NCBI RefSeq assembly: GCF_013408175.1
Contig: NZ_JACBYW010000007.1
Coordinates: 1 to 64,000, forward strand
DNA: 64,000 nucleotides
Origin: Actinopolyspora biskrensis
GTDB lineage: Bacteria; Actinomycetota; Actinomycetes; Mycobacteriales; Pseudonocardiaceae
Direction: 5' to 3'
In this document: piece after piece, positions 1 to 64,000 of the stretch
Layout of the letters: each line of letters starts with the position of its first letter
Numbering within the stretch: the stretch's first letter is position 1
The notes under the pieces: model-generated
The model's input: the letters and a program-made list of their open reading frames with translations, nothing else
Told to the model about the DNA's origin: nothing
The model's database searches: none
Made by a program: the position numbers and the translations under genes

Positions 1-104
1 AGGCCATGATCGTCACCGCCACCGGACAGCTCTACCTCTACGTCGACCCGTACACCCCCGAGCAGTGCCCGCACCACAGGTCGCAGGCCGCGAACGCGGT
101 CTGA
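1..104 (+). CDS. C-terminal end of a small unknown protein (gene cut by window edge)
   Basis: An open frame enters at the left edge and ends with TGA at 102-104. Its last 33 codons, reading AMIVTATGQLYLYVDPYTPE and onward, recur almost exactly at 1049-1150. Only the last two residues differ (AV against TI). The function is unknown. The near-identity over about 100 bases shows a recent duplication or a cassette-type array in which this gene begins each unit. The fragment has two histidines and a cysteine near the end (QCPHH), which could bind metal, but that is conjecture. Confidence 0.55.
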   Translation, partial: AMIVTATGQLYLYVDPYTPEQCPHHRSQAANAV

Positions 105-178
105 CGCCTCGCCCGTTCGGTGGTCGCTTCCGGCGGCGCCGAGCGGGCAGGTTCCCGGAAAGATCATAGGAGGTCAGT

Positions 179-316
179 ATGGGTAAGAAGGACAAGGACG
201 GCCTGTTCCCGGAACCGGAGAAGCCGTGCCAGCACAGGAATCGACGGCAGAACGAGCACCAGATCATCTGCAACGATTGCGGTGCCGTGCTCGGCGACGC
301 GCCGCACTACCACTAG
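179..316 (+). CDS. 45-aa protein with a zinc-ribbon-like Cys/His pattern
   Basis: ATG at 179 follows a strong ribosome site (AGGAGG, 169-174). The protein starts MGKKDKDGLF and carries a C-x2-H motif (CQHR) followed about 15 residues later by CNDCG. That spacing is typical of a small zinc ribbon. The N-terminus is lysine-rich and charged. It lies between the duplicated gene fragment and the 155-aa gene, 15 bases upstream of the latter, so the two are probably cotranscribed. It is too short for the usual ORF callers. Function is unknown; zinc binding is inferred only from the Cys/His spacing. Confidence 0.6.
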   Translation: MGKKDKDGLFPEPEKPCQHRNRRQNEHQIICNDCGAVLGDAPHYH

Positions 317-331
317 TGGGAGGATGCCGAT

Positions 332-799
332 ATGGCGCTGACCAGCTGGACCGACGTAACAGCCGGGAAACCGGTGCACCATCACTGCTACATGCGGATG
401 GAGTGGTCGACCGACGAGAAGCACTGGACCGACATCAGCCGCCAGTCTCCCGACCTGGTGGCGTGGTCGCCGGAGGACGCGCTCGCGTGGGTGCGGGATC
501 AGATCGAGGCGCACCGCGGCGAGGCCGAGGAGGCCTACGGCCGACGTGAGTGGATCGAGGAGGCGCTCGCGTCCTACACGCCGAACCCCGCGCCGCTTAC
601 CGCGGACAACCTCGACCGCTGGTCATACCTGACGAACACGCTGCGACAGGGCAACTGGAAGGTCAGCACTTTTCACCTGGCCTTCCGGAAGAACCTGGTG
701 CTGTGGTTTCTGCCGCACGAGGACGGCGCGTGCCGTGACCACGAGCGTCCGGCCGATCAGCCGTACCGGGCTCCGGGCGAGGTCGTCGAGGTCGCGTAA
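332..799 (+). CDS. Hypothetical protein, 155 aa
   Basis: ATG at 332 is preceded by GGGAGG. The protein is soluble, acidic and rich in tryptophan (for example MRMEWSTDEKHWTDISRQ near residue 25 and ALAWVRDQIEAH near 55). I see no signal peptide or membrane segment and do not recognise a family. It follows the 45-aa gene closely, and a GC-rich intrinsic terminator lies about 55 bases after its stop, so the two genes form a short transcription unit. The setting, next to a toxin/immunity pair, suggests accessory or conflict-related DNA, but no function can be assigned. Confidence 0.6.
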   Translation: MALTSWTDVTAGKPVHHHCYMRMEWSTDEKHWTDISRQSPDLVAWSPEDALAWVRDQIEAHRGEAEEAYGRREWIEEALASYTPNPAPLTADNLDRWSYLTNTLRQGNWKVSTFHLAFRKNLVLWFLPHEDGACRDHERPADQPYRAPGEVVEVA

Positions 800-853
800 C
801 CGGTGTCCGTATTATACTGGTGACGTACTCACGGGTGCGGATGCGATGGGAAC

Positions 854-875
854 CCCCGGCTTCGGCCGGGGTTTT
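854..875 (+). terminator. Intrinsic terminator
   Basis: CCCCGGC, a TTCG tetraloop, GCCGGGG and then TTTT form a textbook hairpin with a U-run. It ends the unit holding the 45-aa and 155-aa genes. Confidence 0.8.
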
Positions 876-973
876 CGTGTGTGCGGGATGAACCGAGCCC
901 CGACCTCCGGCGCGGCCCCCGTCCACCACACCTTCCACGGAGACACCCATGACCGACCACCTTCCGACTGGGG

Positions 974-1150
974 GTGACCCTCGACGGTCCCGGAGTTCGT
1001 GACGCGGCCCGCGATCGGCACGCGTTGGCCTACGGGCTGTCCGTCGAGGCTATGATCGTCACCGCCACCGGACAGCTCTACCTCTACGTCGACCCGTACA
1101 CCCCCGAGCAGTGCCCGCACCACAGGTCGCAGGCCGCGAACACGATCTGA
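974..1150 (+). CDS. Small protein (58 aa), second copy of the gene end at position 1; possibly frameshifted
   Basis: The frame ending with TGA at 1148-1150 reads VTLDGPGVRDAARDRHALAY and continues into the block shared with 1-104. The only start found in this frame is GTG 974. A better-looking ATG at 949 (MTDHLPTGG) is in another frame and stops at 1002. Both frames meet in a run of five G at 970-974; four G would join them into one protein of about 67 residues. The gene may therefore carry a one-base frameshift, or GTG 974 is the true start. It precedes the deaminase toxin gene by 30 bases. Function is unknown. Confidence 0.45.
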   Translation: MTLDGPGVRDAARDRHALAYGLSVEAMIVTATGQLYLYVDPYTPEQCPHHRSQAANTI

Positions 1151-1180
1151 CTGTCATCCCGGGCTGATAGGAGACCGGTG

Positions 1181-2047
1181 ATGCGCGACGACATCCGGAA
1201 ACGACTCCCGCAGATCACCGAGGCCACCCCCACCGACGAACTACCGGCAGCGATGCGGGCCACCGAGCACGTCCGGACCTTTTCCGCCGTCCTGCAGGAG
1301 CCCGCCATGTCCGCTGTGGAGGAGATGGGCAACACCCTCGCCGGGATGCTCGGACGATTACCGCCGGAGCAGCTGCACCAGGCCCCCGCCTGGATCGAGG
1401 AATACGCCCTGCCCACCCTGACCGAAGTCGGTGAAGGCAGCACCTCGTCCGAACTGGCCGAGGCCTACGCTTCGTTCGAACGGGCACGGGAATTGATCGA
1501 CGACGTGCTCGCCCTGTCCGACAACACCCGAGAACACCTGATCAACTACCTCGCCACCCTCGGCGTGCACGGCGAGAAACCCCCGCCGAGCCTGCCGCAC
1601 CCGTCCACGCTGGGCCGCGTTCCTATCGACACGGCCCGGGACCGCTCCTGGATCGACCAGATCCGCGAACGGCTACCGCGCTATGAGGGTGGTCAAACAT
1701 CCGGGCTCATCTACGACCAGGACGGCAACGAGCAGATTCTGGTCAGTGGTCGAGATCGAGAACTATCCGACCGCATACGTCTCGCTCTTGACACGTCGAG
1801 CGTGTATCCCCCACATCGAGGAGATGCGTCCCCGGTGGTCGACACCCACGTCGAAGCGAAGTACGCCCAACGGATGAAAGAGGCAGGGCAGACTTACGGC
1901 GTCGTTGTGCTGAACAATCGTATGTGTCCTGATCCGTGGGGTTGTCATGCTGCGGTACGAGCCATCCTGCCTCGTGGATCAACACTGGCCGTGTGGGAAC
2001 CAGGAGAGTCACGCCCCATCGAAATACGTGGAGAGGAAGCACCATGA
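1181..2047 (+). CDS. DddA/SCP1.201-like deaminase toxin
   Basis: 288 aa from ATG 1181 (ATAGGAGA at 1167-1174; an adjacent GTG 1178 is an alternative). Residues 1-135 are predicted helical with no known domain. From about residue 160 the protein matches the SCP1.201-like deaminase fold: a GGQTSGL strand, HVEAK (H223, E225 as zinc ligand and proton shuttle), then C249 and C255 in MCPDPWGC, followed by LPRGSTLAV. These are the zinc-deaminase residues of the family that includes the double-stranded-DNA cytidine deaminase DddA. The stop overlaps the next gene (ATGA), whose product looks like an Imm1 protein, the usual partner. There is no signal peptide or WXG domain, so the delivery route is unclear. 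Family call is fairly sure; the nucleic-acid substrate is inference. Confidence 0.82.
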   Translation: MRDDIRKRLPQITEATPTDELPAAMRATEHVRTFSAVLQEPAMSAVEEMGNTLAGMLGRLPPEQLHQAPAWIEEYALPTLTEVGEGSTSSELAEAYASFERARELIDDVLALSDNTREHLINYLATLGVHGEKPPPSLPHPSTLGRVPIDTARDRSWIDQIRERLPRYEGGQTSGLIYDQDGNEQILVSGRDRELSDRIRLALDTSSVYPPHRGDASPVVDTHVEAKYAQRMKEAGQTYGVVVLNNRMCPDPWGCHAAVRAILPRGSTLAVWEPGESRPIEIRGEEAP

Positions 2048-2505
2048 CCACCATCGAAACGGGGACCGTCATAACCGGAGTCCTCGGCCACGAATTCCAC
2101 TACGCACGCACCCCCGAGGAAACCGCCGACCTCGTCGAGACCGTCCTCAATACGCGGTACTCCCAGATCTATGTGTGGGACAGGCCTTGCTTGAGCTTCC
2201 GCGACGAAAACGGTCCGTCTTTCCCACACGCGAGAGTTCGCATCACCGTCGCTCCCGACGACGGTTGGGGCGCGCTCAACCACATGGACGCACGTCCCGA
2301 AGCGGTCAACGGTGAGGCTGTGGATTCCTACAACCCACACGCCACCGAGGAGATGCCAGCGTTGCTGTTCGATCCTGAAGGGCAGCTGTTCTTCCCCGCC
2401 TCGGCCTCGCTGCCACTCGACCAGGCACGCCAAGCCATCACCGAATACTGCCGCACCGGACAGCGCCCGAGCTGCGTGCAGTGGCAACCCGGCCAGTGGT
2501 ACTGA
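2044..2505 (+). CDS. Imm1-family immunity protein
   Basis: 153 aa. ATG 2044 lies inside the toxin stop (ATGA), so translation is coupled. The sequence has the hallmarks of Imm1: a beta-rich protein with ITVAPDDGWGALNHMD at about residue 75, SYNPHATEE near 103, and a C-terminal helix with ITEYCRTGQRP followed by VQWQPGQW. Imm1 proteins are known to neutralise SCP1.201-type deaminases in polymorphic toxin systems. Here it would protect the producer from the 1181-2047 deaminase by direct binding in the cytoplasm. The pairing comes from family knowledge plus gene overlap; no binding evidence is available. Confidence 0.82.
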   Translation: MTTIETGTVITGVLGHEFHYARTPEETADLVETVLNTRYSQIYVWDRPCLSFRDENGPSFPHARVRITVAPDDGWGALNHMDARPEAVNGEAVDSYNPHATEEMPALLFDPEGQLFFPASASLPLDQARQAITEYCRTGQRPSCVQWQPGQWY

Positions 2506-2577
2506 CCCCTCCTCGCTCCCGGAACAGAAGTGGTTCCCGCAGCGGGAAAGCGCTGCCAAGACCGCAGGTCACCGAAC

Positions 2578-2662
2578 AGGCCCCGCGCACGCGGGTATAG
2601 ACCGCGCCCCGGTCTCCACATCGGACGGCCGGGGGTAGGCCCCGCGCACGCGGGGATAGACC
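2578..2662. CRISPR. Two-repeat CRISPR-like remnant (type I-E-like repeat)
   Basis: Two 26-base units (2578-2603 and 2637-2662) differ at one base and have the palindromic core CCCCGCGCACGCGGGG followed by ATAGACC. A 33-base unique segment separates them. Repeat and spacer sizes, and the palindrome, fit actinobacterial type I-E arrays. Translations of the opposite strand show the SPRARG-type peptides typical of such repeats. There are no cas genes in the window, and flanking sequence holds at most badly decayed copies, so this is an orphan or eroding array. A chance pair of hairpins remains possible. Confidence 0.5.
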
Positions 2663-2699
2663 ACGCTCCCGGTGCGCCAACCGCGGCGGGAAGGCCCGG

Positions 2700-3347
2700 T
2701 CAGACGTAGGCGCAGCTGGTGTGGACCGGCTCGGTCGGAGCCGGTGAGCTCCCCTGCTCGGGAGCGGTGCATCCGGTGCGTACGAACTCGCCCTCGAACT
2801 CGAGGTAGGTCTCCCAGTACTGGGGGGCTTCCGCGTAGTTCGGCTCGTAGGTGCTCTGCCGGAGCGCCACGTCCGGGCGACCGTTGCCGTCGAGCTGCCG
2901 CAGGGTGGCCCCGGGGGCGTTGCCCCGGACGTCGCTGCTGCGCACTATCCCCTCCTCGCCCAGGAGCAGGGTGGACAGCGCGCCCGTGCCGTGCGCTCCG
3001 GTGTGGTAGGTGACAGCGCAGCGCTGGGCGTCTCCCTCCCAGCCGCAGTCCGCGTCCCGGACCCTCTTGTGCTCCAGTTCGAGCGTGTCGTGAACGCTTC
3101 CGCCCGAGTAGTAGGCGAGCACGCTGTCTCCCCCGGGGACGGAGCTGTCGCGCCAACCGGCGAAGTGGACGTCGTGCGGCAGTGAGAGCTCGAAGACCCG
3201 CTCGCAGTCGGTCGCGCACTCCGGCGGCGGGGGCAGCGTCGCCGACTCGGTGGCACCGGCTCCCGGTGTGGTCGTCACGGACAGGGCCGCGGTCAGCGCG
3301 GCCACTCCCAATCCGGCCAGTGCGGTGCGGATTCGTGGGAAGCGCAT
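2700..3347 (-). CDS. Secreted hypothetical protein, 215 aa
   Basis: The N-terminus (MRFPRIRTALAGLGVAALTA, then a further hydrophobic stretch to AGATES) is a classic Sec signal peptide with cleavage expected near residue 33. The mature part has six cysteines in a pattern suggesting disulfides (PECATDCER, DADCGWEG, QRCAVTYH, RTGCTAPE, HTSCAYV) and no recognised domain. It sits beside a secreted LPMO gene on the same strand but behind that gene's terminator, so it is likely transcribed separately. Function is unknown. Confidence 0.7.
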   Translation of the reverse strand: MRFPRIRTALAGLGVAALTAALSVTTTPGAGATESATLPPPPECATDCERVFELSLPHDVHFAGWRDSSVPGGDSVLAYYSGGSVHDTLELEHKRVRDADCGWEGDAQRCAVTYHTGAHGTGALSTLLLGEEGIVRSSDVRGNAPGATLRQLDGNGRPDVALRQSTYEPNYAEAPQYWETYLEFEGEFVRTGCTAPEQGSSPAPTEPVHTSCAYV

Positions 3348-3531
3348 CGTCGAACCTTTCGTTTTCCGCGTTGTCTGCTCCGGTGAGGGGACGGGTTCGC
3401 GGACCGATCGGTTGGCCGGAGGTGGATCAGTTCATTCTTTCGTGGGCGACGGGACGCGCCCGGAGCTCGTAGCGGAACGGTTCGTCCGGTTCGGGCGCGC
3501 GTCCCGCGCGGGCCGCCCGGGAAGGGGGCGG

Positions 3532-3572
3532 ACCGCGCCCCGGCACCGCAACGGGGGACGCCGGGGCGCGGT
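3532..3572 (-). terminator. Terminator-like hairpin after the LPMO gene
   Basis: ACCGCGCCCCGGC (3532-3544) pairs with GCCGGGGCGCGGT (3560-3572), a 13-bp perfect stem with a 15-base loop. It lies about 30 bases past the LPMO stop on the minus strand. There is no strong U-run, as is common in actinomycete terminators. Confidence 0.6.
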
Positions 3573-3600
3573 TCCGCTGTGCGGGCACCCTACATCGGGG

Positions 3601-4209
3601 TCAGCCGAAGTTCACGTCCGAGCACGTGTAGAAGGCGTTGCTCGTGTCCGCGACCTCCCAGACACCGAAGATCAGGTGCTTGCCGCTCTTGTCGGAGGGC
3701 AGCTGCCCGGTGTGGGTGACGGTGAAGTCGGGCTGCCTGCCGTTGTAGTCCTCGGTGTGGAACGGCTGGAGCTCGAGCTGGTCCCTGGTCAGCGGCTGGC
3801 TCGGGTCGTAGCTGTCCTTCGTGATGAAGTACCGGAACGACTCGGTGGAGTGGGCCGCGGTGAGCTCCCAGCGGAACTGCAGGTTCTGGCCCGCGGACAC
3901 GTCGGTCGCGGGCCAGTTGCCGTTGCGCGGTTCGTCGAGCTCGGAGAAGCGGCTGTTCCCCCCGCTGCAGAGGTTGCCGTCGGCCGGGCCGCCGGAGGGG
4001 AAGTTGCCGGGGCCTTCCACGCTCTGCGGCTCCCACTGGATGGCGCCGCAGTTGCTGACCGTGCCGTCGGCACACAGCGCCTGCCTGCTCATCGGGTTCT
4101 GCGTGTAGCCGTGCCCCGAGGCGGCACCCGCGGTGAGCATGGGCAGCGCCAGCGGAACGATGCCGAACGCGGCTATCCCCATCGCCCGTTTGATGCGCTT
4201 GGTGAGCAT
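3601..4209 (-). CDS. AA10 lytic polysaccharide monooxygenase (chitin/cellulose-active, secreted)
   Basis: 202 aa with a signal peptide ending ...TAGAASG just before H33. Cleavage there exposes the N-terminal histidine of the copper histidine brace (HGYTQNPMSRQALCADG). The second brace residue is H120 in ELTAAHSTESF. Other AA10 marks are GNFPSGGPADGNLCSGG, RYFITKD and the C-terminal FYTCSDVNFG. It is a single-domain AA10 enzyme without a carbohydrate-binding module. Such enzymes oxidatively cleave crystalline chitin or cellulose outside the cell. The two DasR-like boxes upstream point to chitin/GlcNAc control. Confidence 0.9.
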   Translation of the reverse strand: MLTKRIKRAMGIAAFGIVPLALPMLTAGAASGHGYTQNPMSRQALCADGTVSNCGAIQWEPQSVEGPGNFPSGGPADGNLCSGGNSRFSELDEPRNGNWPATDVSAGQNLQFRWELTAAHSTESFRYFITKDSYDPSQPLTRDQLELQPFHTEDYNGRQPDFTVTHTGQLPSDKSGKHLIFGVWEVADTSNAFYTCSDVNFG

Positions 4210-4586
4210 GGTTACTCCCTTCTTCGCTTTCCGTAGTCGGAAAAGCTACGGATGCCGTCCCGGCCGTGGACAGCTCCGTTTCGAGTAACTCACTGGGGTT
4301 GATCACCATCACTTTGGTCCAGACCTAATAACCGGTTATGGTCTAGACCTATACTCCGTTCGGGGGAGTGCGCCACTCTGACGGAGGGGTGTCCGGATCG
4401 TCTTTTGCGGGGTTCCGGCACTGCGCCGATCTCCTGGGAACGGTTCGCTCATCGCGGGGAGCGGCCCCAGGGGAGAGGGGTTCCGAACCGGAGGAACGGT
4501 CCGTCTCCGGGGTTCGGTGCTCTGCTCTTCGGGGGCTCCGAAGCCGCGGGGAACCGGCCCGGGGGTCGAAGGAGGGGATCCAAGAA
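4210..4586. other. Intergenic region upstream of the LPMO gene
   Basis: No gene was found. The part nearest the LPMO start is AT-richer than the surroundings and holds the two DasR-like boxes at 4315-4350. The rest, up to the tRNA terminator, shows no clear structure. Confidence 0.5.
4315..4350. promoter_or_regulatory. Two DasR/chitinase-type operator repeats
   Basis: TGGTCCAGACCT (4315-4326) and TGGTCTAGACCT (4339-4350) are direct repeats 24 bp apart, about 106-141 bp upstream of the LPMO start. They match the 12-bp direct repeats known in Streptomyces chitinase promoters and the core of the DasR responsive element (TGGTCTAGACCA). Repression by DasR, relieved by glucosamine-6-phosphate, is inferred from this match. 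Confidence 0.8.
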
Positions 4587-4623
4587 GACGAGCCCGCCGG
4601 GCTTTTACACCGACGGGCTCGTC
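4587..4623 (-). terminator. Terminator downstream of tRNA-Gly
   Basis: GACGAGCCCG (4587-4596) pairs with CGGGCTCGTC (4614-4623). On the minus strand the stem is followed by a T-rich TTCTT tract. It starts five bases past the tRNA 3' end. Confidence 0.75.
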
Positions 4624-4627
4624 ACCG

Positions 4628-4699
4628 AGCGGATGACGGGATTCGAACCCGCGACCCTCAGCTTGGCAAGCTGATGCGCTACCGCTGCGCTACATCCGC
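4628..4699 (-). tRNA. tRNA-Gly (anticodon GCC)
   Basis: The minus strand folds into a full cloverleaf. The acceptor stem is GCGGATG with CATCCGC plus discriminator T. The anticodon arm is CAGCT-TGCCA-AGCTG with GCC as anticodon, and the T-arm contains GGTTCGAATCC. CCA is not encoded. It stands alone with its own terminator. Confidence 0.95.
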
Positions 4700-4887
4700 G
4701 TTGAACCGGCCCAGCGACCGCTTCGGCGACTACTGTACTTCATGCCCGCGGCGGCTTCGCAGGGGGGGTGTGGAACGGCCTCGGGCCGGGACGGGCCAGG
4801 GGCTGCTCGGCCCGGCGCGGTGCGAGCAGGAGGGGTCCGCTCCGGCGAGCACCCCGGTGACCGGACGACCGGAACGGAGGGGCTCCG

Positions 4888-5289
4888 TCAGGAGGGACCC
4901 GCGCGGGTCGGTTCGATGCGCAGCACCACCCTGTTCTCGGCGCGCATCGCGGCGCGGTACTGCTCCCAGTCCTCGTGCTCACCTGATATGGAGCGGTAGT
5001 ACTCCTCGAGCAGCGGCATGGCCTCGGGCAGCCGCACGATCTCGGTCCTGCCCTCCACCTGGACCCATCTTCCGAAGAACTCGTCGGGCAGCACGCACAG
5101 CCACGCCCTGTCGTCTCTGGCCAGATTGGCCACCTTGGCCGTGTTGGCCGTGGTGCTGATGACGATCCTTCCCTCGGAGTCCACAGTGGCCAAAACGGGG
5201 CTCTGCTGCGGCGTTCCGTCGGAGCGCGCGGTGGCCAGCACCGCGTGGTGCTGTTCGCGCACTATCGAGCGAGCGTGCTCCGGGTCCAT
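4888..5289 (-). CDS. PPOX-class (F420/FMN-type) pyridoxamine-5'-phosphate-oxidase-like protein
   Basis: 133 aa from ATG 5289 (MDPEHARSIVREQHHAVLAT). This is the split-barrel flavin fold: a short N-terminal helix, then strands with SDGTPQQSPVLATVD and IVISTTANTAKVANLARDD, a core WVQVEGRTEIVRLPEA, and a C-terminal YRAAMRAENRVVLRIEPTR. The pattern is close to the small F420-dependent PPOX proteins common in actinobacteria. Such proteins reduce or bind F420 or FMN with varied small-molecule substrates, so the exact substrate cannot be told. It is a single gene in the opposite direction to its right-hand neighbour. Confidence 0.75.
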   Translation of the reverse strand: MDPEHARSIVREQHHAVLATARSDGTPQQSPVLATVDSEGRIVISTTANTAKVANLARDDRAWLCVLPDEFFGRWVQVEGRTEIVRLPEAMPLLEEYYRSISGEHEDWEQYRAAMRAENRVVLRIEPTRAGPS

Positions 5290-5486
5290 GTCTCCCCCTC
5301 GGGCGGTGGTGCCCGCCTCGTGGACGTGTCGGTTCCGACCCTTCCTCCGGAAGAGTAAAGCCGGGCCGGGAAGGGGCGCATTCACAGGCCGTGCGCGGTA
5401 CGGTGTCCCCGAATGCTGATCGAGCCGGAGGCGGGCGACCCCGAAGGCGGGCAGGCGAAGTCCCGGCCCAGTGCGTGGAGGCGGCG

Positions 5487-5924
5487 ATGAACCGCGCGGT
5501 GCGTGGATCCGACGGTCGAAAGTGGAACTTGCGGACCAGCATCGAGTGGAGCGACCCACTCATGGTCGACGAGTGGGAGCACGACGTCAGCGGTGGTCGT
5601 TCCCCCGGGGTCGTGATGAGCTCGGTCGTGTTGATCCTGGTCGTCGCTTTTCTGGTCTGGACTCCTTCCGAGGTGCTGATTCCCGGCTGGCTGGTGCTGG
5701 CGCTGCTGCTGCTCGTGCTGTTCTTCCCCGTGCGCTGGTTGCTGCGCAGGCCGTGGTCGATCATCGCCGAGACGCCGGGGGACACGGACGAACATCCGCC
5801 GGAGCGCTGGGTCGGCGTCGTGCGCGGGACGCTCACGGCGCGTCAGGAAGGCGCTCGGGTGGCACGCAACATCGAGGTCTACGCCGAACCGGACATGAAC
5901 GGCCCGCTTCAGCCGGTCGAGTGA
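5487..5924 (+). CDS. Small membrane protein, 145 aa
   Basis: ATG 5487 begins MNRAVRGSDGRKWNLRTS. Two adjacent membrane segments (SSVVLILVVAFLVW and WLVLALLLLVLFFPVRWLL, about residues 45-90) are followed by a cytoplasmic tail with RRPWSIIAETPGD and PPERWVGVVRGTLTARQEG. The end is EPDMNGPLQPVE. I recognise it as an actinobacterial conserved membrane protein type but can assign no function. It precedes the LytS-like kinase by 270 bp and is not evidently linked to it. Confidence 0.65.
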   Translation: MNRAVRGSDGRKWNLRTSIEWSDPLMVDEWEHDVSGGRSPGVVMSSVVLILVVAFLVWTPSEVLIPGWLVLALLLLVLFFPVRWLLRRPWSIIAETPGDTDEHPPERWVGVVRGTLTARQEGARVARNIEVYAEPDMNGPLQPVE

Positions 5925-6196
5925 GGAAGGCCCGCGCCGGTCGGCCGGGAGCGCCGTGGAATTCGCGCGGTGATCGGTACTCATACGAACGGGTGGGGTT
6001 TTTCCGGTTCGGATCTCCCGGTGCGGGTGCTCGGGTGCGAGTGTTTCCGGAACGGCTTCGGGTAGCTGTGAATCTCACTCGATCGTGGGCTTGTTTTCCG
6101 TTCCGCGGAAGGAGTGCGAACCGCTCACCGACGCCGGCGGTGCACTGATCGTGATGTCCTTGCCTCCGCGGGTGATATCCGGTGAACATGTGAAGC

Positions 6197-7624
6197 GTGC
6201 TCGAACTGTTGTCGGAGCGGACGGTGCTGACCCTGATCGCGGCGCTGGCCGTGCTCGGTATGTTCGTGATGCTGTGCCGCTCGCGCCGGGTCAGTACGTC
6301 GAAGGAGGACGCCACTCTCGCCGCGTTGCACCGGGTCACGAGTGCGGCTCCGCACCTGCGTCGCGGCCTCGACCAGGAGGCGGCCGACGAGACGGCGCCG
6401 CATCTGCGGGCCCTGCTGTCCTGCGTGGCCGTCGGTATCGTCGACGCGGAGGGGACGCTGCTGAGCTGGGACGGTGGTGTCAACGAGCACTACCGTGACC
6501 TCACGGAGACGATCGACCGGTCGCTGCGCACGGGCAAGAGCGAGTACGTGGACCACGCCGACCTGCCGTGCGACGAGCGTCCCTGCCTGATGCGGCACGC
6601 CGTGGTCGTCCCGCTCGAGGTGGACAACAACAACCGGGGTGCCCTGGTGCTGATCACCGCGGGGGACCGCAAGCGCCTGTTCCGGGCGGCGCAGGAGGTC
6701 GCCGACCACGTCTCGGCCCAGCTGCAGCTGGCCGAGCTGCAGGTTTCCCGGGAGAAGCTGGCCGAGGCCGAGGTGCGCGCGCTGCGGGCCCAGATCTCCC
6801 CGCACTTCGTGTACAACGCGTTGAACACCATTTCCGCGTTGATCCGCACCGACCCGGACCAGGCCACGGAGCTGATCACCGAGTTCGCGGACTTCACCAG
6901 GTATTCGTTCCGGTCCAACGAGATGTACACGACCCTGGCCGAGGAGATCCGCAACATAGACCGCTACCTGATGCTGGAAAGCGCCCGGTTCGGCCCCGAG
7001 CGCCTGAAGGTCCAGCTCAAGATCGCGCCCGAGGTCCTCCCGGTGGTGCTGCCGTTCCTGGCGTTGCAGCCGCTGGTCGAGAACGCCGTCCGGCACGGGC
7101 TGGCGAAGAAGCCCGGTGGCGGCACGGTTTCCGTCTTCGCGGAGGACAACGGCAGCGAGGCGCTGATCAGCGTGGACGACGACGGCATCGGTATGGACCC
7201 GCAGCAGCTGGAGGAGGAGCTCGAGGGCAGCCACACCGACGGTTCGCACGTCGGCCTCGGCAACGTGAACGACCGCATGCGCGCGACCTTCGGCAACGAC
7301 TACGGGCTGGTGGTGGAGACCGAGCAGGGGGCGGGGATGAAGGTGATCATGCGGGTCCCGAAGTTCGCTCCCGGGGTCCAGCCCTTGTCCTCCCAGCCCT
7401 TCGAGGGCGCGGACTGCCCGGACGTCCCCCCGCCGGCCGAGTCCGCGGAGGAATCCGCGCCCGCGGCGGACGGAGCGGCCGAACCGGCAGCCGAATCTCC
7501 GGAGGAGCTCGACTCCGTCGAGGACGCCGGGCCCGTGGAACGTTCCGGGCCGGGGGAACCTCCCGAACGGGACGTCGTGGAGGAGGTGCGGGAGGAGGAG
7601 ACCGCGCGTGCCTCCGGAGCGTGA
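6197..7624 (+). CDS. LytS/YehU-type sensor histidine kinase
   Basis: 475 aa from GTG 6197. One N-terminal membrane helix (TVLTLIAALAVLGMFVMLCR) is followed by a GAF-like region (about residues 60-180), then the His_kinase domain with the phospho-acceptor in ALRAQISPHFVYNALNTIS. The HATPase region shows LVENAVRHGLAKK, DDDGIGMD and VGLGNVNDRM. The C-terminal 80 residues are an acidic, probably disordered tail (PESAEESAPAADGAAEPAAE). The partner is likely the LytTR regulator at 9169, two genes on. This kinase class often senses carboxylates or pyruvate and controls uptake genes; here a symporter follows. Confidence 0.88.
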   Translation: MLELLSERTVLTLIAALAVLGMFVMLCRSRRVSTSKEDATLAALHRVTSAAPHLRRGLDQEAADETAPHLRALLSCVAVGIVDAEGTLLSWDGGVNEHYRDLTETIDRSLRTGKSEYVDHADLPCDERPCLMRHAVVVPLEVDNNNRGALVLITAGDRKRLFRAAQEVADHVSAQLQLAELQVSREKLAEAEVRALRAQISPHFVYNALNTISALIRTDPDQATELITEFADFTRYSFRSNEMYTTLAEEIRNIDRYLMLESARFGPERLKVQLKIAPEVLPVVLPFLALQPLVENAVRHGLAKKPGGGTVSVFAEDNGSEALISVDDDGIGMDPQQLEEELEGSHTDGSHVGLGNVNDRMRATFGNDYGLVVETEQGAGMKVIMRVPKFAPGVQPLSSQPFEGADCPDVPPPAESAEESAPAADGAAEPAAESPEELDSVEDAGPVERSGPGEPPERDVVEEVREEETARASGA

Positions 7625-7699
7625 CCCGACGCGGCCGAAGCGCGGTTTTCGAGCCGGTCGTGTCACGGCTGTTCGCTCCGCGGCCAGTAACGTGGAAGC

Positions 7700-8608
7700 A
7701 TGAGTGAGAAGTCAGCCCAGAAAATCACCCAGGCACTTCCCGGCAAGCTCTCGGAGAAGCTGCCGGGCAAACTCGCCGAGCGGGCCGAGCGCGGCCCGGT
7801 GGTGCCGGTCGTCAAGCTGCACGGCCCCATCACCCCGACGCCCTCCCCGGTGAACCGTCCCTCGATCTCGCTGCAGACGGTCGACTCCGCCCTGAACCGT
7901 GCGTTCTCCTTCGACAGGACGTCCGCCGTCGCGCTGGCGATCAACTCGCCGGGAGGGGCGGCGACCCAGTCGGCGCTGGTGGCCGAGCGGATTCGTGAGC
8001 TCGCGGAGCGGAAGAACGTCCCCGTGCTGGCCTTCTGCGAGGACGTGGCCGCGTCCGGGGGCTACTGGCTGGCCTGCGCCGGTGACGAGATCTACGCGCA
8101 CGCCAGCTCCATGGTGGGCTCCGTCGGGGTGGTCAGCGCCGGCTTCGGCATGGAGGAGCTGCTGCGCCGCGCTGGTATCGAACGCCGGATCCACACGGCC
8201 GGGGAGAGCAAGTCGCGGCTGGACCCGTTCCGCCCGGAGAACCCCGAGGACGTCCAGTGGTTGCAGGGGATGCAGGAGGAGCTGCACAAGCAGTTCGCCG
8301 ACTGGGTCCGGCAGCGTCGCGGTGATGCCATCTCGGAGGCCGATGAGGACCTCTTCTCCGGTGAGGTCTGGACCGGGCGGCGCTCGCGGGAACTGGGGCT
8401 GGTGGACGGTCTGGGCAACCTGCGCGGGGTCGTCTCCCACCGCTTTCCCGACGCGCACATCGTCTCCGTCGAGCCGCGCAAGCCGCTGCTGGCCCGGCTG
8501 GGAATGACGGGTCCGGGCGGTGGTGCCGCCGGAGTGGCGGCCGGAGCGGTCAACGCCGCCTTCGACCGGATCGAGAACCGGGGAATGTGGTCGCGCTTCG
8601 GGCTGTGA
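7700..8608 (+). CDS. S49-family (SppA/SohB-like) serine peptidase
   Basis: 302 aa. The ClpP-fold core starts with VPVVKLHGPITPTPS and continues ALAINSPGGAATQS, CEDVAASGGYWLACAGDEIYA and MVGSVGVVSAGFG. S141 in MVGSVG is the expected nucleophile. K171 in AGESKSRLDPF fits the catalytic lysine of the Ser/Lys dyad. There is no clear N-terminal membrane anchor or signal peptide, unlike most SppA signal-peptide peptidases, so it may act in the cytosol or at the membrane surface. It sits between the two partners of a LytS/LytTR system, 75 bp after the kinase. Confidence 0.82.
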   Translation: MSEKSAQKITQALPGKLSEKLPGKLAERAERGPVVPVVKLHGPITPTPSPVNRPSISLQTVDSALNRAFSFDRTSAVALAINSPGGAATQSALVAERIRELAERKNVPVLAFCEDVAASGGYWLACAGDEIYAHASSMVGSVGVVSAGFGMEELLRRAGIERRIHTAGESKSRLDPFRPENPEDVQWLQGMQEELHKQFADWVRQRRGDAISEADEDLFSGEVWTGRRSRELGLVDGLGNLRGVVSHRFPDAHIVSVEPRKPLLARLGMTGPGGGAAGVAAGAVNAAFDRIENRGMWSRFGL

Positions 8609-9168
8609 CTCGTGTCTTCTGCTCTTCCTCGTCGTGGGTGGTTGCGTGGCGGAACCTCTCGCGGGCTCTCGCTCCGGGGAGGCCCGACATCGGGTAGCGG
8701 CCTACACGACGTCGGGCCTTCCTCGCGAGAGCACCACGAGAGAACCCGCGGCGGTGCGAATTGCTCAGGCTCGTAAGCACCTGCGTTGGAGTGGGAGATT
8801 TCCGGGGACCTGGTTCGCGTAGCGGGTTCTGATGAGCGGAAACTTTCGCGGCGGTGCGGGGCCGGAGAGAACCGACTTGCGTCCAGTCCGGACAGTGGGG
8901 CGGGACGCTGGGCGGTGACCCCGCGCGCGGGGGCCGCGTAGCCGGGTGGTCGACTGTGGACCGATTTTTCCACGGCGGATTGCGACGATCGTGCGAATGC
9001 ACGTGCACCCACCGCGCGAAACATGAATGCGGGGGCTTAGGTTGAATGCGGTGAGTCACACGCTTCACCCGCGGTCGGTGTTCACGGGTGGCGCCGCGGG
9101 CGCCGCTCCGGCGCGCTTGGTCGACCGTGGACGTGAGTTCGGTGAGCGCGGGAGGATTGGGCTTTGCC
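8609..9168. other. 560-bp gap between S49 peptidase and LytTR regulator
   Basis: No gene was seen. The left part is repeat A (8634-8758). The rest is GC-rich with no further clear repeat. It separates the kinase/peptidase pair from the regulator and must hold the regulator's promoter. Confidence 0.5.
8634..8758. repeat. Dispersed repeat A, copy 1
   Basis: Key parts are GGTTGCGTGGCGGAACCTCT, GCCCGACATCGGGTAGC, ACGACGTCGGGCC, CCTCGCGAGAGCAC and GAACCCGCGGCGGTGC. Inner and outer arms pair with each other to give nested hairpins (GCCCGAC with GTCGGGC; CTCTCGCG with CGCGAGAG). The same arrangement recurs at 27052, 39921, 43520, 57440 and 63721. Confidence 0.75.
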
Positions 9169-10068
9169 GTGAGTACACCACAGCGCATCAGCGGCCCGCC
9201 CGAGGGTCGTAACGGCAGCGGCGGCTCGAGCAGGGCAGGCCTCGTCATCCTGATCGTCGACGACGAGGTCCCGGGGCTCGAGACGACGCAGGGAATGATC
9301 GAGAAGAACCCGCGTGTCAGCAAGGTGCTGACGGCGTTCGACGCGGCAGAGGCGCTGCGGATACTGCGCAGCGACAACCCCGACCTGCAGGGGCGCCCCG
9401 CCGAGGCGCCGCTGGTGGACGCCGTCTTCATCGATGTCGCCATGCCGGGACTGACCGGAATGGACCTGGCCAGGGTGCTCTTCTCCTTCGAGAACTCACC
9501 GGCTCTGGTGTTCATCACCGCGCACGGGGAGAACGCGCTGGAGGCCTTCGACCTGGGCGCCATCGACTACGTGATGAAACCGGCCAGCCCCGAAAGGGTG
9601 GAACGCGCGCTGCGCAAGGTGCAGCGCATAGCCGCCCCTCCGGAGACGGGCGGCGACGGTGCCCGCGCGTTGACCGCCGGCGGCGAGCGGGCGGAGGAGC
9701 AGCAGCGGGCCGACGACCACTCGGTCATCCCCGTGGAGCTGGGGGGCACCACCCGCCTGGTGCAGCGTTCCCAGGTGCGCTGGGTGGAGGCCCAGGGGGA
9801 CTACGCGCGGCTGCACACCGACGAGGGGTCGCACCTGGTGCGCATCCCGCTGGCCCAGTTGGAGGAGAAGTGGGCGGACGCCGGATTCGTGCGCATTCAC
9901 CGGTCCTACCTGGTCGCGCTGAACCTGATCAACGAGCTGCGCATGTCCTCCTCCGGGTATTCGGTGCTCATCGCCGGGGGACAGCACCGGGAGACCCGCG
10001 AGTTGCCGGTCAGCCGCAGGCACACCCGCGAACTCAAGGACCGGCTGGTGCGTTCGCCGCGTCAATGA
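9169..10068 (+). CDS. LytTR-family response regulator
   Basis: 299 aa if started at GTG 9169 (VSTPQRISGPPEG); GTG 9142 is another in-frame choice. The receiver domain runs from VILIVDDEVPG through VFIDVAMPGLTGMD (phospho-acceptor D) and FITAHGENALEAFDLGAIDY to VMKP. A linker of about 45 residues leads to a LytTR DNA-binding domain (VIPVELGGTTRLVQRSQVRW, GDYARLHTDEG, VRIHRSYLVALNLINELR). It is the likely partner of the LytS-type kinase at 6197 and probably controls the DUF485/symporter genes downstream, in the manner of BtsSR- or YpdAB-controlled transporters. Confidence 0.87.
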   Translation: MSTPQRISGPPEGRNGSGGSSRAGLVILIVDDEVPGLETTQGMIEKNPRVSKVLTAFDAAEALRILRSDNPDLQGRPAEAPLVDAVFIDVAMPGLTGMDLARVLFSFENSPALVFITAHGENALEAFDLGAIDYVMKPASPERVERALRKVQRIAAPPETGGDGARALTAGGERAEEQQRADDHSVIPVELGGTTRLVQRSQVRWVEAQGDYARLHTDEGSHLVRIPLAQLEEKWADAGFVRIHRSYLVALNLINELRMSSSGYSVLIAGGQHRETRELPVSRRHTRELKDRLVRSPRQ

Positions 10069-10134
10069 CCGCGGAACCGTTGTCCGGAGCGGGGAGTTCG
10101 TCGGATGATCCCTGTGGCGGATCATGACCACTTC

Positions 10135-10225
10135 GACCGAGGCTCTCCTGTCGGGCCGTCGGTTGGCTCGGGTCCTTCTTCGGCGCCCCGGCGCCGAAAC
10201 CAGCACCCGAGTCGACCACCCACGG
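10135..10225 (-). repeat. Dispersed repeat B, copy 1 (inverted orientation)
   Basis: On the minus strand this reads GGTGGTCGACTCGGG, then TTTCGGCGCC-GGGGCGCCGAAGAAG (an internal hairpin) and CCGAGCCAACCGACGGCCCG. It aligns well with 32757-32860 and 54545-54605. It fills most of the gap before the DUF485-like gene. Confidence 0.6.
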
Positions 10226-10259
10226 CGACCCGGACGGGGAGGCTTCGACAAAAGAGGCG

Positions 10260-10661
10260 GTGAGGGTGACCACGGGCAGGACTTCTTCGGCACACCAGCA
10301 GCGCGCTCCGCGGCGCAAGCGCGTGGTGCTGGCCGATCGGCGCGGTTCGCGCGACGTTCCGCGCACGATCATCGATCTCGAGAACCAGAGCAGCATGGGC
10401 GAGGCGATGATCCGGAACCTGGTTCGTGCCCAGCTGCGCTCCTCGCTGTGGCTGGCCGCGATCAGCGCGGCGTTCCTGGGCGCGCTGCCCGTGCTGCTGC
10501 GCTACGTCCCCGTCCTGTCCGAGATCCGGCTGTTCGGCATTCCGCTGCCCTGGTTCCTCCTGGGGGTGCTGCCGTTCCCGTTCATCCTGCTGATCGGGTA
10601 CATCGGCACGCGCAAGGCCGAACAGCACGAGCGTGAGTTCATGGACATGGTGGACCGGTGA
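10260..10661 (+). CDS. DUF485-like small membrane protein, symporter partner
   Basis: 133 aa (GTG 10260; GTG 10266 is also possible). A basic, disordered N-terminus of about 45 residues leads to two membrane helices (LWLAAISAAFLGALPVLLRY and PWFLLGVLPFPFILLIGYIG) and a short charged tail (RKAEQHEREFMDMVDR). This two-helix plan matches the small DUF485-type subunit usually encoded just before ActP-like symporters. Its stop overlaps the symporter start (GTGA), so the two are translationally coupled. The role is probably as an accessory subunit or stabiliser of the symporter; this is inference. Confidence 0.75.
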   Translation: MRVTTGRTSSAHQQRAPRRKRVVLADRRGSRDVPRTIIDLENQSSMGEAMIRNLVRAQLRSSLWLAAISAAFLGALPVLLRYVPVLSEIRLFGIPLPWFLLGVLPFPFILLIGYIGTRKAEQHEREFMDMVDR

Positions 10662-12496
10662 ATCCGTGGGCCCTCGGCGGCGTCGCGTTGATAGCCGTGG
10701 TCACCTTCGCCCTCGCGATGTGGGGGTCGCGCGGAGCACGGACCACTTCGGACTTCCTGCTGGCCCGCCGCATGGTCGGGGTGGAGCGCAACGCGGCCGC
10801 CATAGCCGGTGAGTACCTCTCGGCGGCCTCCTTCCTCGGTGTGGCGGGGCTGCTGCTCAAGGACGGTATCGAGGCCCTCTGGTACCCGATCGGCTACACG
10901 GCGGGGTATTTGGCGCTGATCCTGTTCGTGGCCGCGCCGCTGCGTCGTTCCGGCGCCTACACGCTGCCCGATTTCGCGCAGGTGCGGCTGGACTCGACCC
11001 GGGTGCGCGCCGTGTCGACGGTCCTCGTGGTGCTGATCGGCTGGCTCTACCTGGTTCCCCAGCTGCAGGCGGCCGGCGTCACGCTGTCCACGGTCACCGG
11101 AATCACCTACTCGAGCGGGATCCTGGCCGTGGCGGTCATCGTGCTGGCCGGGGTGCTCAGCGGTGGGATGCGTGTGGTCACGCTGGTTCAGGCCTTCCAG
11201 TACGGCATCAAGCTCTTCGCCATCAGCGTGCCCGTGTTCGTGCTCTTCTTCGTTTTCCTCGGGCAGGACGAGCAGCACCGCAGGGGGCTGGACGAACCCG
11301 TCCCGCCCGCTTTCGAGCGTACGACCACGGTGCGGATCGAGACGGATGTGCGGCTGCGGGTCACCGAGCCGGTCTGGGTGGACGTGTTGTCCGGCCCGGG
11401 GCCGGAGGCGCTGGACGGGGTCGCGGACTCGGAGGGGGCCGGTTCCGGGGGGAGCGTTTACCTCACGGAGGGGATCCACTCGGTGCGGGCCGATTCCGAG
11501 CTGCGCTTCCCGGAGGGGAGCGCGGTTCCGGCGGTCGCCGACGCGGAGCCGGACAACAGGTCCTGGTTGCTGCCGCAGAGCGGTGACTCCTACGAGCTGT
11601 TCGAGACCTACTCCCTGATGCTGTCCACCTTCCTCGGGACCATGGGGCTCCCGCACGTGCTGATGCGCTTCTACACCAACCCGACGGGGCAGGGGGCGCG
11701 GCGCACCTCGTTCGTGGTGCTGGGGCTGCTCGGGGTCTTCTACCTGTTCCCGACGATCTTCGGGGTGCTGTCCCGCTTCTACGTGCCGCAGCTGCTGGTG
11801 ACGGGCAACACCGACGCCGCGGTGCTGCTGCTGCCCACGGCGATGCTGCAGGGGTGGCCGGGCGAGCTGATCGGGGCGGTCACCGCGGCCGGCGCCTTCG
11901 CGGCGTTCCTGTCCACTTCCTCCGGGCTGGTCATGAGCGTGTCCAGTGTGCTGTTCACCGACCTCCTCCCCGGCAAGCTCGGGAACTTCCGGCTGATCGC
12001 TCTCGGTTCGTGCATCCTTCCCGTGGCGTTGGCGCTGATCGCCATCGGGCGGGACATCTCGCAGAGCGTCGGCCTGGCCTTCGCCATGGCGGCTTCCACG
12101 TTCTTCCCGCTGCTGGTGCTCGGCATCTGGTGGCGCAAGCTGACCGCGGCCGGGGCCATGGGCGGGCTGGTCGTGGGGGGCGGTCTGGTGCTGATCGCGG
12201 TGCTGACCGGGGCTTTCCTCGGCGACGGGTACGGGTGGTGGTCGGCCGTGCTGCTGCAGCCCGCCGCTTTCACCGTTCCGGTGGCCTTCGTGGTGACGGT
12301 GGTGGTCAGCAAGCTCACCGGACGCAACGTCCCTTCGGGGACCGGGCGCGTGATGCTGCGGATGCACACCCCGGACCGGCTCGGTTTCCTCCGGGACCGC
12401 TCCGTGGATCAGGGGGAGGCCGCGGAGCGGGTCTCGTCGACGAGCCGTGGCGGGCGCGGCAGGCATCGACTGGTCCGAGCCAGGCGCCGGAGCTGA
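10658..12496 (+). CDS. Sodium:solute symporter (ActP/MctC-like monocarboxylate transporter)
   Basis: 612 aa from GTG 10658. SSF-family signatures: TSDFLLARRMVG, AGEYLSAASFLGVAGLLLKD, IGYTAGYLALIL, YTLPDFAQVRLDS and GVLSGGMRVVTLVQAFQY. The order resembles acetate/pyruvate permeases of the ActP/MctC group. Between membrane segments, residues about 202-308 form a long hydrophilic insert (from QDEQHRRGLDEP to QSGDSYELFET) predicted outside the membrane core. Shorter bacterial SSF proteins lack it. The upstream LytS/LytTR pair probably controls it. The substrate is most likely a short carboxylate, but that is inferred from family only. Confidence 0.88.
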   Translation: MNPWALGGVALIAVVTFALAMWGSRGARTTSDFLLARRMVGVERNAAAIAGEYLSAASFLGVAGLLLKDGIEALWYPIGYTAGYLALILFVAAPLRRSGAYTLPDFAQVRLDSTRVRAVSTVLVVLIGWLYLVPQLQAAGVTLSTVTGITYSSGILAVAVIVLAGVLSGGMRVVTLVQAFQYGIKLFAISVPVFVLFFVFLGQDEQHRRGLDEPVPPAFERTTTVRIETDVRLRVTEPVWVDVLSGPGPEALDGVADSEGAGSGGSVYLTEGIHSVRADSELRFPEGSAVPAVADAEPDNRSWLLPQSGDSYELFETYSLMLSTFLGTMGLPHVLMRFYTNPTGQGARRTSFVVLGLLGVFYLFPTIFGVLSRFYVPQLLVTGNTDAAVLLLPTAMLQGWPGELIGAVTAAGAFAAFLSTSSGLVMSVSSVLFTDLLPGKLGNFRLIALGSCILPVALALIAIGRDISQSVGLAFAMAASTFFPLLVLGIWWRKLTAAGAMGGLVVGGGLVLIAVLTGAFLGDGYGWWSAVLLQPAAFTVPVAFVVTVVVSKLTGRNVPSGTGRVMLRMHTPDRLGFLRDRSVDQGEAAERVSSTSRGGRGRHRLVRARRRS

Positions 12497-12600
12497 CCGC
12501 CGGCGGTGCGCGCCCCGGCCGTTCGGCGGGATCGGTTCCGCTCGTCCGGTTCGACCACTGCGGTGGGCGCGTTCGGCGCGCGGCGTGGCAGCATCGAGGT

Positions 12601-12954
12601 GTGACTACTCCGATGCATGGTCGAGTTCCGGCGGTGTCCCCCGAGGAGCTGCCGGAGCGGCTTCCCGAGGGCAGCCTGCTCGACGTCCGTGAGCAAGAGG
12701 AATGGGACGCGGGCCACGCGCCGGGCGCGGTGCACATCCCGATGAACGAGATCCCGCAGCGGCTCGACGAGATCCCCGAGGCGGACCAGCTCTACGTGAT
12801 CTGCCGGTCGGGTGGCCGCTCGTCCAAGGTGACCGCCTATCTGAACGCCAGCGGTTGGGACGCGGTCAACGTCGACCGGGGGATGAACGGCTGGTCGTCC
12901 ATCGGTCGTCCGGTTGTGGCGGACGATCCCGACGCGGAACCCCACGTGCTGTGA
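12601..12954 (+). CDS. Rhodanese-domain sulfurtransferase-like protein
   Basis: 117 aa from GTG 12601 (ATG 12613 is possible). A single rhodanese domain: LLDVREQEEWDAGHAPGAVH, NEIPQRLDEI, then the active-site loop YVICRSGGRSSKV with the catalytic cysteine, and a C-terminal YLNASGWDAVNVDRGMNGW. Such one-domain proteins carry persulfide sulfur in the cytoplasm. The downstream membrane-protein gene starts inside its stop (GTGA). Confidence 0.88.
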   Translation: MTTPMHGRVPAVSPEELPERLPEGSLLDVREQEEWDAGHAPGAVHIPMNEIPQRLDEIPEADQLYVICRSGGRSSKVTAYLNASGWDAVNVDRGMNGWSSIGRPVVADDPDAEPHVL

Positions 12955-13868
12955 CGGGCCGTCCTCCCCGGTCCGGGCCCCGGGTGGAGTGGACGGCCAC
13001 TCCACCGGGCGGTCCGAACGTGCGGCGGCGTGCCCGGCCGCGTCCCCCTTACACCGGACCGCCGGCCTACCCGGCTCCGCCGCGCTGGGGGTTTCCCCCG
13101 CTGACCTGGCGCTGGCCGCTCTCGCTTCCGAACTCGCGGCGTGCGGACCCGGCGGAACGCGTGGCGGCCCTCTCGGGGACCGCGGTCTCGACCCTCTGGA
13201 TCACCGCGGTGCTCGGCGTGCTGGCCGCGGGGGCGGAGTCGTGGCGGTACGTGCTGCTGCTGTGGAGCCGCTCGGGTGCGCTCGGCCGCACCACGCTGGC
13301 GGTCTCGGACGCGCTCGTCGCCACGGTCGGCATCATGACCTGGTTGTTCGGGCTGCTGAGCGCGGTGGTCGGGGTGCTGTGGGCACTGCGGACCCGTTCC
13401 TACGCCCACGAGCGGGCGGGACTGCGCCCTGCCCGTCCGGACTGGCAGGTGGTGCTCGGCACGCTGATCCCCGGGGTGAACCTGTTCGTCCCCGGCTCGG
13501 TGCTCGCCGAGCTGGAGGACGCGGCGCTGCGTGGTTCGGGCGAGTCCGTGCCCGCTGCGCGGCCCGTTCCCTCGCGGCTGGTCCGGCTCTGGTGGCTCTG
13601 CTGGGCCGGGTGCCTGCTGGTGGGTTGGTCGACGATGCTGTGGGGGCTGCGGAACAGCGTCCAGGCCCTGGCCGACGGGGTGCTGCTGCACGCCTTCTCC
13701 GACGTGCTGCTGGTCGTGCTGGCCGTGGTCTCGGTGCGCGTGGTCAAGCGGTGCACCCGTGTGCTCGTCCCGCCGGATCCGACCACGTTGCGGAGCAGGC
13801 GGGTGCTGCGGGTCCGGGGCGCTCCGGAGCCGCCCCGCGCGGCTCGCCCCCCGCACGCCGTGCGGTGA
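12951..13868 (+). CDS. DUF4328-like membrane protein
   Basis: 305 aa from GTG 12951, overlapping the rhodanese stop; GTG 12984 is an alternative. The N-terminal 60 residues are Pro/Arg-rich (RARPRPPYTGPPAYPAPPRW). Four membrane segments follow (STLWITAVLGVLAAG; ATVGIMTWLFGLLSAVVGVL; LWWLCWAGCLLVGWSTMLWG; FSDVLLVVLAVVSVRVV). Between the second and third lies RPDWQVVLGTLIPGVNLFVPG, which is the DUF4328 signature. Function is unknown; the family is widespread in actinomycetes. Confidence 0.8.
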   Translation: MTGRPPRSGPRVEWTATPPGGPNVRRRARPRPPYTGPPAYPAPPRWGFPPLTWRWPLSLPNSRRADPAERVAALSGTAVSTLWITAVLGVLAAGAESWRYVLLLWSRSGALGRTTLAVSDALVATVGIMTWLFGLLSAVVGVLWALRTRSYAHERAGLRPARPDWQVVLGTLIPGVNLFVPGSVLAELEDAALRGSGESVPAARPVPSRLVRLWWLCWAGCLLVGWSTMLWGLRNSVQALADGVLLHAFSDVLLVVLAVVSVRVVKRCTRVLVPPDPTTLRSRRVLRVRGAPEPPRAARPPHAVR

Positions 13869-14105
13869 TCCGCGGGCACGGGCGGGGTTCTCCGGTGCCG
13901 GTCGGGCTGCCCGGCTGCGTCGGCCGGGGTGGTGTTCGATAGCGTCGCCCGGATTCGAAGGTGACGCCGGTGCGCCCGCACGTCGGGTTTTCCCGGTGGG
14001 GGCGGTTCTCGAGTGTCGAAGTCGATGAGCGGAGTCGATCGGCACGCGGCGTTCGTGGGCGTGCCGATGCGTCTTGCGGAGCAGAACGCGCCAAGGAGAG
14101 CGATC

Positions 14106-15068
14106 TTGAGTAAACGAACCGCGCCGGAGCAGAAACCGGCCGAGGACATTCCGGTGGTCGGACGCAGGCAGCCGTGCCCCTGTGGTTCCGGCAAGCGGTA
14201 CAAGGCCTGCCACGGTGCTTCGGGTGGAGCGGCCAAGGTCAAGGTCACCCGTCCGTTCGAGGGCTTGGCGGCCGAGTGCGAGCTGGTCGCCCTGCGTGAG
14301 TTCGTGCCCTCGGCCACGGCGCGGCTGCCGCTGGCCTCCGGCTCCGAGGAGATCCAGCTGGCCACGGTGCTGCCGATGGCCGCGGCGGCGCTGGTGCGCA
14401 CCGACGGTGTGGCCTTCATCGGTCTGCAGGTGCAGACGAAGTCCGGTGACGTGAGCAGGGATCTGGCGCGGGCCGTCGAGTGGGTGCGCACGGCCGAGCC
14501 GGGTGAGTCCCTGGCCGTGGTCGGTCCGGAGGACGCCCCGGCGGGCAGTGTTCCGGCGCGGTTGCAGGACCTGCTGGATCCGGATGCGCGATTGGACGTC
14601 CAGGTGCACGAGGACTTCTCCTGGTGGATGCCCGAGGGGGTCGAGGCCACCGGGGAGGTCGCGATGTCGCTGGAGCGGGCGAATTCGGCGATCATGCCGA
14701 CGCAGCGCCTGGAGACCGAGGGCGTGCACGCGGCGTACTGGGTGGACGCCACCGACCGGGCGCACCTGCGCTGGGTGCGGCCCGAGCCGGAGGAGCGGTT
14801 GATCTCGGCGCTCGCGCGGCTTTCGGCGCGCGGTGAGCTGGCGCTGGGCGAGGACAGCCGCTACGCGGGATCGTTCCGCGCGCACGGGCTGCTGGTTCCG
14901 GTGTGGGATCTGGACCGGGAGAAGCACCCGGACGAGTGGGCCGAGCCTGCCGCCGCGCTGGGGCGCCGGTTGGACGAGGCGCTGGCCTCGTTGGACGAGC
15001 GCTCGCTGGACGCGGACGAGCGGCGCGCCAGGGACGGGCTGCGCGGCAGGCAGATCACCGTCCGGTGA
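14106..15068 (+). CDS. DUF5926-family protein with N-terminal SEC-C zinc motif
   Basis: 320 aa from TTG 14106, chosen because AAGGAGAG (14093-14100) sits five bases upstream; a longer frame to 14013 lacks a site. Residues about 18-38 hold the SEC-C motif VGRRQPCPCGSGKRYKACHG (C-x-C...C-H), which binds zinc. The rest is a soluble alpha/beta protein, with PLASGSEEIQLATVLPMA and WVRPEPEERLISALARLSA. It matches the actinobacterial family called DUF5926. Function is unknown; SEC-C motifs often occur in proteins that touch translation or secretion. Confidence 0.82.
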   Translation: MSKRTAPEQKPAEDIPVVGRRQPCPCGSGKRYKACHGASGGAAKVKVTRPFEGLAAECELVALREFVPSATARLPLASGSEEIQLATVLPMAAAALVRTDGVAFIGLQVQTKSGDVSRDLARAVEWVRTAEPGESLAVVGPEDAPAGSVPARLQDLLDPDARLDVQVHEDFSWWMPEGVEATGEVAMSLERANSAIMPTQRLETEGVHAAYWVDATDRAHLRWVRPEPEERLISALARLSARGELALGEDSRYAGSFRAHGLLVPVWDLDREKHPDEWAEPAAALGRRLDEALASLDERSLDADERRARDGLRGRQITVR

Positions 15069-15393
15069 GGTCGGCGGCTCGGCCGGTTGCGCGGGTGGCG
15101 GCAAGCGGCTGCGCCGCTTGCCCGGCGAGCGGTCCGGCCGAGCGGGTGCCGGCTCTGTCCGCGCGCTCCTCTCGCGGTGCGGTCCCGTCGGGGTGGCGGG
15201 GCCGCACCCGTCGTTTCGCGGGCGCACCCCGGGGGCGGGGCCCTTCGGCGAACGGGCTCGATTCCGCGCTCCTCCGGGGTTTCTGAATGGAGTAAGCGGA
15301 TACCACTTTTCGGACGCTTGGTAACGAGAGCGCTCACGGTCATGCTGCGAAAGTGCTGCACGCCACACGTTCGCAGAACTGTGAGGAGTTTTC
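15069..15393. other. Intergenic region before the GH3 gene
   Basis: The left 220 bases are GC-rich with no gene. The right 90 bases are more AT-rich and hold the LacI-type operator and the promoter of the GH3 gene. Confidence 0.5.
15321..15340. promoter_or_regulatory. LacI/CebR-type operator
   Basis: CGAGAGCGCTCACG is centred on GAGCGCTC at 15328-15335. This resembles the CebR box TGGGAGCGCTCCCA that controls cellobiose/glucosidase genes in Streptomyces. It lies about 60 bp upstream of the GH3 start. No LacI gene is in the window. Confidence 0.55.
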
Positions 15394-17250
15394 ATGACGT
15401 ATCGAGCGACCGGAAGTCGCTTACGTCGCCTGTTCCCGTCGATGGCGGGCCTGGCGGTGGTCACACTGCTGACCGCGGGGTTGGCGCCCGCTTCGGCGGG
15501 GACGTCGCGGGCCGAGTACCAGGACCCGTCCCTGCCCGTTCAGCAGCGGGTCGACGATCTGATGTCGCGGATGTCGCTGCGGGACAAGATCGGTCAGATG
15601 GTCCAGATCGAGCGGGACGCCGCGGGCCCCTCGGAGGTGGCGGACAACCGCATCGGCTCGGTGCTCAGCGGCGGCGGTTCGACGCCGGAATCGAACACGC
15701 CCGAGGCGTGGGCCGACATGTACGACCGCTACCAGCGCGCGGCCCTGGACACGCCCCTGGGAATCCCGCTCCTGTACGGCGTGGACGCCGTGCACGGGCA
15801 CAACAACCTGCGCGGTGCCACGATCTTCCCGCACAACATCGGGCTCGGCGCGGCGGGCGACCCGAAGCTGGTCCAGCGGATCGGTGCCGCCACGGCGGAG
15901 GAGGTCGCCGCTACCGGCATCGACTGGACGTTCTCCCCGTGCCTGTGCGTGGCCAGGAACGACCGCTGGGGGCGCACCTACGAGGCCTTCGGCGAGACCC
16001 CGGAACTGCCCAAGAAGATGACCAAGGAGATCACCGGTTATCAGGGCAAGCGGCTCGGCGAGGACCCGAGCTCGATCATGGCCACGGCCAAGCACTACGT
16101 GGGCGACGGCGGAACCACCGGCGGTGAGGACCAGGGGAACGCGCAACTCAGCGAGCGCGAGCTGCGCAAGATCCACCTCGAGCCGTTCCGCAAGGCGGTC
16201 AAGCGCGACGTCGCCTCGGTGATGGTTTCCTACAGCAGCTGGAACGGCACGAGGATGCACGCCCACGAGTACCTGGTTCAGGACGTGCTCAAGCGGGAGC
16301 TGGGCTTCGACGGCGTGGTGCTCTCCGACTACGACGCGCTGCACCAGCTCGACGGCGACGACTCGACGCTGACCGCCTCCGAGGTGCGCGAATCGGTCAA
16401 CGCGGGTCTGGACATGATCATGCTGTCCACCGATCACGCGAAGTTCCTGCGGTTGCTGCGGCAGGAGGTGGAGTCGGGCGACATCCCGATGCGGCGCATC
16501 GACGACGCCACCGCCCGCATCCTGACCAAGAAGTTCGAGATGGGGCTGTTCGAGCGCCCCTTCGCCCAGCGCGACCTGCTGCCCACCGTGGGCAGTGACG
16601 AGCACCGGGCCCTGGCGCGGCAGGCGGTTCGCGAGTCGCAGACACTGCTGGAGAACGACGGGGTGCTGCCGCTCTCGCCCGAGGAGGACGAGGTGTTCGT
16701 GGCAGGCTCCAACGCCGACGACATCGGCAACCAGAGCGGCGGCTGGACCATCAGCTGGCAGGGGTCCAGCGGGGACATCACCGAGGGGACGACGATCCTC
16801 GAGGGGATCCGGGAGGTGTCGGACTCGAAGGTCACCTACGACGAGCGGGGCGACGGCATCGACGGCAGCTACGACGCCGCGATCGCGGTGGTCGGCGAGA
16901 AGCCCTACGCCGAGTACGAGGGCGATCGTCCCGAGGGGGTCCGGCTCAGCGAGGAGGACCTGAACACGATCGCCAAGCTGCGTTCCTCCGGGGTTCCGGT
17001 GGCCGTGGTGACGGTGTCCGGGCGTCCGGTGGACGTCTCCGAAAGGGTCGACGGCTGGAGCGCGCTGCTGGCCTCCTGGTTGCCCGGCACCCAGGGCGGC
17101 GGGGTGGCCGACGTGCTGTTCGGCGAGTACAACCCCACCGGCAAGCTCCCGGTGACCTGGATGCGCTCCTACGAGCAGCAGCCGATCAACCGGGGGGATC
17201 ACAAGGATCCGCTGTACCCGTACGGGTACGGGCTGAGCTACCGGAGCTGA
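15394..17250 (+). CDS. Secreted glycoside hydrolase family 3 (beta-glucosidase-like)
   Basis: 618 aa from ATG 15394 (GTGAGGAG upstream). The signal peptide ends near LAPASAGTS (residue about 33). The GH3 N-domain shows MSLRDKIGQMVQIER, GVDAVHGHNNLRGATIFPHN, ATAKHYVGDGG and the nucleophile region FDGVVLSDYDAL (catalytic Asp). The C-domain has GVLPLSPEEDEVFVAGSNAD, RSSGVPVAVVTVSGRPVDVS and LPVTW. It lacks the fibronectin-III end of longer GH3 enzymes. It should release glucose from exported beta-glucans or cellobiose. The CebR-like box upstream supports this. Confidence 0.9.
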   Translation: MTYRATGSRLRRLFPSMAGLAVVTLLTAGLAPASAGTSRAEYQDPSLPVQQRVDDLMSRMSLRDKIGQMVQIERDAAGPSEVADNRIGSVLSGGGSTPESNTPEAWADMYDRYQRAALDTPLGIPLLYGVDAVHGHNNLRGATIFPHNIGLGAAGDPKLVQRIGAATAEEVAATGIDWTFSPCLCVARNDRWGRTYEAFGETPELPKKMTKEITGYQGKRLGEDPSSIMATAKHYVGDGGTTGGEDQGNAQLSERELRKIHLEPFRKAVKRDVASVMVSYSSWNGTRMHAHEYLVQDVLKRELGFDGVVLSDYDALHQLDGDDSTLTASEVRESVNAGLDMIMLSTDHAKFLRLLRQEVESGDIPMRRIDDATARILTKKFEMGLFERPFAQRDLLPTVGSDEHRALARQAVRESQTLLENDGVLPLSPEEDEVFVAGSNADDIGNQSGGWTISWQGSSGDITEGTTILEGIREVSDSKVTYDERGDGIDGSYDAAIAVVGEKPYAEYEGDRPEGVRLSEEDLNTIAKLRSSGVPVAVVTVSGRPVDVSERVDGWSALLASWLPGTQGGGVADVLFGEYNPTGKLPVTWMRSYEQQPINRGDHKDPLYPYGYGLSYRS

Positions 17251-17259
17251 CGGAACTCC

Positions 17260-17286
17260 GGCACCCCGGCTCCGCGCCGGGGTGCC
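17260..17286. terminator. Bidirectional terminator hairpin
   Basis: GGCACCCCGGC (17260-17270) pairs with GCCGGGGTGCC (17276-17286) around a five-base loop. It lies between the convergent GH3 and ferritin genes. Confidence 0.75.
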
Positions 17287-17341
17287 TACCGGAATGCCCG
17301 GGCGGCGTCCTGCCGAGGCGGGGCGCCGCTCACGGTCTTTC

Positions 17342-17902
17342 TCAGAGCGCGCCGCCCGCGGCCTCGGGAGCCGAGGGATCAGCGCCCTCGTCGCCGACCT
17401 GCTCGCGGGACAGGAAGTTCTCCACCTCGAACAGGTTGCCCCCGGCGCGGTCGAGCACGTTCAGCAGCGTGGACATCTGCGCGACCTCCTCGACCTGCTC
17501 CTTGAGGAACCACTGCATGAACTGCTCGCCGATGTAGTCGTCCTCGGCGCGGGCGGTCTTGGCCAGGTTCTCGATCTCGGCGGTGACCTCGCGCTCCTGG
17601 GACAGCGCCAGGGCCACGAGCTCGCGGGCCTCGTCGAATTCGTTGCGCACCTCGTCGGTGGACGGAATGCTCACGGAAATGTCGTTGTCCATCAGGAACT
17701 TGACGATCATCATTCCGTGGTTGCGCTCCTCCAGGGCCTGCTTGTAGAAGTGCGCGGCCAACCTGGGGAGGTCGTTCTTGTCGAACCACACAGCCAGTGC
17801 GATGTACTGCTGCGAGGCGTTGAACTCGCTGCGCACCTGCTGCTGCAGCAGCAGGTGGAACTTGCTTTCCCGGTTTTCTTCGCTTTGCTCCGTCGTGGTC
17901 AT
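17342..17902 (-). CDS. Ferritin (iron storage)
   Basis: 186 aa from ATG 17902 (MTTTEQSEENRESKFHLLLQ). This is a four-helix ferritin with ferroxidase-site residues: QVRSEFNASQQYIALAVWFD (E), ALEERNHGMMIVKFL (ExxH) and EQFMQWFLKEQVEEVAQM. It is non-heme ferritin rather than bacterioferritin. It has a C-terminal extension of about 20 residues (GDEGADPSAPEAAGGAL). It stores iron as ferric mineral in the cytoplasm. IdeR-like boxes lie 38-91 bp upstream of the start; in mycobacteria IdeR activates ferritin genes from such sites. Confidence 0.92.
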   Translation of the reverse strand: MTTTEQSEENRESKFHLLLQQQVRSEFNASQQYIALAVWFDKNDLPRLAAHFYKQALEERNHGMMIVKFLMDNDISVSIPSTDEVRNEFDEARELVALALSQEREVTAEIENLAKTARAEDDYIGEQFMQWFLKEQVEEVAQMSTLLNVLDRAGGNLFEVENFLSREQVGDEGADPSAPEAAGGAL

Positions 17903-17939
17903 GCCACGAATATACACATTCCTCGGGGTGGGGCTTTTA

Positions 17940-17993
17940 TTCAGGTTCGCCTCAAATAGTTTTGACTCCCCTAAAATAGGTGAGCCTTGTTTA
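17940..17993. promoter_or_regulatory. Two IdeR/DtxR-like iron boxes
   Basis: TTCAGGTTCGCCTCAAAT (17940-17957) and ATAGGTGAGCCTTGTTTA (17976-17993) each keep the AGGT-x-x-GCCT core of the 19-bp iron box TTAGGTTAGGCTAACCTAA. The matches are partial, and the surrounding sequence is unusually AT-rich. Control of ferritin by iron through IdeR is inferred. Confidence 0.6.
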
Positions 17994-18408
17994 ACGAAGG
18001 CAAGCTTTACTTTTCCCGGATTCGTGGGGCGGGAATTGCGCGTCGCCGCCGCGATTGTGACACGGGCAACTTTTCCCCGCCGTTCCGGCGGGTCGCTGCC
18101 ACCGGCGTTCCCGGCCGGTTCGATGGTGCGTTCACGCTCGTTCGCCTCCACGCCGCGTCCGGTGAGGACGGTCGCCGCGTCTTTCCGTTCTCGGGAGGCG
18201 GCGTCCGTGTTCCCACTGCGATACGAGTGCGTGCGAGCCCCTGATTCGTCGAGCCGGGTCACGAAGTCCGCTCTCGCGCGAGAGGTGCGCTCCTCGGGGG
18301 CTGCGGCGAGTGCGCGGCCGCGTTGACCTTCGACGCGCCCGCGACGACGGAGGGCACCTCCGAGGGGCGGCCCCGGGGACGAGGACGTCCGGCCCGGCTG
18401 TGACCCCT

Positions 18409-18428
18409 CCAGTTTTGCCTAAAACTGG
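18409..18428. repeat. 20-bp palindromic repeat, copy 1
   Basis: CCAGTTTTGCCTAAAACTGG, arms CCAGTTTT and AAAACTGG around GCCT. It is the same element, inverted, as at 40091-40112. Confidence 0.8.
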
Positions 18429-18634
18429 AACACAGCCCGTTGCGACATGTTTCGTTCCGTGAAGAAAACGTGTTCGTTGTGGGAACCGTCCGCCGGTGAT
18501 GGACAGCGTGGTGGTTCAACTCCCGTGCTGCGCAGTATGGCGCACTCGTCGGCAGCACGGAAGTGGTCGTTTTCTGCGGAAAATGCTCCCGAAGAACTCC
18601 GGGTGCGGCCGGTACGGGAACCGGACGTTCCCGA

Positions 18635-19087
18635 TCAACCGTTCCGAGCCCTGACCAACAGGTTCCCGGTGCCGAGCCCCACGGGAAGGTGGCGGCGCAG
18701 GTGGCGGATCGCGGCGTAGTGCCCGTGCTGGTCGTGGACCCGCTCGGTCTCGGCGACGAGCTCGGGTCGCCGCGCGCGGAGCAGCTCCCAGGACTCGGAG
18801 TGGCTCGCGGGCGGAACGGTTCCGTCCGCCATGATCCCGGCCAGGATGCGTGCCTGCGCCGGGGAAACTCCGGTGGCGCGCCGCAGGCGGGACACCGCCC
18901 GCACGTTGTTGCCGCGCCGGAGCCGCTCGGTGACGGCTTCGCGGGTCTCGTGGTCCACCGGGATCAGGCGCACGGCCGGATCGTGCTCCGCGGAATTCCG
19001 CGACGACCTGCGCGTGAGCACCCCCGCCGCCCACAGGATCCAGCTGAGGACCAGCAGCACGGTCCCGACGAACGACAGGACATCCAT
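18635..19087 (-). CDS. Hypothetical membrane-anchored protein, 150 aa
   Basis: ATG 19087 has AGGAGG upstream. One N-terminal membrane helix (VLSFVGTVLLVLSWILWAAG) precedes a cytoplasmic part. That part contains VRLIPVDHETREAVTERLRR and VSRLRRATGVSPAQARILAG, a helix-turn-helix-like pattern reminiscent of the ribosomal L7/L12 C-terminal domain found in some actinobacterial small proteins. The rest is charged and helical (HDQHGHYAAIRHLRRHLPVG). The function is unknown. Confidence 0.65.
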   Translation of the reverse strand: MDVLSFVGTVLLVLSWILWAAGVLTRRSSRNSAEHDPAVRLIPVDHETREAVTERLRRGNNVRAVSRLRRATGVSPAQARILAGIMADGTVPPASHSESWELLRARRPELVAETERVHDQHGHYAAIRHLRRHLPVGLGTGNLLVRARNG

Positions 19088-19260
19088 TCCCGAACCTCCT
19101 GGCCTCTCCGCAGTGGGCCCCGAGCGCCGAGCCGTCACCAGTGGACGGTCGCGCCGTCGCACAGCCTCTCATCACCCGGCCGGTCCGTGGGGCGTTCAGC
19201 AGTGATCACCGGGAACCGGGGCGGGAGCTCGCCCACGAACCCCGTGCCCGCGGAGACCGT

Positions 19261-20736
19261 TCACTCCCCGTTCAGCCACCCGCGTTCGGCCAGTTCGGCG
19301 TGGAACTTCCGGTAGTTCTCGGCCAGCGCGGCGACCTCCCGGTCGGACGGCTCCACCAGCTCACCCCGCGGGACCATCGCCTCGGCCGCGCTCTCCAGGT
19401 CCGCGTGGACGGTTCCGCTCGCGGCCAGCAGCGCCGCCCCCAGCGAGGTCTCCGCACCGCGCACGCGCAGCACGGGCCGTTCCAGCACCGAGGCGCGCAC
19501 CCGGCACCACAGTTCGCTGCGCGCGCCGCCGCCGACGGTGCGCACCGGCTCGGTCACCGGAACCCCCAGCCGAGCCAGCCTGTCCAGCGCGAGCCGCTCG
19601 CAGAAGGCCACCCCTTCCAGCCGCGCCCGGTGCAGCTCCACCTCGTCGGGATCGCCCAGCAGGAAACCGCGCGCCCGGTCGGAGCGGAACGGGAAGCGCT
19701 CACCACCGCGCCGCAGCGGGTAGCAGACCGCACCGGCCGGGCCCCGCGCGGAAGCCAGCTCGTCCAGCTCACCCAGCCGGGAGGGGGCCACATCGGCGAG
19801 GGTTTCCCCGCCGGTGTTGGAGGCGCCGCCCGGCAGCCAGCCGCCCTCCGGGTGCCGGTGGCTGTAGACCACCCCGGCGGGATCGTGCACCAGCTCCCGC
19901 GAGACGGCCTTGAGCACCAGGGTCGTGCCGAGCACCGTGACCACCTGACCGGCGCGCACCGCCCCGGCCGCGAGCTGGCCCGCGCACCCGTCGGTCATGC
20001 CGGAACGCACCTCGCAGGAGGTCGGCAGCCCCGTCTCCCGCGCGGCATCCGGGGAAACGCGGCCCAGCCCCCGCGCGGGCCCGACCACCCCGGGAAGTCG
20101 TTCCGGGGCGATCCGCAGCGCCTCCAGCGCCTCGTGCGCCCACTGGCCGCGAACCGGGTCGTAGCCGCTCTTCAACGCGTGGCTGGTGTCGGTGGCCACC
20201 GGGTGGCCGACGAGCCGCTCGCCGAGCACCTCCGGGGTGTGCAGCAGCCGCGCCCGCGAGTCGCCGAGCCGCTCGGCCAGCACCCCCAGGTGCGCCAGCC
20301 CGGAGGCGGCCGAGGGGGTGATCCCGATGTCGGCCCAGCGCGCGGCCCCGGCTTCCCGCGCAAGCTCGGCCTGACGCGTCCCGCCGCGGTCGTCGTACAT
20401 CAGCGCCGGGGCCACCGGTTCGGCGTCCTCGTCGACGGCGGCCACGGTCCCGGAGGTCGCGCTGATCGCCAGCGCCCGGATCCCCCCGGCCGCGGGGCCG
20501 AGTTCGGCCGTGCACCGGGCCAGGCAGTCCCGCACCGCGGGCCACCAGGTGCGGGCGTCCTGCTCGGAGGCCCCCGAGTCGTCCCGCCGGGGCCGGGGAA
20601 GGCGCTCCGCGGCTTCGGCCCGACGTCCGCCGTGGGCGTCCAGCACCAGCACCCGCACCTCGGCCGTGGCCACGTCCACCCCGGCCACCAGCGGTTCGGC
20701 TCCACCCGAACCGCCGCGTCCTCCGCTCGGGTTCAC
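19261..20736 (-). CDS. FGGY-family carbohydrate kinase
   Basis: 491 aa from GTG 20736, which overlaps the stop of the HAD gene (GTGA). The FGGY fold shows LVAGVDVATAEVRVLVLDAH (first phosphate loop), AISATSGTVAAVDEDAEP, MYDDRGGTRQAELAREAG, TSHALKSGYDP, SGMTDGCAGQLAAGAV, VTVLGTTLVLK and VGGGARSELWCRVRASVL (adenosine/substrate loop). It belongs to the xylulokinase-like branch. It is the last gene of the minus-strand arm of the polyol cluster, after permease, SDR and HAD. The substrate is probably a ketose made by the SDR; which one cannot be read from sequence. Confidence 0.83.
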   Translation of the reverse strand: MNPSGGRGGSGGAEPLVAGVDVATAEVRVLVLDAHGGRRAEAAERLPRPRRDDSGASEQDARTWWPAVRDCLARCTAELGPAAGGIRALAISATSGTVAAVDEDAEPVAPALMYDDRGGTRQAELAREAGAARWADIGITPSAASGLAHLGVLAERLGDSRARLLHTPEVLGERLVGHPVATDTSHALKSGYDPVRGQWAHEALEALRIAPERLPGVVGPARGLGRVSPDAARETGLPTSCEVRSGMTDGCAGQLAAGAVRAGQVVTVLGTTLVLKAVSRELVHDPAGVVYSHRHPEGGWLPGGASNTGGETLADVAPSRLGELDELASARGPAGAVCYPLRRGGERFPFRSDRARGFLLGDPDEVELHRARLEGVAFCERLALDRLARLGVPVTEPVRTVGGGARSELWCRVRASVLERPVLRVRGAETSLGAALLAASGTVHADLESAAEAMVPRGELVEPSDREVAALAENYRKFHAELAERGWLNGE

Positions 20737-21431
20737 GGTGCTTCTCCCCGGAAACCGCGCAGCGCGGCGGGCAGCTCGGCCAGCGAGCCGATCACCGCGT
20801 CCGGTTCGGCGAGCTGCTCGGCCGTGGGTTCGGGAGGTGCCTCGCCACGGGTGATCCACACGCTGCGGACGCCCACGGCCGCGGCGCCGCGCACGTCGGC
20901 GTCCAGCCGGTTGCCGACGTGCACCGCGCGTTCGGCCGTCACCCCGGCCTCGTACAGCGCGTGCCGGAATATCGCGGGATCGGGCTTCTCCGCCCCCACG
21001 ACCTCCGAGATCGCCCACACGTCGATGTGTTCGTCGACCCCGTCGCGGCGCAGCGCCTCGGTCACCAGGCTCCGCTGGTTGGCCACCACTGCCAGGCGGT
21101 AGCGCGCGGAGAGCTCCCGAAGGGCGGGCAGCACGTCGGGGTGCAGCGCTTCGGGCGGGTACTCCCAGTGGCTTTCGGCCAGATCGGACAGTTCCTTCCT
21201 GCGCTCGGCGGTGAGGAAGTGCTCGGCCACCGCCGTGCGCAGCGAACCGCTCTGGCGTTGCCGCTGCGCGTCGTAGACCCGCAGGAACTCGGCTTCGTCC
21301 ACTTCGTACTCGGCGAGCTCGCGGGTGGCGCGCAGCAGCGCGTCGCGGTAGACGGCGTCGTCGTAGATCGGCCCGCCCACGTCGAGCAGCACCAGCTCGA
21401 CGTGGGCGGGCGCGTCGTCGGATTCGTTCAT
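20733..21431 (-). CDS. HAD-superfamily hydrolase (sugar-phosphate phosphatase-like)
   Basis: 232 aa from ATG 21431. Motif I is VELVLLDVGGPIYDD, a variant of DxDGT: the first Asp is present but the second acid is replaced by Gly-Gly-Pro, so nucleophile chemistry is possible while the usual general acid is missing. Motif II is LAVVANQRS, motif III a lysine in VVGAEKPDPAIF, motif IV VHVGNRLDADVRGAAAVG. The cap is helical. The odd motif I, with G where D+2 normally is, makes phosphotransfer or a non-phosphatase HAD role possible. Translationally coupled to the downstream FGGY kinase. Confidence 0.75.
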   Translation of the reverse strand: MNESDDAPAHVELVLLDVGGPIYDDAVYRDALLRATRELAEYEVDEAEFLRVYDAQRQRQSGSLRTAVAEHFLTAERRKELSDLAESHWEYPPEALHPDVLPALRELSARYRLAVVANQRSLVTEALRRDGVDEHIDVWAISEVVGAEKPDPAIFRHALYEAGVTAERAVHVGNRLDADVRGAAAVGVRSVWITRGEAPPEPTAEQLAEPDAVIGSLAELPAALRGFRGEAP

Positions 21432-21499
21432 GGCTCCCGTTCGTCGTGTCGAGGACGGAGGAGGGCGGCGGGCACCGCCCCGGAGGTTCCCGTCCGGGG

Positions 21500-21527
21500 G
21501 TTCCCAGTTATAGGCAAAATTGGGAAC
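21500..21527. repeat. 20-bp palindromic repeat, copy 2 (extended)
   Basis: GTTCCCAGTTATAGGCAAAA then TTGGGAAC. The core matches CCAGTTTTAGGCAAAACTGG with two changes, and the outer arms GTTCCC/GGGAAC extend the dyad. Confidence 0.75.
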
Positions 21528-21557
21528 ACCACTCGGGGAGGTGAGGGGCACCTCCGG

Positions 21558-22319
21558 TCACCAAGAGGTGAACCCACCGTCTATCACGACGTTGCTGCCG
21601 GTCATGAAGCTGCTGGCGTTCGAGGCGAGGTAGACGGCCAGCGGCCCCAGCTCGGAGGGCTTGCCGACCCGCCCCATCGGGGTCTGCTCCAGCCAGGAGG
21701 AGTACCACTCCGGCTGGGTCCGCTGGACGCCCTGGAGCAGGTCGGTCCCGATGTATCCGGGCGAGATCGCGTTGACGCGCACCCCGCGGTCGGCCCACTC
21801 GCCCGCCAGCGACTTGGTCATCGTGATCACCCCGGCCTTGGAGGTGTTGTACGAGACCTGCGCCTGCGGGTGGTTGGAGATCATGCCGGACATGGAGGCG
21901 ATGTTGACGATGGAACCGCTCCCCTGCTCCAGCATGGCCTTGCCGACCTCGCGGCAGCAGTAGAACACGCCGTCGAGGTTGAGCCGCAGCACGTCCCGCC
22001 AGGAGTCGTCCGTGGTGTCCTCGGCGTTCTCGTTGCGCACCATTCCGGCGTTGTGCACCGAGACGTCCAGCGAGCCGTGGTCGTCGACGATGTCCCGCAC
22101 GACCTCGGCCACCCGTCCCGAGTCGGTCACGTCGAGGTGGACGAACTCGCCGCCGACCTGTTCGGCGGCGAGCTTGCCGTTCTCGGGGTCTATGTCGCCG
22201 ATCACCACCTCGGCCCCGTGCTCGGCCAGGGCTCGCGCGATGTTCATCCCGATGCCCCGGCCACCTCCCGTGACCAGGGCGGTGTTGCCGTGCAGTGCGA
22301 AGTCCTCGTTGCTCATCAC
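21558..22319 (-). CDS. SDR-family polyol dehydrogenase
   Basis: 253 aa. Classical SDR: TALVTGGGRGIGMNIA (NAD-binding TGxxxGIG), VIGDIDPE, VHNAGMVRN (NNAG equivalent), SIVNIASMSGM (Ser), VSYNTSKAGVI (Tyr-x3-Lys) and NAISPGYIGTDL. An Asp after beta-2 (GDID) favours NAD. The C-terminus GSNVVIDGGFTSW is typical. The sequence type is that of D-threitol/D-arabinitol/sorbitol dehydrogenases. With a polyol permease upstream (49 bp) it should oxidise the imported polyol to a ketose. Confidence 0.87.
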   Translation of the reverse strand: MMSNEDFALHGNTALVTGGGRGIGMNIARALAEHGAEVVIGDIDPENGKLAAEQVGGEFVHLDVTDSGRVAEVVRDIVDDHGSLDVSVHNAGMVRNENAEDTTDDSWRDVLRLNLDGVFYCCREVGKAMLEQGSGSIVNIASMSGMISNHPQAQVSYNTSKAGVITMTKSLAGEWADRGVRVNAISPGYIGTDLLQGVQRTQPEWYSSWLEQTPMGRVGKPSELGPLAVYLASNASSFMTGSNVVIDGGFTSW

Positions 22320-22368
22320 GTTCTCCCGTGGCGCAGGGCCCGCCGGTGTCTTCCCGTCGTGCCGGAGG

Positions 22369-23817
22369 TCAGGTGGTCGCGGTCTCCGCCGGAGTGTCTC
22401 TCGGGACGCCTCGGTTCGCCCTGGCCTCGCCCGGATCGCTGGGGTCCTTGACGTAGCTGGACAGCACGGCCACCACCACGTACATCAGCGCGAAGGTGAT
22501 CGCGACACCGCCACCGCCGAGCACGGGGTGCACGAGGTAGACCGTCACCGGGCCGAGGAAGGCGGCACCGCCGGCGCCGAAGTTCAGCACGGCCAGCGAG
22601 GAGCCCTTGTCCTTGGTGGAGACCATCGAGGGCATCAGCGCGGACAGCGGCACGAACCCGGCCAGCAGCACGCCGTAGACGGCGCCGAGCGCGGACGCCA
22701 CCGCGAAGCTCTGCGAACCGATGGCCGCGAAGTACCACAGCGGAGTGGCGATCGCGCATCCGACGCAGCCGAACCAGGTGACGGTGCGCCGCCAGCCGAA
22801 GTAGTCGCCGAGCACTCCGAAGCCCAGGTTGGCCGCGATGTTCGCGGCGTAGGTGATGCTGCTCAGCGCGGCGACCTCGGAAGTGCTGAGGAAGCCGCCG
22901 CCCGGCGTCTCCGGCCCGAAGACGAAGGGGAACATCGCGAAGAAGCCGAACTCGGGGGCGGTGTTGACGATCCTGGTCAGCCCGCCCGCGAGGGTCCGCT
23001 TGTCGCGCCAGAGGATGTCGACGCCCTCGAGCAGGCGCTTGGGGCTGCGCGGGTTGGTCACGCTCTCGTCGGCGATCGGCTTGGTGCCGTGCGGTTCGTG
23101 GATGCCGAAGCAGCCGATGAGGCTGCCGACGGCGACCAGTACCAGCGACAGCACCAGCGTGGCGTGCAGGCTCATGCCGAACGGACCGATGGCCAGCGCG
23201 GCCACCGCCGCACCGAGGGTGGGGAGACCGCCGGTGAAGACGAACCAGAACCAGCCCGCGACCGAGCCGCGCATGTGCACGGGGCTGGCGACCTGGGCCC
23301 AGACGAGGAAGGCGTAGGAGAACAGCGGGTAGGCGAACCCGCGTATGCCGTAGATCGTCACGATCAGGGCGTAGCTGTGGGTGGGCACCGCGACGAACAG
23401 GAAGAGGATCTCGAAGACGATCCACCAGGCCGCGCCGAGCCACATGACGTAGCGCGGCCCCCAGATGGAGGACAGCGTCCCGGAGAACCACGAGGCGATC
23501 ATCACGGCGAGCCCGTAGACGGTCACCGTCGCGAAGGTCGCCTGGGAGCCTTCCAGCCCGCCGCCCTCCGGGCGCTGCAGGTAGTCGGTCAGGTAGGTGA
23601 TCTCCACACCGTCGCCGATCATGAAGATCAGCACGCCGACGAATCCCCAGAACAGCGGCTTGGGGATGCCTATTCTTTCCAACCAGTTCCGGTTGTCCGG
23701 CGCGGCGTCCGAACTCGCCGCGCCCGGTGGCTGCTGTGCCAATGTTCCCGCCTCCGAAGCGACTGAGGATGCCGGGGCCACCTCGTGGGCGGTCCCGTGT
23801 ACGCGGCGGATGGGCAA
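22369..23817 (-). CDS. Polyol permease-type MFS transporter
   Basis: 482 aa from TTG 23817 (no clear ribosome site; the start is uncertain). A 45-residue hydrophilic N-terminus precedes IGIPKPLFWGFVGVLIFMIG and DGVEITYL, a signature of the RbtT/DalT polyol:proton symporter family. The middle has RGSVAGWFWFVFTGGLPTLG and a long central loop (IHEPHGTKPIADESVTNPRS). Twelve membrane segments are expected. It is the first gene of the minus-strand arm and imports the polyol for the SDR. Confidence 0.86.
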   Translation of the reverse strand: MPIRRVHGTAHEVAPASSVASEAGTLAQQPPGAASSDAAPDNRNWLERIGIPKPLFWGFVGVLIFMIGDGVEITYLTDYLQRPEGGGLEGSQATFATVTVYGLAVMIASWFSGTLSSIWGPRYVMWLGAAWWIVFEILFLFVAVPTHSYALIVTIYGIRGFAYPLFSYAFLVWAQVASPVHMRGSVAGWFWFVFTGGLPTLGAAVAALAIGPFGMSLHATLVLSLVLVAVGSLIGCFGIHEPHGTKPIADESVTNPRSPKRLLEGVDILWRDKRTLAGGLTRIVNTAPEFGFFAMFPFVFGPETPGGGFLSTSEVAALSSITYAANIAANLGFGVLGDYFGWRRTVTWFGCVGCAIATPLWYFAAIGSQSFAVASALGAVYGVLLAGFVPLSALMPSMVSTKDKGSSLAVLNFGAGGAAFLGPVTVYLVHPVLGGGGVAITFALMYVVVAVLSSYVKDPSDPGEARANRGVPRDTPAETATT

Positions 23818-23890
23818 TCGGAGTTGTGATGCGCGGCACCGCCGGTGTTAAGCGAGCATCATGCATCTAGTGACTTTCACTCGCAAGGTG

Positions 23891-24031
23891 TTAACCCTAA
23901 GTTTTCGCATGTTGAACCGTATGTCCTGGTGGATCTCCTCCGGCTTCCCCATGGATGGGCACGCTGCTCGGGTGAGCTTAACGCTGGGGCTGGACATATA
24001 AAGTGTGTATCGTTAATTTAACCTCAAGTTT
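23891..24031. promoter_or_regulatory. Divergent promoter region with direct repeats
   Basis: TTAACCCTAAGTTT (23891-23904) and TTAACCTCAAGTTT (24018-24031) match at 12 of 14 bases and sit near the two divergent starts of the polyol cluster. The second overlaps a GTTAATTTAAC dyad and lies 16 bp before the HAD start. The region is AT-rich against its surroundings. They are likely sites for a regulator encoded elsewhere. Confidence 0.55.
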
Positions 24032-24046
24032 GTGAAAGGACAGCGC

Positions 24047-24769
24047 ATGACGGTCAGCCAGGTAACCGAGCCGCGGTCGACGGGTCCGCTGCGAGCGGTC
24101 GTGTTCGACATGGACGGCGTGCTGGTGGAGAGCGAACACCTCTGGGAACGGATGTGGAGCCGCTACGCCGCCCGCCACGGACACGAGTGGAGCTCCGCGG
24201 ACACCTCGACGGTGCAAGGCATGAGCTCCCCGGAGTGGTCGGCCTACCTAGGCCGGGTGTGCGGGTCGCCGGAACCCGTCGCGGAGATCGAACGGGCGGT
24301 CGTCGACGACATGATCGCCGCGCTGGACGACGGTGAGATCCAGCTGCTCGAAGGGGCACGCGAGATGGTCACCGAGGTCAGCGCGGTGGCCCCGATCGCG
24401 CTGGCCTCCTCGGCGGCGCGGCGGCTCATAGACGCCGTGCTCGACCGCAGCGGACTCACGGACCGCTTCGTGGCGACCGTGTCCAGCGCCGAGGTCCCCA
24501 GGGGCAAACCCAGCCCCGACGTGTACGCCGAAGCGGCCGAACGACTCGGACACACCGGACCCGAGTGCGCGGCCGTCGAGGACTCCAGCAACGGTATCCG
24601 GGCGGCTCACGCGGCCGGGATGAGCGTGGTGGCGATCCCGAACTCCGAGTACCCGCCCAAGCCGGACGCCGTCGAGTCGGCCACCGTCGTGGCCGAGTCG
24701 CTGTCCCACGTCCGGCGCACCTTGCTGTCCATGTTGTCCGCCCCGGTGGTCGAAAGCGAAGGTGCCTGA
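24047..24769 (+). CDS. HAD-superfamily sugar-phosphatase (beta-phosphoglucomutase-like)
   Basis: 240 aa from ATG 24047 (GAAAGGA upstream). Complete HAD motifs: VVFDMDGVLVESEHLWE (D-x-D), ALASSAARRLIDAVL (motif II Ser), VPRGKPSPDVYAEAAERLG (Lys) and CAAVEDSSNGIRAAHAAGM (E-D). The cap type and spacing match phosphatases of hexitol/pentitol phosphates and beta-phosphoglucomutase. It opens the plus-strand arm of the polyol cluster, and its stop overlaps the kinase gene by one base (TGATG). It may clear dead-end sugar phosphates; this is inference. Confidence 0.85.
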   Translation: MTVSQVTEPRSTGPLRAVVFDMDGVLVESEHLWERMWSRYAARHGHEWSSADTSTVQGMSSPEWSAYLGRVCGSPEPVAEIERAVVDDMIAALDDGEIQLLEGAREMVTEVSAVAPIALASSAARRLIDAVLDRSGLTDRFVATVSSAEVPRGKPSPDVYAEAAERLGHTGPECAAVEDSSNGIRAAHAAGMSVVAIPNSEYPPKPDAVESATVVAESLSHVRRTLLSMLSAPVVESEGA

Positions 24770-26499
24770 TGACCGGACTGATCGACGGTGACTCCTTCAA
24801 GGAGTCCTGGCTGGAAGGGTTCGTCACCGCATACGGGAGATCCGTGGCCCGTGTGCCCGGAGCGTACGGAGTGGTGGGGCGGCACGCGCCCCGCCGGGGC
24901 AAGGTCTCGGTGGTCATCGGCGGCGGCTGCGGGCACTACCCGGCCTTCGCCGGGCTGGTCGGTCCCGGGCTGGCCGACGCGGCCGTGGTCGGCGACGTGT
25001 TCACCAGCCCCAGCGCGGAACAGGTCTACCGCACGGCGCGCGCGGCCGACGGCGGCGCGGGAGTGCTGTTCGGCTACGGCAACTACGCGGGCGACGTGAT
25101 GCACTTCGGGCTGGCCGCGCGCAGGCTGGCGGCCGAGGGGATCGACAGCAGGACCGTGCTGGTCACCGACGACATCGCCAGCGGCAGCGCCGACAACGCC
25201 GCCGAGCGGCGCGGCGTCGCCGGTGACTTCTTCGTGTTCAAGACGGCGGGTGCCGCGGCCGAGCGCGGCGACGACCTGGACGCGGTCGCGGCCGTGGCGA
25301 GCAGGACCAACGACCGCACCCGCACCTACGGGGCCGCCTTCGGCGGGTGCACCCTGCCCGGCAAGTCCGAGCCGCTGTTCACCGTCGACCCGGGCCGGGT
25401 GGAGCTGGGCCTGGGCATCCACGGCGAGCCCGGGGCGCGGGGAGCCGACGCCATGGGAGCCGAGGCGCTGGCGGCCGAGCTGGTGGACAAGCTCGTCGCC
25501 GAGCTGCCCGCCGGAACCGAACGGGTGGCCGTGCTGGTCAACGGCCTGGGCCGCACCAAGTACGAGGAGATGTTCGCCTGCTACCCGGCGATCGAACGGC
25601 GTCTGCGCGCCGCCGGGCTGCGCCCGCACCGGCCCGAGGTGGGCGAGTTCGTGACCTCGCTGGACATGGCGGGTCTCTCGCTGTCGCTGCTGGCGCTGGA
25701 CGACGAACTCGCGGAGCTCTACGACGCCGACTGCGACACCCCCGGTTTCCGCCCGCTCAACCCGCTGGCCACCGGAGAGGACACCGGGTCGGCGGGCGCC
25801 GCCGGGGCGCCGGGGACCGAACAGCAGCGGGAGAGCCGCGGCGGCGTGGTGCACACCCTGCTGGAAGCGGCGCTGGAACGCGTCTCGGCGGCCGAGGACG
25901 AGCTCGGACGGCTGGACTCCGTCGCCGGGGACGGTGACCACGGGCAGGGCATCGTGCGCGGGCTGCGCGCGGCCGTGCGGGCGGCCGACTCCACGGGCAG
26001 CCACCCGGACGACGCCCGCTCGGTCGGCGACGCGCTGCTGGCCGCGGGAACGGCACTGGCCGACGCGGCCGGAGGGGCCTCGGGAGCGCTCTACGGTGCG
26101 CTGCTGAGCCAGACCGGAGCCGGGCTGCGCGCACACCGGGGCCGGGTGGACACCGCGGCGCTGGCCGAGGCGGTGCGCGGGGCCTGCTCCGCCGTCGCCG
26201 AGCTGGGGGGAGCGAGCAGCGGGGACAAGACGCTGCTCGACGCGCTGGAACCCTTCCGCGACGCGCTGGTGGAACAGGCCGAGTCCGGAACGGCCCTGGC
26301 CGAGGCGCTGACCTCCTCGGCACGGGTGGCGAGCAAGGCGGCCGAGGGGACCGCCGAACTCACCTCGGCGCGCGGGCGCGCCTCCCGGCTCGGTGGCAGG
26401 GACCGGGGAACGCCCGACCCGGGGGCCACCTCGCTGGCGTTGCTGCTCGAAGCGGCCGCGGCCGCAGTGGCCGACGGCGCCTGCGAACGGGCCACCTGA
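24769..26499 (+). CDS. DhaK-DhaL fusion kinase (dihydroxyacetone/erythrulose kinase-like)
   Basis: 576 aa. DhaK half (1-335): VSVVIGGGCGHYPAFAGLVG, VVGDVFTSPSAEQVYRTARA, FGYGNYAGDVMHF, and H218 in LGLGIHGEPGARG, the histidine that forms a hemiaminal with the ketose. DhaL half (about 350-576): VAGDGDHGQGIVRGLRAA, GGASGALYGALLSQTG and ATSLALLLEAAAAAVADGA, which bind ATP-Mg. Such ATP-dependent fused kinases include D- and L-erythrulose kinases of mycobacterial tetritol pathways. With the RpiB isomerase next door, erythrulose phosphorylation is the most likely job. Confidence 0.87.
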   Translation: MTGLIDGDSFKESWLEGFVTAYGRSVARVPGAYGVVGRHAPRRGKVSVVIGGGCGHYPAFAGLVGPGLADAAVVGDVFTSPSAEQVYRTARAADGGAGVLFGYGNYAGDVMHFGLAARRLAAEGIDSRTVLVTDDIASGSADNAAERRGVAGDFFVFKTAGAAAERGDDLDAVAAVASRTNDRTRTYGAAFGGCTLPGKSEPLFTVDPGRVELGLGIHGEPGARGADAMGAEALAAELVDKLVAELPAGTERVAVLVNGLGRTKYEEMFACYPAIERRLRAAGLRPHRPEVGEFVTSLDMAGLSLSLLALDDELAELYDADCDTPGFRPLNPLATGEDTGSAGAAGAPGTEQQRESRGGVVHTLLEAALERVSAAEDELGRLDSVAGDGDHGQGIVRGLRAAVRAADSTGSHPDDARSVGDALLAAGTALADAAGGASGALYGALLSQTGAGLRAHRGRVDTAALAEAVRGACSAVAELGGASSGDKTLLDALEPFRDALVEQAESGTALAEALTSSARVASKAAEGTAELTSARGRASRLGGRDRGTPDPGATSLALLLEAAAAAVADGACERAT

Positions 26500-26567
26500 G
26501 CACTCGCGGGGCGGGAGCCGATGGGCGATCCGCTCTCGCGCACTCTCTCACGAAAGGGGAACCGAGG

Positions 26568-27029
26568 ATGACGGTCACCGTTGCGGTCGCGGCGGACAAC
26601 GCGGGCTTCGAACTCAAACAGCTGATCGCCGAACAGCTGGGATCCGACGAGCGGGTCGGCGAGGTGCTGGACTACGGCGTGCACGACGCCTCCGACGACC
26701 GCGCCTACCCCCGCCTCGGGCTGACGGCCTCCGAGGCCGTGGCGGGCGGGCAGGCCGAGCGCGCCGTGCTGATCTGCGGGACGGGGATCGGCATGTGCAT
26801 CTCGGCCAACAAGGTGGAGGGGGTGCGGGCCACAGTCGCGCACGACTCCTACTCGGTGGAGCGCTCGATCAAGTCGAACGATTGCCAGATACTGACCATG
26901 GGGTCCAGGGTTATAGGTCCCGAACTGGCCAAGCGCCTGGTCGACGAGTGGCTGGGCTACTCCTTCGACCCGGCCTCCGCGAGCGCGGAGAAGGTCGCCC
27001 AGATAACCCGCTACGAACACCAGCACTGA
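26568..27029 (+). CDS. RpiB/LacAB-family sugar-phosphate isomerase
   Basis: 153 aa from ATG 26568 (AAAGGGGAACCGAGG upstream). RpiB fold: TVAVAADNAGFELKQLIAEQ, VLDYGVHDASDDRAYPRLGL, then the anion-binding loop ICGTGIGMCISANKVEGVRA with the catalytic Cys, AHDSYSVERSIKSND and LTMGSRVIGPELAKRLVDEW. In mycobacterial threitol/erythritol pathways RpiB homologues isomerise erythrulose-4-phosphate to erythrose-4-phosphate. The position after a DhaK-type kinase suits that role better than ribose-5-phosphate isomerisation. Confidence 0.87.
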   Translation: MTVTVAVAADNAGFELKQLIAEQLGSDERVGEVLDYGVHDASDDRAYPRLGLTASEAVAGGQAERAVLICGTGIGMCISANKVEGVRATVAHDSYSVERSIKSNDCQILTMGSRVIGPELAKRLVDEWLGYSFDPASASAEKVAQITRYEHQH

Positions 27030-27051
27030 ACAGAAGGTCGGCGGCTCGGTC

Positions 27052-27180
27052 TGCGTGGCGGGGCACTTGGCGGAACCTCAGTCGGCGCCCGGCTGCGGGT
27101 GTCCCGACATCGGGTAGCGACTACACAACGTCGGGACCGTCCTCGCCGGGCACTCGACTGAGAACCCGCGGCGGTACCGG
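27052..27180. repeat. Dispersed repeat A, copy 2
   Basis: Contains GGCGGAACCTCAGTCGG, GTCCCGACATCGGGTAGCGA, ACAACGTCGGGAC, GAACCCGCGGCGGTACCGG. It lies between the RpiB and dehydrogenase genes and splits the plus-strand arm of the polyol cluster in two. Confidence 0.75.
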
Positions 27181-27264
27181 TGGGCAGGGTGGTGGTGCCG
27201 TTCGGAATGCCGAGGCAGCCCGCCCCGTGAATCACAACAGACAAGCAGAACAGGGGAATCGATC

Positions 27265-28317
27265 GTGCGCGTTTTGGCTGCGGGTGACAACTTCGTCGGC
27301 CCCGACCTGCTCGAATCGGCACTGCGGTCCGAGTTGAAGGGGTCCGAGCTGGAGGACCCGGAGGTCGGCAAGCTCGAGCTGCCCTGGCCGGTGGAACCCT
27401 TCGGCCCGGTCGGCGGGGTCGAGGAGGCCAGCGGAAGCGAAGATCAGATGATCGAGGCCGTCGACGGGGCCACGGCCTGCGCCACGCAGATGGGCCCGTT
27501 CACCGAGCGGGTGTTCGCGGCCGCACCTCAGCTCGAGCTGGTGGCCGTGTGCAGGGGAGGCCCGATCAACGTCGACCTGGCAGCGGCCACCGAGGCCGGG
27601 GTCTCGGTCACCTACGCCCCGGGGCGCAACGCGGCCGCGGCCGCCGAGTACGCGGTCGGCATGACCCTCGCCGCGCTGCGCCGCATCCCCGATTCGGACT
27701 CCGAGCTCAAGAAGGGGAACTGGCGCGGGGACTTCTACGCCTACCCCGAGGCAGGCGTCGAGCTGGAGGGCGGCACGGTCGGGCTCGTCGGCTACGGGGC
27801 CATCGGCAGCCGGGTGGCGCGGGTGCTGCGCGCCTTCGGCGCCGAGGTGCTGGTCGCCGACCCCTACACCGAACCGGAGCGGCTCCGCGCCGACGGTGTC
27901 GAACCGGTGGAGCTGGAGAGCATGCTGCCGCGCTGCTCGGTGGTGAGCCTGCACGCCAGGCTCACCCCGGAGACCAGGAACCTGCTGGACGCGGAGAAGC
28001 TCGCCCTGCTGCCCGAAGGAGCCGTGCTGGTCAACACAGCCCGCGGCGGGCTGCTCGACTACACCCCGCTGCCGGGTCTGCTGCGCTCCGGGAAGCTGGG
28101 CGCGTTGGCGCTGGACGTCTACGACGTGGAACCGCCACCGGCCGACTGGCCGCTGCACGACGCCCCCAACGTCATCACCACCCCGCACCTGGCCGGGGCC
28201 ACGCGGCAGACCGCGCACCGCGCGGCCGAGATCGTGGCGGCCGAGGTCGGCCGCTTCGCACGGGGTGAGCCGCAGGCGCATCTCGCCAACCCCGACGTTC
28301 GAGGGACCCGGACATGA
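27265..28317 (+). CDS. D-2-hydroxyacid dehydrogenase family protein
   Basis: 350 aa from GTG 27265 (CAGGGGAAT upstream). Catalytic domain plus Rossmann insert: AVCRGGPINVDLAAATEAGV, GRNAAAAAEYAVGMTLAALR, GTVGLVGYGAIGSRVARVLR (NAD-binding GxGxxG), ADPYTEP (Asp for NAD), VNTARGGLLDYTPL (Arg), LDVYDVEPPP (Glu) and TPHLAGATRQT (His). All three catalytic residues are present. An N-terminal region of about 75 residues has an acidic insert. Its stop overlaps the next FGGY kinase (ATGA). It probably acts on a four- or five-carbon acid or keto-acid of the polyol pathway; the substrate is unknown. Confidence 0.85.
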   Translation: MRVLAAGDNFVGPDLLESALRSELKGSELEDPEVGKLELPWPVEPFGPVGGVEEASGSEDQMIEAVDGATACATQMGPFTERVFAAAPQLELVAVCRGGPINVDLAAATEAGVSVTYAPGRNAAAAAEYAVGMTLAALRRIPDSDSELKKGNWRGDFYAYPEAGVELEGGTVGLVGYGAIGSRVARVLRAFGAEVLVADPYTEPERLRADGVEPVELESMLPRCSVVSLHARLTPETRNLLDAEKLALLPEGAVLVNTARGGLLDYTPLPGLLRSGKLGALALDVYDVEPPPADWPLHDAPNVITTPHLAGATRQTAHRAAEIVAAEVGRFARGEPQAHLANPDVRGTRT

Positions 28318-29765
28318 TCACCGCTGTCGACATCGGAACTTCGCTCACCAAGGCCGCCGCCTTCGACGACGGTGGCCGGGTGCTGGCCGAGGCCAGCAGG
28401 CACTCCCACCTGGAGCACTACCCGGACGGGCGGGTCGAGCAGGACCTCGACGACGTCGTGTCCACGGTCGCCGCCGTGGTCCGCGAGGTGGTGGAGCGCA
28501 CCGGCACGCGTCCGCGCGCCGTCGCCCTCACCGGGCAGGGGGACGGGCTGTGGCTGCGGGACGCCCGGGGTAGGCCGGTTCGCAGCCCGATCTCGTGGAT
28601 GGACGGCCGTGCGGCGCCGGTCGTGCGGCAGTGGCAGCGCGACGGGGTCAGCAGGAGGGTCTACGAACGCACCGGCAACGGGCTCTTCCCGGGGGCCCAC
28701 GGGCCGCTGCTGGCCCACCTCGCCGATCACGAGCCGGAGTCGCTGCGCGCAGCCGATGTGGCGGGCTACTGCGTCGATTCCGTGCTGCACGTGCTGACCG
28801 GGGAGATCAGCGTCGACGCCTCGGACGCCTCGGTCCCGTTCCTGGACGCGGACACGCGCTGCTACGACGAGGAGGCGCTCGAGGCCTGCGGGCTGGCCGA
28901 GTACGAGCACCTGCTGCCGAAACCGGCCAGACCGCGTCAGATCTTCGAACTCGACGCCAACGGGGCCGAACTGCTCGGGCTGCCCGCCGGGACACCGGTC
29001 ACGGCCGGACCATTCGACCTGCCCGCCTGCGCGGTCGGGGGTGGGCTGAACGAGTTCGGCGACGGGCTGCTGACCGTGGGCACCACGCTGGCCTGCCAGG
29101 TGCTGACGGAGGTGGGCGACCGGCACCGGCAGGAGGAGCCCTCCGGGATGTGGCTGTGCACCCCCGAGGAGAACCAGCTGCTGCACGGCATGCCCGCCAT
29201 GGTGGGCACGGCCAGCCTGGACTGGGTGCTGGAACTGCTCGGGCTGGGCATCGACGATCTGGGCGCGCAGCTGGAGGCCAGTCCACCCGGGGCCAACGAC
29301 GTCTCGGCGCTGCCGTTCCTGGCGCCCGGCGGTGAGCGCTCCCCGTTCGTGGATCCCGGGGCCAGCGGTCAGCTGAGCGGGGTGCGGATCGGGACCACGC
29401 GCGCCGACGTGGTGCGGGCGGTCTGCGAGAGCGTCGCCTACGCCGCGCGGCACTGCTTCGAGGCGGCCGGTCTGGACGGCAGGCTGGTGGCCTGCGGTGG
29501 GGGGACGCGTTCGCACCCGTGGGCGCAGGTGTTCGCGGACGTGCTGGGGCAGCCGCTGCACCTGCCGGACGACCCGGGCATGGGAGCCAGGGGCGCGGCG
29601 GTCACGGCGGCACGGGCCCTGGGTGATCCGGTGGACTCGGGCGAGTGGACGCTCCCGACGCGGGAGGTGACCCCGAACCCGGAGGTGCGGCAGCGCTACG
29701 AGGACGGCTACCGTCGCTACCGCCAGACCCTGGCGAGCATGCGCGAGCTGTGGCGGACGGGCTGA
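28314..29765 (+). CDS. FGGY-family carbohydrate kinase (second)
   Basis: 483 aa, start ATG 28314 inside the preceding stop. FGGY motifs: ITAVDIGTSLTKAAAFDDGG, VALTGQGDGLWLRD, PISWMDGRAAPVVRQWQRD, GPFDLPACAVGGGLNEFGDG, LTVGTTLACQVLTE, LAPGGERSPFVDP and VACGGGTRSHPWAQVFADVL. It resembles xylulokinase/erythritol-kinase members and differs clearly from the kinase at 19261, so the two probably handle different substrates or steps. It closes the plus-strand arm of the cluster. Confidence 0.85.
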   Translation: MITAVDIGTSLTKAAAFDDGGRVLAEASRHSHLEHYPDGRVEQDLDDVVSTVAAVVREVVERTGTRPRAVALTGQGDGLWLRDARGRPVRSPISWMDGRAAPVVRQWQRDGVSRRVYERTGNGLFPGAHGPLLAHLADHEPESLRAADVAGYCVDSVLHVLTGEISVDASDASVPFLDADTRCYDEEALEACGLAEYEHLLPKPARPRQIFELDANGAELLGLPAGTPVTAGPFDLPACAVGGGLNEFGDGLLTVGTTLACQVLTEVGDRHRQEEPSGMWLCTPEENQLLHGMPAMVGTASLDWVLELLGLGIDDLGAQLEASPPGANDVSALPFLAPGGERSPFVDPGASGQLSGVRIGTTRADVVRAVCESVAYAARHCFEAAGLDGRLVACGGGTRSHPWAQVFADVLGQPLHLPDDPGMGARGAAVTAARALGDPVDSGEWTLPTREVTPNPEVRQRYEDGYRRYRQTLASMRELWRTG

Positions 29766-30323
29766 GCGAGGTTCCTCGGCGCGGTTCGCGTTGGACGACT
29801 GCCGAGAACGGGGACGTTTCGCGCGAAACTGTCGCTCTGGCACCGCTCCGGAAAGAACGCTTCGCGCGAAACGCCGGAACTCGGTGGTGCGGCGGTTCGG
29901 CTCGGTCGTGGGGCACGGTCGGCGCGGCCGTGGAGCCGTAGCGGCCCGCCGCGGTGAACGGGCTCGCGGCCGGAAGTGTCGGTATCCCTCGTCCGGGCAG
30001 GCCGCGAGCCCCCTCCGGCAGCGTGCTCCCGGGCGGCCCTGATCGCGGGTGCGTCCCGACGCTCTCCGCGTTCCCGGATCCACGCCCGGTGACGGGCCCT
30101 CGGAATTCTCGACAATTCTTCCTCCTCTTGGCCCGCTGTCTGTTTCGGGAATTGTTTGTCGGCGAATATTTTCTGTTTCTTTCGTGTTCGCCTTTCTGCT
30201 CCGGAAGCGTGCTTTCCTGTCGCCTCGAGGGCTGATTCCGCGTTCTTCCGTTGTGTTCTCGGTGCGTGTGCTGGCGTAATTGCCCACGCACCGCAGGAAC
30301 TCGCGGGAAAGGAGGTGAGCACG
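29766..30323. other. 558-bp region before the peptide gene
   Basis: No gene was seen apart from shadows. The left part holds the paired palindromes at 29816-29872. The stretch 30090-30290 is markedly AT-richer than the genome around it (TTCGGGAATTGTTTGTCGGC, GAATATTTTCTGTTTC) and should contain the promoter of the peptide gene. Confidence 0.5.
29816..29872. promoter_or_regulatory. Pair of parS-like palindromes, 43 bp apart (locus 1)
   Basis: GTTTCGCGCGAAAC (29816-29829) is a perfect palindrome. GCTTCGCGCGAAAC (29859-29872) has one change. Both resemble parS, GTTTCACGTGAAAC. The same pair with the same 43-bp spacing occurs at 42462-42518. Confidence 0.6.
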
Positions 30324-30410
30324 ATGCGCGTCATCACGATCCAGGCCGCTCCCGTGGTCCGCAGCGACCGGAAGAACAAGCCGTTCTTCTGGATATGGCA
30401 CCACTCCTGA
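30324..30410 (+). CDS. 28-aa peptide, candidate RiPP precursor
   Basis: ATG 30324 lies seven bases after AAAGGAGGT, a near-perfect ribosome site, and the frame stops with TGA at 30408-30410. The peptide begins MRVITIQAAP, has a basic middle (RSDRKNK) and ends in a strongly aromatic octamer FFWIWHHS with two Trp, two Phe and two His. A leader-plus-aromatic-core layout like this is seen in small cross-linked RiPPs. A hairpin follows, then a SagB-type dehydrogenase gene 93 bp away. It is too short for usual gene finders. That it is translated is very likely; that it is modified is inference. Confidence 0.72.
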   Translation: MRVITIQAAPVVRSDRKNKPFFWIWHHS

Positions 30411-30421
30411 TGACGGATGAA

Positions 30422-30457
30422 CGTCGCGGGGCGGATCGCTCGGTCCGCCCCGCGACG
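30422..30457 (+). terminator. Strong hairpin between peptide and SagB genes (attenuator-like)
   Basis: CGTCGCGGGGCGGA (30422-30435) pairs perfectly over 14 bp with TCCGCCCCGCGACG (30444-30457), with an eight-base loop. There is no U-run. Such stem-loops after a precursor gene give partial termination or mRNA protection, so that more precursor than enzyme is made. Confidence 0.7.
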
Positions 30458-30503
30458 AATGCCGATGACTCCGCGATCGATTCCGGAACCTCTTGGAGCA
30501 CGA

Positions 30504-31619
30504 ATGCGCCTGCGCCGTCGTCACGGACTGGTCTGCTACTGGTACGACGGGTCCTTCGTCGTCCACCCCTACCCGGGTGGTGACCCACTCGCCCTTCATC
30601 CGGCCGTGGCCGAGATCCTCTCCGCCTTCTCGGAGTGGACCGATCCCGCGGAAGCGGCCGAGAAGCTGAATCACCTTTCCCCGGGGACCGTGGAGCAGGC
30701 GGTGGGGGAATTACGCGGGGCCGGGCTGCTGCTGGCCGCCGACGCTCCCGAGGTGGCGGCCGACGAGCGGTTCGAGCGACAGTGGTCGACCTGGAGTCCG
30801 GAGGCCGCCTTCTTCCACTACGCCACCCAGGACGTCAAGTACCCCGAGACGGAGCACGAGGGGGAGTCCGCTGCGGGGCGGGAGTCGCAGGCCCCTTTCG
30901 TGCTGTTCACCAGTTATCCGCGGGCCGATCGGATCCTGTTGCCCCGACCGCTGTCCACGGAGCTGCGCGCCCCTTACGAGCAGGTGCTTCTCGCGCGGCA
31001 CACCTGCCGGGACTACACGCGGGACCCGGTTCCGCTGCCCGTGCTGAGCACGTTGCTGGCCACGGCGTTCGCCCCCGTGGACTTCATCGACTGCGGGCGG
31101 GGTGCGCTGTTCCGCCGCACGAGCCCCGCGGGCGGGGCGCGGCAGGAGCTGGACGCCTACGTGGCCGTCCGGAACGTGACCGGGGTCGAGCCGGGGGTGT
31201 ACCACTACAACCTGCGGGAGCACTCCCTGGAACTGCTCTCCGAGGGGTTCTCCTCCGCGGACGCGACCCGCTTCTGCGCGGACCAGGAGTGGGCGGGTGG
31301 CGCGGCCTTCCTGGTGGTGCTCGGTCTAGTGGTGGACCGGCTGCTCAGCAAGTACCCCACACCACGTTCCTACCGCGTGAGCCTGCTCAACGCGGGACAC
31401 CTCGGGCAGACCTTCGCGTTGACCGCCACCGCGCTGGGGCTCGGACCCGCGCAGACGGGCGCTTTCCACGACTCGCAGCTCGCCGAGCGGCTGGGGCTGG
31501 ACAACATCGGCAGGACCCCGCTCTACGTCCTCGCGGCGGGGCATCCGGCCGCCGAGCAGCCCGAGGCACCGCCTGCCGCCGGGCTGTCGACGTTCCGGGA
31601 GACGGCGTTGGAGGGGTGA
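30504..31619 (+). CDS. SagB-type FMN-dependent dehydrogenase (nitroreductase fold)
   Basis: 371 aa from ATG 30504 (TTGGAGCACGA upstream; the frame opens earlier at 30417 without a site). Residues 1-95 look like a small winged-helix/PqqD-type peptide-binding domain (HPAVAEILSAFSEWTDPAEA, AVGELRGAGLLLAADAP). The C-terminal part is the nitroreductase-like domain of SagB/ThcOx: LLARHTCRDYTRDPVPLPVL, VTGVEPGVYHYNLREHSLEL, YRVSLLNAGHLGQTFALTAT. SagB enzymes oxidise azolines to azoles in peptides, but no cyclodehydratase (YcaO) gene is present and the peptide has no Cys and only two Ser, so a different oxidation is likely. The upstream 28-aa peptide is the probable substrate. Confidence 0.82.
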   Translation: MRLRRRHGLVCYWYDGSFVVHPYPGGDPLALHPAVAEILSAFSEWTDPAEAAEKLNHLSPGTVEQAVGELRGAGLLLAADAPEVAADERFERQWSTWSPEAAFFHYATQDVKYPETEHEGESAAGRESQAPFVLFTSYPRADRILLPRPLSTELRAPYEQVLLARHTCRDYTRDPVPLPVLSTLLATAFAPVDFIDCGRGALFRRTSPAGGARQELDAYVAVRNVTGVEPGVYHYNLREHSLELLSEGFSSADATRFCADQEWAGGAAFLVVLGLVVDRLLSKYPTPRSYRVSLLNAGHLGQTFALTATALGLGPAQTGAFHDSQLAERLGLDNIGRTPLYVLAAGHPAAEQPEAPPAAGLSTFRETALEG

Positions 31620-31636
31620 CGATTTCCAGAGGGGTT

Positions 31637-31658
31637 CCCAGTTTTGCCTATAACTGGG
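31637..31658. repeat. 20-bp palindromic repeat, copy 3
   Basis: CCCAGTTTTGCCTATAACTG then GG, one mismatch in the arms. It lies between the convergent SagB and DoxX genes. Confidence 0.75.
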
Positions 31659-31664
31659 AGTTGT

Positions 31665-32120
31665 TCACACCCCCACGCTCTCGCCGGTGCGCTCCCGGCC
31701 GGAGCGGGAGCCGGAGCTGCTCAGCGCCCTGTCCAGCGCGAACCTTCCGCCGTTGAATCCGAGGGCCAGGGCGATGACCGCGAGCACGAGCACGTACTCG
31801 TAACCACCGCCGGAGGAGAAGAAGCCCTGGCCGAGGTGGGCGAACACGAGCGCGCCGAGCATGTTCAGCGCCAGCAGCACTCCCGCGACCGGCAGGGCGA
31901 GCCCGAGCAGGAGCGCGGCTCCGCCCAGGGTCTCGATCAGCGCGGCCGCCCAGGCCGCGAGCCCGGGGGCGGGGATGCCCATTCCGGCGAACGAGTCGGC
32001 CGTCCCGCTGATCCCCCACTGGGTGAACTTCTGCATGCCGTGGGCGATGAACACGATCCCGGCAACCAGTCTGGCCAGCAGCAGTGCCAGGTCGCGGACC
32101 TGGGGTGGCAGTTGTGGCAT
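31665..32120 (-). CDS. DoxX-family membrane protein
   Basis: 151 aa from ATG 32120 (AGGAGCAGTC upstream). Four membrane helices: LALLLARLVAGIVFIAHGMQ, LAAWAAALIETLGGAALLLG, AGVLLALNMLGALVFAHLGQ and VLVLAVIALALGFNGGRFAL. The HGMQKF motif after helix 1 and the E in helix 2 are DoxX hallmarks. A short charged tail ends the protein. DoxX proteins take part in oxidative or thiol stress responses, often with quinone-reactive partners. The divergent MarR gene and its two operators show that the pair is probably co-regulated. Confidence 0.87.
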   Translation of the reverse strand: MPQLPPQVRDLALLLARLVAGIVFIAHGMQKFTQWGISGTADSFAGMGIPAPGLAAWAAALIETLGGAALLLGLALPVAGVLLALNMLGALVFAHLGQGFFSSGGGYEYVLVLAVIALALGFNGGRFALDRALSSSGSRSGRERTGESVGV

Positions 32121-32215
32121 GACTGCTCCTTTCGATTTTCGGACTTCGGGTCCCGGGCCGGTGAGTCGTCCCCGGTCCGGGCGGGGCGGGGTCGGGGCCC
32201 GCCGGAGTGCTTGTG

Positions 32216-32266
32216 GTTCAAATTTGAACTAGTTCCACGCTACCGGGTTGTTCAAATTCGAACAAC
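32216..32266. promoter_or_regulatory. Two MarR operators in the divergent promoter
   Basis: GTTCAAATTTGAAC (32216-32229) is a perfect palindrome. GTTGTTCAAATTCGAACAAC (32247-32266) is a longer dyad on the same core, TTCAAATT. Centres are about 34 bp apart. They lie between the DoxX and MarR genes, the second 16 bp before the MarR start, so repression of both genes is expected. Confidence 0.8.
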
Positions 32267-32281
32267 CGCTAGGATGAGTGC

Positions 32282-32743
32282 ATGACGCAACCACGTTGGC
32301 TCGACTCCGGGGAGATGGCGGCCTGGAACGCGTTCCTGGAGGCCAGTCATCGCGTGGGAAGGCGTGTGGAGCACCAGCTCCGGGAGCAGGAAGGACTGTC
32401 CCACCCCCAGTACGAGATACTGGTGTGGCTGGCGGAGGCCCCCGGACAAGAGGTGCGGATGACCGAGCTAGCCACGCAGCTGGTGACCTCCAAGAGCGGG
32501 GTGACCTACCAGATAGGCAAGCTCGAGAAGGCCGGTCTGGTGCGCCGCCGCTCGTGCCCGGGGGACGACCGCGGCGTCTTCGCGGTGCTCACCGAGCAGG
32601 GGTTGGAGAAGCTCCGCCGTGCGGCCCCCGGGCACCTCGAAGCCGTGCGTTCCTCGTTGATCGACCTGCTCACCCCCGGACAGCTCGAAGCGCTCAGCGA
32701 CAGCCTGAACGCGGTCAACCGCGGCCTGGGCTCCGCGGATTGA
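32282..32743 (+). CDS. MarR-family transcriptional regulator
   Basis: 153 aa from ATG 32282. Winged-helix core: LSHPQYEILVWLAEAPGQEV, RMTELATQLVTSKSGVTYQI (recognition helix), GKLEKAGLVRRRSCPGDDRG (wing with D-x-R) and VFAVLTEQGLEKLRRAAPGH. The outer helices give the usual dimer. It should bind the two TTCAAATT palindromes just upstream and repress itself and the divergent doxX-type gene until a phenolic, quinone or oxidant signal arrives; the signal is not visible in the sequence. Confidence 0.9.
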   Translation: MTQPRWLDSGEMAAWNAFLEASHRVGRRVEHQLREQEGLSHPQYEILVWLAEAPGQEVRMTELATQLVTSKSGVTYQIGKLEKAGLVRRRSCPGDDRGVFAVLTEQGLEKLRRAAPGHLEAVRSSLIDLLTPGQLEALSDSLNAVNRGLGSAD

Positions 32744-32756
32744 TTGGATTTTTCCG

Positions 32757-32860
32757 GGGCGGTGCCGGTGGCCAGGGTGGTCGTTTCGGCGCTGCCGCGC
32801 CGAAGAAAGATCCGAGTCGGCCAACGACTCGACCGGAAAGCATCGGTGAGTGCGTCGCTC
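32757..32860 (+). repeat. Dispersed repeat B, copy 2
   Basis: GGTGGTCGTTTCGGCGCTGC-CGCGCCGAAGAAAGAT, then CCGAGTCGGCCAACGACTCG. It contains a short hairpin (TTTCGGCGC with GCGCCGAAG) and a second dyad, CGAGTCG with CGACTCG. It matches the inverse complement of 10135-10225. Confidence 0.6.
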
Positions 32861-32987
32861 GGGGTTTTTCCGGGCGCGTTGACCAACTGTCACGCTATTG
32901 GTATAAACCAATTGGCCGTTCGATGCAACAGGTGTCGATATGAGCACAGTGGGTGCTGATTTTCGTGTGCGGCGGAAAGGGCTCGGC

Positions 32988-34580
32988 ATGGACATCGCGT
33001 TGCGCGGAGCCCGCGTCGTGGACGGGACCGGAGCCCCCGAGTACCGCGCCGACGTGGGAGTTCACAACGGGCGGATCGCGGAGGTCGCCGCGCCGGTGAG
33101 CCTGAGCGCGCGCCGCGTGGTCGACGCGTCCGGGCTCGTGCTCGCCCCCGGGTTCATCGACATGCACTCCCACTCCGACCTGCGGGTGCTCTCCGAACCG
33201 GAGCACCTGGCCAAGGTCTCGCAGGGCGTGACCCTGGAAGTGCTCGGACAGGACGGGCTGTCCTACGCGCCCGTCGACGAGCGGACCCTGACGGCGCTGC
33301 GCGCCCAGCTCGCGGGCTGGAACGACGACCCGCCCGGCTTCGACTGGAACTGGCGCAGCGTGGCCGAGTACCTGGACCGGCTCGACGAGGGGATCGCGGT
33401 CAACGCGGCCTACCTGGTTCCCCAGGGCACCCTGCGCGTGCTGTGCGTGGGCAGCGAGAACCGCCCCGCCGGCGAGGCCGAGCTCACCGAGATGCGCCGG
33501 GTGCTGGACCGCTCGCTGCGCGAGGGCGCGTTCGGCATGTCCGCCGGGCTGACCTACACGCCGGGAATGTTCGCGGACCGGGACGAGCTGACCGCGCTGT
33601 GCGCGGTGACCGGGGAGCGCGGCGGGTTCTTCTGCCCGCACCACCGCAGCTACGGCGCCGGGGCGCTGGACGCCTACGCCGAGATGATCGAGGTCGGCGC
33701 GGCGGCGGGCTGCCCGCTGCACCTGGCGCACGCCACGATGAACTTCGACGTCAACGAGGGGCGGGCCGGTGAACTGCTGACCCTGCTGGACGACGCGATC
33801 GACTCTGGCGCCGACATCACGCTGGACTCCTACCCGTACCTGCCCGGCTGCACGGCGCTGCACGCGCTGCTGCCGAGCTGGGCCGGGGAGGGCGGTGTCG
33901 AGGCCACGTTGGAACGGCTGCGGGATCCCGCGCTGCGTGCGCGGATCCGCGAGGTCCTGGAGGTGGAGGGCTCCGACGGCTGCCACGGCGTTCCGGTCGA
34001 CTGGGACTCCATCGAGATCAACGGGGTGCGCCGTCCCGAGGTCAACGGTCACCTGCTGGGGCGCACCGTGGGCGAAGTCGCCCGTGCGGAGGGGAAGCAG
34101 CCCACCGAGCTCTACCTGGACGTGCTGCTGTCCGAGCGGCTGGGCAGCTCCTGCCTCATGCACGTCGGCCACGAGGAGAACGTGCGGGCGATCATGCGCC
34201 ACCGGGCGCACACCGCGGGCAGCGACGGGCTGCTCGTCGGCGACAAACCGCACCCGAGGGCGTGGGGGACCTTTCCCCGCTACCTGGCGCACTACACCCG
34301 CGAGCTCGGGGTCCTCGGTCTCGAGGAGTGCGTGAACCACATGACCGCCAGGGCCGCCGACCGGCTCGGGCTGCCGGACAGAGGCCGCATCCGGGAGGGA
34401 AACGTGGCGGACCTGGTGCTCTTCGACCCGGACGGGATCGCCGACACGGCGACCTTCGACGATCCGCGCAGGCAGGCCGCCGGTATTTCGCACGTGCTCG
34501 TCAACGGCGTGCCCGTCATCGACGAGGGCGAGCGCACCGATGCCCTGCCGGGGCACGCGCTGCGGCACCGCTGTCGCTGA
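32988..34580 (+). CDS. N-acyl-D-amino-acid deacylase (amidohydrolase superfamily)
   Basis: 530 aa from ATG 32988 (GGAAAGGG upstream; the frame is open from 32940). Amidohydrolase signatures: VVDASGLVLAPGFIDMHSHS (H-x-H metal site), GTLRVLCVG, PHHRSYGAGALDAYAEMIEV, GCPLHLAHATMNFD (His), LDSYPYLPGCTALH, and VGDKPHPRAWGTFPRYL with the family's late Asp/His loop. The end, NVADLVLFDPDGIADTATFD, is typical of D-aminoacylases. It hydrolyses N-acyl-D-amino acids; the exact substrate is not readable. It stands alone, after repeat B. Confidence 0.87.
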   Translation: MDIALRGARVVDGTGAPEYRADVGVHNGRIAEVAAPVSLSARRVVDASGLVLAPGFIDMHSHSDLRVLSEPEHLAKVSQGVTLEVLGQDGLSYAPVDERTLTALRAQLAGWNDDPPGFDWNWRSVAEYLDRLDEGIAVNAAYLVPQGTLRVLCVGSENRPAGEAELTEMRRVLDRSLREGAFGMSAGLTYTPGMFADRDELTALCAVTGERGGFFCPHHRSYGAGALDAYAEMIEVGAAAGCPLHLAHATMNFDVNEGRAGELLTLLDDAIDSGADITLDSYPYLPGCTALHALLPSWAGEGGVEATLERLRDPALRARIREVLEVEGSDGCHGVPVDWDSIEINGVRRPEVNGHLLGRTVGEVARAEGKQPTELYLDVLLSERLGSSCLMHVGHEENVRAIMRHRAHTAGSDGLLVGDKPHPRAWGTFPRYLAHYTRELGVLGLEECVNHMTARAADRLGLPDRGRIREGNVADLVLFDPDGIADTATFDDPRRQAAGISHVLVNGVPVIDEGERTDALPGHALRHRCR

Positions 34581-34680
34581 AGCGCCGGTTCGCGGCCGGT
34601 CGACTCCCGGCACGGCGCGCTGGGGGCAGCCCCGGTCGTACTCGCCCGATCAGCCTACCGCCTCAGCGGAGTCCGGGCAG

Positions 34681-35226
34681 CTACTCCTCGGAAAGATTCT
34701 TCCACACCATCGGGGCCGCCTTCTTAGCCAGCTCGCAGGAGGAGGGGATGTCGTCTACTAGTCCGCCTACGCTTATGGAGGAGGTTTCGTCGAAAGGTAC
34801 CGCTACAGTACAGTCCATCCCGGTACTGCCACGCACGATCTTTCCTTGTTTCGAAGCTATCGAGTAAGACTCCTGCTCACCGTCCGAGAAGTTCAGGTCG
34901 TCAATTCCATCCTCTGGGTTGAGAGCGACCGTGAGTGTTCCGTTCTGAGTGGTCCAAGAGCACCTTACAGCCCCTACGAGCTCTTTGCTGTCGCCTTGCT
35001 CGTTGATGCCGAGTTCTTCCTTGTTGGCTGCGGTGAGTTGCTCGCAGGGGTTCGTCCGAGCGAGCGCGGACGTGCTGCTCGTACTTGTCGTGGTCTCTTC
35101 GATGGTGGTCGTGCTGTCCGCACCGGAACTGCTTCCGCCGCAGGCGGAGAGCAGCAGGCCGCCCGCGGCGAGTGTCGCCAGCAGCGCGGTGCGGGTTGCT
35201 TTGGGACGTTCGGGCGCGGTCGTCAT
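34681..35226 (-). CDS. DUF3558-family lipoprotein
   Basis: 181 aa. Signal peptide with lipobox LLLSACGG (Cys at about residue 29), then a Ser/Thr-rich linker (TTTIEETTTSTSST), then the DUF3558 domain with NPCEQLTAANKEELGI, GAVRCSWTTQNGTLTVALNP and an extracellular disulfide pair. It is anchored to the outer face of the membrane. Function is unknown. Its start overlaps the stop of the 131-aa gene upstream (ATGA), so the two form an operon. Compared with neighbours its codon use is less GC-rich. Confidence 0.85.
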   Translation of the reverse strand: MTTAPERPKATRTALLATLAAGGLLLSACGGSSSGADSTTTIEETTTSTSSTSALARTNPCEQLTAANKEELGINEQGDSKELVGAVRCSWTTQNGTLTVALNPEDGIDDLNFSDGEQESYSIASKQGKIVRGSTGMDCTVAVPFDETSSISVGGLVDDIPSSCELAKKAAPMVWKNLSEE

Positions 35227-35618
35227 GCCTGCCTTCCGAGGTCGTCGGCGTTGCCTTCGTCGGTTTCCTGATACAGCCGGATGCCTTCGCGGAGGGCCTC
35301 GACGACCTTCGGAGCGTTCTTCCGGATGCGTAGGATCATTTCTTCGAAGGAGCTCTCGTTCCCGGAAGCGACCTGCTGGTTGAACTCCGTGATCGCTTCA
35401 CCGGCGGGGCTGGGGCCGAGCGGGGTGTGTTGCTTGACGATCGTCATGTCATACAGGACTTTCCCGGTCCACTCCTCGATCCCCTGGAAGATCTGGATGA
35501 GCTCGTCGCCCGCATCGGGGGTGATGGTGAACTCACCCTTGTCAGCGGCGGTGATGATGCCGCGCATCGCGTCGTTGGTGTTGGACAGGCTGTTGGCGAC
35601 CTGCTGCGGATCGTTCAT
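35223..35618 (-). CDS. Hypothetical helical protein, 131 aa (ESX-associated-like)
   Basis: ATG 35618 begins MNDPQQVANSLSNTNDAMRG. It is entirely helical and acidic, with QIFQGIEEWTGKVLYDM (a WxG-like turn between helices) and a C-terminal helix LREGIRLYQETDEGNADDLG. Size, composition and pairing with a DUF3558 lipoprotein suggest one of the small proteins found with ESX-type export in actinomycetes, but no real WXG100 motif set is present. The function is unknown. Translationally coupled to the lipoprotein gene. Confidence 0.65.
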   Translation of the reverse strand: MNDPQQVANSLSNTNDAMRGIITAADKGEFTITPDAGDELIQIFQGIEEWTGKVLYDMTIVKQHTPLGPSPAGEAITEFNQQVASGNESSFEEMILRIRKNAPKVVEALREGIRLYQETDEGNADDLGRQA

Positions 35619-35785
35619 CGGCGTGGGCTCCCCAGTACTGCGCTGCCGTGTGATACCGAGCGACGCTACTGATCACGCGTGCACGGGGTCAACGGAGTTG
35701 ACCCGATCCTCGGAGCGGAGCCGGTGTGCCGTGCCGGGGACGTGGTCCTGGCGGCCGGTCGACTCCCGGCACGGCGTGGCCGAGG

Positions 35786-35986
35786 TCAGCCCCGGTCGTA
35801 CTCGCCGGTCTTGAGCCGGTCCACGAATCCGGCCCAGGATTCCGGGCGCACGGCGAGGGTGCCGCCCGCGCGGTCCTTGGTGTCGCGGATGCCGACCGCC
35901 TCGGATGTTAAGGCGACTTCGACGCACTGGCCGATGTCGTTGGAGTAGCTGGAGGTCCGCCAGTGGTGTGTTGTGCTGTGCTGCAT
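35786..35986 (-). CDS. DUF397 protein
   Basis: 66 aa from ATG 35986. The core reads HWRTSSYSNDIGQCVEVALT, VGIRDTKDRAGGTLAVRPES, WAGFVDRLKTGEYDRG, a textbook DUF397. Its start overlaps the stop of the XRE/DUF5753 gene (TAATG), the usual arrangement of these pairs in actinomycetes. DUF397 proteins are small partners of the XRE regulators and influence development or act as toxin-antitoxin-like pairs. Confidence 0.92.
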   Translation of the reverse strand: MQHSTTHHWRTSSYSNDIGQCVEVALTSEAVGIRDTKDRAGGTLAVRPESWAGFVDRLKTGEYDRG

Positions 35987-36843
35987 TAGGTGTGTTCCTC
36001 GCGCTTGTCGTTGAGGAGTTTCTTCGATTGTTCCGGAGAAGCGGCGATAGTGCGAAGGTGATTCATGATCTGGGTGTACTGGTCGATCTCGGGCTGCTCC
36101 TCGAACCAGAAGCCCTTGATCCGAGTTTCGATGTAGACGACCCCGGGATCGTGCGGCATGGGGAAGTGCAGGATGGTGAACGGCCCGGTCAGGGCCGGGT
36201 GACCGCCGACGACGACGGGACAGATCTGCAGGGTGACGTTGGCGAGCTCGGCGGTGTCCAGCAGTTTGTCCAGCTGCTCGCGCATGACTGCTGGTGCCGC
36301 GACGGGGCGGTCGAGAGCCTGCTCGTCGATGACCGCCCAGAGGTGGGTGGGGTTGTCCGAGCGCGTCAGTGCCGATTGTCGTCGAACGCGGAGGTCCACC
36401 TGCCGGTCGAGGTCGTGCTCGGTTTGCTGGCCCGCACGGACGATGGCCTCGGTGTACCGCGGGGTTTGCAGCAAGCCGGGGATGAGCAGCGGGTCGTAGC
36501 TCTCGATCCGTGAGGCTCCTTCTTCCAGGCCGAGGTAGAGATCGAACTGGAGTGGTTCCCTGCTGTGGTCGATTCCGGTCCACCACGACTTGGTGTTGGC
36601 CCGTCCCAGCAGCCCACCGAAGTGCCGCACCTGTTCCTCGGTGCAGTCGTAGTAGCGCAGCAGCTTTTCCAGGAACTCCAGCCTGGGCAGGTTGCGCTGG
36701 CTTTCGATGTGGGTGATGCGGCTCTGGGCACACCGCATGTAGTTGGCCACTTGAGCCTGGGTGTATCCGCGTGCCTCACGCAGCCGTTTGAGTTCGAACG
36801 CGATGTAGCGCCGCAGCACGGCGGGCGAGTCGGTAGCGGTCAT
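35986..36843 (-). CDS. XRE-family regulator with C-terminal DUF5753 domain
   Basis: 285 aa from ATG 36843. The HTH (residues about 15-70) shows LKRLREARGYTQAQVANYMR, CAQSRITHIESQRNLPRLEF. The DUF5753 domain follows with DLYLGLEEGASRIESYDPLL, IPGLLQTPRYTEAIVRAG, LWAVIDEQALDRPVAAPAVM and GPFTILHFPMPHDPGVVYIE. It is the standard partner of the overlapping DUF397 gene (WhiJ-type system). It probably controls its own operon and perhaps the divergent unknown genes on its right. Confidence 0.92.
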   Translation of the reverse strand: MTATDSPAVLRRYIAFELKRLREARGYTQAQVANYMRCAQSRITHIESQRNLPRLEFLEKLLRYYDCTEEQVRHFGGLLGRANTKSWWTGIDHSREPLQFDLYLGLEEGASRIESYDPLLIPGLLQTPRYTEAIVRAGQQTEHDLDRQVDLRVRRQSALTRSDNPTHLWAVIDEQALDRPVAAPAVMREQLDKLLDTAELANVTLQICPVVVGGHPALTGPFTILHFPMPHDPGVVYIETRIKGFWFEEQPEIDQYTQIMNHLRTIAASPEQSKKLLNDKREEHT

Positions 36844-36984
36844 CAGCCTTCCCGGATCGGTCGGAGTCGGCTCTGATCATACGACTATCACCTGCGCGAG
36901 TGATTCACTTGTAATTATCTTTGTATAATATTCACTGAAGACAGATCGTGTTTGTATTCATTCGTAGGGTGAGGAGTGTTGGTG

Positions 36985-37284
36985 ATGCTGGAGGTTCCGT
37001 TGGCCGGATGGGGTTGGTCCGGGCCGGTGGTGTGGTGGAATCCGGTGGCCGGGCTTCGGCACGCGTTCTCGCGGGAGTTGCGTCCGCGTCCGGGGCAGGA
37101 GCGGGACACCCTGTGCGGGCAGTGGGTCACGTTGATAGACCCGTCCGAGTTGGACTGGCTGCTGCCGACCTGCGACATCTGCATGAGCGTGGCCGTCGAG
37201 CACGGTCGGGAGAAGGAGGACCGCGAGCGTCAGGCCCGCCGTCACGTGCGGGAACGCTTCGGCTGCGACGGGGACGCGCTGTGA
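36985..37284 (+). CDS. Hypothetical protein with a Cys/His cluster, 99 aa
   Basis: ATG 36985 (GAGGAG eight bases before; GTG 36982 and 36976 are in frame). It reads MLEVPLAGWGWSGPVVWWNP, GLRHAFSRELRPRPGQERDT, then LCGQWVTLID and LPTCDICMSVAVEHGREKED. The C...C-x2-C...H set is a plausible small zinc finger. The C-terminal third is a charged helix (KEDRERQARRHVRERFG). Genes of this kind often stand near XRE/DUF397 pairs in actinomycetes, as here. Function is unknown. The next gene starts inside its stop (GTGA). Confidence 0.6.
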   Translation: MLEVPLAGWGWSGPVVWWNPVAGLRHAFSRELRPRPGQERDTLCGQWVTLIDPSELDWLLPTCDICMSVAVEHGREKEDRERQARRHVRERFGCDGDAL

Positions 37285-37955
37285 TCGGCGCGGCGATGAC
37301 CCCGGGACCGGCACTGCTGCAACACCCGGTCGGACTGCTGTGGATCCTCGGAACCGTGCTCGCGCTGGCCCTGGGCAGCGCGTTCGCCCCGCTGCGCGGC
37401 GGTCAGGGACAGCACACCGGAGTCTGTCCGGGCGCGCTCACCGTCGCGGGCCTGCTCGACCGGCACCGCGCGCCGGGGCCCTCCGGTCGGCGCGAGCATT
37501 CGGCCACTGTGGATGAACATTCGGACGCGAGCTCTGCCGGAGCAGCACCGGATCCACCGCTGGACCCGGCCACGCTGATCCTCCACGGGCCCGACCGCTC
37601 CCCGGACTCCGACTGGTGGGACGCCCTCGGCTACTGGCCCGTCCCCGACTTCACCCCGGCCCAACGATTTGCCCTGCTCAACCATCCCGAGTACCAGCCG
37701 CCCGACCCTGGTAGGTGGCGGCCGCGCCACCCCATCAGCCTGGTCGAGCAGGACCTCGCCGTGCTGCTCGGCGTCCCGGTGGGTCAGGACGAGCACCCGG
37801 AACCCGGCTACATCGGCAAGCACCGCCGCGCGCCGAGCGCGGACCGCGGCTGCGCGGCCCGTCCGGAGTGGACCACATCCGTAGGTCTGCTGTCCCGCCG
37901 CCGATCGCCGCGCGCCGCCGCGCCCCCGCGCGGTCGAATGCCCGCGGCAGCCTGA
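37281..37955 (+). CDS. Hypothetical protein, 224 aa, one membrane helix
   Basis: GTG 37281 overlaps the preceding stop. One N-terminal membrane helix (HPVGLLWILGTVLALALGSA) leads into a long, low-complexity Pro/Asp/Arg-rich region. Phrases such as DSDWWDALGYWPVPDFTPAQ and SLVEQDLAVLLGVPVGQDEH suggest a small folded core. The C-terminus is basic (SRRRSPRAAAPPRGRMPAAA). No family is recognised. It may be a membrane-tethered partner of the zinc-finger-like gene it is coupled to. Confidence 0.55.
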   Translation: MIGAAMTPGPALLQHPVGLLWILGTVLALALGSAFAPLRGGQGQHTGVCPGALTVAGLLDRHRAPGPSGRREHSATVDEHSDASSAGAAPDPPLDPATLILHGPDRSPDSDWWDALGYWPVPDFTPAQRFALLNHPEYQPPDPGRWRPRHPISLVEQDLAVLLGVPVGQDEHPEPGYIGKHRRAPSADRGCAARPEWTTSVGLLSRRRSPRAAAPPRGRMPAAA

Positions 37956-38179
37956 ACGGGATTCGCTGTTCGGGTTGAGCGCAAAAATCACGATGAATCA
38001 AGCGAAAAACCAAGATTTCACCCTTTGGTGGGAGGAAATGGATTTGCGTCAACTTGTTCACCTGGGGTGGAGCTGATCTTCCCTTGTTGTCACCCGAAAG
38101 AGTTGTTGATTTTTTATTGCGACACGCTGATGATCCTCGCGGAAGTTCTCGAGTGACAACGGGAAAGGACCGGATCCCG

Positions 38180-38761
38180 GTGAAGTTGAAAAAGCGGATC
38201 GCCCTGGTGCTCGCAACCGCCTTCTCCATGGTCGGCGTCATGGGGGCCGGCGCAGGCGCCGCCGAGCAGGACGGACAGCAGGAGCAGGTGCGGCCGCAGG
38301 CGCGTGAAGCGCAGACCTCGATCAACATGGGCGAGCCCTACCACCTCTACAACCGCAGCGCTCACCTGTTCATGATCACCAAGGGCTGGAACACCGCGGA
38401 GAACGGCGTTCTGGATCTGTGGCACACGCACCAGACCAACGTGAACCGTCTCCAGGAGCAGTGGAAGTTCATGCCCACCGGACTGAACAGCGTGGCCCGC
38501 ATCAAGAACGTCGGCTCCGGCCTGTGCCTGCAGCCGAACAACCAGGACTCGCTGCGGCACGTGGTGCAGAAGCAGTGCGACAGGGGTGACCGCGAGCAGT
38601 GGTGGTCGGTGCGCAAGGACGAAGGACTGCGCATCTCGCCGTTCAACAACGGCAACCTGGTGATGAACCCCTACCAGGCGGCGCTGCCCTCGCACGACAT
38701 CGTGCTGCACAAGGACGTGGACAGCCTCTCCCAGCGGTGGAGCGCCGTGCCGGTCGACTGA
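38180..38761 (+). CDS. Secreted ricin-B-type (beta-trefoil) lectin
   Basis: 193 aa from GTG 38180 (AAAGGACC upstream). Signal peptide KKRIALVLATAFSMVGVMGA to about residue 30, AGAAEQ. The mature protein has three QxW-type repeats (LQEQWKFMP, REQWWSVRK and SQRWSAVPV), which mark the three lobes of a ricin-type trefoil. SGLCLQPNNQDSL and VVQKQCDRGD form the typical CxxxxxN...C disulfide lobe. There is no catalytic domain. It probably binds galactose- or GalNAc-type glycans outside the cell. Leader DNA before it is AT-rich. Confidence 0.8.
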   Translation: MKLKKRIALVLATAFSMVGVMGAGAGAAEQDGQQEQVRPQAREAQTSINMGEPYHLYNRSAHLFMITKGWNTAENGVLDLWHTHQTNVNRLQEQWKFMPTGLNSVARIKNVGSGLCLQPNNQDSLRHVVQKQCDRGDREQWWSVRKDEGLRISPFNNGNLVMNPYQAALPSHDIVLHKDVDSLSQRWSAVPVD

Positions 38762-39111
38762 CCCGCACCCGCCCCTGGCGCCCCGGCCTCGTTTCCACCC
38801 CGGAACGAGGCCGGGGCGTCGTCCTTTCCCGCCCCGATCTCCGTGCCCGGCCTTTTTCGAGGACCGGTTTTCCGTTCCGGCCGGAAGTCGACGGAATCGA
38901 AAACTTCCCGGAGGGAACCGAGCGTATTCGTAACAGTCCGCCCTGCGTATTCGTCTCCAGGGCTGGTGGTCGCTCGCCTCGTTCGGCAGTAGAGTTCCCC
39001 CGGAATTCCAGGTCGGGAAGTGTGCCGTGCCGAACGATTCGGCTCCGCGCGTGCTCGCGAATCGTGAGCCGGTGCGACACCCCGCATTCGATCCACGGAA
39101 CTGGAGCGAGC
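38762..39111. other. 350-bp gap with the lectin terminator
   Basis: The left part is the terminator at 38779-38818. The rest holds no gene; a purine-rich stretch around 38890-38930 and the SDR ribosome site (GGAGCG) were the only features seen. Confidence 0.5.
38779..38818 (+). terminator. Terminator of the lectin gene
   Basis: CGCCCCGGCCTCGTT (38779-38793) pairs with AACGAGGCCGGGGCG (38804-38818), 15 bp perfect with a ten-base loop, followed by TCGTCCTTTCC. Confidence 0.85.
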
Positions 39112-39903
39112 ATGGACCGTCTCGAACGACGCAGGGCACTGGTCACCGGTGCGGCTTCGGGCATAGGGCAGGCGACCGCGCTGCGGCTGCTCGACGAGGG
39201 CGCGCTGCTGGTCGCCGCGGACATCTCCGCGGAGGGGCTGGCCGAAACGCGGCGGCGAGCCGAGCAGGCGGGAACCGCCGATCGGCTGACCACGATGTCG
39301 CTGGACACCGCCGACGAGGGGTCGGTGACCGCCGCGGTGGACGCGGCCGTGCGGTGGCTCGGCGGGCTCGACGTGCTGGTGAACTCGGCGGGAATCCTGC
39401 GCGCGGCGCACACCCACGAGACCTCGCTGGAACTGTGGAACCGGATCATCACGGTCAACCTGACCGGAACTTTCCTGGTGACCAGGCAGGCGCTGCCCGC
39501 GCTGCTGGAAAGCGATCACGGGGTGGTGGTCAACTTCAGCTCCACCTCGGCCTCGTTCGCCCACCCGTACATGGCCGCCTACGCCGCCAGCAAGGGCGGC
39601 ATCCAGTCCTTCACGCACACGCTGGCCACCGAGTACGCCGCGCGGGGGCTGCGCGCGGTCTGCGTCGCCCCGGGCAGCATCAAGAGCGGCATCACCGACG
39701 AGACCCCGAACCACCTGCCCGCCGACGCGGACATGTCGCTGTTCGCCAAGCTCTCCCCGGCGCTGCGCACCGACCAGCGAGCGGGCGGCGCGACGATGGC
39801 CGGTCCGGAGACCGTGGCCGGTGTGGTGGCGATGCTGGCCTCCGACGACGGGGCCTTCACCACCGGTACGGAGATCCGCGTCGACGGCGGCACCCACGCG
39901 TAG
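39112..39903 (+). CDS. SDR-family oxidoreductase
   Basis: 263 aa from ATG 39112 (GGAGCG upstream). Classical SDR: RALVTGAASGIGQATALRLL (TGxxxGIG), VAADISAEGLAETRRRAEQA, VLVNSAGILRAAHT, VVVNFSSTSASFAHPY (Ser), AAYAASKGGIQSF (Tyr-x3-Lys) and VCVAPGSIKSGITDE. The Asp after beta-2 (ADIS) predicts NAD. The C-terminal GTEIRVDGGTHA is standard. It is a single gene, bounded by a terminator and by repeat A, so the substrate cannot be inferred. Confidence 0.85.
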   Translation: MDRLERRRALVTGAASGIGQATALRLLDEGALLVAADISAEGLAETRRRAEQAGTADRLTTMSLDTADEGSVTAAVDAAVRWLGGLDVLVNSAGILRAAHTHETSLELWNRIITVNLTGTFLVTRQALPALLESDHGVVVNFSSTSASFAHPYMAAYAASKGGIQSFTHTLATEYAARGLRAVCVAPGSIKSGITDETPNHLPADADMSLFAKLSPALRTDQRAGGATMAGPETVAGVVAMLASDDGAFTTGTEIRVDGGTHA

Positions 39904-39920
39904 TGGGGTCGCCTCGGCCC

Positions 39921-40032
39921 GGTTCGCCCGGGGGCCGCTCGGCGGAACCTCGGGCGGCGCCCGGCTGCGGGAGCCCCGACATCGGGTGGCTCCCCGTCAC
40001 GACGTCGGGGCCGTGCTCGCGAAGCGCGGTGG
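39921..40032. repeat. Dispersed repeat A, copy 3
   Basis: Contains CTCGGCGGAACCTCGGGCGG, GCCCCGACATCGGGTGGC, ACGACGTCGGGGC and CTCGCGAAGCGCGGTGG. The last arm is shortened compared with copy 1. It lies after the SDR gene. Confidence 0.7.
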
Positions 40033-40040
40033 ATAACCCT

Positions 40041-40112
40041 CAGTTTTAGGCAAAACTGGAGTCCCCAGTGGACTCGGGCCTGCCCGGGGGGCCAGTTTTA
40101 GGCAAAACTGGC
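40041..40112. repeat. 20-bp palindromic repeat, copies 4 and 5
   Basis: CAGTTTTAGGCAAAACTG at 40041-40058 and GCCAGTTTTAGGCAAAACTG then GC at 40091-40112. The two copies are the same way round and lie between the convergent SDR and arginine deiminase genes. Confidence 0.85.
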
Positions 40113-40154
40113 GAACGCGCCGGGATGCCTCGACCTGCTGCCCGGGGCCTGCCG

Positions 40155-41354
40155 CTAGTCCAGCCCGTCCCGCACCACCGGTGAGGACATGCAGCGCGGC
40201 CCGCCGCGGCCGGAGCCCAGCTCGGAGCCGCTGATGCGCAGCACCTCGATGCCCGCGTCCTCCAGCCGCGCGTTGGTCTCCACGTTGCGCTCGTAGGCCA
40301 CCACCGTGCCGGGCGAGACCGCGAGGGTGTTGTTGCCGTCCTCCCACTGCTCGCGCTCGGCGGTCACCGGGTCCAGCCCGGTGTCGATCACCCGCAGCCG
40401 CTCCAGGTCCATGGCCTCGGCCGCGGCGCGCAGGAACGGCTCCGGGCCGGACACCTTGATCCCGTCCCCGGCGGGACGCAGCACGTAGGCGCTCAGGTGG
40501 TCCTGGATCGCCGGATACATCACCACGGCGTCCCGGTCGACCATGGTGCACACCGTGTCCAGGTGCATCGAGGCCCGCGTCTGCGTGATCGGCACGGCCA
40601 GCACGGTGTGCGCGAGCCCGTCGGTGAACATGGACCGCGCCAGCGACTCGGCCCCGGCCGGTGTGGTGCGCTCGCCGACCCCGACGGCCACCACCCCCGG
40701 GGCCAGCAGCAGTATGTCCCCGCCCTCCACCGGGGCGGAGTGCGCACCGTAGGCGCGTGCGGACTGCGCGAACCTCGGGTGGTAGGCGTAGACGAGATCG
40801 GTCAGCGCCGACTCGCGGGTGCGCGCGGGCATGGCCAGCGAGGTCACCGCCACCCTGTCGCCGATCCACACCGAGGAGTCCCTGGTGAACAGCAGGTTCG
40901 GCAACGGGTCGATCGCGAAGTCGTGCGGCTGGTGCATCCGCCGCACCAGCGACTGCCCCTCCGCGGCGGGCAGCTCCTCGAAGGTCATGCCCGCCACCAG
41001 GGCCGTGGTCAGCGTCCTGTCGTCCACACTGGCCAGGTACGAGCACAGGGTGTCGGCCACCTCGGTGCTCAGCCTGCGCTCGTCCACGCCGCTGTGCAGG
41101 GCGGCCGTCCTGGCGCGGGGATCCGCGAGGGCCTCCGTGAGCAGCTCGTCCAGCAGCAGCACCTCGACACCCCTGCCACGCAGCACCTCGGCGAAGGTGT
41201 CGTGCTCCTGCTCGGCGCGGTCCACCCAGGGGATCGCGTCGAACAGCAGCTGGTCGTTGTTGCGCGGTGTGAGCCGCTTGAGTTCTCCGCCGGGGCGGTG
41301 CAGCAGCACGGTGCGCAGCGGGCCGACTTCGCTCGTCACGTGTGGAGTGGTCAC
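40155..41354 (-). CDS. arcA: Arginine deiminase
   Basis: 399 aa from ATG 41354. Guanidino-modifying enzyme fold: [80 protein letters not shown], and the active site [15 protein letters not shown]-type segment (here [19 protein letters not shown], with His). The catalytic Cys is in [14 protein letters not shown]. It converts L-arginine to citrulline and ammonia in the cytosol. The other arginine-deiminase pathway genes (ornithine transcarbamylase, carbamate kinase, antiporter) are not in the window, so it stands alone, as in many actinomycetes. Confidence 0.92.
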
Positions 41355-41467
41355 GGCCCCGCAGCCTAGCGCTGTTGAGCGAAAATGACCGCATTCGGCG
41401 CGAAATTCGAAGGATCGTTAAACACGAGCGCACATCGGTGTTCGGATCGTTGCGTGCAGCTGTGCGA

Positions 41468-42331
41468 TCAGGGCAGCCAACCCACCCGCTCGCGCAACAG
41501 GGCGTAGCCGAGGAAGGCCACCACGTCGATCAACGCGTGTCCGACGACCAGCGCCCAGAGCCGGTTGGTCCGCTGCCACACCCGGCCGTAGACCAGCCCC
41601 ATGATCACGTTCCCGACGAATCCGCCGAAGCCCTGGTAGAGGTGGTAGGAACCGCGCAGCACCGCCGACAGCCACAGCGCTCCGTTCTCGCGGAGCCCGA
41701 GCTGACGCAGCCGGGTGAGCAGGTAGCCGACGACCAGCATCTCCTCGGCGAAGGAGTTGCCCACGGCCGACAGGACCAGCACCGGTGCTCGCCACCACGC
41801 GTCGCCCAGAGTGGACGGCTGCACGGACAGGTTCAGGCCGAGCGAGTGGGCGAGCAGGTACAGCCCCAGGCCGGGGATGCCGATGAGCGCGGCCATTCCC
41901 GCTCCGCCCGCGCAGTCACCCCCGATGCGGTCCCCGCGCAGTCCCACCGAGCGCAACGCGATTCCGCCCCGCCACAGCAGGTAGGCCCCCAGAGCTCCCC
42001 AGGCGAACAGGCGCAGGATGTTGACGAGCTGCTGCGCCAGGTCCAGCAGCCCGAGGGCCGAGCGCGAGGAGTTGATCGCGACCGCCTGCTCGCCCAGCCC
42101 CTCGGGCCGCAGCAGCGCGTCGAGCAACGAGAGCAGGCTCTGCACCCCGGCCATGCCCAGGGTGATCGCGAATACGATCACCAGCTCGGCGACGATCGCC
42201 CGACGTTCGCGGCGGGTGGTGACCGTGCCCGGTTCGGCGGGACGGGGCGGGAAGAGCCAGTCACGCGGCACGGACCGGGAACGCGTCGCGGAGGGCTCGG
42301 GGAGCGCGTGCCCCGACGTGGAGGTGCTCAC
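41468..42331 (-). CDS. CPBP-family intramembrane metalloprotease
   Basis: 287 aa from GTG 42331. About 35 hydrophilic N-terminal residues precede eight or so membrane helices (for example AELVIVFAITLGMAGVQSLL and LRLFAWGALGAYLLWRGGIA). CPBP motifs: NSFAEEMLVVGYLLTRL (E-E...; the usual Arg is replaced by Tyr), LRGSYHLYQGFGGFVGNVIM (His) and LWALVVGHALIDVVAFLGYA (His/Asp). This is a CAAX-protease/bacteriocin-processing family. The substrate is unknown. It is followed by a gene-free stretch at the paired palindromes. Confidence 0.85.
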   Translation of the reverse strand: MSTSTSGHALPEPSATRSRSVPRDWLFPPRPAEPGTVTTRRERRAIVAELVIVFAITLGMAGVQSLLSLLDALLRPEGLGEQAVAINSSRSALGLLDLAQQLVNILRLFAWGALGAYLLWRGGIALRSVGLRGDRIGGDCAGGAGMAALIGIPGLGLYLLAHSLGLNLSVQPSTLGDAWWRAPVLVLSAVGNSFAEEMLVVGYLLTRLRQLGLRENGALWLSAVLRGSYHLYQGFGGFVGNVIMGLVYGRVWQRTNRLWALVVGHALIDVVAFLGYALLRERVGWLP

Positions 42332-42461
42332 CCGGGGCACTCTAACCGAGGTGGCGGCCCGTGCCGTGCTCACCGACGGGATGGCGGAGCGGCGGTCGTT
42401 GGTGAACGGGCTTGTGGATGGCCGCTTCCGCTGTGGAAACCCGGCCCGCTCCGGGGTGGAC

Positions 42462-42518
42462 GTTTCGCGTGAAACGTTCACCCCGGAACGGTTCCGGACA
42501 GCACGTTCCGCGCGAAAC
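42462..42518. promoter_or_regulatory. Pair of parS-like palindromes, 43 bp apart (locus 2)
   Basis: GTTTCGCGTGAAAC (42462-42475), one base from parS (GTTTCACGTGAAAC), and GTTCCGCGCGAAAC (42505-42518). The spacing is 43 bp, as at 29816-29872, and the sequence between them is partly conserved (CGGTTCCGGACAGCAC against CCGCTCCGGAAAGAAC). It lies between the CPBP start and the DUF2470 stop. Confidence 0.6.
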
Positions 42519-42534
42519 CGTCAACGGCGGCGGG

Positions 42535-43305
42535 TCAGCGCCGGGGGGCCAGGAACGGGCACCCCATCAGCCTGCGCAGTTCGGTGCTCAGTTGCTCGGA
42601 GTCCTCCACCGGCTGGGAGAAACCGATGCGCACGTCGTGATCCCCGTCCGCGGCCTCCACCCGGAGGCGCACCCCGTAGCGGTCCAGCCCGAGCGGGCGC
42701 AGGTGCCCGCCGCGCAGCCGGTCGGGCAGGTACCGGGTGAGCAGCCCGACCACGTCCCGGTGCGACAGCTCGAGGTGGCGCAGCCACCCGTCCTCGTAGA
42801 GGCAGAAGGGGTCGGGTTCGGCCGCCGCGAACTCGCGGGTGTCCAGCGAGTCGGTGCTCTCCGAGTCGGCCAGCACCAGCGAGACGGTCTCCAGCAGCAG
42901 GACCGTCGCGCCGTGCCCCGCGTCCAACAGGCGCGGGTCGGGCCGCTGCTCGGCCACGCGCAGGACTTCGCGGTGGGCCGTCCCGGGATCGGGGATCCGC
43001 AGCCTGCCGGTGAGCCAGAGCAGCCCGCGCACGGGTTCGCGCAGGCGCACCGGGGCGGAGTCGGTCACTTCGAGCACGCCCGTGAGTTCCCCGCGCGGGT
43101 TCTGCCAAGCCGTGGCCACCAGCGGGTGCTCGTCAGCCAGCAGCACGGTGGCCGTGCCGTCCGCGTGCACGTGGTGCAGCAGCGGCCGCGCGCGGTTGGA
43201 GGTCTCGCCGGACGGCAGTACGGTCGCTCGCCCACCGCGTTTCGCGATGGTGCGGGCCCGCTCGGCCGGGGCTGGAGTCGCGGGCCTGCGAGCGGTCTCG
43301 TGCAT
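42535..43305 (-). CDS. DUF2470-domain protein (heme/iron-related PPOX-like)
   Basis: 256 aa from ATG 43305. N-terminal half (about 40-160) resembles the split-barrel PPOX/HugZ-type fold (RPLLHHVHADGTATVLLADE, LEVTDSAPVRLREPVRGLLW). The C-terminal part is DUF2470: HRDVVGLLTRYLPDRLRGGH, LRPLGLDRYGVRLRVEAADG and DHDVRIGFSQPVEDSEQLST. This combination is common in heme-degrading or heme-binding proteins. The DtxR-like box 130 bp upstream supports iron control. The precise reaction is not certain. Confidence 0.78.
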   Translation of the reverse strand: MHETARRPATPAPAERARTIAKRGGRATVLPSGETSNRARPLLHHVHADGTATVLLADEHPLVATAWQNPRGELTGVLEVTDSAPVRLREPVRGLLWLTGRLRIPDPGTAHREVLRVAEQRPDPRLLDAGHGATVLLLETVSLVLADSESTDSLDTREFAAAEPDPFCLYEDGWLRHLELSHRDVVGLLTRYLPDRLRGGHLRPLGLDRYGVRLRVEAADGDHDVRIGFSQPVEDSEQLSTELRRLMGCPFLAPRR

Positions 43306-43382
43306 TGCTCACCTCTCGAGGGGACGCGCGGGCCGGGTCGGAACCGCTCCGGGGAGAACGTGCCGGACGAGCGACTGCCCTC

Positions 43383-43420
43383 GCCCGTGGCGCTCACGAG
43401 CGCTCGTGAGCGCCACGGGC
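43383..43420. repeat. 38-bp perfect palindrome
   Basis: GCCCGTGGCGCTCACGAGC is followed at once by its exact reverse complement, 19 + 19 bases with no loop. It lies between the iron box and the DUF2470 start, in what should be the 5' untranslated region of that gene. Confidence 0.9.
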
Positions 43421-43436
43421 CCGGTCCACGGAGCTA

Positions 43437-43456
43437 CTTAGGTAACCCTAACTCGA
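43437..43456. promoter_or_regulatory. IdeR/DtxR-like iron box
   Basis: ACTTAGGTAACCCTAACTCG contains the dyad TTAGG-TAAC-CCTAA, close to half of the TTAGGTTAGGCTAACCTAA consensus. It precedes the DUF2470 gene on the minus strand. Iron repression is inferred. Confidence 0.65.
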
Positions 43457-43519
43457 ATGGGGTGGATCTGGGAATGACCCATTCGGGTTGGGGGCGGTCG
43501 GCGGTACCGGTTGCGTGCG

Positions 43520-43620
43520 TGGTTCCGTGGCGGAACCTCAGTCGGGGGCTCGCTCCGGGTGCCCGACATCGAGTAGCCAACTCACCAGCGGCCCGACCTC
43601 GCGAGGCGCCGACTCACGTG
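43520..43620. repeat. Dispersed repeat A, copy 4
   Basis: Contains GTGGCGGAACCTCAGTCGG, GTGCCCGACATCGAGTAGCC, GCGGCCCGACCTCGCGAGG. The ACGTCGGG arm is partly lost. It sits just past the hmgA stop. Confidence 0.65.
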
Positions 43621-43651
43621 CCGGCTGAGCAATCATCCGGGCCCAGCTCCG

Positions 43652-44821
43652 TTACGAGCGGGTCCAACTCCGTGCGTAGGAGGGGTCCTCGCAGGCCGTG
43701 GCCGCCTCGCCCATGCGGAGTGGACGGAAGGTGTCGATCATGACCGCGGTCTCGTCGAACCGCTCGGCACCGAGCGAGGCCTCCGCCGCCCCGGGCTGCG
43801 GGCCGTGGCTGCACCCGGAGGGGTGCAGCGACAGGGACCCGATCCCTATCCCGGAGCCCTTCCGCGCCTCGTAGTCGCCGCCCACGTAGAACATCAGCTC
43901 GTCCGAGTCCACATTGGCGTGGTTGTACGGGACCGGCACTGCGTCGGGGTGGTAGTCGACCTTGCGCGGGCAGAACGAGCACACCACGAAGTTGGGGCCC
44001 TCGAAGGTCTGGTGCACCGGCGGCGGCTGGTGGAGCCGGCCGGTTATGGGCTCGAAGTCGCCGATGTTGAACACCCACGGGTAGAGGCAGCCGTCCCAGC
44101 CGACCACGTCGAAGGGGTGGTGGGCATAGGTCATCCTGGTCACCCCGTGGTGGTGCCGGACGAGCACGTCCACATCGCTCCCCTCCAGCAGCAGCGGTTC
44201 CGTCGGGCCGCGCAGGTCCCGCTCGCAGTACGGCGCGTGCTCCAGGAACTGCCCCTTGGCGCTCAGGTAGCGCTTGGGCGGAGCGATGTGGCCGGTGGAC
44301 TCCACGATGTACAGCCGGACCGGCTCGTCCCCGTGCGGTGTCACCCGGTAGGTGGTCGAGGTGGGCAGCACCACGTAGTCGCCCTCGGCGACCTCGAGGG
44401 CGCCGTAGACCGTCTCCACCCTGGCCGAACCGGTCTGCACGTAGCACAGCTCGTCACCGACGGCGTTGCGGTACAGCGGGCTGGTGGTGTCCGGCACCGC
44501 GAAGCACACCGACACGTCCTCGTTGGCGAACAGCAGCCTGCGCCCGGTGACCGCGTCGACCGAGTCGCTGGTGAAGCCGAGCTCGCCGGTGCGGAAGTGC
44601 CGCGGTTTCAGCGGCAGGTTGGGCGAGGTGGAGCGCCCGTGCTCGGTCACCGCCTCCGCGGCGACCACGGCCGTGGGCAGACCGCGGTGGTAGAGCAGCG
44701 CCGACTCGGCGGAGAAGCCCTCGATGCCCATCAGCTCCTCGGCGTACAGGCTGCCGTCCGGCTGGCGGAACTGAGTGTGCCTCTTGCGGGGGATCTCGCC
44801 CACTTGGCGGTAGTACGGCAT
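43652..44821 (-). CDS. hmgA: Homogentisate 1,2-dioxygenase
   Basis: 389 aa from ATG 44821. Cupin-fold dioxygenase: MPYYRQVGEIPRKRHTQFRQ, RLLFANEDVSVCFAVPDTTS, LCYVQTGSARVETVYGALEV, then YAHHPFDVVGWDGCLYPWVF, FNIGDFEPITGRLHQPPPVH, FCPRKVDYHPDAVPVPYNHA (iron-site residues nearby) and SLHPSGCSHGPQPGAAEASL. It opens the ring of homogentisate in tyrosine breakdown, using Fe(II) and O2, to give maleylacetoacetate. It is divergent from an operon with fumarylacetoacetase, which supports the call. Confidence 0.92.
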   Translation of the reverse strand: MPYYRQVGEIPRKRHTQFRQPDGSLYAEELMGIEGFSAESALLYHRGLPTAVVAAEAVTEHGRSTSPNLPLKPRHFRTGELGFTSDSVDAVTGRRLLFANEDVSVCFAVPDTTSPLYRNAVGDELCYVQTGSARVETVYGALEVAEGDYVVLPTSTTYRVTPHGDEPVRLYIVESTGHIAPPKRYLSAKGQFLEHAPYCERDLRGPTEPLLLEGSDVDVLVRHHHGVTRMTYAHHPFDVVGWDGCLYPWVFNIGDFEPITGRLHQPPPVHQTFEGPNFVVCSFCPRKVDYHPDAVPVPYNHANVDSDELMFYVGGDYEARKGSGIGIGSLSLHPSGCSHGPQPGAAEASLGAERFDETAVMIDTFRPLRMGEAATACEDPSYARSWTRS

Positions 44822-45001
44822 GCCGACCTCCGGTCGATCCGATGTCGAGTTGTCGGGTGCCGCGGTCGGTGAACCCCTCCGCCCGGACGGTCCTCCCGGT
44901 AGGCTCGCGCGGTGCTCCGTTGCGGTGCGACGACACGCCGTGCGGCTGGGCCGTGACCGTCCCCGGCCCCTGTTCGGGGGCCGATCGCACCCGACGATCG
45001 G

Positions 45002-45020
45002 GTGTTCGTTTTACGGACAC
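45002..45020. promoter_or_regulatory. Candidate operator of the homogentisate genes
   Basis: GTGTTCGTTTTACGGACAC is a 19-bp imperfect dyad (GTGTyCG...CGrACAC) in the divergent region between hmgA and the fumarylacetoacetase operon, about 25 bp before a TTGTTC/TAGCGT promoter-like pair. It may be the site of the IclR regulator encoded at 47129. Confidence 0.5.
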
Positions 45021-45058
45021 TTTTGTTCACTACCCGGCACGGCATTAGCGTGGCACTC

Positions 45059-45922
45059 GTGTCAAGCGCTGTTGAACTCCACGCTCCCGGTCCGCGCGGT
45101 ATTCCGCCCCTGCTCGCACGCCTGGCCGACGACGCTTCCCTGTTCTCGCCGGCCGGCGCGTCCGTCGCTCAGGCGGTCGAGGATCACCTGCGTGCGCGGG
45201 ACGGTGAGTACGCGGGGCTGCTGGGGCCTATCCTGTGCCAAGTCTCCCGACTGCCGGAACTGATCACCGAACTGGCCAAGGCCAAACCGGCCGAACCCGT
45301 TCCGATGTCGCTGGTCTGCGACACCGGACTCGGCGAGGTGCCGAAAGCGCTCTCGATCATCGAAGGCCGTCAGGAACTGCTTTCGCTGCGGATGGTCGAG
45401 ATGCCCGGCCCCTCGGACGTGGACGACGTCTGGCTGGAACGCGTCTCCGAATTCGTTCCCGAGGACGTGGTGCGCGTGGTCGAGCCCAGACGGGGTGAGG
45501 GGTGGCTCGACGGTGTGCGCCGGGTCGCCGAGTTCGGCTGCTGGCCGAAGCTGCGCTCCGGCGGGCAGACCGTCGAGTCCTTCCCCAGCGTCGACGTGGT
45601 GGCCGAGTTCCTGGCCGTGGCCACCACGCTGGACGTTCCGTTCAAGGTGACCGCGGGTATGCCGAGAGCGGTGCGCCGCACCGACTCGGAAACCGGGTTC
45701 CCGTACCACGGTTTCCTGAACCTGCTGGTGGCCGTGGGGCGCGCGTTGTCGGGCCAGGACGTGCGCGGGGCGCTCGCCAGCACCGACGAAGCGGAACTCG
45801 CGGCGGAGGCAGGCTCGTTCTCCGACGAAGCCGCCAAGGCGGTGCGCGGGGTGTTCGCCTCGTACGGGGCGAACTCGCCCACCGATCCCGTGTCCGATCT
45901 CGTCGAGTTGGAACTGTTGTGA
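45059..45922 (+). CDS. Hypothetical protein in the homogentisate operon, 287 aa
   Basis: GTG 45059 (GTG 45050 is in frame). A TTGTTC...TAGCGT promoter lies so close upstream that the mRNA may be leaderless. It is a soluble alpha/beta protein, probably TIM-barrel-like: VPMSLVCDTGLGEVPKALSI, LRMVEMPGPSDVDDVWLERV, SFPSVDVVAEFLAVATTLDV, PFKVTAGMPRAVRRTDSETG and FPYHGFLNLLVAVGRALSGQ. No family is recognised with certainty. Its stop overlaps the fumarylacetoacetase start (GTGA), so it is part of the pathway operon. A maleylacetoacetate isomerase gene is missing here; this gene could fill the gap, but that is speculation. Confidence 0.75.
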   Translation: MSSAVELHAPGPRGIPPLLARLADDASLFSPAGASVAQAVEDHLRARDGEYAGLLGPILCQVSRLPELITELAKAKPAEPVPMSLVCDTGLGEVPKALSIIEGRQELLSLRMVEMPGPSDVDDVWLERVSEFVPEDVVRVVEPRRGEGWLDGVRRVAEFGCWPKLRSGGQTVESFPSVDVVAEFLAVATTLDVPFKVTAGMPRAVRRTDSETGFPYHGFLNLLVAVGRALSGQDVRGALASTDEAELAAEAGSFSDEAAKAVRGVFASYGANSPTDPVSDLVELELL

Positions 45923-47124
45923 GCTGGATCGAGGACCCGGAGTTCACTCCGGATCACCCCTTCGGGCCGCAGACCCTGCCCTACGGAGTACTGGGGACGG
46001 CGGCAGGCCCGGCGGTGGCGGTGCGGGTCGGCAGACACGCCATCCCGCTGCGCGGCATAGCCGACGAGCTCGGCCCGAGGCTGTCCGAGCTCGTCGGCGG
46101 CTCCTCGCTGGACCCGCTGCTCGCGGCGGGACGTCCCGCGTGGCGGGAACTGCGGGAACGCCTGCTCGGAGTGGTCCACGCCGACCGCGCTCCGGCGGGC
46201 GCCGAGCTGCTGCGCACCGACTGGCACACCCAGTTGCTGCCGTTCACCGTCTCCGACTTCGCGGACTTCTACTCCTCCAGACACCACGCGGAGAACGTCG
46301 GGAGGATATTCCGGCGGGAGTCGGAACCGCTGCTGCCGAACTGGACGCACCTGCCGGTCGGCTACCACGGCCGTTCCGGCACGGTGTTCGTCTCCGGAAC
46401 GGACGTCACCCGCCCGAACGGCCAACGCCGGATCTCCGGCGACCCCGCCCCGGTCTTCGGCCCGACCCGCAGGCTGGACTTCGAGGCCGAGGTGGGCTTC
46501 GTCTGCGGAGGCGAACCGGCAGCCTGGGTGGGCACGGAGGACTTCGCCGAGCACGTGCTCGGGGCGGTGCTGGTCAACGACTGGTCGGCCCGCGACATCC
46601 AGTCGTGGGAGTACCAGCCGCTGGGACCGTTCCTGGCCAAGTCGTTCGCGACGTCGGTCTCGGGCTGGATCACCCCGCTGGAGGCGCTGGAACACGCCAG
46701 GGTCCCCACCACGGGGGACGAGCACGGGGTGCAGGAATACCTGGCCGAGCAGCAGCCGTGGGGACTCGACCTGCGGCTGGAGGTCCGGTGCAACGACACG
46801 TTGCTGTCCAGCCCGCCGTTCGCGGAGATGTACTGGTCGCCCGCGCAGCAGCTCGCCCACATGACCGTCAACGGAAGCCCGGTCCGGCCGGGGGACCTGT
46901 TCGCCTCGGGCACGGTTTCGGGCCCGAAACCCGACCAGCGGGGGTGCCTGCTCGAGCTCACCTGGGGAGGCTCGGACCCCGTCACGCTCGAGGACGGCGA
47001 GCAGCGAACCTTCCTGCAGGACGGGGACAGGGTGATGCTGAGCGCGACCGCACCCGGCGAGCACGGCTCGGTGGTCGGGCTCGGCAACGTGGCCGGGACG
47101 GTCCTCCCGGCCGTTCGGAGGTAG
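45919..47124 (+). CDS. fahA: Fumarylacetoacetase
   Basis: 401 aa from GTG 45919. N-terminal domain with PFGPQTLPYGVLGTAAGPAV and RVGRHAIPLRGIADELG. Catalytic domain: DFADFYSSRHHAENVGRIFR (Ca site), PNWTHLPVGYHGRSGTVFVS, GPTRRLDFEAEVGFVCGGEP, VLVNDWSARDIQSWEYQPLG and FLAKSFATSVSGWITPLEAL. It hydrolyses fumarylacetoacetate to fumarate and acetoacetate, the last step of homogentisate breakdown. Length matches the family. An IclR gene follows four bases later. Confidence 0.93.
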   Translation: MSWIEDPEFTPDHPFGPQTLPYGVLGTAAGPAVAVRVGRHAIPLRGIADELGPRLSELVGGSSLDPLLAAGRPAWRELRERLLGVVHADRAPAGAELLRTDWHTQLLPFTVSDFADFYSSRHHAENVGRIFRRESEPLLPNWTHLPVGYHGRSGTVFVSGTDVTRPNGQRRISGDPAPVFGPTRRLDFEAEVGFVCGGEPAAWVGTEDFAEHVLGAVLVNDWSARDIQSWEYQPLGPFLAKSFATSVSGWITPLEALEHARVPTTGDEHGVQEYLAEQQPWGLDLRLEVRCNDTLLSSPPFAEMYWSPAQQLAHMTVNGSPVRPGDLFASGTVSGPKPDQRGCLLELTWGGSDPVTLEDGEQRTFLQDGDRVMLSATAPGEHGSVVGLGNVAGTVLPAVRR

Positions 47125-47128
47125 GACG

Positions 47129-47833
47129 ATGAACACCGGATCGGCTCGGTCCGCCCGGGAACCCACTCCGGAACCGGAGCGGGAACCGGCCGGGGCGACC
47201 TCGACGAAGGAGAGCTCGTTGACCCTGGAGCGCGGTCTGAACCTGCTCCAGGCCGTGGCCGACGCGGACAGCGAGGCTCCCACGATCAGCGATCTCGCTG
47301 CGGGCGTCGGGGTCAGCCGAGCCGCGGTGTACCGCCTGCTGGGGCCGCTGCAGAGCCGCGGCCTGGTGCGCCGGGAGGGCTCCCGGGTGCGGCTGGGACT
47401 GGGCGTGCTGTGGCTGGCGGGCAAGGTCGTTCCGCAGCTGCGGTTCGCAGCCCTGCCCGCGCTGCGCGCGCTGGCGGAACGGGTGGGCGCGACCGTGCAC
47501 CTGACCGTCGCCGACGGCAACGAGGCGCAGGCGATCGCGGTGGTCGAGCCCTCGTGGACGAGCTACCACATCTCCTACCGGGTGGGCACCAGGCACTCGG
47601 TGCAGCGCGGGGCGGCGGGCCGTGCGGTCGACCTCCCCGCGGACGGGCCGAAATGGGTGACCAGCACCGGCGAGTTGCAGCCCGGTGCCTACGGGGTGGC
47701 CGCTCCGGTGCGGGGTGTTCCCGGGCTGCGGGCCAGCGTCGGCGTGGTGGCGATGGAACCGCTCTCCCCGGACGAGGTGGGCCCGCTCGTGGTGCAGTGC
47801 TGCGCCTCGGTGGCCGAGGCGCTGGGGCAGTAG
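47129..47833 (+). CDS. IclR-family transcriptional regulator
   Basis: 234 aa from ATG 47129. A 28-residue charged N-terminus precedes the winged helix: TLERGLNLLQAVADADSEAP, TISDLAAGVGVSRAAVYRLL, GPLQSRGLVRREGSRVRLGL. The effector domain follows, with ALPALRALAERVGATVHLTV and WTSYHISYRVGTRHSVQRGA. The effector domain is shorter than in most IclR proteins. It is the last gene of the homogentisate operon and is the likely local regulator, responding to homogentisate or a related acid. Confidence 0.88.
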   Translation: MNTGSARSAREPTPEPEREPAGATSTKESSLTLERGLNLLQAVADADSEAPTISDLAAGVGVSRAAVYRLLGPLQSRGLVRREGSRVRLGLGVLWLAGKVVPQLRFAALPALRALAERVGATVHLTVADGNEAQAIAVVEPSWTSYHISYRVGTRHSVQRGAAGRAVDLPADGPKWVTSTGELQPGAYGVAAPVRGVPGLRASVGVVAMEPLSPDEVGPLVVQCCASVAEALGQ

Positions 47834-47861
47834 GGCTTCGTCGGCTCGGTCCGCAGCGGGG

Positions 47862-47892
47862 CGTCCCCGACGGGGTCTCTCGGTCGGGGACG
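47862..47892. terminator. Terminator between convergent genes
   Basis: CGTCCCCGAC (47862-47871) pairs with GTCGGGGACG (47883-47892), a ten-base stem with an 11-base loop. It serves both the IclR gene and the 81-aa gene. Confidence 0.7.
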
Positions 47893-47917
47893 GCCCGCGG
47901 GGAGGTGTGGTGTCAGC

Positions 47918-48163
47918 TCACCGGTTCTCGTCGGTGTCCTCGTCTTCGTGGGACTCGCCCGTCGTGTCCGTCGGCTTGTCCGGGGTGTCGCTGGTGAGGG
48001 GGAACGGGTCGAGGTTCTTGTCGAGTCCGATCGCCTGGGTGGGGTCGTAGGAGACGGACTTCGCGATCTCGCCCCGCTCGATTTTCTGTCGTTTGAGCTT
48101 TTCGAGTTCGTCACCACGCGCAGTGGGGCGGTGGAAGCGGCGGCGCAGTTCTTCGTCGTCCAT
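47918..48163 (-). CDS. Small charged protein downstream of the ART toxin (possible immunity)
   Basis: 81 aa from ATG 48163, four bases after the toxin stop, with GGAG upstream. The N-terminal half is basic and helical (MDDEELRRRFHRPTARGDEL, EKLKRQKIERGEIAKSVSYD). The C-terminal half is acidic and probably disordered (TSDTPDKPTDTTGESHEDED). No domain is recognised. The gene lies directly after a polymorphic toxin, where an immunity gene is expected, but the size, charge and disorder are not typical of known ART immunity proteins. The role is therefore open. Confidence 0.6.
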   Translation of the reverse strand: MDDEELRRRFHRPTARGDELEKLKRQKIERGEIAKSVSYDPTQAIGLDKNLDPFPLTSDTPDKPTDTTGESHEDEDTDENR

Positions 48164-48167
48164 GTGC

Positions 48168-50444
48168 TCATTCTCCCTTCGATCCCGCGTCGGTTAAGTG
48201 GATTTGCCAGGATCCCTCAGAGGTTTGGCGTACGTCGTTGACGGTGAACTGGTTGTCGTTCTTCCAGAGCACTTCGCGTTCGTCGGGGTTGATCTTTTCG
48301 AGGTCGGCGGCGTGCTCGGGCTCGTCGATGACCATCTCGACGCGCTTGAAGCCGGGCTGGTCTCCGAACATCTCCGGCGGGATCTCCTTGGAGGCGCTGG
48401 TGAACCCGGCTTCCTCGACGGTCTCGCCGGGGGTGTAGCGCTCGAGGAGTTTGGGCAGCTCCTCGGGGGAGACGTGCAGGTTCCGGTAGACGACCGGATT
48501 GTCCGGGGTCGGGGTGTGGCCGGGCAGCTTGTCCAGCCCCTCCCGGAGGTGTTCGACTTCGCGGCTCATGTACTCGCGGTCGATGGCGTCGCCGTTGCGC
48601 AGGGTGTCGTTGATCGTGGACGCGTCCCCGCCGACGTAGCGGCGCACCGCCATGGCTTCCTCGTCCGGCAGGTGGTCGAGTTCGGGATGGTCGGCGCGCA
48701 GATCGGCCACCGCCTCGTCCCAGGAGGTGCCGTAGCGGGTTTCGACGCGGCGGCGGTACTCCTCGTCACCCTTGTCCCCCGGGCCCTGGTCCCCGTCGTC
48801 GTGGTGGCGGCCGCCGGGTTCGGGAGTCCCGTCGTCGGGCGAGTCGATCCGGGACTGGCCGGGGCCATCGGGCCCCGAAGGATCGGGGGAGTCCGACTCG
48901 GGGGAGTGGGGCACCTCGGGGCCGTTCGGCGGGGAAGGACGTGTGGGTCCGTCCTCGGGCGTGTGCGGGGATCCGACCTTGTCGGTGAGGTCGGGGTGCG
49001 GTTGTGGTCCGGCCCCGGAGTCCGGAGGTGAGGGCTGGTCCGATTGGGCCCCGGGCCCGAAAGGCCGATCGGGTTGTGATCCCGGCCCGAACGGCTGGTC
49101 CGGTTGGGAACCGGGGCCGAAGGGCTGATCCGGCTGCGAGTCGGGGCCGTTCGGCGGGCCGTGCGAGGGTCCGGAGGGTGGTTGTCCCGGATCGGATGGT
49201 GGACCGTCGGTGCGTGCCCACGGAGGGGGGTTGGGGCCCGGTGGCTGCTGTGGCCCGCTCGGCGGGCCCTGCGAGCCCGGTCCGAAGGGTTGGTTGGGCT
49301 GTGAGCCGGGCCCGTTCGGCGGACCCTGCGACCCGGGACCGCTCGGCGGGCCGTGATCCTGCGGCCGTTCGGGCCGTTGAGGTGGTTGCTTCGGCTCGTT
49401 GCCCGAATCAGGTCCCGAGGGGCGGGAGTTTCCGTCCGGAACGTGCTTGCCGACGGGGCCGGTGGGGACGTCGTCCAGCTTGCCCGCGGTCTTGCCGACC
49501 TTGCCCAGACCGGATCCGACCTTGGCCGCGATGCCGCTGCCCCCGGCAGCGGTGCCGATCAGGCTCGGGATGAGGGACCCCACGGATTTGCCCGGGTCGT
49601 TCTTCCACCCGTTGATGTCGACCGACTGCTTGAGGGTGCCGTAGGGGTCGGTGACGATCGCCTCCCCCATGCTCTTCATCCGGGCGGTGTAGATCATCGG
49701 GTGCGTCTTGTTCCAGGAGTCGCCGGGGTTCATGGTGCGCAGTCCCTTGTACGTCTCGACCGCTGCGCTGCCGACGCCTTCGACGACGCTGCCGACCACG
49801 CGCCCTGCAACCTCGAAGCTGTCGACGAGGTTCTTGCGGGCGCGGGCCATCCACCCGGGCCGGTCCGGGGCGTCGCCGCTGACTCGGCCCAGCACTGCGG
49901 TGGCGTCCTGGGCCGCGCTGCGCACGTTCTGCCGGGCCCGGTCGATGAGATCCTGGTTGGCTCGTATCCGTTCCGCGGTGGGCTGCCGACACGCCCCCGG
50001 GGGGCCGGTCGACCGGTTGTTCTGCTCGGCCTCGTTCTCGGCGTCCTGCTTGGCCTGTTCCAGGTTCTCCTTCGCCGCGGCCGCGTCCTTCTTGGCGCGG
50101 CGCAGCACCTGCGCGTACTCGTCCAGGGCCTTGCCCGCATCGGTGAACGCGTCCGCGGCGGTCAGCCACTTCTTCGGCGACTGGTCCAGGTAGTCTCGCG
50201 CCGCCTCGGCGGCATCGCCCTGCCACCCGTCGGTGGTGATCGCCCGGAAGCCGTTCCCGGCCTGGTCGAAGGCCTTACCCATGGCACGGAAGTGCCCGGC
50301 CATCTCGACGAGCTTGTCGGGATCACCGGGGATGACCTCACCGTCGACCAGGCCCACCGCTTGGCCTATCGACTGGCCCCAGTCACCGATCCGCTCCTTG
50401 AGCGCGTTCCAGTCGGCACCCAACGACGACGTGTTGCTGACCAT
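48168..50444 (-). CDS. ESX-associated polymorphic toxin with C-terminal ADP-ribosyltransferase
   Basis: 758 aa from ATG 50444. Residues 1-110 form a WXG100-like helical hairpin (FRAITTDGWQGDAAEAARDY contains the W-x-G). A helical coiled region, about 110-230, follows (LRRAKKDAAAAKENLEQAKQ). Residues about 330-560 are a Pro/Gly/Ser-rich linker built of PFGPGSQP-type repeats. The last 195 residues are an ADP-ribosyltransferase: R in NPVVYRNLHVS, STS-like EAGFTSASKEIP, and the ExE in NPDEREVLWKND, the R-S-E class of arginine-modifying toxins. It should be exported by a type VII system and kill rivals. Coupled to two ESX-type genes. Confidence 0.85.
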   Translation of the reverse strand: MVSNTSSLGADWNALKERIGDWGQSIGQAVGLVDGEVIPGDPDKLVEMAGHFRAMGKAFDQAGNGFRAITTDGWQGDAAEAARDYLDQSPKKWLTAADAFTDAGKALDEYAQVLRRAKKDAAAAKENLEQAKQDAENEAEQNNRSTGPPGACRQPTAERIRANQDLIDRARQNVRSAAQDATAVLGRVSGDAPDRPGWMARARKNLVDSFEVAGRVVGSVVEGVGSAAVETYKGLRTMNPGDSWNKTHPMIYTARMKSMGEAIVTDPYGTLKQSVDINGWKNDPGKSVGSLIPSLIGTAAGGSGIAAKVGSGLGKVGKTAGKLDDVPTGPVGKHVPDGNSRPSGPDSGNEPKQPPQRPERPQDHGPPSGPGSQGPPNGPGSQPNQPFGPGSQGPPSGPQQPPGPNPPPWARTDGPPSDPGQPPSGPSHGPPNGPDSQPDQPFGPGSQPDQPFGPGSQPDRPFGPGAQSDQPSPPDSGAGPQPHPDLTDKVGSPHTPEDGPTRPSPPNGPEVPHSPESDSPDPSGPDGPGQSRIDSPDDGTPEPGGRHHDDGDQGPGDKGDEEYRRRVETRYGTSWDEAVADLRADHPELDHLPDEEAMAVRRYVGGDASTINDTLRNGDAIDREYMSREVEHLREGLDKLPGHTPTPDNPVVYRNLHVSPEELPKLLERYTPGETVEEAGFTSASKEIPPEMFGDQPGFKRVEMVIDEPEHAADLEKINPDEREVLWKNDNQFTVNDVRQTSEGSWQIHLTDAGSKGE

Positions 50445-50917
50445 CAGAACACCTTCTCGCCCATCTGCTGGAACCAGCCGGCATCGCCCGTTTCCGCGGC
50501 GGTGGCGGCACGTTCGGAGATATCGGGAGTGGACCCGTCCTGCTGGGCCTGTTCGTAGGTCTTGGTGGGATCGCCGGTCATGACGTGGCCCACCCGGTCG
50601 AGGAACCCGCCGGCCTGCTCGTCGGCGGCGCGGTAGTTCTCGTTGGTCTCGGCCAGGGCGTCGGCGGTTTCCAGCCCGTCCTCGACGAGGTACTTCGCGC
50701 CCCACTCCCAGGACCTGCCGAACACGAGCAACGCCCCTTCGAGCTCGTCGTCACCGGCCGCGGAGGCGTTGTTGTCCACATAGCCCCGCAGCCCCCTGCC
50801 ATCGTTGGCACCGACGTCGAACGGGGCGATCTTGTCGAGCTCGTCGACCGCGTCGCGCACGCCGGTTTCGGCGCGTTCCAGCTCGTCGGAATCGACCGAG
50901 AAGTGCTGGCTACCCAT
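50444..50917 (-). CDS. ESX/WXG100-related protein, 157 aa
   Basis: ATG 50917 (MGSQHFSVDSDELERAETGV). Helical throughout, with LDKIAPFDVGANDGRGLRGY and a W-x-W turn in VFGRSWEWGAKYLVEDGLET, then TNENYRAADEQAGGFLDRVG. It resembles the longer WXG100-type partners that accompany polymorphic toxins. Its stop overlaps the toxin start by one base (TGATG), and its start overlaps the SseB-like gene by eight bases, so the three are one operon. It may be the export partner of the toxin. Confidence 0.75.
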   Translation of the reverse strand: MGSQHFSVDSDELERAETGVRDAVDELDKIAPFDVGANDGRGLRGYVDNNASAAGDDELEGALLVFGRSWEWGAKYLVEDGLETADALAETNENYRAADEQAGGFLDRVGHVMTGDPTKTYEQAQQDGSTPDISERAATAAETGDAGWFQQMGEKVF

Positions 50918-51392
50918 CGGCAGTGTCTCCGTGATCGCCGGTGTCGGGATCCAGGGCGATGGCGGCGGGCACGGTGCCGGGCACCGGCGGCAGCGCCACG
51001 GTGTGCTCGGCGGCGGGATCGAGCAGCACCCCCGTGCCGCGCGGCAGCTGGGCGAGCAGCTCGTCGAACACCTCGGCCCCGGACAGCTGCCCGTACGTGA
51101 TCGACACGTCGCCGCGCTGCCCGCGCAGCGCGTAGTCGGCCAGCTGCTGGTAGTCGGAGAACACCGGCAACCACCACAGCCCGCCGGACTCGGCGGACAT
51201 GACGGCAACGGTGTACCCGCTCTCGCCGTGCTCGGTCTCAACGAGCAGCGCAACGGACCGCAGCGCCTCCAGCAGCGACTCCGGGCCGTGGCCCTGCTGC
51301 ACCGCCAGCGCCGCCCGGACCACCTCACCGCTCTGCCGGGAGTCCGCGTGCCCGGGTACCGGCAGGGTGCCGCTCCAGCCGTACCGGCTCAT
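50910..51392 (-). CDS. SseB-like protein of a type VII-associated operon
   Basis: 160 aa from ATG 51392 (GTG 51395 also possible). The sequence VVRAALAVQQGHGPESLLEA, VAVMSAESGGLWWLPVFSDY and QQLADYALRGQRGDVSITYG, ending VLLDPAAEHTVALPPVPGTV, matches the SseB-type domain found in actinobacterial ESX-type loci. The pattern FSDY...A...G is the characteristic part. Its exact role is not known. It is the first gene of the toxin operon. Confidence 0.75.
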   Translation of the reverse strand: MSRYGWSGTLPVPGHADSRQSGEVVRAALAVQQGHGPESLLEALRSVALLVETEHGESGYTVAVMSAESGGLWWLPVFSDYQQLADYALRGQRGDVSITYGQLSGAEVFDELLAQLPRGTGVLLDPAAEHTVALPPVPGTVPAAIALDPDTGDHGDTADG

Positions 51393-51806
51393 CACCCGAG
51401 CGGTCCGAGACGGTGTTCGGAATCGGACAGGCCGCTCCCGCGGTGCCGTGTCCGCAACCGGACGGTTTCCGCGCCTCTCGCGCCACGCATGATCACATTC
51501 TAGGACAACCGGGTGTTTCGGGAGGTGAACCGCGGGACATCGTTCCGCTGTTCGTGACACCTCACACGTGGCCTCTCGGGTTTTCCTGGTATTGCTCCGT
51601 TCGGACGACCGGTGAGCACGGCACTTCGGTGGGTCGGTTTTTCCGCCGGAAGGATCAGAGCGGATGGGAGGGCCTTTCTGTGCCACGAACCCATGTAGGC
51701 CGTTCCGGCGAAATTCCGCGGACACGCGCGTTCGATGTTGACTGGCCCCGGAAACGGCGGGTTGGCTCTTGCGCTGTCGAACCGCGACGTCCAACCGGGG
51801 TGGACA
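51393..51806. other. 414-bp divergent region between the toxin operon and GH65 gene
   Basis: No gene was seen. It must hold both promoters. A stretch rich in short T-runs (GGGTTTTCCTGGTATTGCTC, near 51570) is the only AT-rich part. Confidence 0.4.
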
Positions 51807-54509
51807 ATGGGACTGTCATCGAGACGAGCGGGCGGTGTCCTCACCGGAGCGCTGCTCGCGATCACCACGGCCGTGGCTCCGGCGCAGGCGAATCCCACGC
51901 CGGACGAGCCCTCCGCGTCCTCCGCGGAGCACGGCCGCGGGTGCTCGCCGAACGATCCGGGGTGGGTGCTGTCGACCGGGGAGTTCGACCCCGCCTACAC
52001 CAGGCACGCCTTCGTCGGCAACGGCTACCTCTCCCAGCGGGTGCCTCCCACGGGAACCGGATACGTGGCCACCGGGGGCGAAACCGGGTTCCCGCTGGAA
52101 ACCCCGCGTTTCGACGGTGCCTTCGTCAGCGGGCTCCACGGCAGCGGTCCGAGCGCGCAGACCGACGAGGACAAGCACGCCATCGCCGCGATCCCCACCT
52201 GGTCCACCCTGACCGTCGACAACGGGGCCGGGACCTACGGCGCGGAAACCCCGGAAGGGCGGATCTCCGATTTCGAGCAGTCCCTCAACTTGCGCTGCGG
52301 GCTGCTGCGCACCTCGTTGACCTGGACCTCGGAGGACGGCAGGAGGACCGACCTGGTCTACGAGATCGTGGCCGACCGCTCCGAACCGCACGCGGGAGCC
52401 GTGCGGCTGCGCATGACCCCGCACTGGAGCGGACGGGCCACCGTGACGGGCGCGATCGACGGTGCCGGTGCGCGCCGGATGGAACCGACCGGCGGTGGTT
52501 CCGCGGACGGCGCCGTCCACGTCGGGTTCCGGACCGACGAGGTCGGCGAGACCGGCACGGTCGCTTCGACGCTGCGCCCCGGAGAGGCCGTGCGCGCGAG
52601 CACCACCGCGCGCGAGGATGGCGTCGCGGGCCTCGACGCCGAGCAGTCGGTCAGCTTCCGCGCGCGGCGGGGGCACAGCTACGAGTTCGGCAAGTACGTC
52701 GGAGTGGACACCTCGTTGACCTCCGCGGACCCTCGCGCCTCGGCCCTGTCCGCGGCACGGGAGGCCGCCGAGCGCGGCTGGCGGGAGCTCTTCACCGCGC
52801 ACGCGGACAGTTGGCAGCGGTTGTGGCGCAGCGACATCCGCACACCGGGGCGGCCGGAGATGCAGCGATGGCTGCGCTCGAGCAAGTACGCCCTGCTGTC
52901 CAGCATCCGGCGCGGCCAGGAGAACAGCATCTCCCCGGCCGGCCTGAGCAGCGACAACTACGCCGGGCTGGTCTTCTGGGACGCCGAACTGTGGATGTAT
53001 CCCGCGCTGCTGGCGCAGCACCCGCGCGTCGCCGAGTCGATCCCGGCCTACCGCGAGCGGACGCTGGGCGCCGCCGAGCGCAACGCCGAGCGAACCGGAC
53101 AGCAGGGCGCTTTCTACCCGTGGACCAGCGCCGACAGCGGTGACCTCGACACCGACTGCCACAGCTGGGACCCGCCGCACTGCCTGACCCAGAACCACCT
53201 GCAGGGCGACATCGCGCTGGCCACCTGGCAGTACTACCAGGCGACCGGGGACGAGAAGTGGCTGCGCGAGCACGGCTGGCCGGTGCTGCGCGGCATCGCC
53301 GAGTACTGGGCCGGACGCGTGACGCGCAATTCCGACGGCAGCTACTCGATCAACGACGTCGCCGGACCCGACGAGTACAGCAACGGGGTGGACGACGGCG
53401 CGTTCACCAACGCGGGAGCGGCGACCGCGCTGCGCGACGCGACCAGCGCCGCCGAGGTGCTCGGCGAACCGGCCCCGGAGCGGTGGAGCCGGATCTCCGA
53501 GGGCCTGCGCGTTCCCTTCGACGAGGAGCAGGGGGTGTTCCTGCAGTACGCGGGCTACGACGGGAGCGAGATCAAACAGGCCGACACCGTGCTGCTGCAG
53601 TATCCGCTGGAGTGGCCGATGTCGGAGGAGCGGGCGAGGAACACGCTGGACTACTACGCCCAGCGCACCGACCCGGACGGCCCGGCGATGACCGACGCGG
53701 TGCACGCGATCGACGCGGCTGCGGGCGGCAGGCCCGGCTGTGTGACCAACACCTACCTGAACCGTTCGATCCGCCCCTTCGTCCGGGAACCCTTCGCCCA
53801 GTTCTCCGAGGCGCGGGGAGATCAGGCAGGTGACGACGGTGGTTCGCCCGCGTTGAACTTCCTGACCGGGAACGGCGGGTTCCTGCAGACCTTCACGCAC
53901 GGCCTGACCGGGCTGCGCTGGAGGGCCGACGCGGTGCGGCTGGACCCGACGCTGCCGCCGCAGTTCCCGCGGGGCGTGGACCTGACCGGCATGAAGTGGC
54001 AGGGGCGCACCTACGACGTCCACATCGGACCGGACAGCACGCGGGTGCGGCTGCGCGACGGTGAGCCGTTCACCGTGCGCACCCCGGACGGGGAACACAC
54101 GGTCGAGGAGGGGAGGCCGTTGACGATCGACACCCGGCGGCCGGACCTGGAGCCGACGGCCAACCTCGCCCGCTGCCGGACGGTCACGGCCAGCGGATCC
54201 GAGCCGGGCAAGTACGCCGAAGCGGCCGTGGACGGCAGCACGGCCACCACGTGGACCGCGGACGAGCGGCGGGCCGAGCTGACCGTGGAGCTGGACGAGC
54301 CGGCGCGGGTCGACCGGGTCGAGCCACAGTGGACCGATGTGGCCCCCGTCGAGCACCGCGTGCTCACCTCGGTGGACGGCCACCACTTCAGCGAGTTCGA
54401 CCCCGAGGCGGACGGGCCGGTGCTCGCCCGCTACGTGCGGGTGGAGGTGACCGGCCCGCGAGGGGAAGGGCACTCCGGAGTCAGGGAGCTGACCGTGACC
54501 GCGCGGTGA
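51807..54509 (+). CDS. Secreted GH65-family glycosidase with C-terminal F5/8-type carbohydrate-binding domain
   Basis: 900 aa from ATG 51807. The signal peptide (TGALLAITTAVAPAQANPTP) is cleaved near residue 28. N-terminal beta-domain: WVLSTGEFDPAYTRHAFVGN then GYLSQRVPPTG, as in acid trehalase/Ath1. The (alpha/alpha)6 barrel has YAGLVFWDAELWMYPALLAQ, TQNHLQGDIALATWQYYQAT and the general acid Glu in INDVAGPDEYSNGVDDGAFT. The last 140 residues form an F5/8-type C domain (LARCRTVTASGSEPGKYAEA, ATTWTADERRAELTVELDEP). It should cleave trehalose-like or other alpha-glucosides outside the cell; the substrate is not certain. Confidence 0.85.
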   Translation: MGLSSRRAGGVLTGALLAITTAVAPAQANPTPDEPSASSAEHGRGCSPNDPGWVLSTGEFDPAYTRHAFVGNGYLSQRVPPTGTGYVATGGETGFPLETPRFDGAFVSGLHGSGPSAQTDEDKHAIAAIPTWSTLTVDNGAGTYGAETPEGRISDFEQSLNLRCGLLRTSLTWTSEDGRRTDLVYEIVADRSEPHAGAVRLRMTPHWSGRATVTGAIDGAGARRMEPTGGGSADGAVHVGFRTDEVGETGTVASTLRPGEAVRASTTAREDGVAGLDAEQSVSFRARRGHSYEFGKYVGVDTSLTSADPRASALSAAREAAERGWRELFTAHADSWQRLWRSDIRTPGRPEMQRWLRSSKYALLSSIRRGQENSISPAGLSSDNYAGLVFWDAELWMYPALLAQHPRVAESIPAYRERTLGAAERNAERTGQQGAFYPWTSADSGDLDTDCHSWDPPHCLTQNHLQGDIALATWQYYQATGDEKWLREHGWPVLRGIAEYWAGRVTRNSDGSYSINDVAGPDEYSNGVDDGAFTNAGAATALRDATSAAEVLGEPAPERWSRISEGLRVPFDEEQGVFLQYAGYDGSEIKQADTVLLQYPLEWPMSEERARNTLDYYAQRTDPDGPAMTDAVHAIDAAAGGRPGCVTNTYLNRSIRPFVREPFAQFSEARGDQAGDDGGSPALNFLTGNGGFLQTFTHGLTGLRWRADAVRLDPTLPPQFPRGVDLTGMKWQGRTYDVHIGPDSTRVRLRDGEPFTVRTPDGEHTVEEGRPLTIDTRRPDLEPTANLARCRTVTASGSEPGKYAEAAVDGSTATTWTADERRAELTVELDEPARVDRVEPQWTDVAPVEHRVLTSVDGHHFSEFDPEADGPVLARYVRVEVTGPRGEGHSGVRELTVTAR

Positions 54510-54544
54510 GCGGGAGCTCCCGTGGAGTGTTCTGCGTGGTCGCT

Positions 54545-54605
54545 CGCTTGAGCGTGGTCGTTTCGGCGCCGCCGCGCCGGAGGGGCCCTCAAGCCGACCG
54601 AGCCG
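54545..54605 (+). repeat. Dispersed repeat B, copy 3 (short)
   Basis: GCGTGGTCGTTTCGGCGCCG-CCGCGCCGGAGGGGCCCTC, then AAGCCGACCGAGCC. The core hairpin is kept; the right part is diverged. Confidence 0.5.
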
Positions 54606-54695
54606 CCGGCCCTGCGGGCGAACCCTGGCACGCGGGGCGCCGCCGGTGGTACAACGAAGTCCACGCGGTCCGGCTCACACGGGACCCCACAGCAG

Positions 54696-54730
54696 GGACC
54701 AAGGTCCCGCCCGGGGCGGGACCTCGGTCC
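54696..54730 (+). other. Stable hairpin in the cydA leader
   Basis: GGACCAAGGTCCCGCC (54696-54711) pairs with GGCGGGACCTCGGTCC (54715-54730) over 16 positions with a single A/C mismatch and a three-base loop. It ends 59 bases before the cydA start. No U-run follows, so it may be a leader structure rather than a terminator. Confidence 0.6.
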
Positions 54731-54789
54731 GCGCACGAGAGGACCAACGGACCTGTGAGCCCCCGTGAACACCGGGGAACCTGGGAACC

Positions 54790-56307
54790 GTGGATCTTCT
54801 CGATATCGCCAGGTGGCAGTTCGGGATCACGACGGTCTACCACTTCCTGATGGTCCCGTTGACGATCGGACTCGCGATCCTCGTCGCCGGGATGCAGACC
54901 GCGTGGTACCGCACGGGCAACGAGCGGTACCTGAAGATGACCAAGTTCTGGGGCAAGCTCATGATGGTCAACTTCGCCATGGGCGTGGTGACCGGCATCG
55001 TGCAGGAGTTCCAGTTCGGAATGGCCTGGAGCGAGTACTCCAGGTTCGTGGGCGACGTCTTCGGCGCCCCGCTGGCGATGGAGGGCATCGTCGCCTTCTT
55101 CGTCGAATCGGTCTTCCTCGGGCTGTGGATCTTCGGCTGGGACCGGCTGTCCAAACGGGTGCACCTGGCCTGCGCGTGGGCCTTCTCGCTGGCCACGGTG
55201 GCTTCGGCCTACTTCATCCTGGCCGCCAACTCCTGGATGCAGCACCCGGTCGGGGTGGAGATGGTCGACGGGCAACCACGCCTGAGCTCCATCTGGGCGG
55301 TGCTGACCAACAGCACCCTGCTCGCCGCCTTCCCGCACACGATCTTCGGCTGCTTCGCGGTGGCCGGGACCTTCGTGCTCGGCATCGCCGCGTGGAAGGT
55401 GTGGAAGCGGGACCGGGCCGGTGTTCCGCACGACGAGGACCGCAGGGTTTGGCACAAGTCCATGCGGGTCGGCGCCTGGGTGGCCGTGGTGGCCTTCGCC
55501 GGGCTGGCCGTGTCGGGTGACGTGCAGGGCAAGCTGATGTTCTCCCAGCAGCCGATGAAGATGGCCTCGGCGGAGGCGCTGTGCCACACCGAGCAGCCCG
55601 CGAGCTTCTCGGTGTTCGCCTACGGAGACGTGAGCCAGCCCGACTGCGAAGACGTCAAGAGCCTCACCGTCCCCTTCCTGCTGTCCTACCTCGCGCACGG
55701 GGACTTCAGCACCGAGGTCAAGGGCGTCCAGCAGCTCCAGCGGGAGTACGAGCAGCAGTACGGCACGAACTACCCGGACGACCCGCGGCTGGGCGAGCTC
55801 GCGGGCGAGCCGATCGACTACCGGCCGAACCTCCCCGTCACCTACTGGGGGTTCCGCTTCATGATCGGGTTCGGCGCCGTCTCGGCGCTGGCCGCCGTGG
55901 CGGTGCTGTGGTTCACGCGGAAGGGCCGTTTCCCGACGGGACGCTGGTGGGGCCCGCTGGCGCTGGCCTCTATCGCCACGCCGTTCCTGGCCAACGTCTT
56001 CGGCTGGGTGTTCACCGAGATGGGCAGGCAGCCCTTCGTCGTGGTCCCCAACCCGAACCCGTCCGGGGTGGACGGTGTTCGGATGTACACCGCGCGGGCG
56101 GTCTCCTCCGGGGTGGCACCGGGCGAGATGCTCACCTCGCTGATCGCGCTGACCTCCGTCTACGCGGTGCTGCTCGTCGTCGAGGTGTTCCTGATGGTGC
56201 GCTACGCGCGCGGCGGGTTCGAGGCGGTCATGCCCCCGAAGCACTCCGACGACGGGGGAGACGACTCCGATTCGGATGAATCCGATGTGCTGTCCTTCGC
56301 GTACTAG
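54790..56307 (+). CDS. cydA: Cytochrome bd oxidase subunit I
   Basis: 505 aa from GTG 54790. Starts LLDIARWQFGITTVYHFLMV, with the heme-ligand His in YHFLMVPLTIGLAILV. Nine membrane helices are expected. The Q-loop lies between residues about 250 and 330 and is short, and NVFGWVFTEMGRQPFVVVPN is the quinol-site motif. MVNFAMGVVTGIVQEFQFGM and the second heme-ligand His in AAFPHTIFGCFAV are conserved. Together with CydB it reduces oxygen with menaquinol at high affinity without pumping protons. First gene of the cyd operon. Confidence 0.95.
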   Translation: MDLLDIARWQFGITTVYHFLMVPLTIGLAILVAGMQTAWYRTGNERYLKMTKFWGKLMMVNFAMGVVTGIVQEFQFGMAWSEYSRFVGDVFGAPLAMEGIVAFFVESVFLGLWIFGWDRLSKRVHLACAWAFSLATVASAYFILAANSWMQHPVGVEMVDGQPRLSSIWAVLTNSTLLAAFPHTIFGCFAVAGTFVLGIAAWKVWKRDRAGVPHDEDRRVWHKSMRVGAWVAVVAFAGLAVSGDVQGKLMFSQQPMKMASAEALCHTEQPASFSVFAYGDVSQPDCEDVKSLTVPFLLSYLAHGDFSTEVKGVQQLQREYEQQYGTNYPDDPRLGELAGEPIDYRPNLPVTYWGFRFMIGFGAVSALAAVAVLWFTRKGRFPTGRWWGPLALASIATPFLANVFGWVFTEMGRQPFVVVPNPNPSGVDGVRMYTARAVSSGVAPGEMLTSLIALTSVYAVLLVVEVFLMVRYARGGFEAVMPPKHSDDGGDDSDSDESDVLSFAY

Positions 56308-56415
56308 GCCCGCCGAAGCACCGCGATGCGCGACCGGGCTGCGGCCCGCGCGCCGGAGCCCGGCCGCGGGAGCGCCCTCCGCGCCGCCCCGTTCGACCAC
56401 CGCCGGAGTGAGCTG

Positions 56416-57423
56416 ATGGATCTGCCGACTTTCTGGTTCTGCGTTATCGCCCTGCTCTGGCTGGGATACCTCTTCCTGGAGGGATTCGACTTCGGGGTGG
56501 GGATGCTGCTGCCGGTCCTGGGGCGCGGGGAAGCCGAGCGCCGCGTGCTGATCAACACGATCGGTCCGGTGTGGGACGGCAACGAGGTGTGGCTGATCGT
56601 GGCGGGCGGCTCCATGTTCGCCGCTTTCCCCGGGTGGTACGCCTCCCTGTTCAGCACCGCCTACCTCCCGCTGACCGTGCTGCTGATCGTGCTCATCGGC
56701 AGGGGAGTGGCCTTCGAGTACCGGGGCAAAGTGGACACCGCCCGGTGGCGGAGGTCCTGGGACGCGGTCATCGTGCTGGCCTCCTGGGCGGCCCCGCTGA
56801 TGGTCGGCCTGATGCTGTCGGCGACCGTGTTCGGGCTCCCGCTGGACGCCAACGGCGACAGGGTGGGAAGCCCGCTGGTCATCCTGACCTGGCCGAACGT
56901 CCTCGGGGCCGTGTCAGTGCTCGCGTTCTCGCTGCTGCACGGAGCGGCCTTCCTCGCCCTGAAGACCGAGGGCGATGTGCGGGCGCGCGCCCAGCGGTTC
57001 GCGCTGATCCTGGGAGTGCCGCTGCTGGCCCCGCTCGTCGCGCTGCTGCTGGTGGCGCAGCTGCGGGAGGGCGCGAGCTGGACCTGGATCCCGCTGCTGA
57101 TCTCCCTAGCGGCCGGACTCGCCGCCCTGGCCCGTCAGGCGAGGTCCCGGGACGGTCAGGCGTTCACCCTGCAGGGAATCGCGCTGGCCGGAGCCGTGGT
57201 CACCCTGTTCGGCGCGCTGTGGCCGAACGTGCTCCCGTCCACCATCACCCCGGAGTGGTCGCTTTCCGTGGCCGAAACCGCCTCCAGCCCCTACACGCTG
57301 ACCGTGGTGAGCTGGGTGGCGGCCTTCGGGACCCCGGCCGTGCTGATCTACCAGGGTTGGACCTACTGGGTCTTCCGGAAGCGGATAGGGACCAAGCACA
57401 TCCCCCCGATCCACGCTCCTTAG
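56416..57423 (+). CDS. cydB: Cytochrome bd oxidase subunit II
   Basis: 335 aa from ATG 56416 (a longer frame from 56326 has no start context). Motifs: LPTFWFCVIALLWLGYLFLE, GFDFGVGMLLPVLGRGEAER, TIGPVWDGNEVWLIVAGGSM (typical of CydB) and FSTAYLPLTVLLIVLIGRGV. The end is TYWVFRKRIGTKHIPPIHAP. Eight or nine membrane helices. It pairs with CydA. 108 bp separate the two genes. Confidence 0.95.
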   Translation: MDLPTFWFCVIALLWLGYLFLEGFDFGVGMLLPVLGRGEAERRVLINTIGPVWDGNEVWLIVAGGSMFAAFPGWYASLFSTAYLPLTVLLIVLIGRGVAFEYRGKVDTARWRRSWDAVIVLASWAAPLMVGLMLSATVFGLPLDANGDRVGSPLVILTWPNVLGAVSVLAFSLLHGAAFLALKTEGDVRARAQRFALILGVPLLAPLVALLLVAQLREGASWTWIPLLISLAAGLAALARQARSRDGQAFTLQGIALAGAVVTLFGALWPNVLPSTITPEWSLSVAETASSPYTLTVVSWVAAFGTPAVLIYQGWTYWVFRKRIGTKHIPPIHAP

Positions 57424-57439
57424 CGAGTCGGCGGCTCGG

Positions 57440-57570
57440 CTTGCTTGGCGGTGCGGGTGGCGGAACCTCTCGCGGGCTCTCGCTCCGGGTGCCCGACATC
57501 GAGTAGCCACCTACGCCACGTCGGGCCTTCCTCGCGAGAGCACCGCGGGAGAACCCGCGGCGGTGCCGAC
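57440..57570. repeat. Dispersed repeat A, copy 5
   Basis: Contains GGTGGCGGAACCTCTCGCGG, GTGCCCGACATCGAGTAGCC, CCACGTCGGGCCTTCCTCGC, GAGAACCCGCGGCGGTGCCG. It sits between cydB and cydDC and interrupts the operon. The long frame of cydDC runs through it but starts later. Confidence 0.75.
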
Positions 57571-57660
57571 TGCTCGGTTGGTTGTACGCGGCTGCGCCGC
57601 TTTGAAACCAGGCCGGAGCCGCTGTGCGGGACCGCCAGGAAAACGTTTGAGGAGGGGCGG

Positions 57661-60600
57661 TTGAGAATTCCGAACCCCGTGCGCCCCCGAACGGGAGACG
57701 CCGATCCGTCCGCGCTGAGCAGCGGCCCGCTCGGGGCGCTGCCGCACCTGTCCGCGTCGACCCGCCGCGCGCTCGCCGCGTCCGGACTGCTCGCCCTGGT
57801 GAACGCGCTGGCACTCGTGGTGCAGGCGTGGGCGCTGGCGAGCTCCCTGGCCGATGTGGTCCTGCGCGGCTTCGGAGCGGACGGGATCGCGCCCCGGCTC
57901 GGCGTGCTCTGCTGCGCGGTGCTGGCGCGAGCCGTGCTGAGCTGGGCGACCGAGAGCGTCTCGGCGCGGGCCGCCGCGGGCGCCAAGGAGGAGTTGCGGG
58001 CCCTGCTGCTGGACTCGGCGCTGCGGCGCGGTCCGGAGTGGATAGACGGGTACGGCGCCGCCGAACTGACCACACTGGCCACCAAGGGGCTGGACTCGCT
58101 CGACGCCTACTTCACCAGGTACCTGCCCGCCCTGGTGACCGCCGCGGTCGTCCCCCCGGTGATCGGAGCGCGGATCCTGGTGGCCGACTGGCCCGCTGCC
58201 GTGACGATCCTGCTCACCGTCCCCCTGATCCCGCTGTTCGCCTGGCTGGTCGGGCGCTACACGGAAGGCCGGACCAAACGTGCCGCCGACTCCCTGCAAC
58301 GCATGTCCGGCCACCTGCACGAACTGGTGCGCGCGCTGCCGGTGCTCACCGCCTTCGGCAGGGCGAAGGCCCAGGGCGAGGCGGTGCGCCGGGTCAGCGA
58401 GCAGCACAGGCGCCGGGGGGTGAGCACCCTGCGCATCGCCTTCCTGTCCGCGCTGGTGCTGGAGCTGTGCTCCTCGCTCTCGGTGGCGCTGGTGGCCGTC
58501 GGCATCGGGATGCGGCTGGTCTCCGGAGAGCTTCCCCTGGAAACGGGGTTGCTGGTGCTGGTGCTGGCGCCCGAGTGCTACCTGCCGCTGCGCGCGGCCG
58601 GAGCGGCCCACCACGCCAGCGAGGACGGGCTGGAAGCGGTGCGCCGCGTCGAACTGGTCCGCGCCGAACGCCCGCGCGGGCCCGAGCGCGAGCCGGGAGC
58701 GCGGCGGTGGCCGGACGAGTGGCCCGCCGACGCGCGGCTGTCCGTGAACGGGCTCAGCGTGCTCCGGCGCGGAACCAGCACCCCCGACGGCCTGAGCTTC
58801 ACCGCCGGACCCGGCGAGATCCTGCGCCTGGAAGGCTTCGCCGGGATCGGACCGAGCGGAAGCGGCAAGTCCACCACGATCGCCGCGCTACTCGGATTCG
58901 TCACCCCGGACAGGGGGAGCCTGCACTACGGCGGGGTCGAGATAGACGACCCCGCCGCGGACCGGTGGCGCTCGCTGCTCGCCTGGATCCCGCAGCACCC
59001 CGTGTTCTCCGGGGGAACCGTCGAGGACGAACTGCTGCTCGCCGTGACCGACCAGCCCGCGGGAACATCGGCCCACCTGGAGCGGGCGCTGGACTCCTCA
59101 GGGGCCGGGCACCTGCGGAACCGCCCGGTCGACACGCTGTCCACGGGGGAACGTCAGCGGGTGGCGGTTGCCCGTGCGCTGCTGCGGCTGCGCGGCGGTG
59201 CCCGGATCCTGCTGGCCGACGAGCCCACCGCGCACCTCGACACGGCCACGGCGGGCCGGGTCGAGACCGCGATTCACGAGGCGGCCTCGGCAGGGGCCGT
59301 GGTCGTGCTGGCCAGCCACCGGAGGGCGAGCCCGCGGTCCCGAGAACCGGAGGCGCGCGAGCACGAGGCCGCGGGTGCCCCGGAAGGGGAGCTCCACGGG
59401 GGAGCGCGGCTCCGCGACCTGGTCACCGCGCGCGGTCTCGGAGGTGCCGGGCTGGGAGTGCTCTCCCTGATGTCGGGGGTGGCGCTGACCGCGACCTCCG
59501 CGTGGTTGATCGCGCGGGCGGCGCAACAGCCACCGGTGCTGACCCTGAGCGTCGCGGCGGTGGGGGTGCGCACCTTCGCGCTCTCGCGCGCCGTGCTGCG
59601 CTACACCGAAAGGCTGCTCACCCACGACGCGGCGTTCCGGCTCGCAGGGGGGCTGCGCCGCGCGCTCTGGGAGGGGCTGGTGCGGCTGGGACCTGCCCGG
59701 GCGGCCGCGCTCGCCAGGGGTGAGGGGGCCGCCAGGCTCGTGGACGACACGGACACCGTGCGCGACCTCGTTCCCCGCGTGTTCGTGCCCCCGCTGATCG
59801 CGGCGGGCGTGGGTGGTGGGGCCGTCGTGCTGCAGGCCCTGGTGCTGCCCTCCGCCGGAGCGCTGCTCGCAGTGGCACTGCTCGCGGCCGGGCTCGCCGG
59901 TCCGGCGGTGGCGCTCGCGGTGCAGCGCCGTGCCGCGGCCGCCGTCGCGGAGGGACGGCGCGAGGTTTCCACACGTGTGCTGGGGCTGCTGGAGGCCGCG
60001 GCCGAGCTGCTGTCGTTCGGGGCCGCGGGCTCCCGCAGGGCCGAGCTCGCCGAGGCGGACTCGGAGCTCGCGGCCAGAGCCAGGCGCGTGGCGGCGGGAG
60101 AGGGAGCGGCCGGGGCGGTCGTCACCCTGTTCATGGGGACCGCCGTCGTCGGCTGCACCGCCCTGGCCGCGCGTGCCGTGGCTCGGGGCGGGCTCGCCCC
60201 CGAGCTCGCGCCGCTGCTGGCGCTGGTCCCGCTGGCCGCGACCGAGGCGGTGTCCGAACTGCCCGCGGCCGCCCAGCGGTGGCGACCGCTGCGGGCGGCC
60301 CGGGAACGGCTGGCCCCGCTGCTCGCGGACTCCCGCGGAACGGTCCCGGACGGTGCGGCGGACCGGGAGGGGACCTCCGGCGCACGCGCGGGCGGGTCGG
60401 CCCTCCCGAACGAGCCCACCGCCGCGGGCGAGGTGCGGCTGGACGGGGTGGACGTGCGCTGGCCCGGAGCTTCGGCCCCGGCGCTGCGGGAGGTGACGCT
60501 GCGCGTGCCACCGGGGACGCACGTGGCCGTCGTCGGCGAGTCCGGCCGCGGGAAGTCCACGCTGCTCGCGCTGCTGGCCGGGCTGCTGGCCCCCGAGGTC

Positions 60601-61110
60601 GGGACGGCGAACGCGGCCGGGCGGGTCTCCTGGTGCCCGCAGGACCCGCAGCTGGTGTCGACCACCGTGCGGGAGAACCTGCGGCTGGCCGACCCGGAGG
60701 CCGACGACGAGCGGATGGCGGGCGCGCTGCGCTCGGCGGCGTTGCCGGACTGGGCCGGACGGCTGGACGAGGTCCTCGGAACCGGCGGGACGCAGCCCTC
60801 CGGTGGCCAGGCGCGACGCCTCGCGCTGGCGCGGGCGCTGCTGGTGCCCGGCCCCGAGCTGGTGCTGCTCGACGAGCCGACGGCCCACCTCGACGTGGAC
60901 ACGGCCGACGAGCTCTCCACGAGGCTGCGCGACGAGCTGCGCGGGCGCACGGTCGTGCGAGTCACGCACAGGGAGTGCGAGGCCGCCGAGGCCGACCTGG
61001 TGCTGCGCGTGACGGAGGGCGGGCGCGTCGAGGAGGAAGGAGCCCCTGCCGAACGGGGGAGCAACGACGAACGCGGAGTGGGGAGGAACCGGACCGAGCC
61101 GTCCCTGTGA
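57661..61110 (+). CDS. cydDC: CydDC fusion: heterodimeric ABC exporter for cytochrome bd assembly
   Basis: 1149 aa from TTG 57661, chosen for GAGGAGGG five bases upstream. CydD half (1-575): six membrane helices, then a nucleotide-binding domain with GPSGSGKSTT, signature LSTGERQRVAVARALL and Walker B ILLADEPTAHLD. CydC half: second membrane part and NBD with GESGRGKSTL, PSGGQARRLALARALL and LVLLDEPTAHLDVDTADE. Both P-loops look intact. A few residues are inserted before the first P-loop (LRLEGFAGIGPSGSGKS), unlike the usual GEIVALVGPSGSG. In Streptomyces and relatives the two halves are also fused. It exports thiols and heme to mature cytochrome bd. Confidence 0.9.
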   Translation: MRIPNPVRPRTGDADPSALSSGPLGALPHLSASTRRALAASGLLALVNALALVVQAWALASSLADVVLRGFGADGIAPRLGVLCCAVLARAVLSWATESVSARAAAGAKEELRALLLDSALRRGPEWIDGYGAAELTTLATKGLDSLDAYFTRYLPALVTAAVVPPVIGARILVADWPAAVTILLTVPLIPLFAWLVGRYTEGRTKRAADSLQRMSGHLHELVRALPVLTAFGRAKAQGEAVRRVSEQHRRRGVSTLRIAFLSALVLELCSSLSVALVAVGIGMRLVSGELPLETGLLVLVLAPECYLPLRAAGAAHHASEDGLEAVRRVELVRAERPRGPEREPGARRWPDEWPADARLSVNGLSVLRRGTSTPDGLSFTAGPGEILRLEGFAGIGPSGSGKSTTIAALLGFVTPDRGSLHYGGVEIDDPAADRWRSLLAWIPQHPVFSGGTVEDELLLAVTDQPAGTSAHLERALDSSGAGHLRNRPVDTLSTGERQRVAVARALLRLRGGARILLADEPTAHLDTATAGRVETAIHEAASAGAVVVLASHRRASPRSREPEAREHEAAGAPEGELHGGARLRDLVTARGLGGAGLGVLSLMSGVALTATSAWLIARAAQQPPVLTLSVAAVGVRTFALSRAVLRYTERLLTHDAAFRLAGGLRRALWEGLVRLGPARAAALARGEGAARLVDDTDTVRDLVPRVFVPPLIAAGVGGGAVVLQALVLPSAGALLAVALLAAGLAGPAVALAVQRRAAAAVAEGRREVSTRVLGLLEAAAELLSFGAAGSRRAELAEADSELAARARRVAAGEGAAGAVVTLFMGTAVVGCTALAARAVARGGLAPELAPLLALVPLAATEAVSELPAAAQRWRPLRAARERLAPLLADSRGTVPDGAADREGTSGARAGGSALPNEPTAAGEVRLDGVDVRWPGASAPALREVTLRVPPGTHVAVVGESGRGKSTLLALLAGLLAPEVGTANAAGRVSWCPQDPQLVSTTVRENLRLADPEADDERMAGALRSAALPDWAGRLDEVLGTGGTQPSGGQARRLALARALLVPGPELVLLDEPTAHLDVDTADELSTRLRDELRGRTVVRVTHRECEAAEADLVLRVTEGGRVEEEGAPAERGSNDERGVGRNRTEPSL

Positions 61111-61176
61111 CTTTGCTCGTCTTTCACCGCCGCGCAGCGGACTCGGCGGGCCACGGGGCCTAGTCTCGTGGTTGTC

Positions 61177-62331
61177 ATGGATTCAACGCTGGCCAGGCGG
61201 ATGCTCGCGGCCTCGACCGAGATCACCCAGGCGGCTCTCGCCTCGGAGGACCCGGACGCCGTGCTCCCCCTGATCGTGCGCCGCGCCGTCGCGCTCACCG
61301 AGGCCGACCTCGGCCTGCTGATGGTCCGCGACGAGCAGGACAACCTCACGGTCGAGGCCTCCTACGTCGGCCCCCAGGCCGCGGGCCCGCCGACCGATCC
61401 CGTCGGCGCGGTGCTCTCCCCGCACTCGGCCGCCTCCCACGTCGCCCACAACGGGGTGCCGGTGGTCGTGGACGATCTCATCGACGACCCGCTGACCGCG
61501 CCCTACGTCCCCCGGGCGCTGCGCGTGTACGGCCCGTTCGCCGTGGCCCCCTTCGGCACCCGCGAGCGCCGCCTGGGGTCCCTGGCGGTCTACCGCAGGA
61601 GAAGCGCCGATCCCTTCACGAGAGTGACCGTCGACCTGCTGACCTCGTTCGCCGCCCAGGCCGGGCTGGCCCTGGTGCTGGCCGAGGGGTCGACGGCGCG
61701 ACAGCGCATCGCCGTCTACCAGGAACGGGAGTGGATCGCCCGTGACCTGCACGACGTGATCGTGCAGCGGCTCTACGGGGCGGGGGTGCAGCTGAACGTG
61801 CTGGGGCGCAGGCTGTCCGACCGGCTCGGCGACGAGGACGCGAAACGGCTCACCGACGTGACCGACCAGATCGACCAGACCATCGCCGAGGTCCGTGCCA
61901 CGGTGCGCACCCTCACCTCCTCCGACCCGGAACGGTCCGAGCAGCCTCCGGAACTGGCGGACTCGCTGCGTTCGGAGGTCCGCATCGCGGGGGAGCTGCT
62001 GGGCTGGTCCCCCGAACTGGAGCTGGACGGCGAGCTCGACGACGTGCCCGTCGTGGTGGCCGACCACGCGCGTGCCGCCCTGCGGGAAGCCCTGTCGAAC
62101 GTGGTGCGGCACTCCGGGGCCCGCGCGGTGTCGGTGCGGGTGCGCCGCACCGGAACGGGGTTGCTGCTGCGGGTCGTCGACGACGGATGCGGAATACCGC
62201 ACGACGTGAGCAAGCGCGGACTGCGCAACATGGAGGAACGCGCGGTGGCCGCCGGAGGGCACTGCACGATCGAGTCCTCACCGGACAGCGGGAGTGCCGT
62301 GACCTGGGAAGTCCCCCTGTCCGCGGGGTAG
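61177..62331 (+). CDS. DevS/NarX-type sensor histidine kinase with GAF domain
   Basis: 384 aa from ATG 61177; TAGTCT just upstream suggests a leaderless mRNA (GTG 61168 is in frame). GAF domain (about 30-165): LPLIVRRAVALTEADLGLLM and PFAVAPFGTRERRLGSLAVY. HisKA_3: YQEREWIARDLHDVIVQRLY with the phospho-His. HATPase: LREALSNVVRHSGARAVSVR, VVDDGCGIPHD and GLRNMEERAVAAGGHC. It has one GAF instead of the two in mycobacterial DevS. It stands next to the cyd genes and convergent to a DevR-like regulator, so redox or oxygen sensing is likely. Confidence 0.88.
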   Translation: MDSTLARRMLAASTEITQAALASEDPDAVLPLIVRRAVALTEADLGLLMVRDEQDNLTVEASYVGPQAAGPPTDPVGAVLSPHSAASHVAHNGVPVVVDDLIDDPLTAPYVPRALRVYGPFAVAPFGTRERRLGSLAVYRRRSADPFTRVTVDLLTSFAAQAGLALVLAEGSTARQRIAVYQEREWIARDLHDVIVQRLYGAGVQLNVLGRRLSDRLGDEDAKRLTDVTDQIDQTIAEVRATVRTLTSSDPERSEQPPELADSLRSEVRIAGELLGWSPELELDGELDDVPVVVADHARAALREALSNVVRHSGARAVSVRVRRTGTGLLLRVVDDGCGIPHDVSKRGLRNMEERAVAAGGHCTIESSPDSGSAVTWEVPLSAG

Positions 62332-62374
62332 TGGTCTTCGGCGGCTCGGGTTGCTCGGGTGGTTGCGTGGCGGC

Positions 62375-63010
62375 TCAGCCCCGGTGGCGGGCGTACCAGG
62401 CCGCGGCCTGGGTGCGGCGCTCCATCCCGAGCTTGGCCAGCACCGAGGTCACGTAGTTCTTGACGGTCTTCTCCGCCAGGAACAGCCGTTCCGCTATCTC
62501 GCGGTTGCTCAGCCCCTCCCCGATCAGTTCCAGCACGCGGTGCTCCTGCTCGGTCAGGTTCCCGAGCTCGTCGGGTTCGCCGCCGACCCCCTCGCGCAGG
62601 CGGTCCAACACCCTCCTGGTGGTCACCGGGTCCAGTAGCGAACGCCCCGCGGCCACCTCGCGCACGGCGTTGATCAGGTCGTGGCCGCGCACCTGCTTGA
62701 GCAGGTACCCCGAAGCCCCCACGTTGATCGCCCCGACGAGCGCCTGCTCGTCGTCGAAAGCCGTGAGCACCAGGCAGTGGGGTGGAGCGTCCGAGTCACG
62801 CAGCCTGCGACACAGATCGAGCCCGTCACCGTCCGGCAGGCGCATGTCGACGACGGCGACGTCCGGCCGGTCGGCTCCCGCGCGGACGAGGGCTTCGTCC
62901 ACTCCTCCGGCCTCACCGACGACCTCGACGTCCTCCTCGGTGTCCAGCAGGTCGCGCAGACCCCTGCGAACGACTTCGTGGTCGTCGACGAGCAGTACAC
63001 GTACCGGCAC
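62375..63010 (-). CDS. DevR/NarL-family response regulator
   Basis: 211 aa from ATG 63010. Receiver: VRVLLVDDHEVVRRGLRDLL, VAVVDMRLPDGDGLDLCRRL (phospho-Asp), CLVLTAFDDEQALVGAINVG, ASGYLLKQVRGHDLINAVRE (Lys). LuxR-type HTH: LTEQEHRVLELIGEGLSNRE, IAERLFLAEKTVKNYVTSVL, AKLGMERRTQAAAWYARHRG. The KTVKNYVTSVLAKLGM pattern is that of the DosR/DevR group. It converges on the GAF kinase at 61177, 43 bp apart, and is its probable partner. Confidence 0.9.
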   Translation of the reverse strand: MPVRVLLVDDHEVVRRGLRDLLDTEEDVEVVGEAGGVDEALVRAGADRPDVAVVDMRLPDGDGLDLCRRLRDSDAPPHCLVLTAFDDEQALVGAINVGASGYLLKQVRGHDLINAVREVAAGRSLLDPVTTRRVLDRLREGVGGEPDELGNLTEQEHRVLELIGEGLSNREIAERLFLAEKTVKNYVTSVLAKLGMERRTQAAAWYARHRG

Positions 63011-63106
63011 GCCCGCAACGCTACTGGCAAGGAAACCGTCGTGCGTCGGGCAGGGGCCCGGACGGCTGACGCGGCGCGCCCAGCCGGAACGGGCCGTTCG
63101 ACGGTG

Positions 63107-63631
63107 TCACCTGCCGGGCACGTGGCACTTGCCCTTCCGCCCCTTGCCGTTGCCGACGGCGTGATGGGTCTGCTCGGCCACCCGGTGCGCACCGTGCCGG
63201 GCCCGGTACCCGACCGAGGGCTTGCCCTTGGTGTCCACGGCCGTGGTGAGCAGCCCGCCCAGCAGTCCGAGATTCTTGAGGAAGTGTATTCGCTGGCCCG
63301 CCCGCTGCTCCGGGTCGGAGTACTCCCAGAAGGCGTGCCCGGCCAGCGTGGTCGGGACCAGACTGCAGCTGAGCAGCAGCGCGGAGAACCTGGGGAACTT
63401 GCCGAGCGCCAGCAGCACCCCCGCGCCGATCTTGACCCCGGCGTCGATCTTGACCAGCGTTTCGGTGTCGGTGGGGACCTGGTCGGGGAGAGTGCCCTGG
63501 ACCGGGGCGGTGGCACGTTCCACGACCGGGGCCGCGCCCTGGGCATGGCCCTTCGGGTCGCGGAACGCTCCGATGCCACCTTGGATGAAGACCGAGGCCA
63601 ACAACGGCCGCGCGAGCCTGCGGACCAACAT
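63107..63631 (-). CDS. DoxX-family membrane protein
   Basis: 174 aa from ATG 63631 (AGGAGG upstream). Starts MLVRRLARPLLASVFIQGGI then GAFRDPKGHAQGAAPVVERA, a pattern typical of the DoxX/DUF-type actinobacterial proteins. Membrane helices are around VFIQGG, IDAGVKIGAGVLLALG, FSALLLSCSLVPTTLAG and LKNLGLLGGLLTTAVD. The tail is basic (HAVGNGKGRKGKCHVPGR). It differs from the DoxX at 31665. Function is unknown, perhaps in redox stress. Confidence 0.82.
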   Translation of the reverse strand: MLVRRLARPLLASVFIQGGIGAFRDPKGHAQGAAPVVERATAPVQGTLPDQVPTDTETLVKIDAGVKIGAGVLLALGKFPRFSALLLSCSLVPTTLAGHAFWEYSDPEQRAGQRIHFLKNLGLLGGLLTTAVDTKGKPSVGYRARHGAHRVAEQTHHAVGNGKGRKGKCHVPGR

Positions 63632-63939
63632 CGGCGAACCTCCTGTAGCCGGCGACGTGTCGAGGTTACGCTCTCGGATCCTCACGCGCCCGACCGGAAG
63701 AGAGGGGCGGCGGCCCGGTTTGCCCGGGTGGTTGCGTGGGGGAACCCCAGCCGGGTCTCGCTGCGGGATCCTCGACATCGAGCAGGCATCACCCCACGTC
63801 GGGGCCGCCCTCGCGAGAGCCGTGACCGAGCCCCCGGCGGTGCCGGTCGATCGGGTGATCACAAGCGGCTGCACCGCTTGTTCGACGAGCGACGCAACCG
63901 AGCGAGCCCCGAGGACGAGAACCGCGGGCGGGGCGGGGA
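63632..63939. other. 308-bp gap with repeat A
   Basis: It holds the promoter of the DoxX gene and repeat A copy 6 (63721-63848). A short dyad (AAGCGGCTGCACCGCTT, near 63863) follows. No gene was seen. Confidence 0.5.
63721..63848. repeat. Dispersed repeat A, copy 6
   Basis: Contains GGTTGCGTGGGGGAACCCCA, CCTCGACATCGAGCAGGC, CCACGTCGGGGCC, CCCTCGCGAGAGCCG and CCCGGCGGTGCCGG. Several arm changes compensate each other, which suggests selection for pairing. Confidence 0.65.
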
Positions 63940-64000
63940 TCAGCGGCTGTGGGCCCGGACGAACACTTCGTCCCAGGCCGCGGCGACCTGCTTCGCGCAC
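63940..64000 (-). CDS. C-terminal end of a gene cut by the right edge
   Basis: On the minus strand an open frame enters at 64000, reads CAKQVAAAWDEVFVRAHSR and stops with TGA (63940-63942). It looks like a real helical C-terminus, but only 19 full codons are present, so no family can be named. Confidence 0.4.
   Translation of the reverse strand, partial: CAKQVAAAWDEVFVRAHSR

Follow-up and report, generated by a model that had tools for sequence, protein, structure and literature searches.

A 28-codon open reading frame in the window, the 64,000-nucleotide stretch of Actinopolyspora biskrensis DNA analyzed here (genome G000, 4.95 Mb, contig C7), is almost certainly, on the strength of sequence comparison, a real RiPP precursor gene paired with the gene of an RRE-SagB-type FMN dehydrogenase, P0002; the pair very probably makes a chemically modified, aromatic-rich small peptide without the usual partner enzyme. 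SagB/ThcOx/McbC azoline dehydrogenases act after a YcaO cyclodehydratase on Cys, Ser or Thr, and SagB-type dehydrogenases are commonly interpreted as enzymes of the second step in azole formation; the clade of P0002 has its own precursor, and YcaO is dispensable to it. The component parts are known and their combination is new; no description of this precursor family was found in the open-access papers searched. The locus comprises the following features.

30309..30323, + strand: ribosome-binding site and spacer of the precursor gene, AAGGAGGTGAGCACG and then ATG, assigned from the sequence
30324-30410, + strand: precursor ORF, 28 codons and stop, encoding MRVITIQAAPVVRSDRKNKPFFWIWHHS
30324..30371, + strand: leader of the precursor, residues 1-16, MRVITIQAAPVVRSDR, assigned from conservation and pN/pS
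30372..30410, + strand: variable tail and putative core, residues 17-28, KNKPFFWIWHHS, with the stop codon, assigned from the distribution of W
30422-30457, + strand: hairpin between the precursor and enzyme genes, 16 pairs with one G-U, loop of 4
30504-31619, + strand: RRE-SagB-type FMN dehydrogenase P0002, 371 aa, assigned from Pfam, NCBIfam, alignments and predicted folds
30504..30737, + strand: predicted N-terminal RRE fold, residues 1-78, three strands then three helices (AlphaFold2, VIA-align)
30975..31553, + strand: nitroreductase-fold FMN domain, approximately residues 158-350
31350..31355, + strand: Lys283-Tyr284, aligned with the KY of ThcOx and McbC

The first-pass annotation had described the 28-codon gene with its strong ribosome site, the hairpin and a SagB-type dehydrogenase, all of which are borne out by the sequence, Pfam and NCBIfam. 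P0002 scores 74.3 bits with Pfam Nitroreductase (cut-off 23.5), the one domain that Pfam gives, with no MNIO fusion found; it also passes the curated cut-off of NCBIfam SagB TIGR03605 (106.1 bits against 78.4). Its best NCBIfam score is with TIGR04511, a putative peptide maturation dehydrogenase, at 150.1 bits, which lies under that model's 240-bit cut-off. An in-frame ATG at 30417 was considered as the enzyme start (400 aa) and rejected in favor of 30504, because the hairpin would then lie inside the gene and relatives align from MRLRR at 30504. The RRE part of the protein is predicted with a pLDDT of 94.3 (AlphaFold2), and by VIA-align the predicted fold matches the structures of MccB, NisB, lasso B1, the PbtF RRE and ThcOx, some of them leader-bound; the earlier suggestion of an RRE-type N-terminus is thus supported at the level of the predicted fold. 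The remainder of P0002 is similar to ThcOx, the cyanobactin oxidase, and retains the Lys-Tyr motif, which is conserved at 90% or more (25 sequences). For dehydrogenase-fused RREs of known RiPP clusters, one account (PMC7470986) describes the RRE as possibly vestigial; the P0002 clade argues that some of them are in use. In genome G002 neither the peptide nor the first 94-96 enzyme residues, which include the RRE part, are present, probably through a single deletion.

The search for homologues covered 61 related genomes (G000 included) and a genome collection (16 loci), together with 390 genomes of the family, 394 of the class, 392 of Streptomyces and 151 of another family. At 26 loci with enzymes 49-100% identical to P0002, a short ORF ends 62-121 nt upstream; these ORFs encode 24 distinct peptides, and the ribosome site is clear in most. 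The P0002 clade has 27 tips in a tree of 71 enzymes (support 0.926), and the peptide is present upstream in 26 of them, from Actinopolyspora to Streptomyces, with L121 (MRKMTVNVKPVVTEEKYLVLHSA) counted in; the one tip without it is L119 of G1134. Rows for a genome already present from another collection (L032-L036, L039) were dropped, and L007 (truncated) and L092 (a fragment) were left out. L115 has the peptide and was kept out of the tree because translation from its estimated start ends after 4 aa (one TGA lies inside the frame); the L116 enzyme diverges after about residue 318, and its frame may be broken. Outside the clade, no obvious short ORF was seen at L017/L039, L127, L129 and L131.

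Twenty of the family peptides, scanned against Pfam and NCBIfam, are unknown to both. A 20-peptide profile searched against the 390 family genomes, with 20 candidates scored per genome, gives 14 matches at E 1.8e-6 or better, every one of which sits just upstream of a P0002-type enzyme; the profile already contained these 14 or their exact equals, and the informative part is therefore the absence of further strong matches. The next-best match (E 1.1e-4 in G089) falls in an unrelated frame; matches at 0.1 occur in 123 of the 390 genomes, and of those weaker than 1.8e-6 three were inspected and the rest taken as chance. With the query and all peptides of at least 50% identity to it removed, the held-out HMM still finds the window peptide (E 2.3e-6) and recovers 14 of the 24 distinct peptides at E 1.2e-4 or better; 10 are not recovered, and the one strong background match of this test is a second precursor in G966. 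At L146 (approximately 10557-10625, + strand) a second, divergent precursor copy, MKKIELAAKPVQGRSIKVHYQR, precedes what appears by eye to be a longer operon (acetyltransferase, ATP-grasp, aminotransferase).

The family peptides divide into a leader, consensus MRxIxxxARPVVRx[D/E]R, and a variable tail with abundant W, F, Y and H. Across the 24 distinct peptides, hydrophobic residues occupy leader positions 4 and 6 throughout (24/24), and R2 and R16 are each found in 22, R13 in 21, and D or E at position 15 in 21. With the tail taken from residue 17, there is no W among the 360 leader residues, against 36 among the 295 tail residues; W occurs in 18 of the 24 tails, and all 24 contain W, F, Y or H, with clustered aromatics, often W-x-W, in many. 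Cys is absent from 23 of 24 tails, and Cys, Ser and Thr are all absent from 5 of 24 when the cut is placed after residue 16 (3 of 26 by an alternative leader/tail cut); the tail of the window peptide has a single Ser, at its C-terminus. An encoded precursor with a conserved leader and a variable core is therefore found beside a modifying enzyme, the arrangement by which a RiPP is recognized.

The first-pass annotation had let its reading depend on conservation of the frame beside related SagB genes and on a coding pattern of substitution. The frame is conserved with its leader/tail split, and the reading stands on that point; the substitution pattern agrees in part. For G000, G005 and G001, pN is 0.00-0.03 and pS 0.08-0.16 in the leader, against pN 0.13-0.34 and pS 0.00-0.09 in the tail, all on small numbers; the L115/L116 pair likewise combines a slow leader with a fast tail. 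The faster tail was not found in the pairs L001/L005, L113/L120 and L117/L118, and L008, L073 and L074 have one peptide in common, so that their three pairs are identical in this comparison.

The hairpin has 14 uninterrupted Watson-Crick pairs, as had been read from the sequence, and 16 when the G-U and the last C-G are counted. The 111-nt stretch that contains it folds at -51.1 kcal/mol (z -3.63; equalled by 1 of 200 shuffles). A stem of at least 11 bp is present in the precursor-enzyme gap at 20 of 26 loci, with differing sequences, and 6 of 26 are without one by the same scan; the hairpin belongs to the cassette. Because no terminator-like site (a hairpin with a T run) was found in 29760-31700, the hairpin is considered to be an mRNA processing or stability element, which would set the precursor above the enzyme.

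The upstream neighbors of the pair appear to form a sugar-catabolism operon (HAD, Dak, RpiB, 2-hydroxyacid dehydrogenase, FGGY kinase) and the downstream neighbors are DoxX and MarR. A Pfam scan of 24 ORFs from 20.9-41.4 kb, the dehydrogenase included and several of them overlapping or probably non-genes, left 12 without a match and found no YcaO, protease or transporter among the other 12, in keeping with the earlier statement that none is nearby. Neighbor clustering over 34 loci, 21 of them of the clade (simple gene caller, proteins of at least 70 aa), gives no protein family besides the enzyme in more than six of the 21; the widest are MarR and an HTH/DUF5753 regulator, each in six and mostly by Actinopolyspora synteny, while ABC ATPases, a P450 and a few others each recur in two to four. 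In four of five enzyme-less Actinopolyspora (G003, G004, G007, G009) the site is empty and the kinase adjoins DoxX, with 0.36-0.39 kb between the kinase and DoxX matches; in the fifth, G006, the kinase lies outside the stretch compared. As no other neighbor gene recurs at more than a handful of loci and four of the five congeners have empty sites, precursor and enzyme are, by these comparisons, a compact, repeatedly inherited two-gene cassette.

YcaO (PF02624) is absent from 10 of 24 genomes that carry the pair (6 of 16 in one genome set, and 4 of the 8 with the pair in a second set of 22), and from 9 of 22 when G1168 and G1130, whose enzyme frames at L115 and L116 look disturbed, are removed; it is present somewhere in 14 of 24, G000 included. 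E. coli also encodes a YcaO. The only YcaO match of G000 is on contig C1, while the window is on C7; at C1 (683376-686773) YcaO and a SagB-like match with one stop inside lie approximately 2 kb apart and form a separate locus, perhaps an ordinary azole RiPP locus. One clade member, that of G1134 (L119/L138, 50-51% identity), lies directly behind a YcaO gene (L138:10830-12089, - strand); HH replaces KY in this enzyme, and no short ORF of the precursor family was found at the locus. The clade can therefore occur with YcaO; since the G1134 enzyme is nested within the clade in the tree, we interpret it as a member whose use changed later. With the peptide upstream in nearly the whole clade and YcaO missing from 10 of the 24 genomes that have the pair, the comparisons support the earlier view of a precursor/enzyme RiPP pair that does not need a cyclodehydratase; azoles appear an unlikely product because of the absence of YcaO in 10 of 24 genomes and of Cys in nearly all tails.

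It is proposed that the two-gene RiPP cassette carries out leader-guided α,β-dehydrogenation of aromatic tail residues; as a whole this proposal is considered moderately likely. Azoline to azole oxidation and the reactions of AlbAB and PflD are all α,β-dehydrogenations, and desaturation of the tail is proposed for that reason. Leader residues 1-16 would form a short strand paired with the winged-helix RRE, thereby placing the tail KNKPFFWIWHHS above the FMN of the SagB/ThcOx-type active site; Lys283-Tyr284 would accept a proton and FMN a hydride. The resulting Cα/Cβ desaturation would give dehydro-Trp, -Phe, -Tyr or -His with a loss of 2 Da per residue, and FMN would be reoxidized by O2. A host protease and transporter may finish and export the product; neither a protease nor an exporter was seen beside the window pair. 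Comparison supports the pairing of precursor and enzyme, the division of the peptide into leader and tail, the RRE fold, the Lys-Tyr oxidase fold and the dispensability of YcaO. Caution on aromatic desaturation is nonetheless called for by two points: in the sections of PMC11760959 available, NdasCDO is reportedly poor with large side chains such as Trp, and sister-clade tails such as LLSNHPA are non-aromatic in lacking W, F and Y, with His present. An aromatic target therefore cannot hold for the whole enzyme family.

Desaturation is ranked first among the readings and cross-linking second. In the latter, which is judged unlikely, the same leader-guided flavoenzyme would cross-link or oxidize the aromatic side chains (C-C or C-N bonds; Trp, His, Tyr) to give a macrocycle; mass alone cannot separate the two, as both lose 2 Da. 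The clustering of aromatics in many tails, often as W-x-W, is in line with a cross-link, which was also named by the earlier sequence reading, but no nitroreductase-fold cross-linker was found in the available parts of the literature on PflD and cyclodipeptide oxidases. The tails of L115 and L116 (GGLLYK and SAFNKK types) have one aromatic residue only, a point that counts for little because both enzyme frames look disturbed. A conventional azole RiPP, in which a YcaO encoded elsewhere forms azolines on Ser/Thr for oxidation by the P0002-type enzyme, draws on the similarity of the enzyme to ThcOx/SagB, on the 14 of 24 genomes that do have YcaO and on the G1134 member beside a YcaO gene; it is nevertheless quite improbable given the 10 genomes without a YcaO match, the tails that lack Cys, Ser and Thr altogether, and the SagB-like match that the YcaO of G000 has of its own at approximately 2 kb.

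Peptide-borne residues are substrates of flavoenzymes in pearlin pathways, and by that parallel the peptide could be a scaffold (pearlin-like) or a cofactor precursor (PQQ/mycofactocin-like) to which residues are added or from which they are cut, with the oxidase acting on that moiety; this is also very unlikely, as the loci share no recurrent ligase or other partner and the tails vary greatly among species, unlike those of a cofactor precursor. The FFWIWHH run and hairpin recall the pheL/trpL/hisL attenuators, and a placement of Phe, Trp and His codons before a hairpin would suit an attenuator leader peptide that regulates the dehydrogenase gene and is not a substrate. This is scarcely credible: conservation lies in the N-terminal half of the peptide and not in the codon run, the stretch has no terminator-like site, the enzyme carries a predicted RRE fold, and most sister-clade LLSNH peptides are without a W/F/Y run.

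Precedents for the favored desaturation are found among nitroreductase-fold enzymes. The nitroreductase domain of PflD from the Pseudomonas pfl cluster converts Phe to Z-dehydroPhe in a RiPP, and its authors state, in the portions of PMC12636437 available, that YcaO-less nitroreductases are rare and functionally uncharacterized and that others could form other dehydroamino acids. The likeness to PflD comprises the nitroreductase fold, a cluster described without YcaO and a modified RiPP precursor; by that same partial description, PflD is fused to an MNIO and accompanied by a HEXXH enzyme, a GNAT and transporters, whereas the window enzyme stands alone, is RRE-fused and is accompanied by a 28-aa precursor. 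The earlier proposal that the enzyme acts on the aromatic tail is judged likely; its description as new RiPP chemistry is weakened, because PflD already makes Z-dehydroPhe in a cluster described without YcaO. AlbAB shares the nitroreductase fold and carries out the desaturation of cyclodipeptides; a parallel between it and the Lys-Tyr azoline dehydrogenases is drawn in PMC11055893 (available sections). AlbAB and NdasCDO are described there and in PMC11760959 as two-subunit filaments acting on cyclic dipeptides and not on a ribosomal precursor. In the general Pfam scan of the 24 window ORFs there was no match to a CDOB partner, to a cyclodipeptide synthase or to a P450. Compared with ThcOx/SagB/McbC, pairs of the window type occur without YcaO in 10 of 24 genomes and have aromatic tails.

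The P450 biarylitides and atropopeptides combine a tiny precursor with one oxidative enzyme. The likeness to P450-cross-linked mini-peptides that was suggested earlier holds for this layout and for nothing beyond it, as their enzyme class is unrelated to P0002.

With two small genes, the role of YcaO-less RiPP nitroreductases becomes directly testable; the variable tails would reveal the range of residues open to the enzyme, and a cassette of this size lends itself to library work. A more tentative proposal, which we regard as doubtful, is that of a separate RiPP class: stand-alone RRE-fused nitroreductases would rewrite the aromatics of tiny, fast-diversifying precursors, giving dehydro-Trp/dehydro-His or cross-links, and sister clades would apply enzymes of this type to different tails, those of the LLSNHPA type with FecBCD-type importers perhaps being ribosomal metallophores.

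Sister enzymes with 41-43% identity (L055, L056, L106, L107, L108, L139) have precursors ending in LLSNH(P/F/A)A. A FecB/FecCD/ABC importer lies within 5 kb on the same strand at all six of these loci and an MFS protein at four of six; neither FecB nor FecCD was found at any of 28 clade loci checked, and the products of the LLSNH type are candidate ribosomal metallophores. At L058 (11109-12353) and L111, a peptide of the form MFEIEIVED..TLLNHPTL occurs with SagB and a JmjC_2 protein, assigned by Pfam on L058 only; L111 carries a relative of that protein. A distant SagB group (L132-L137) has a conserved upstream peptide of approximately 47 aa with ..EAAAFRAHKSDYI..RPLS, and at L124 and L126 two identical or near-identical precursors, MDIVIIEDREVVAHHPSL, stand in tandem before one SagB.
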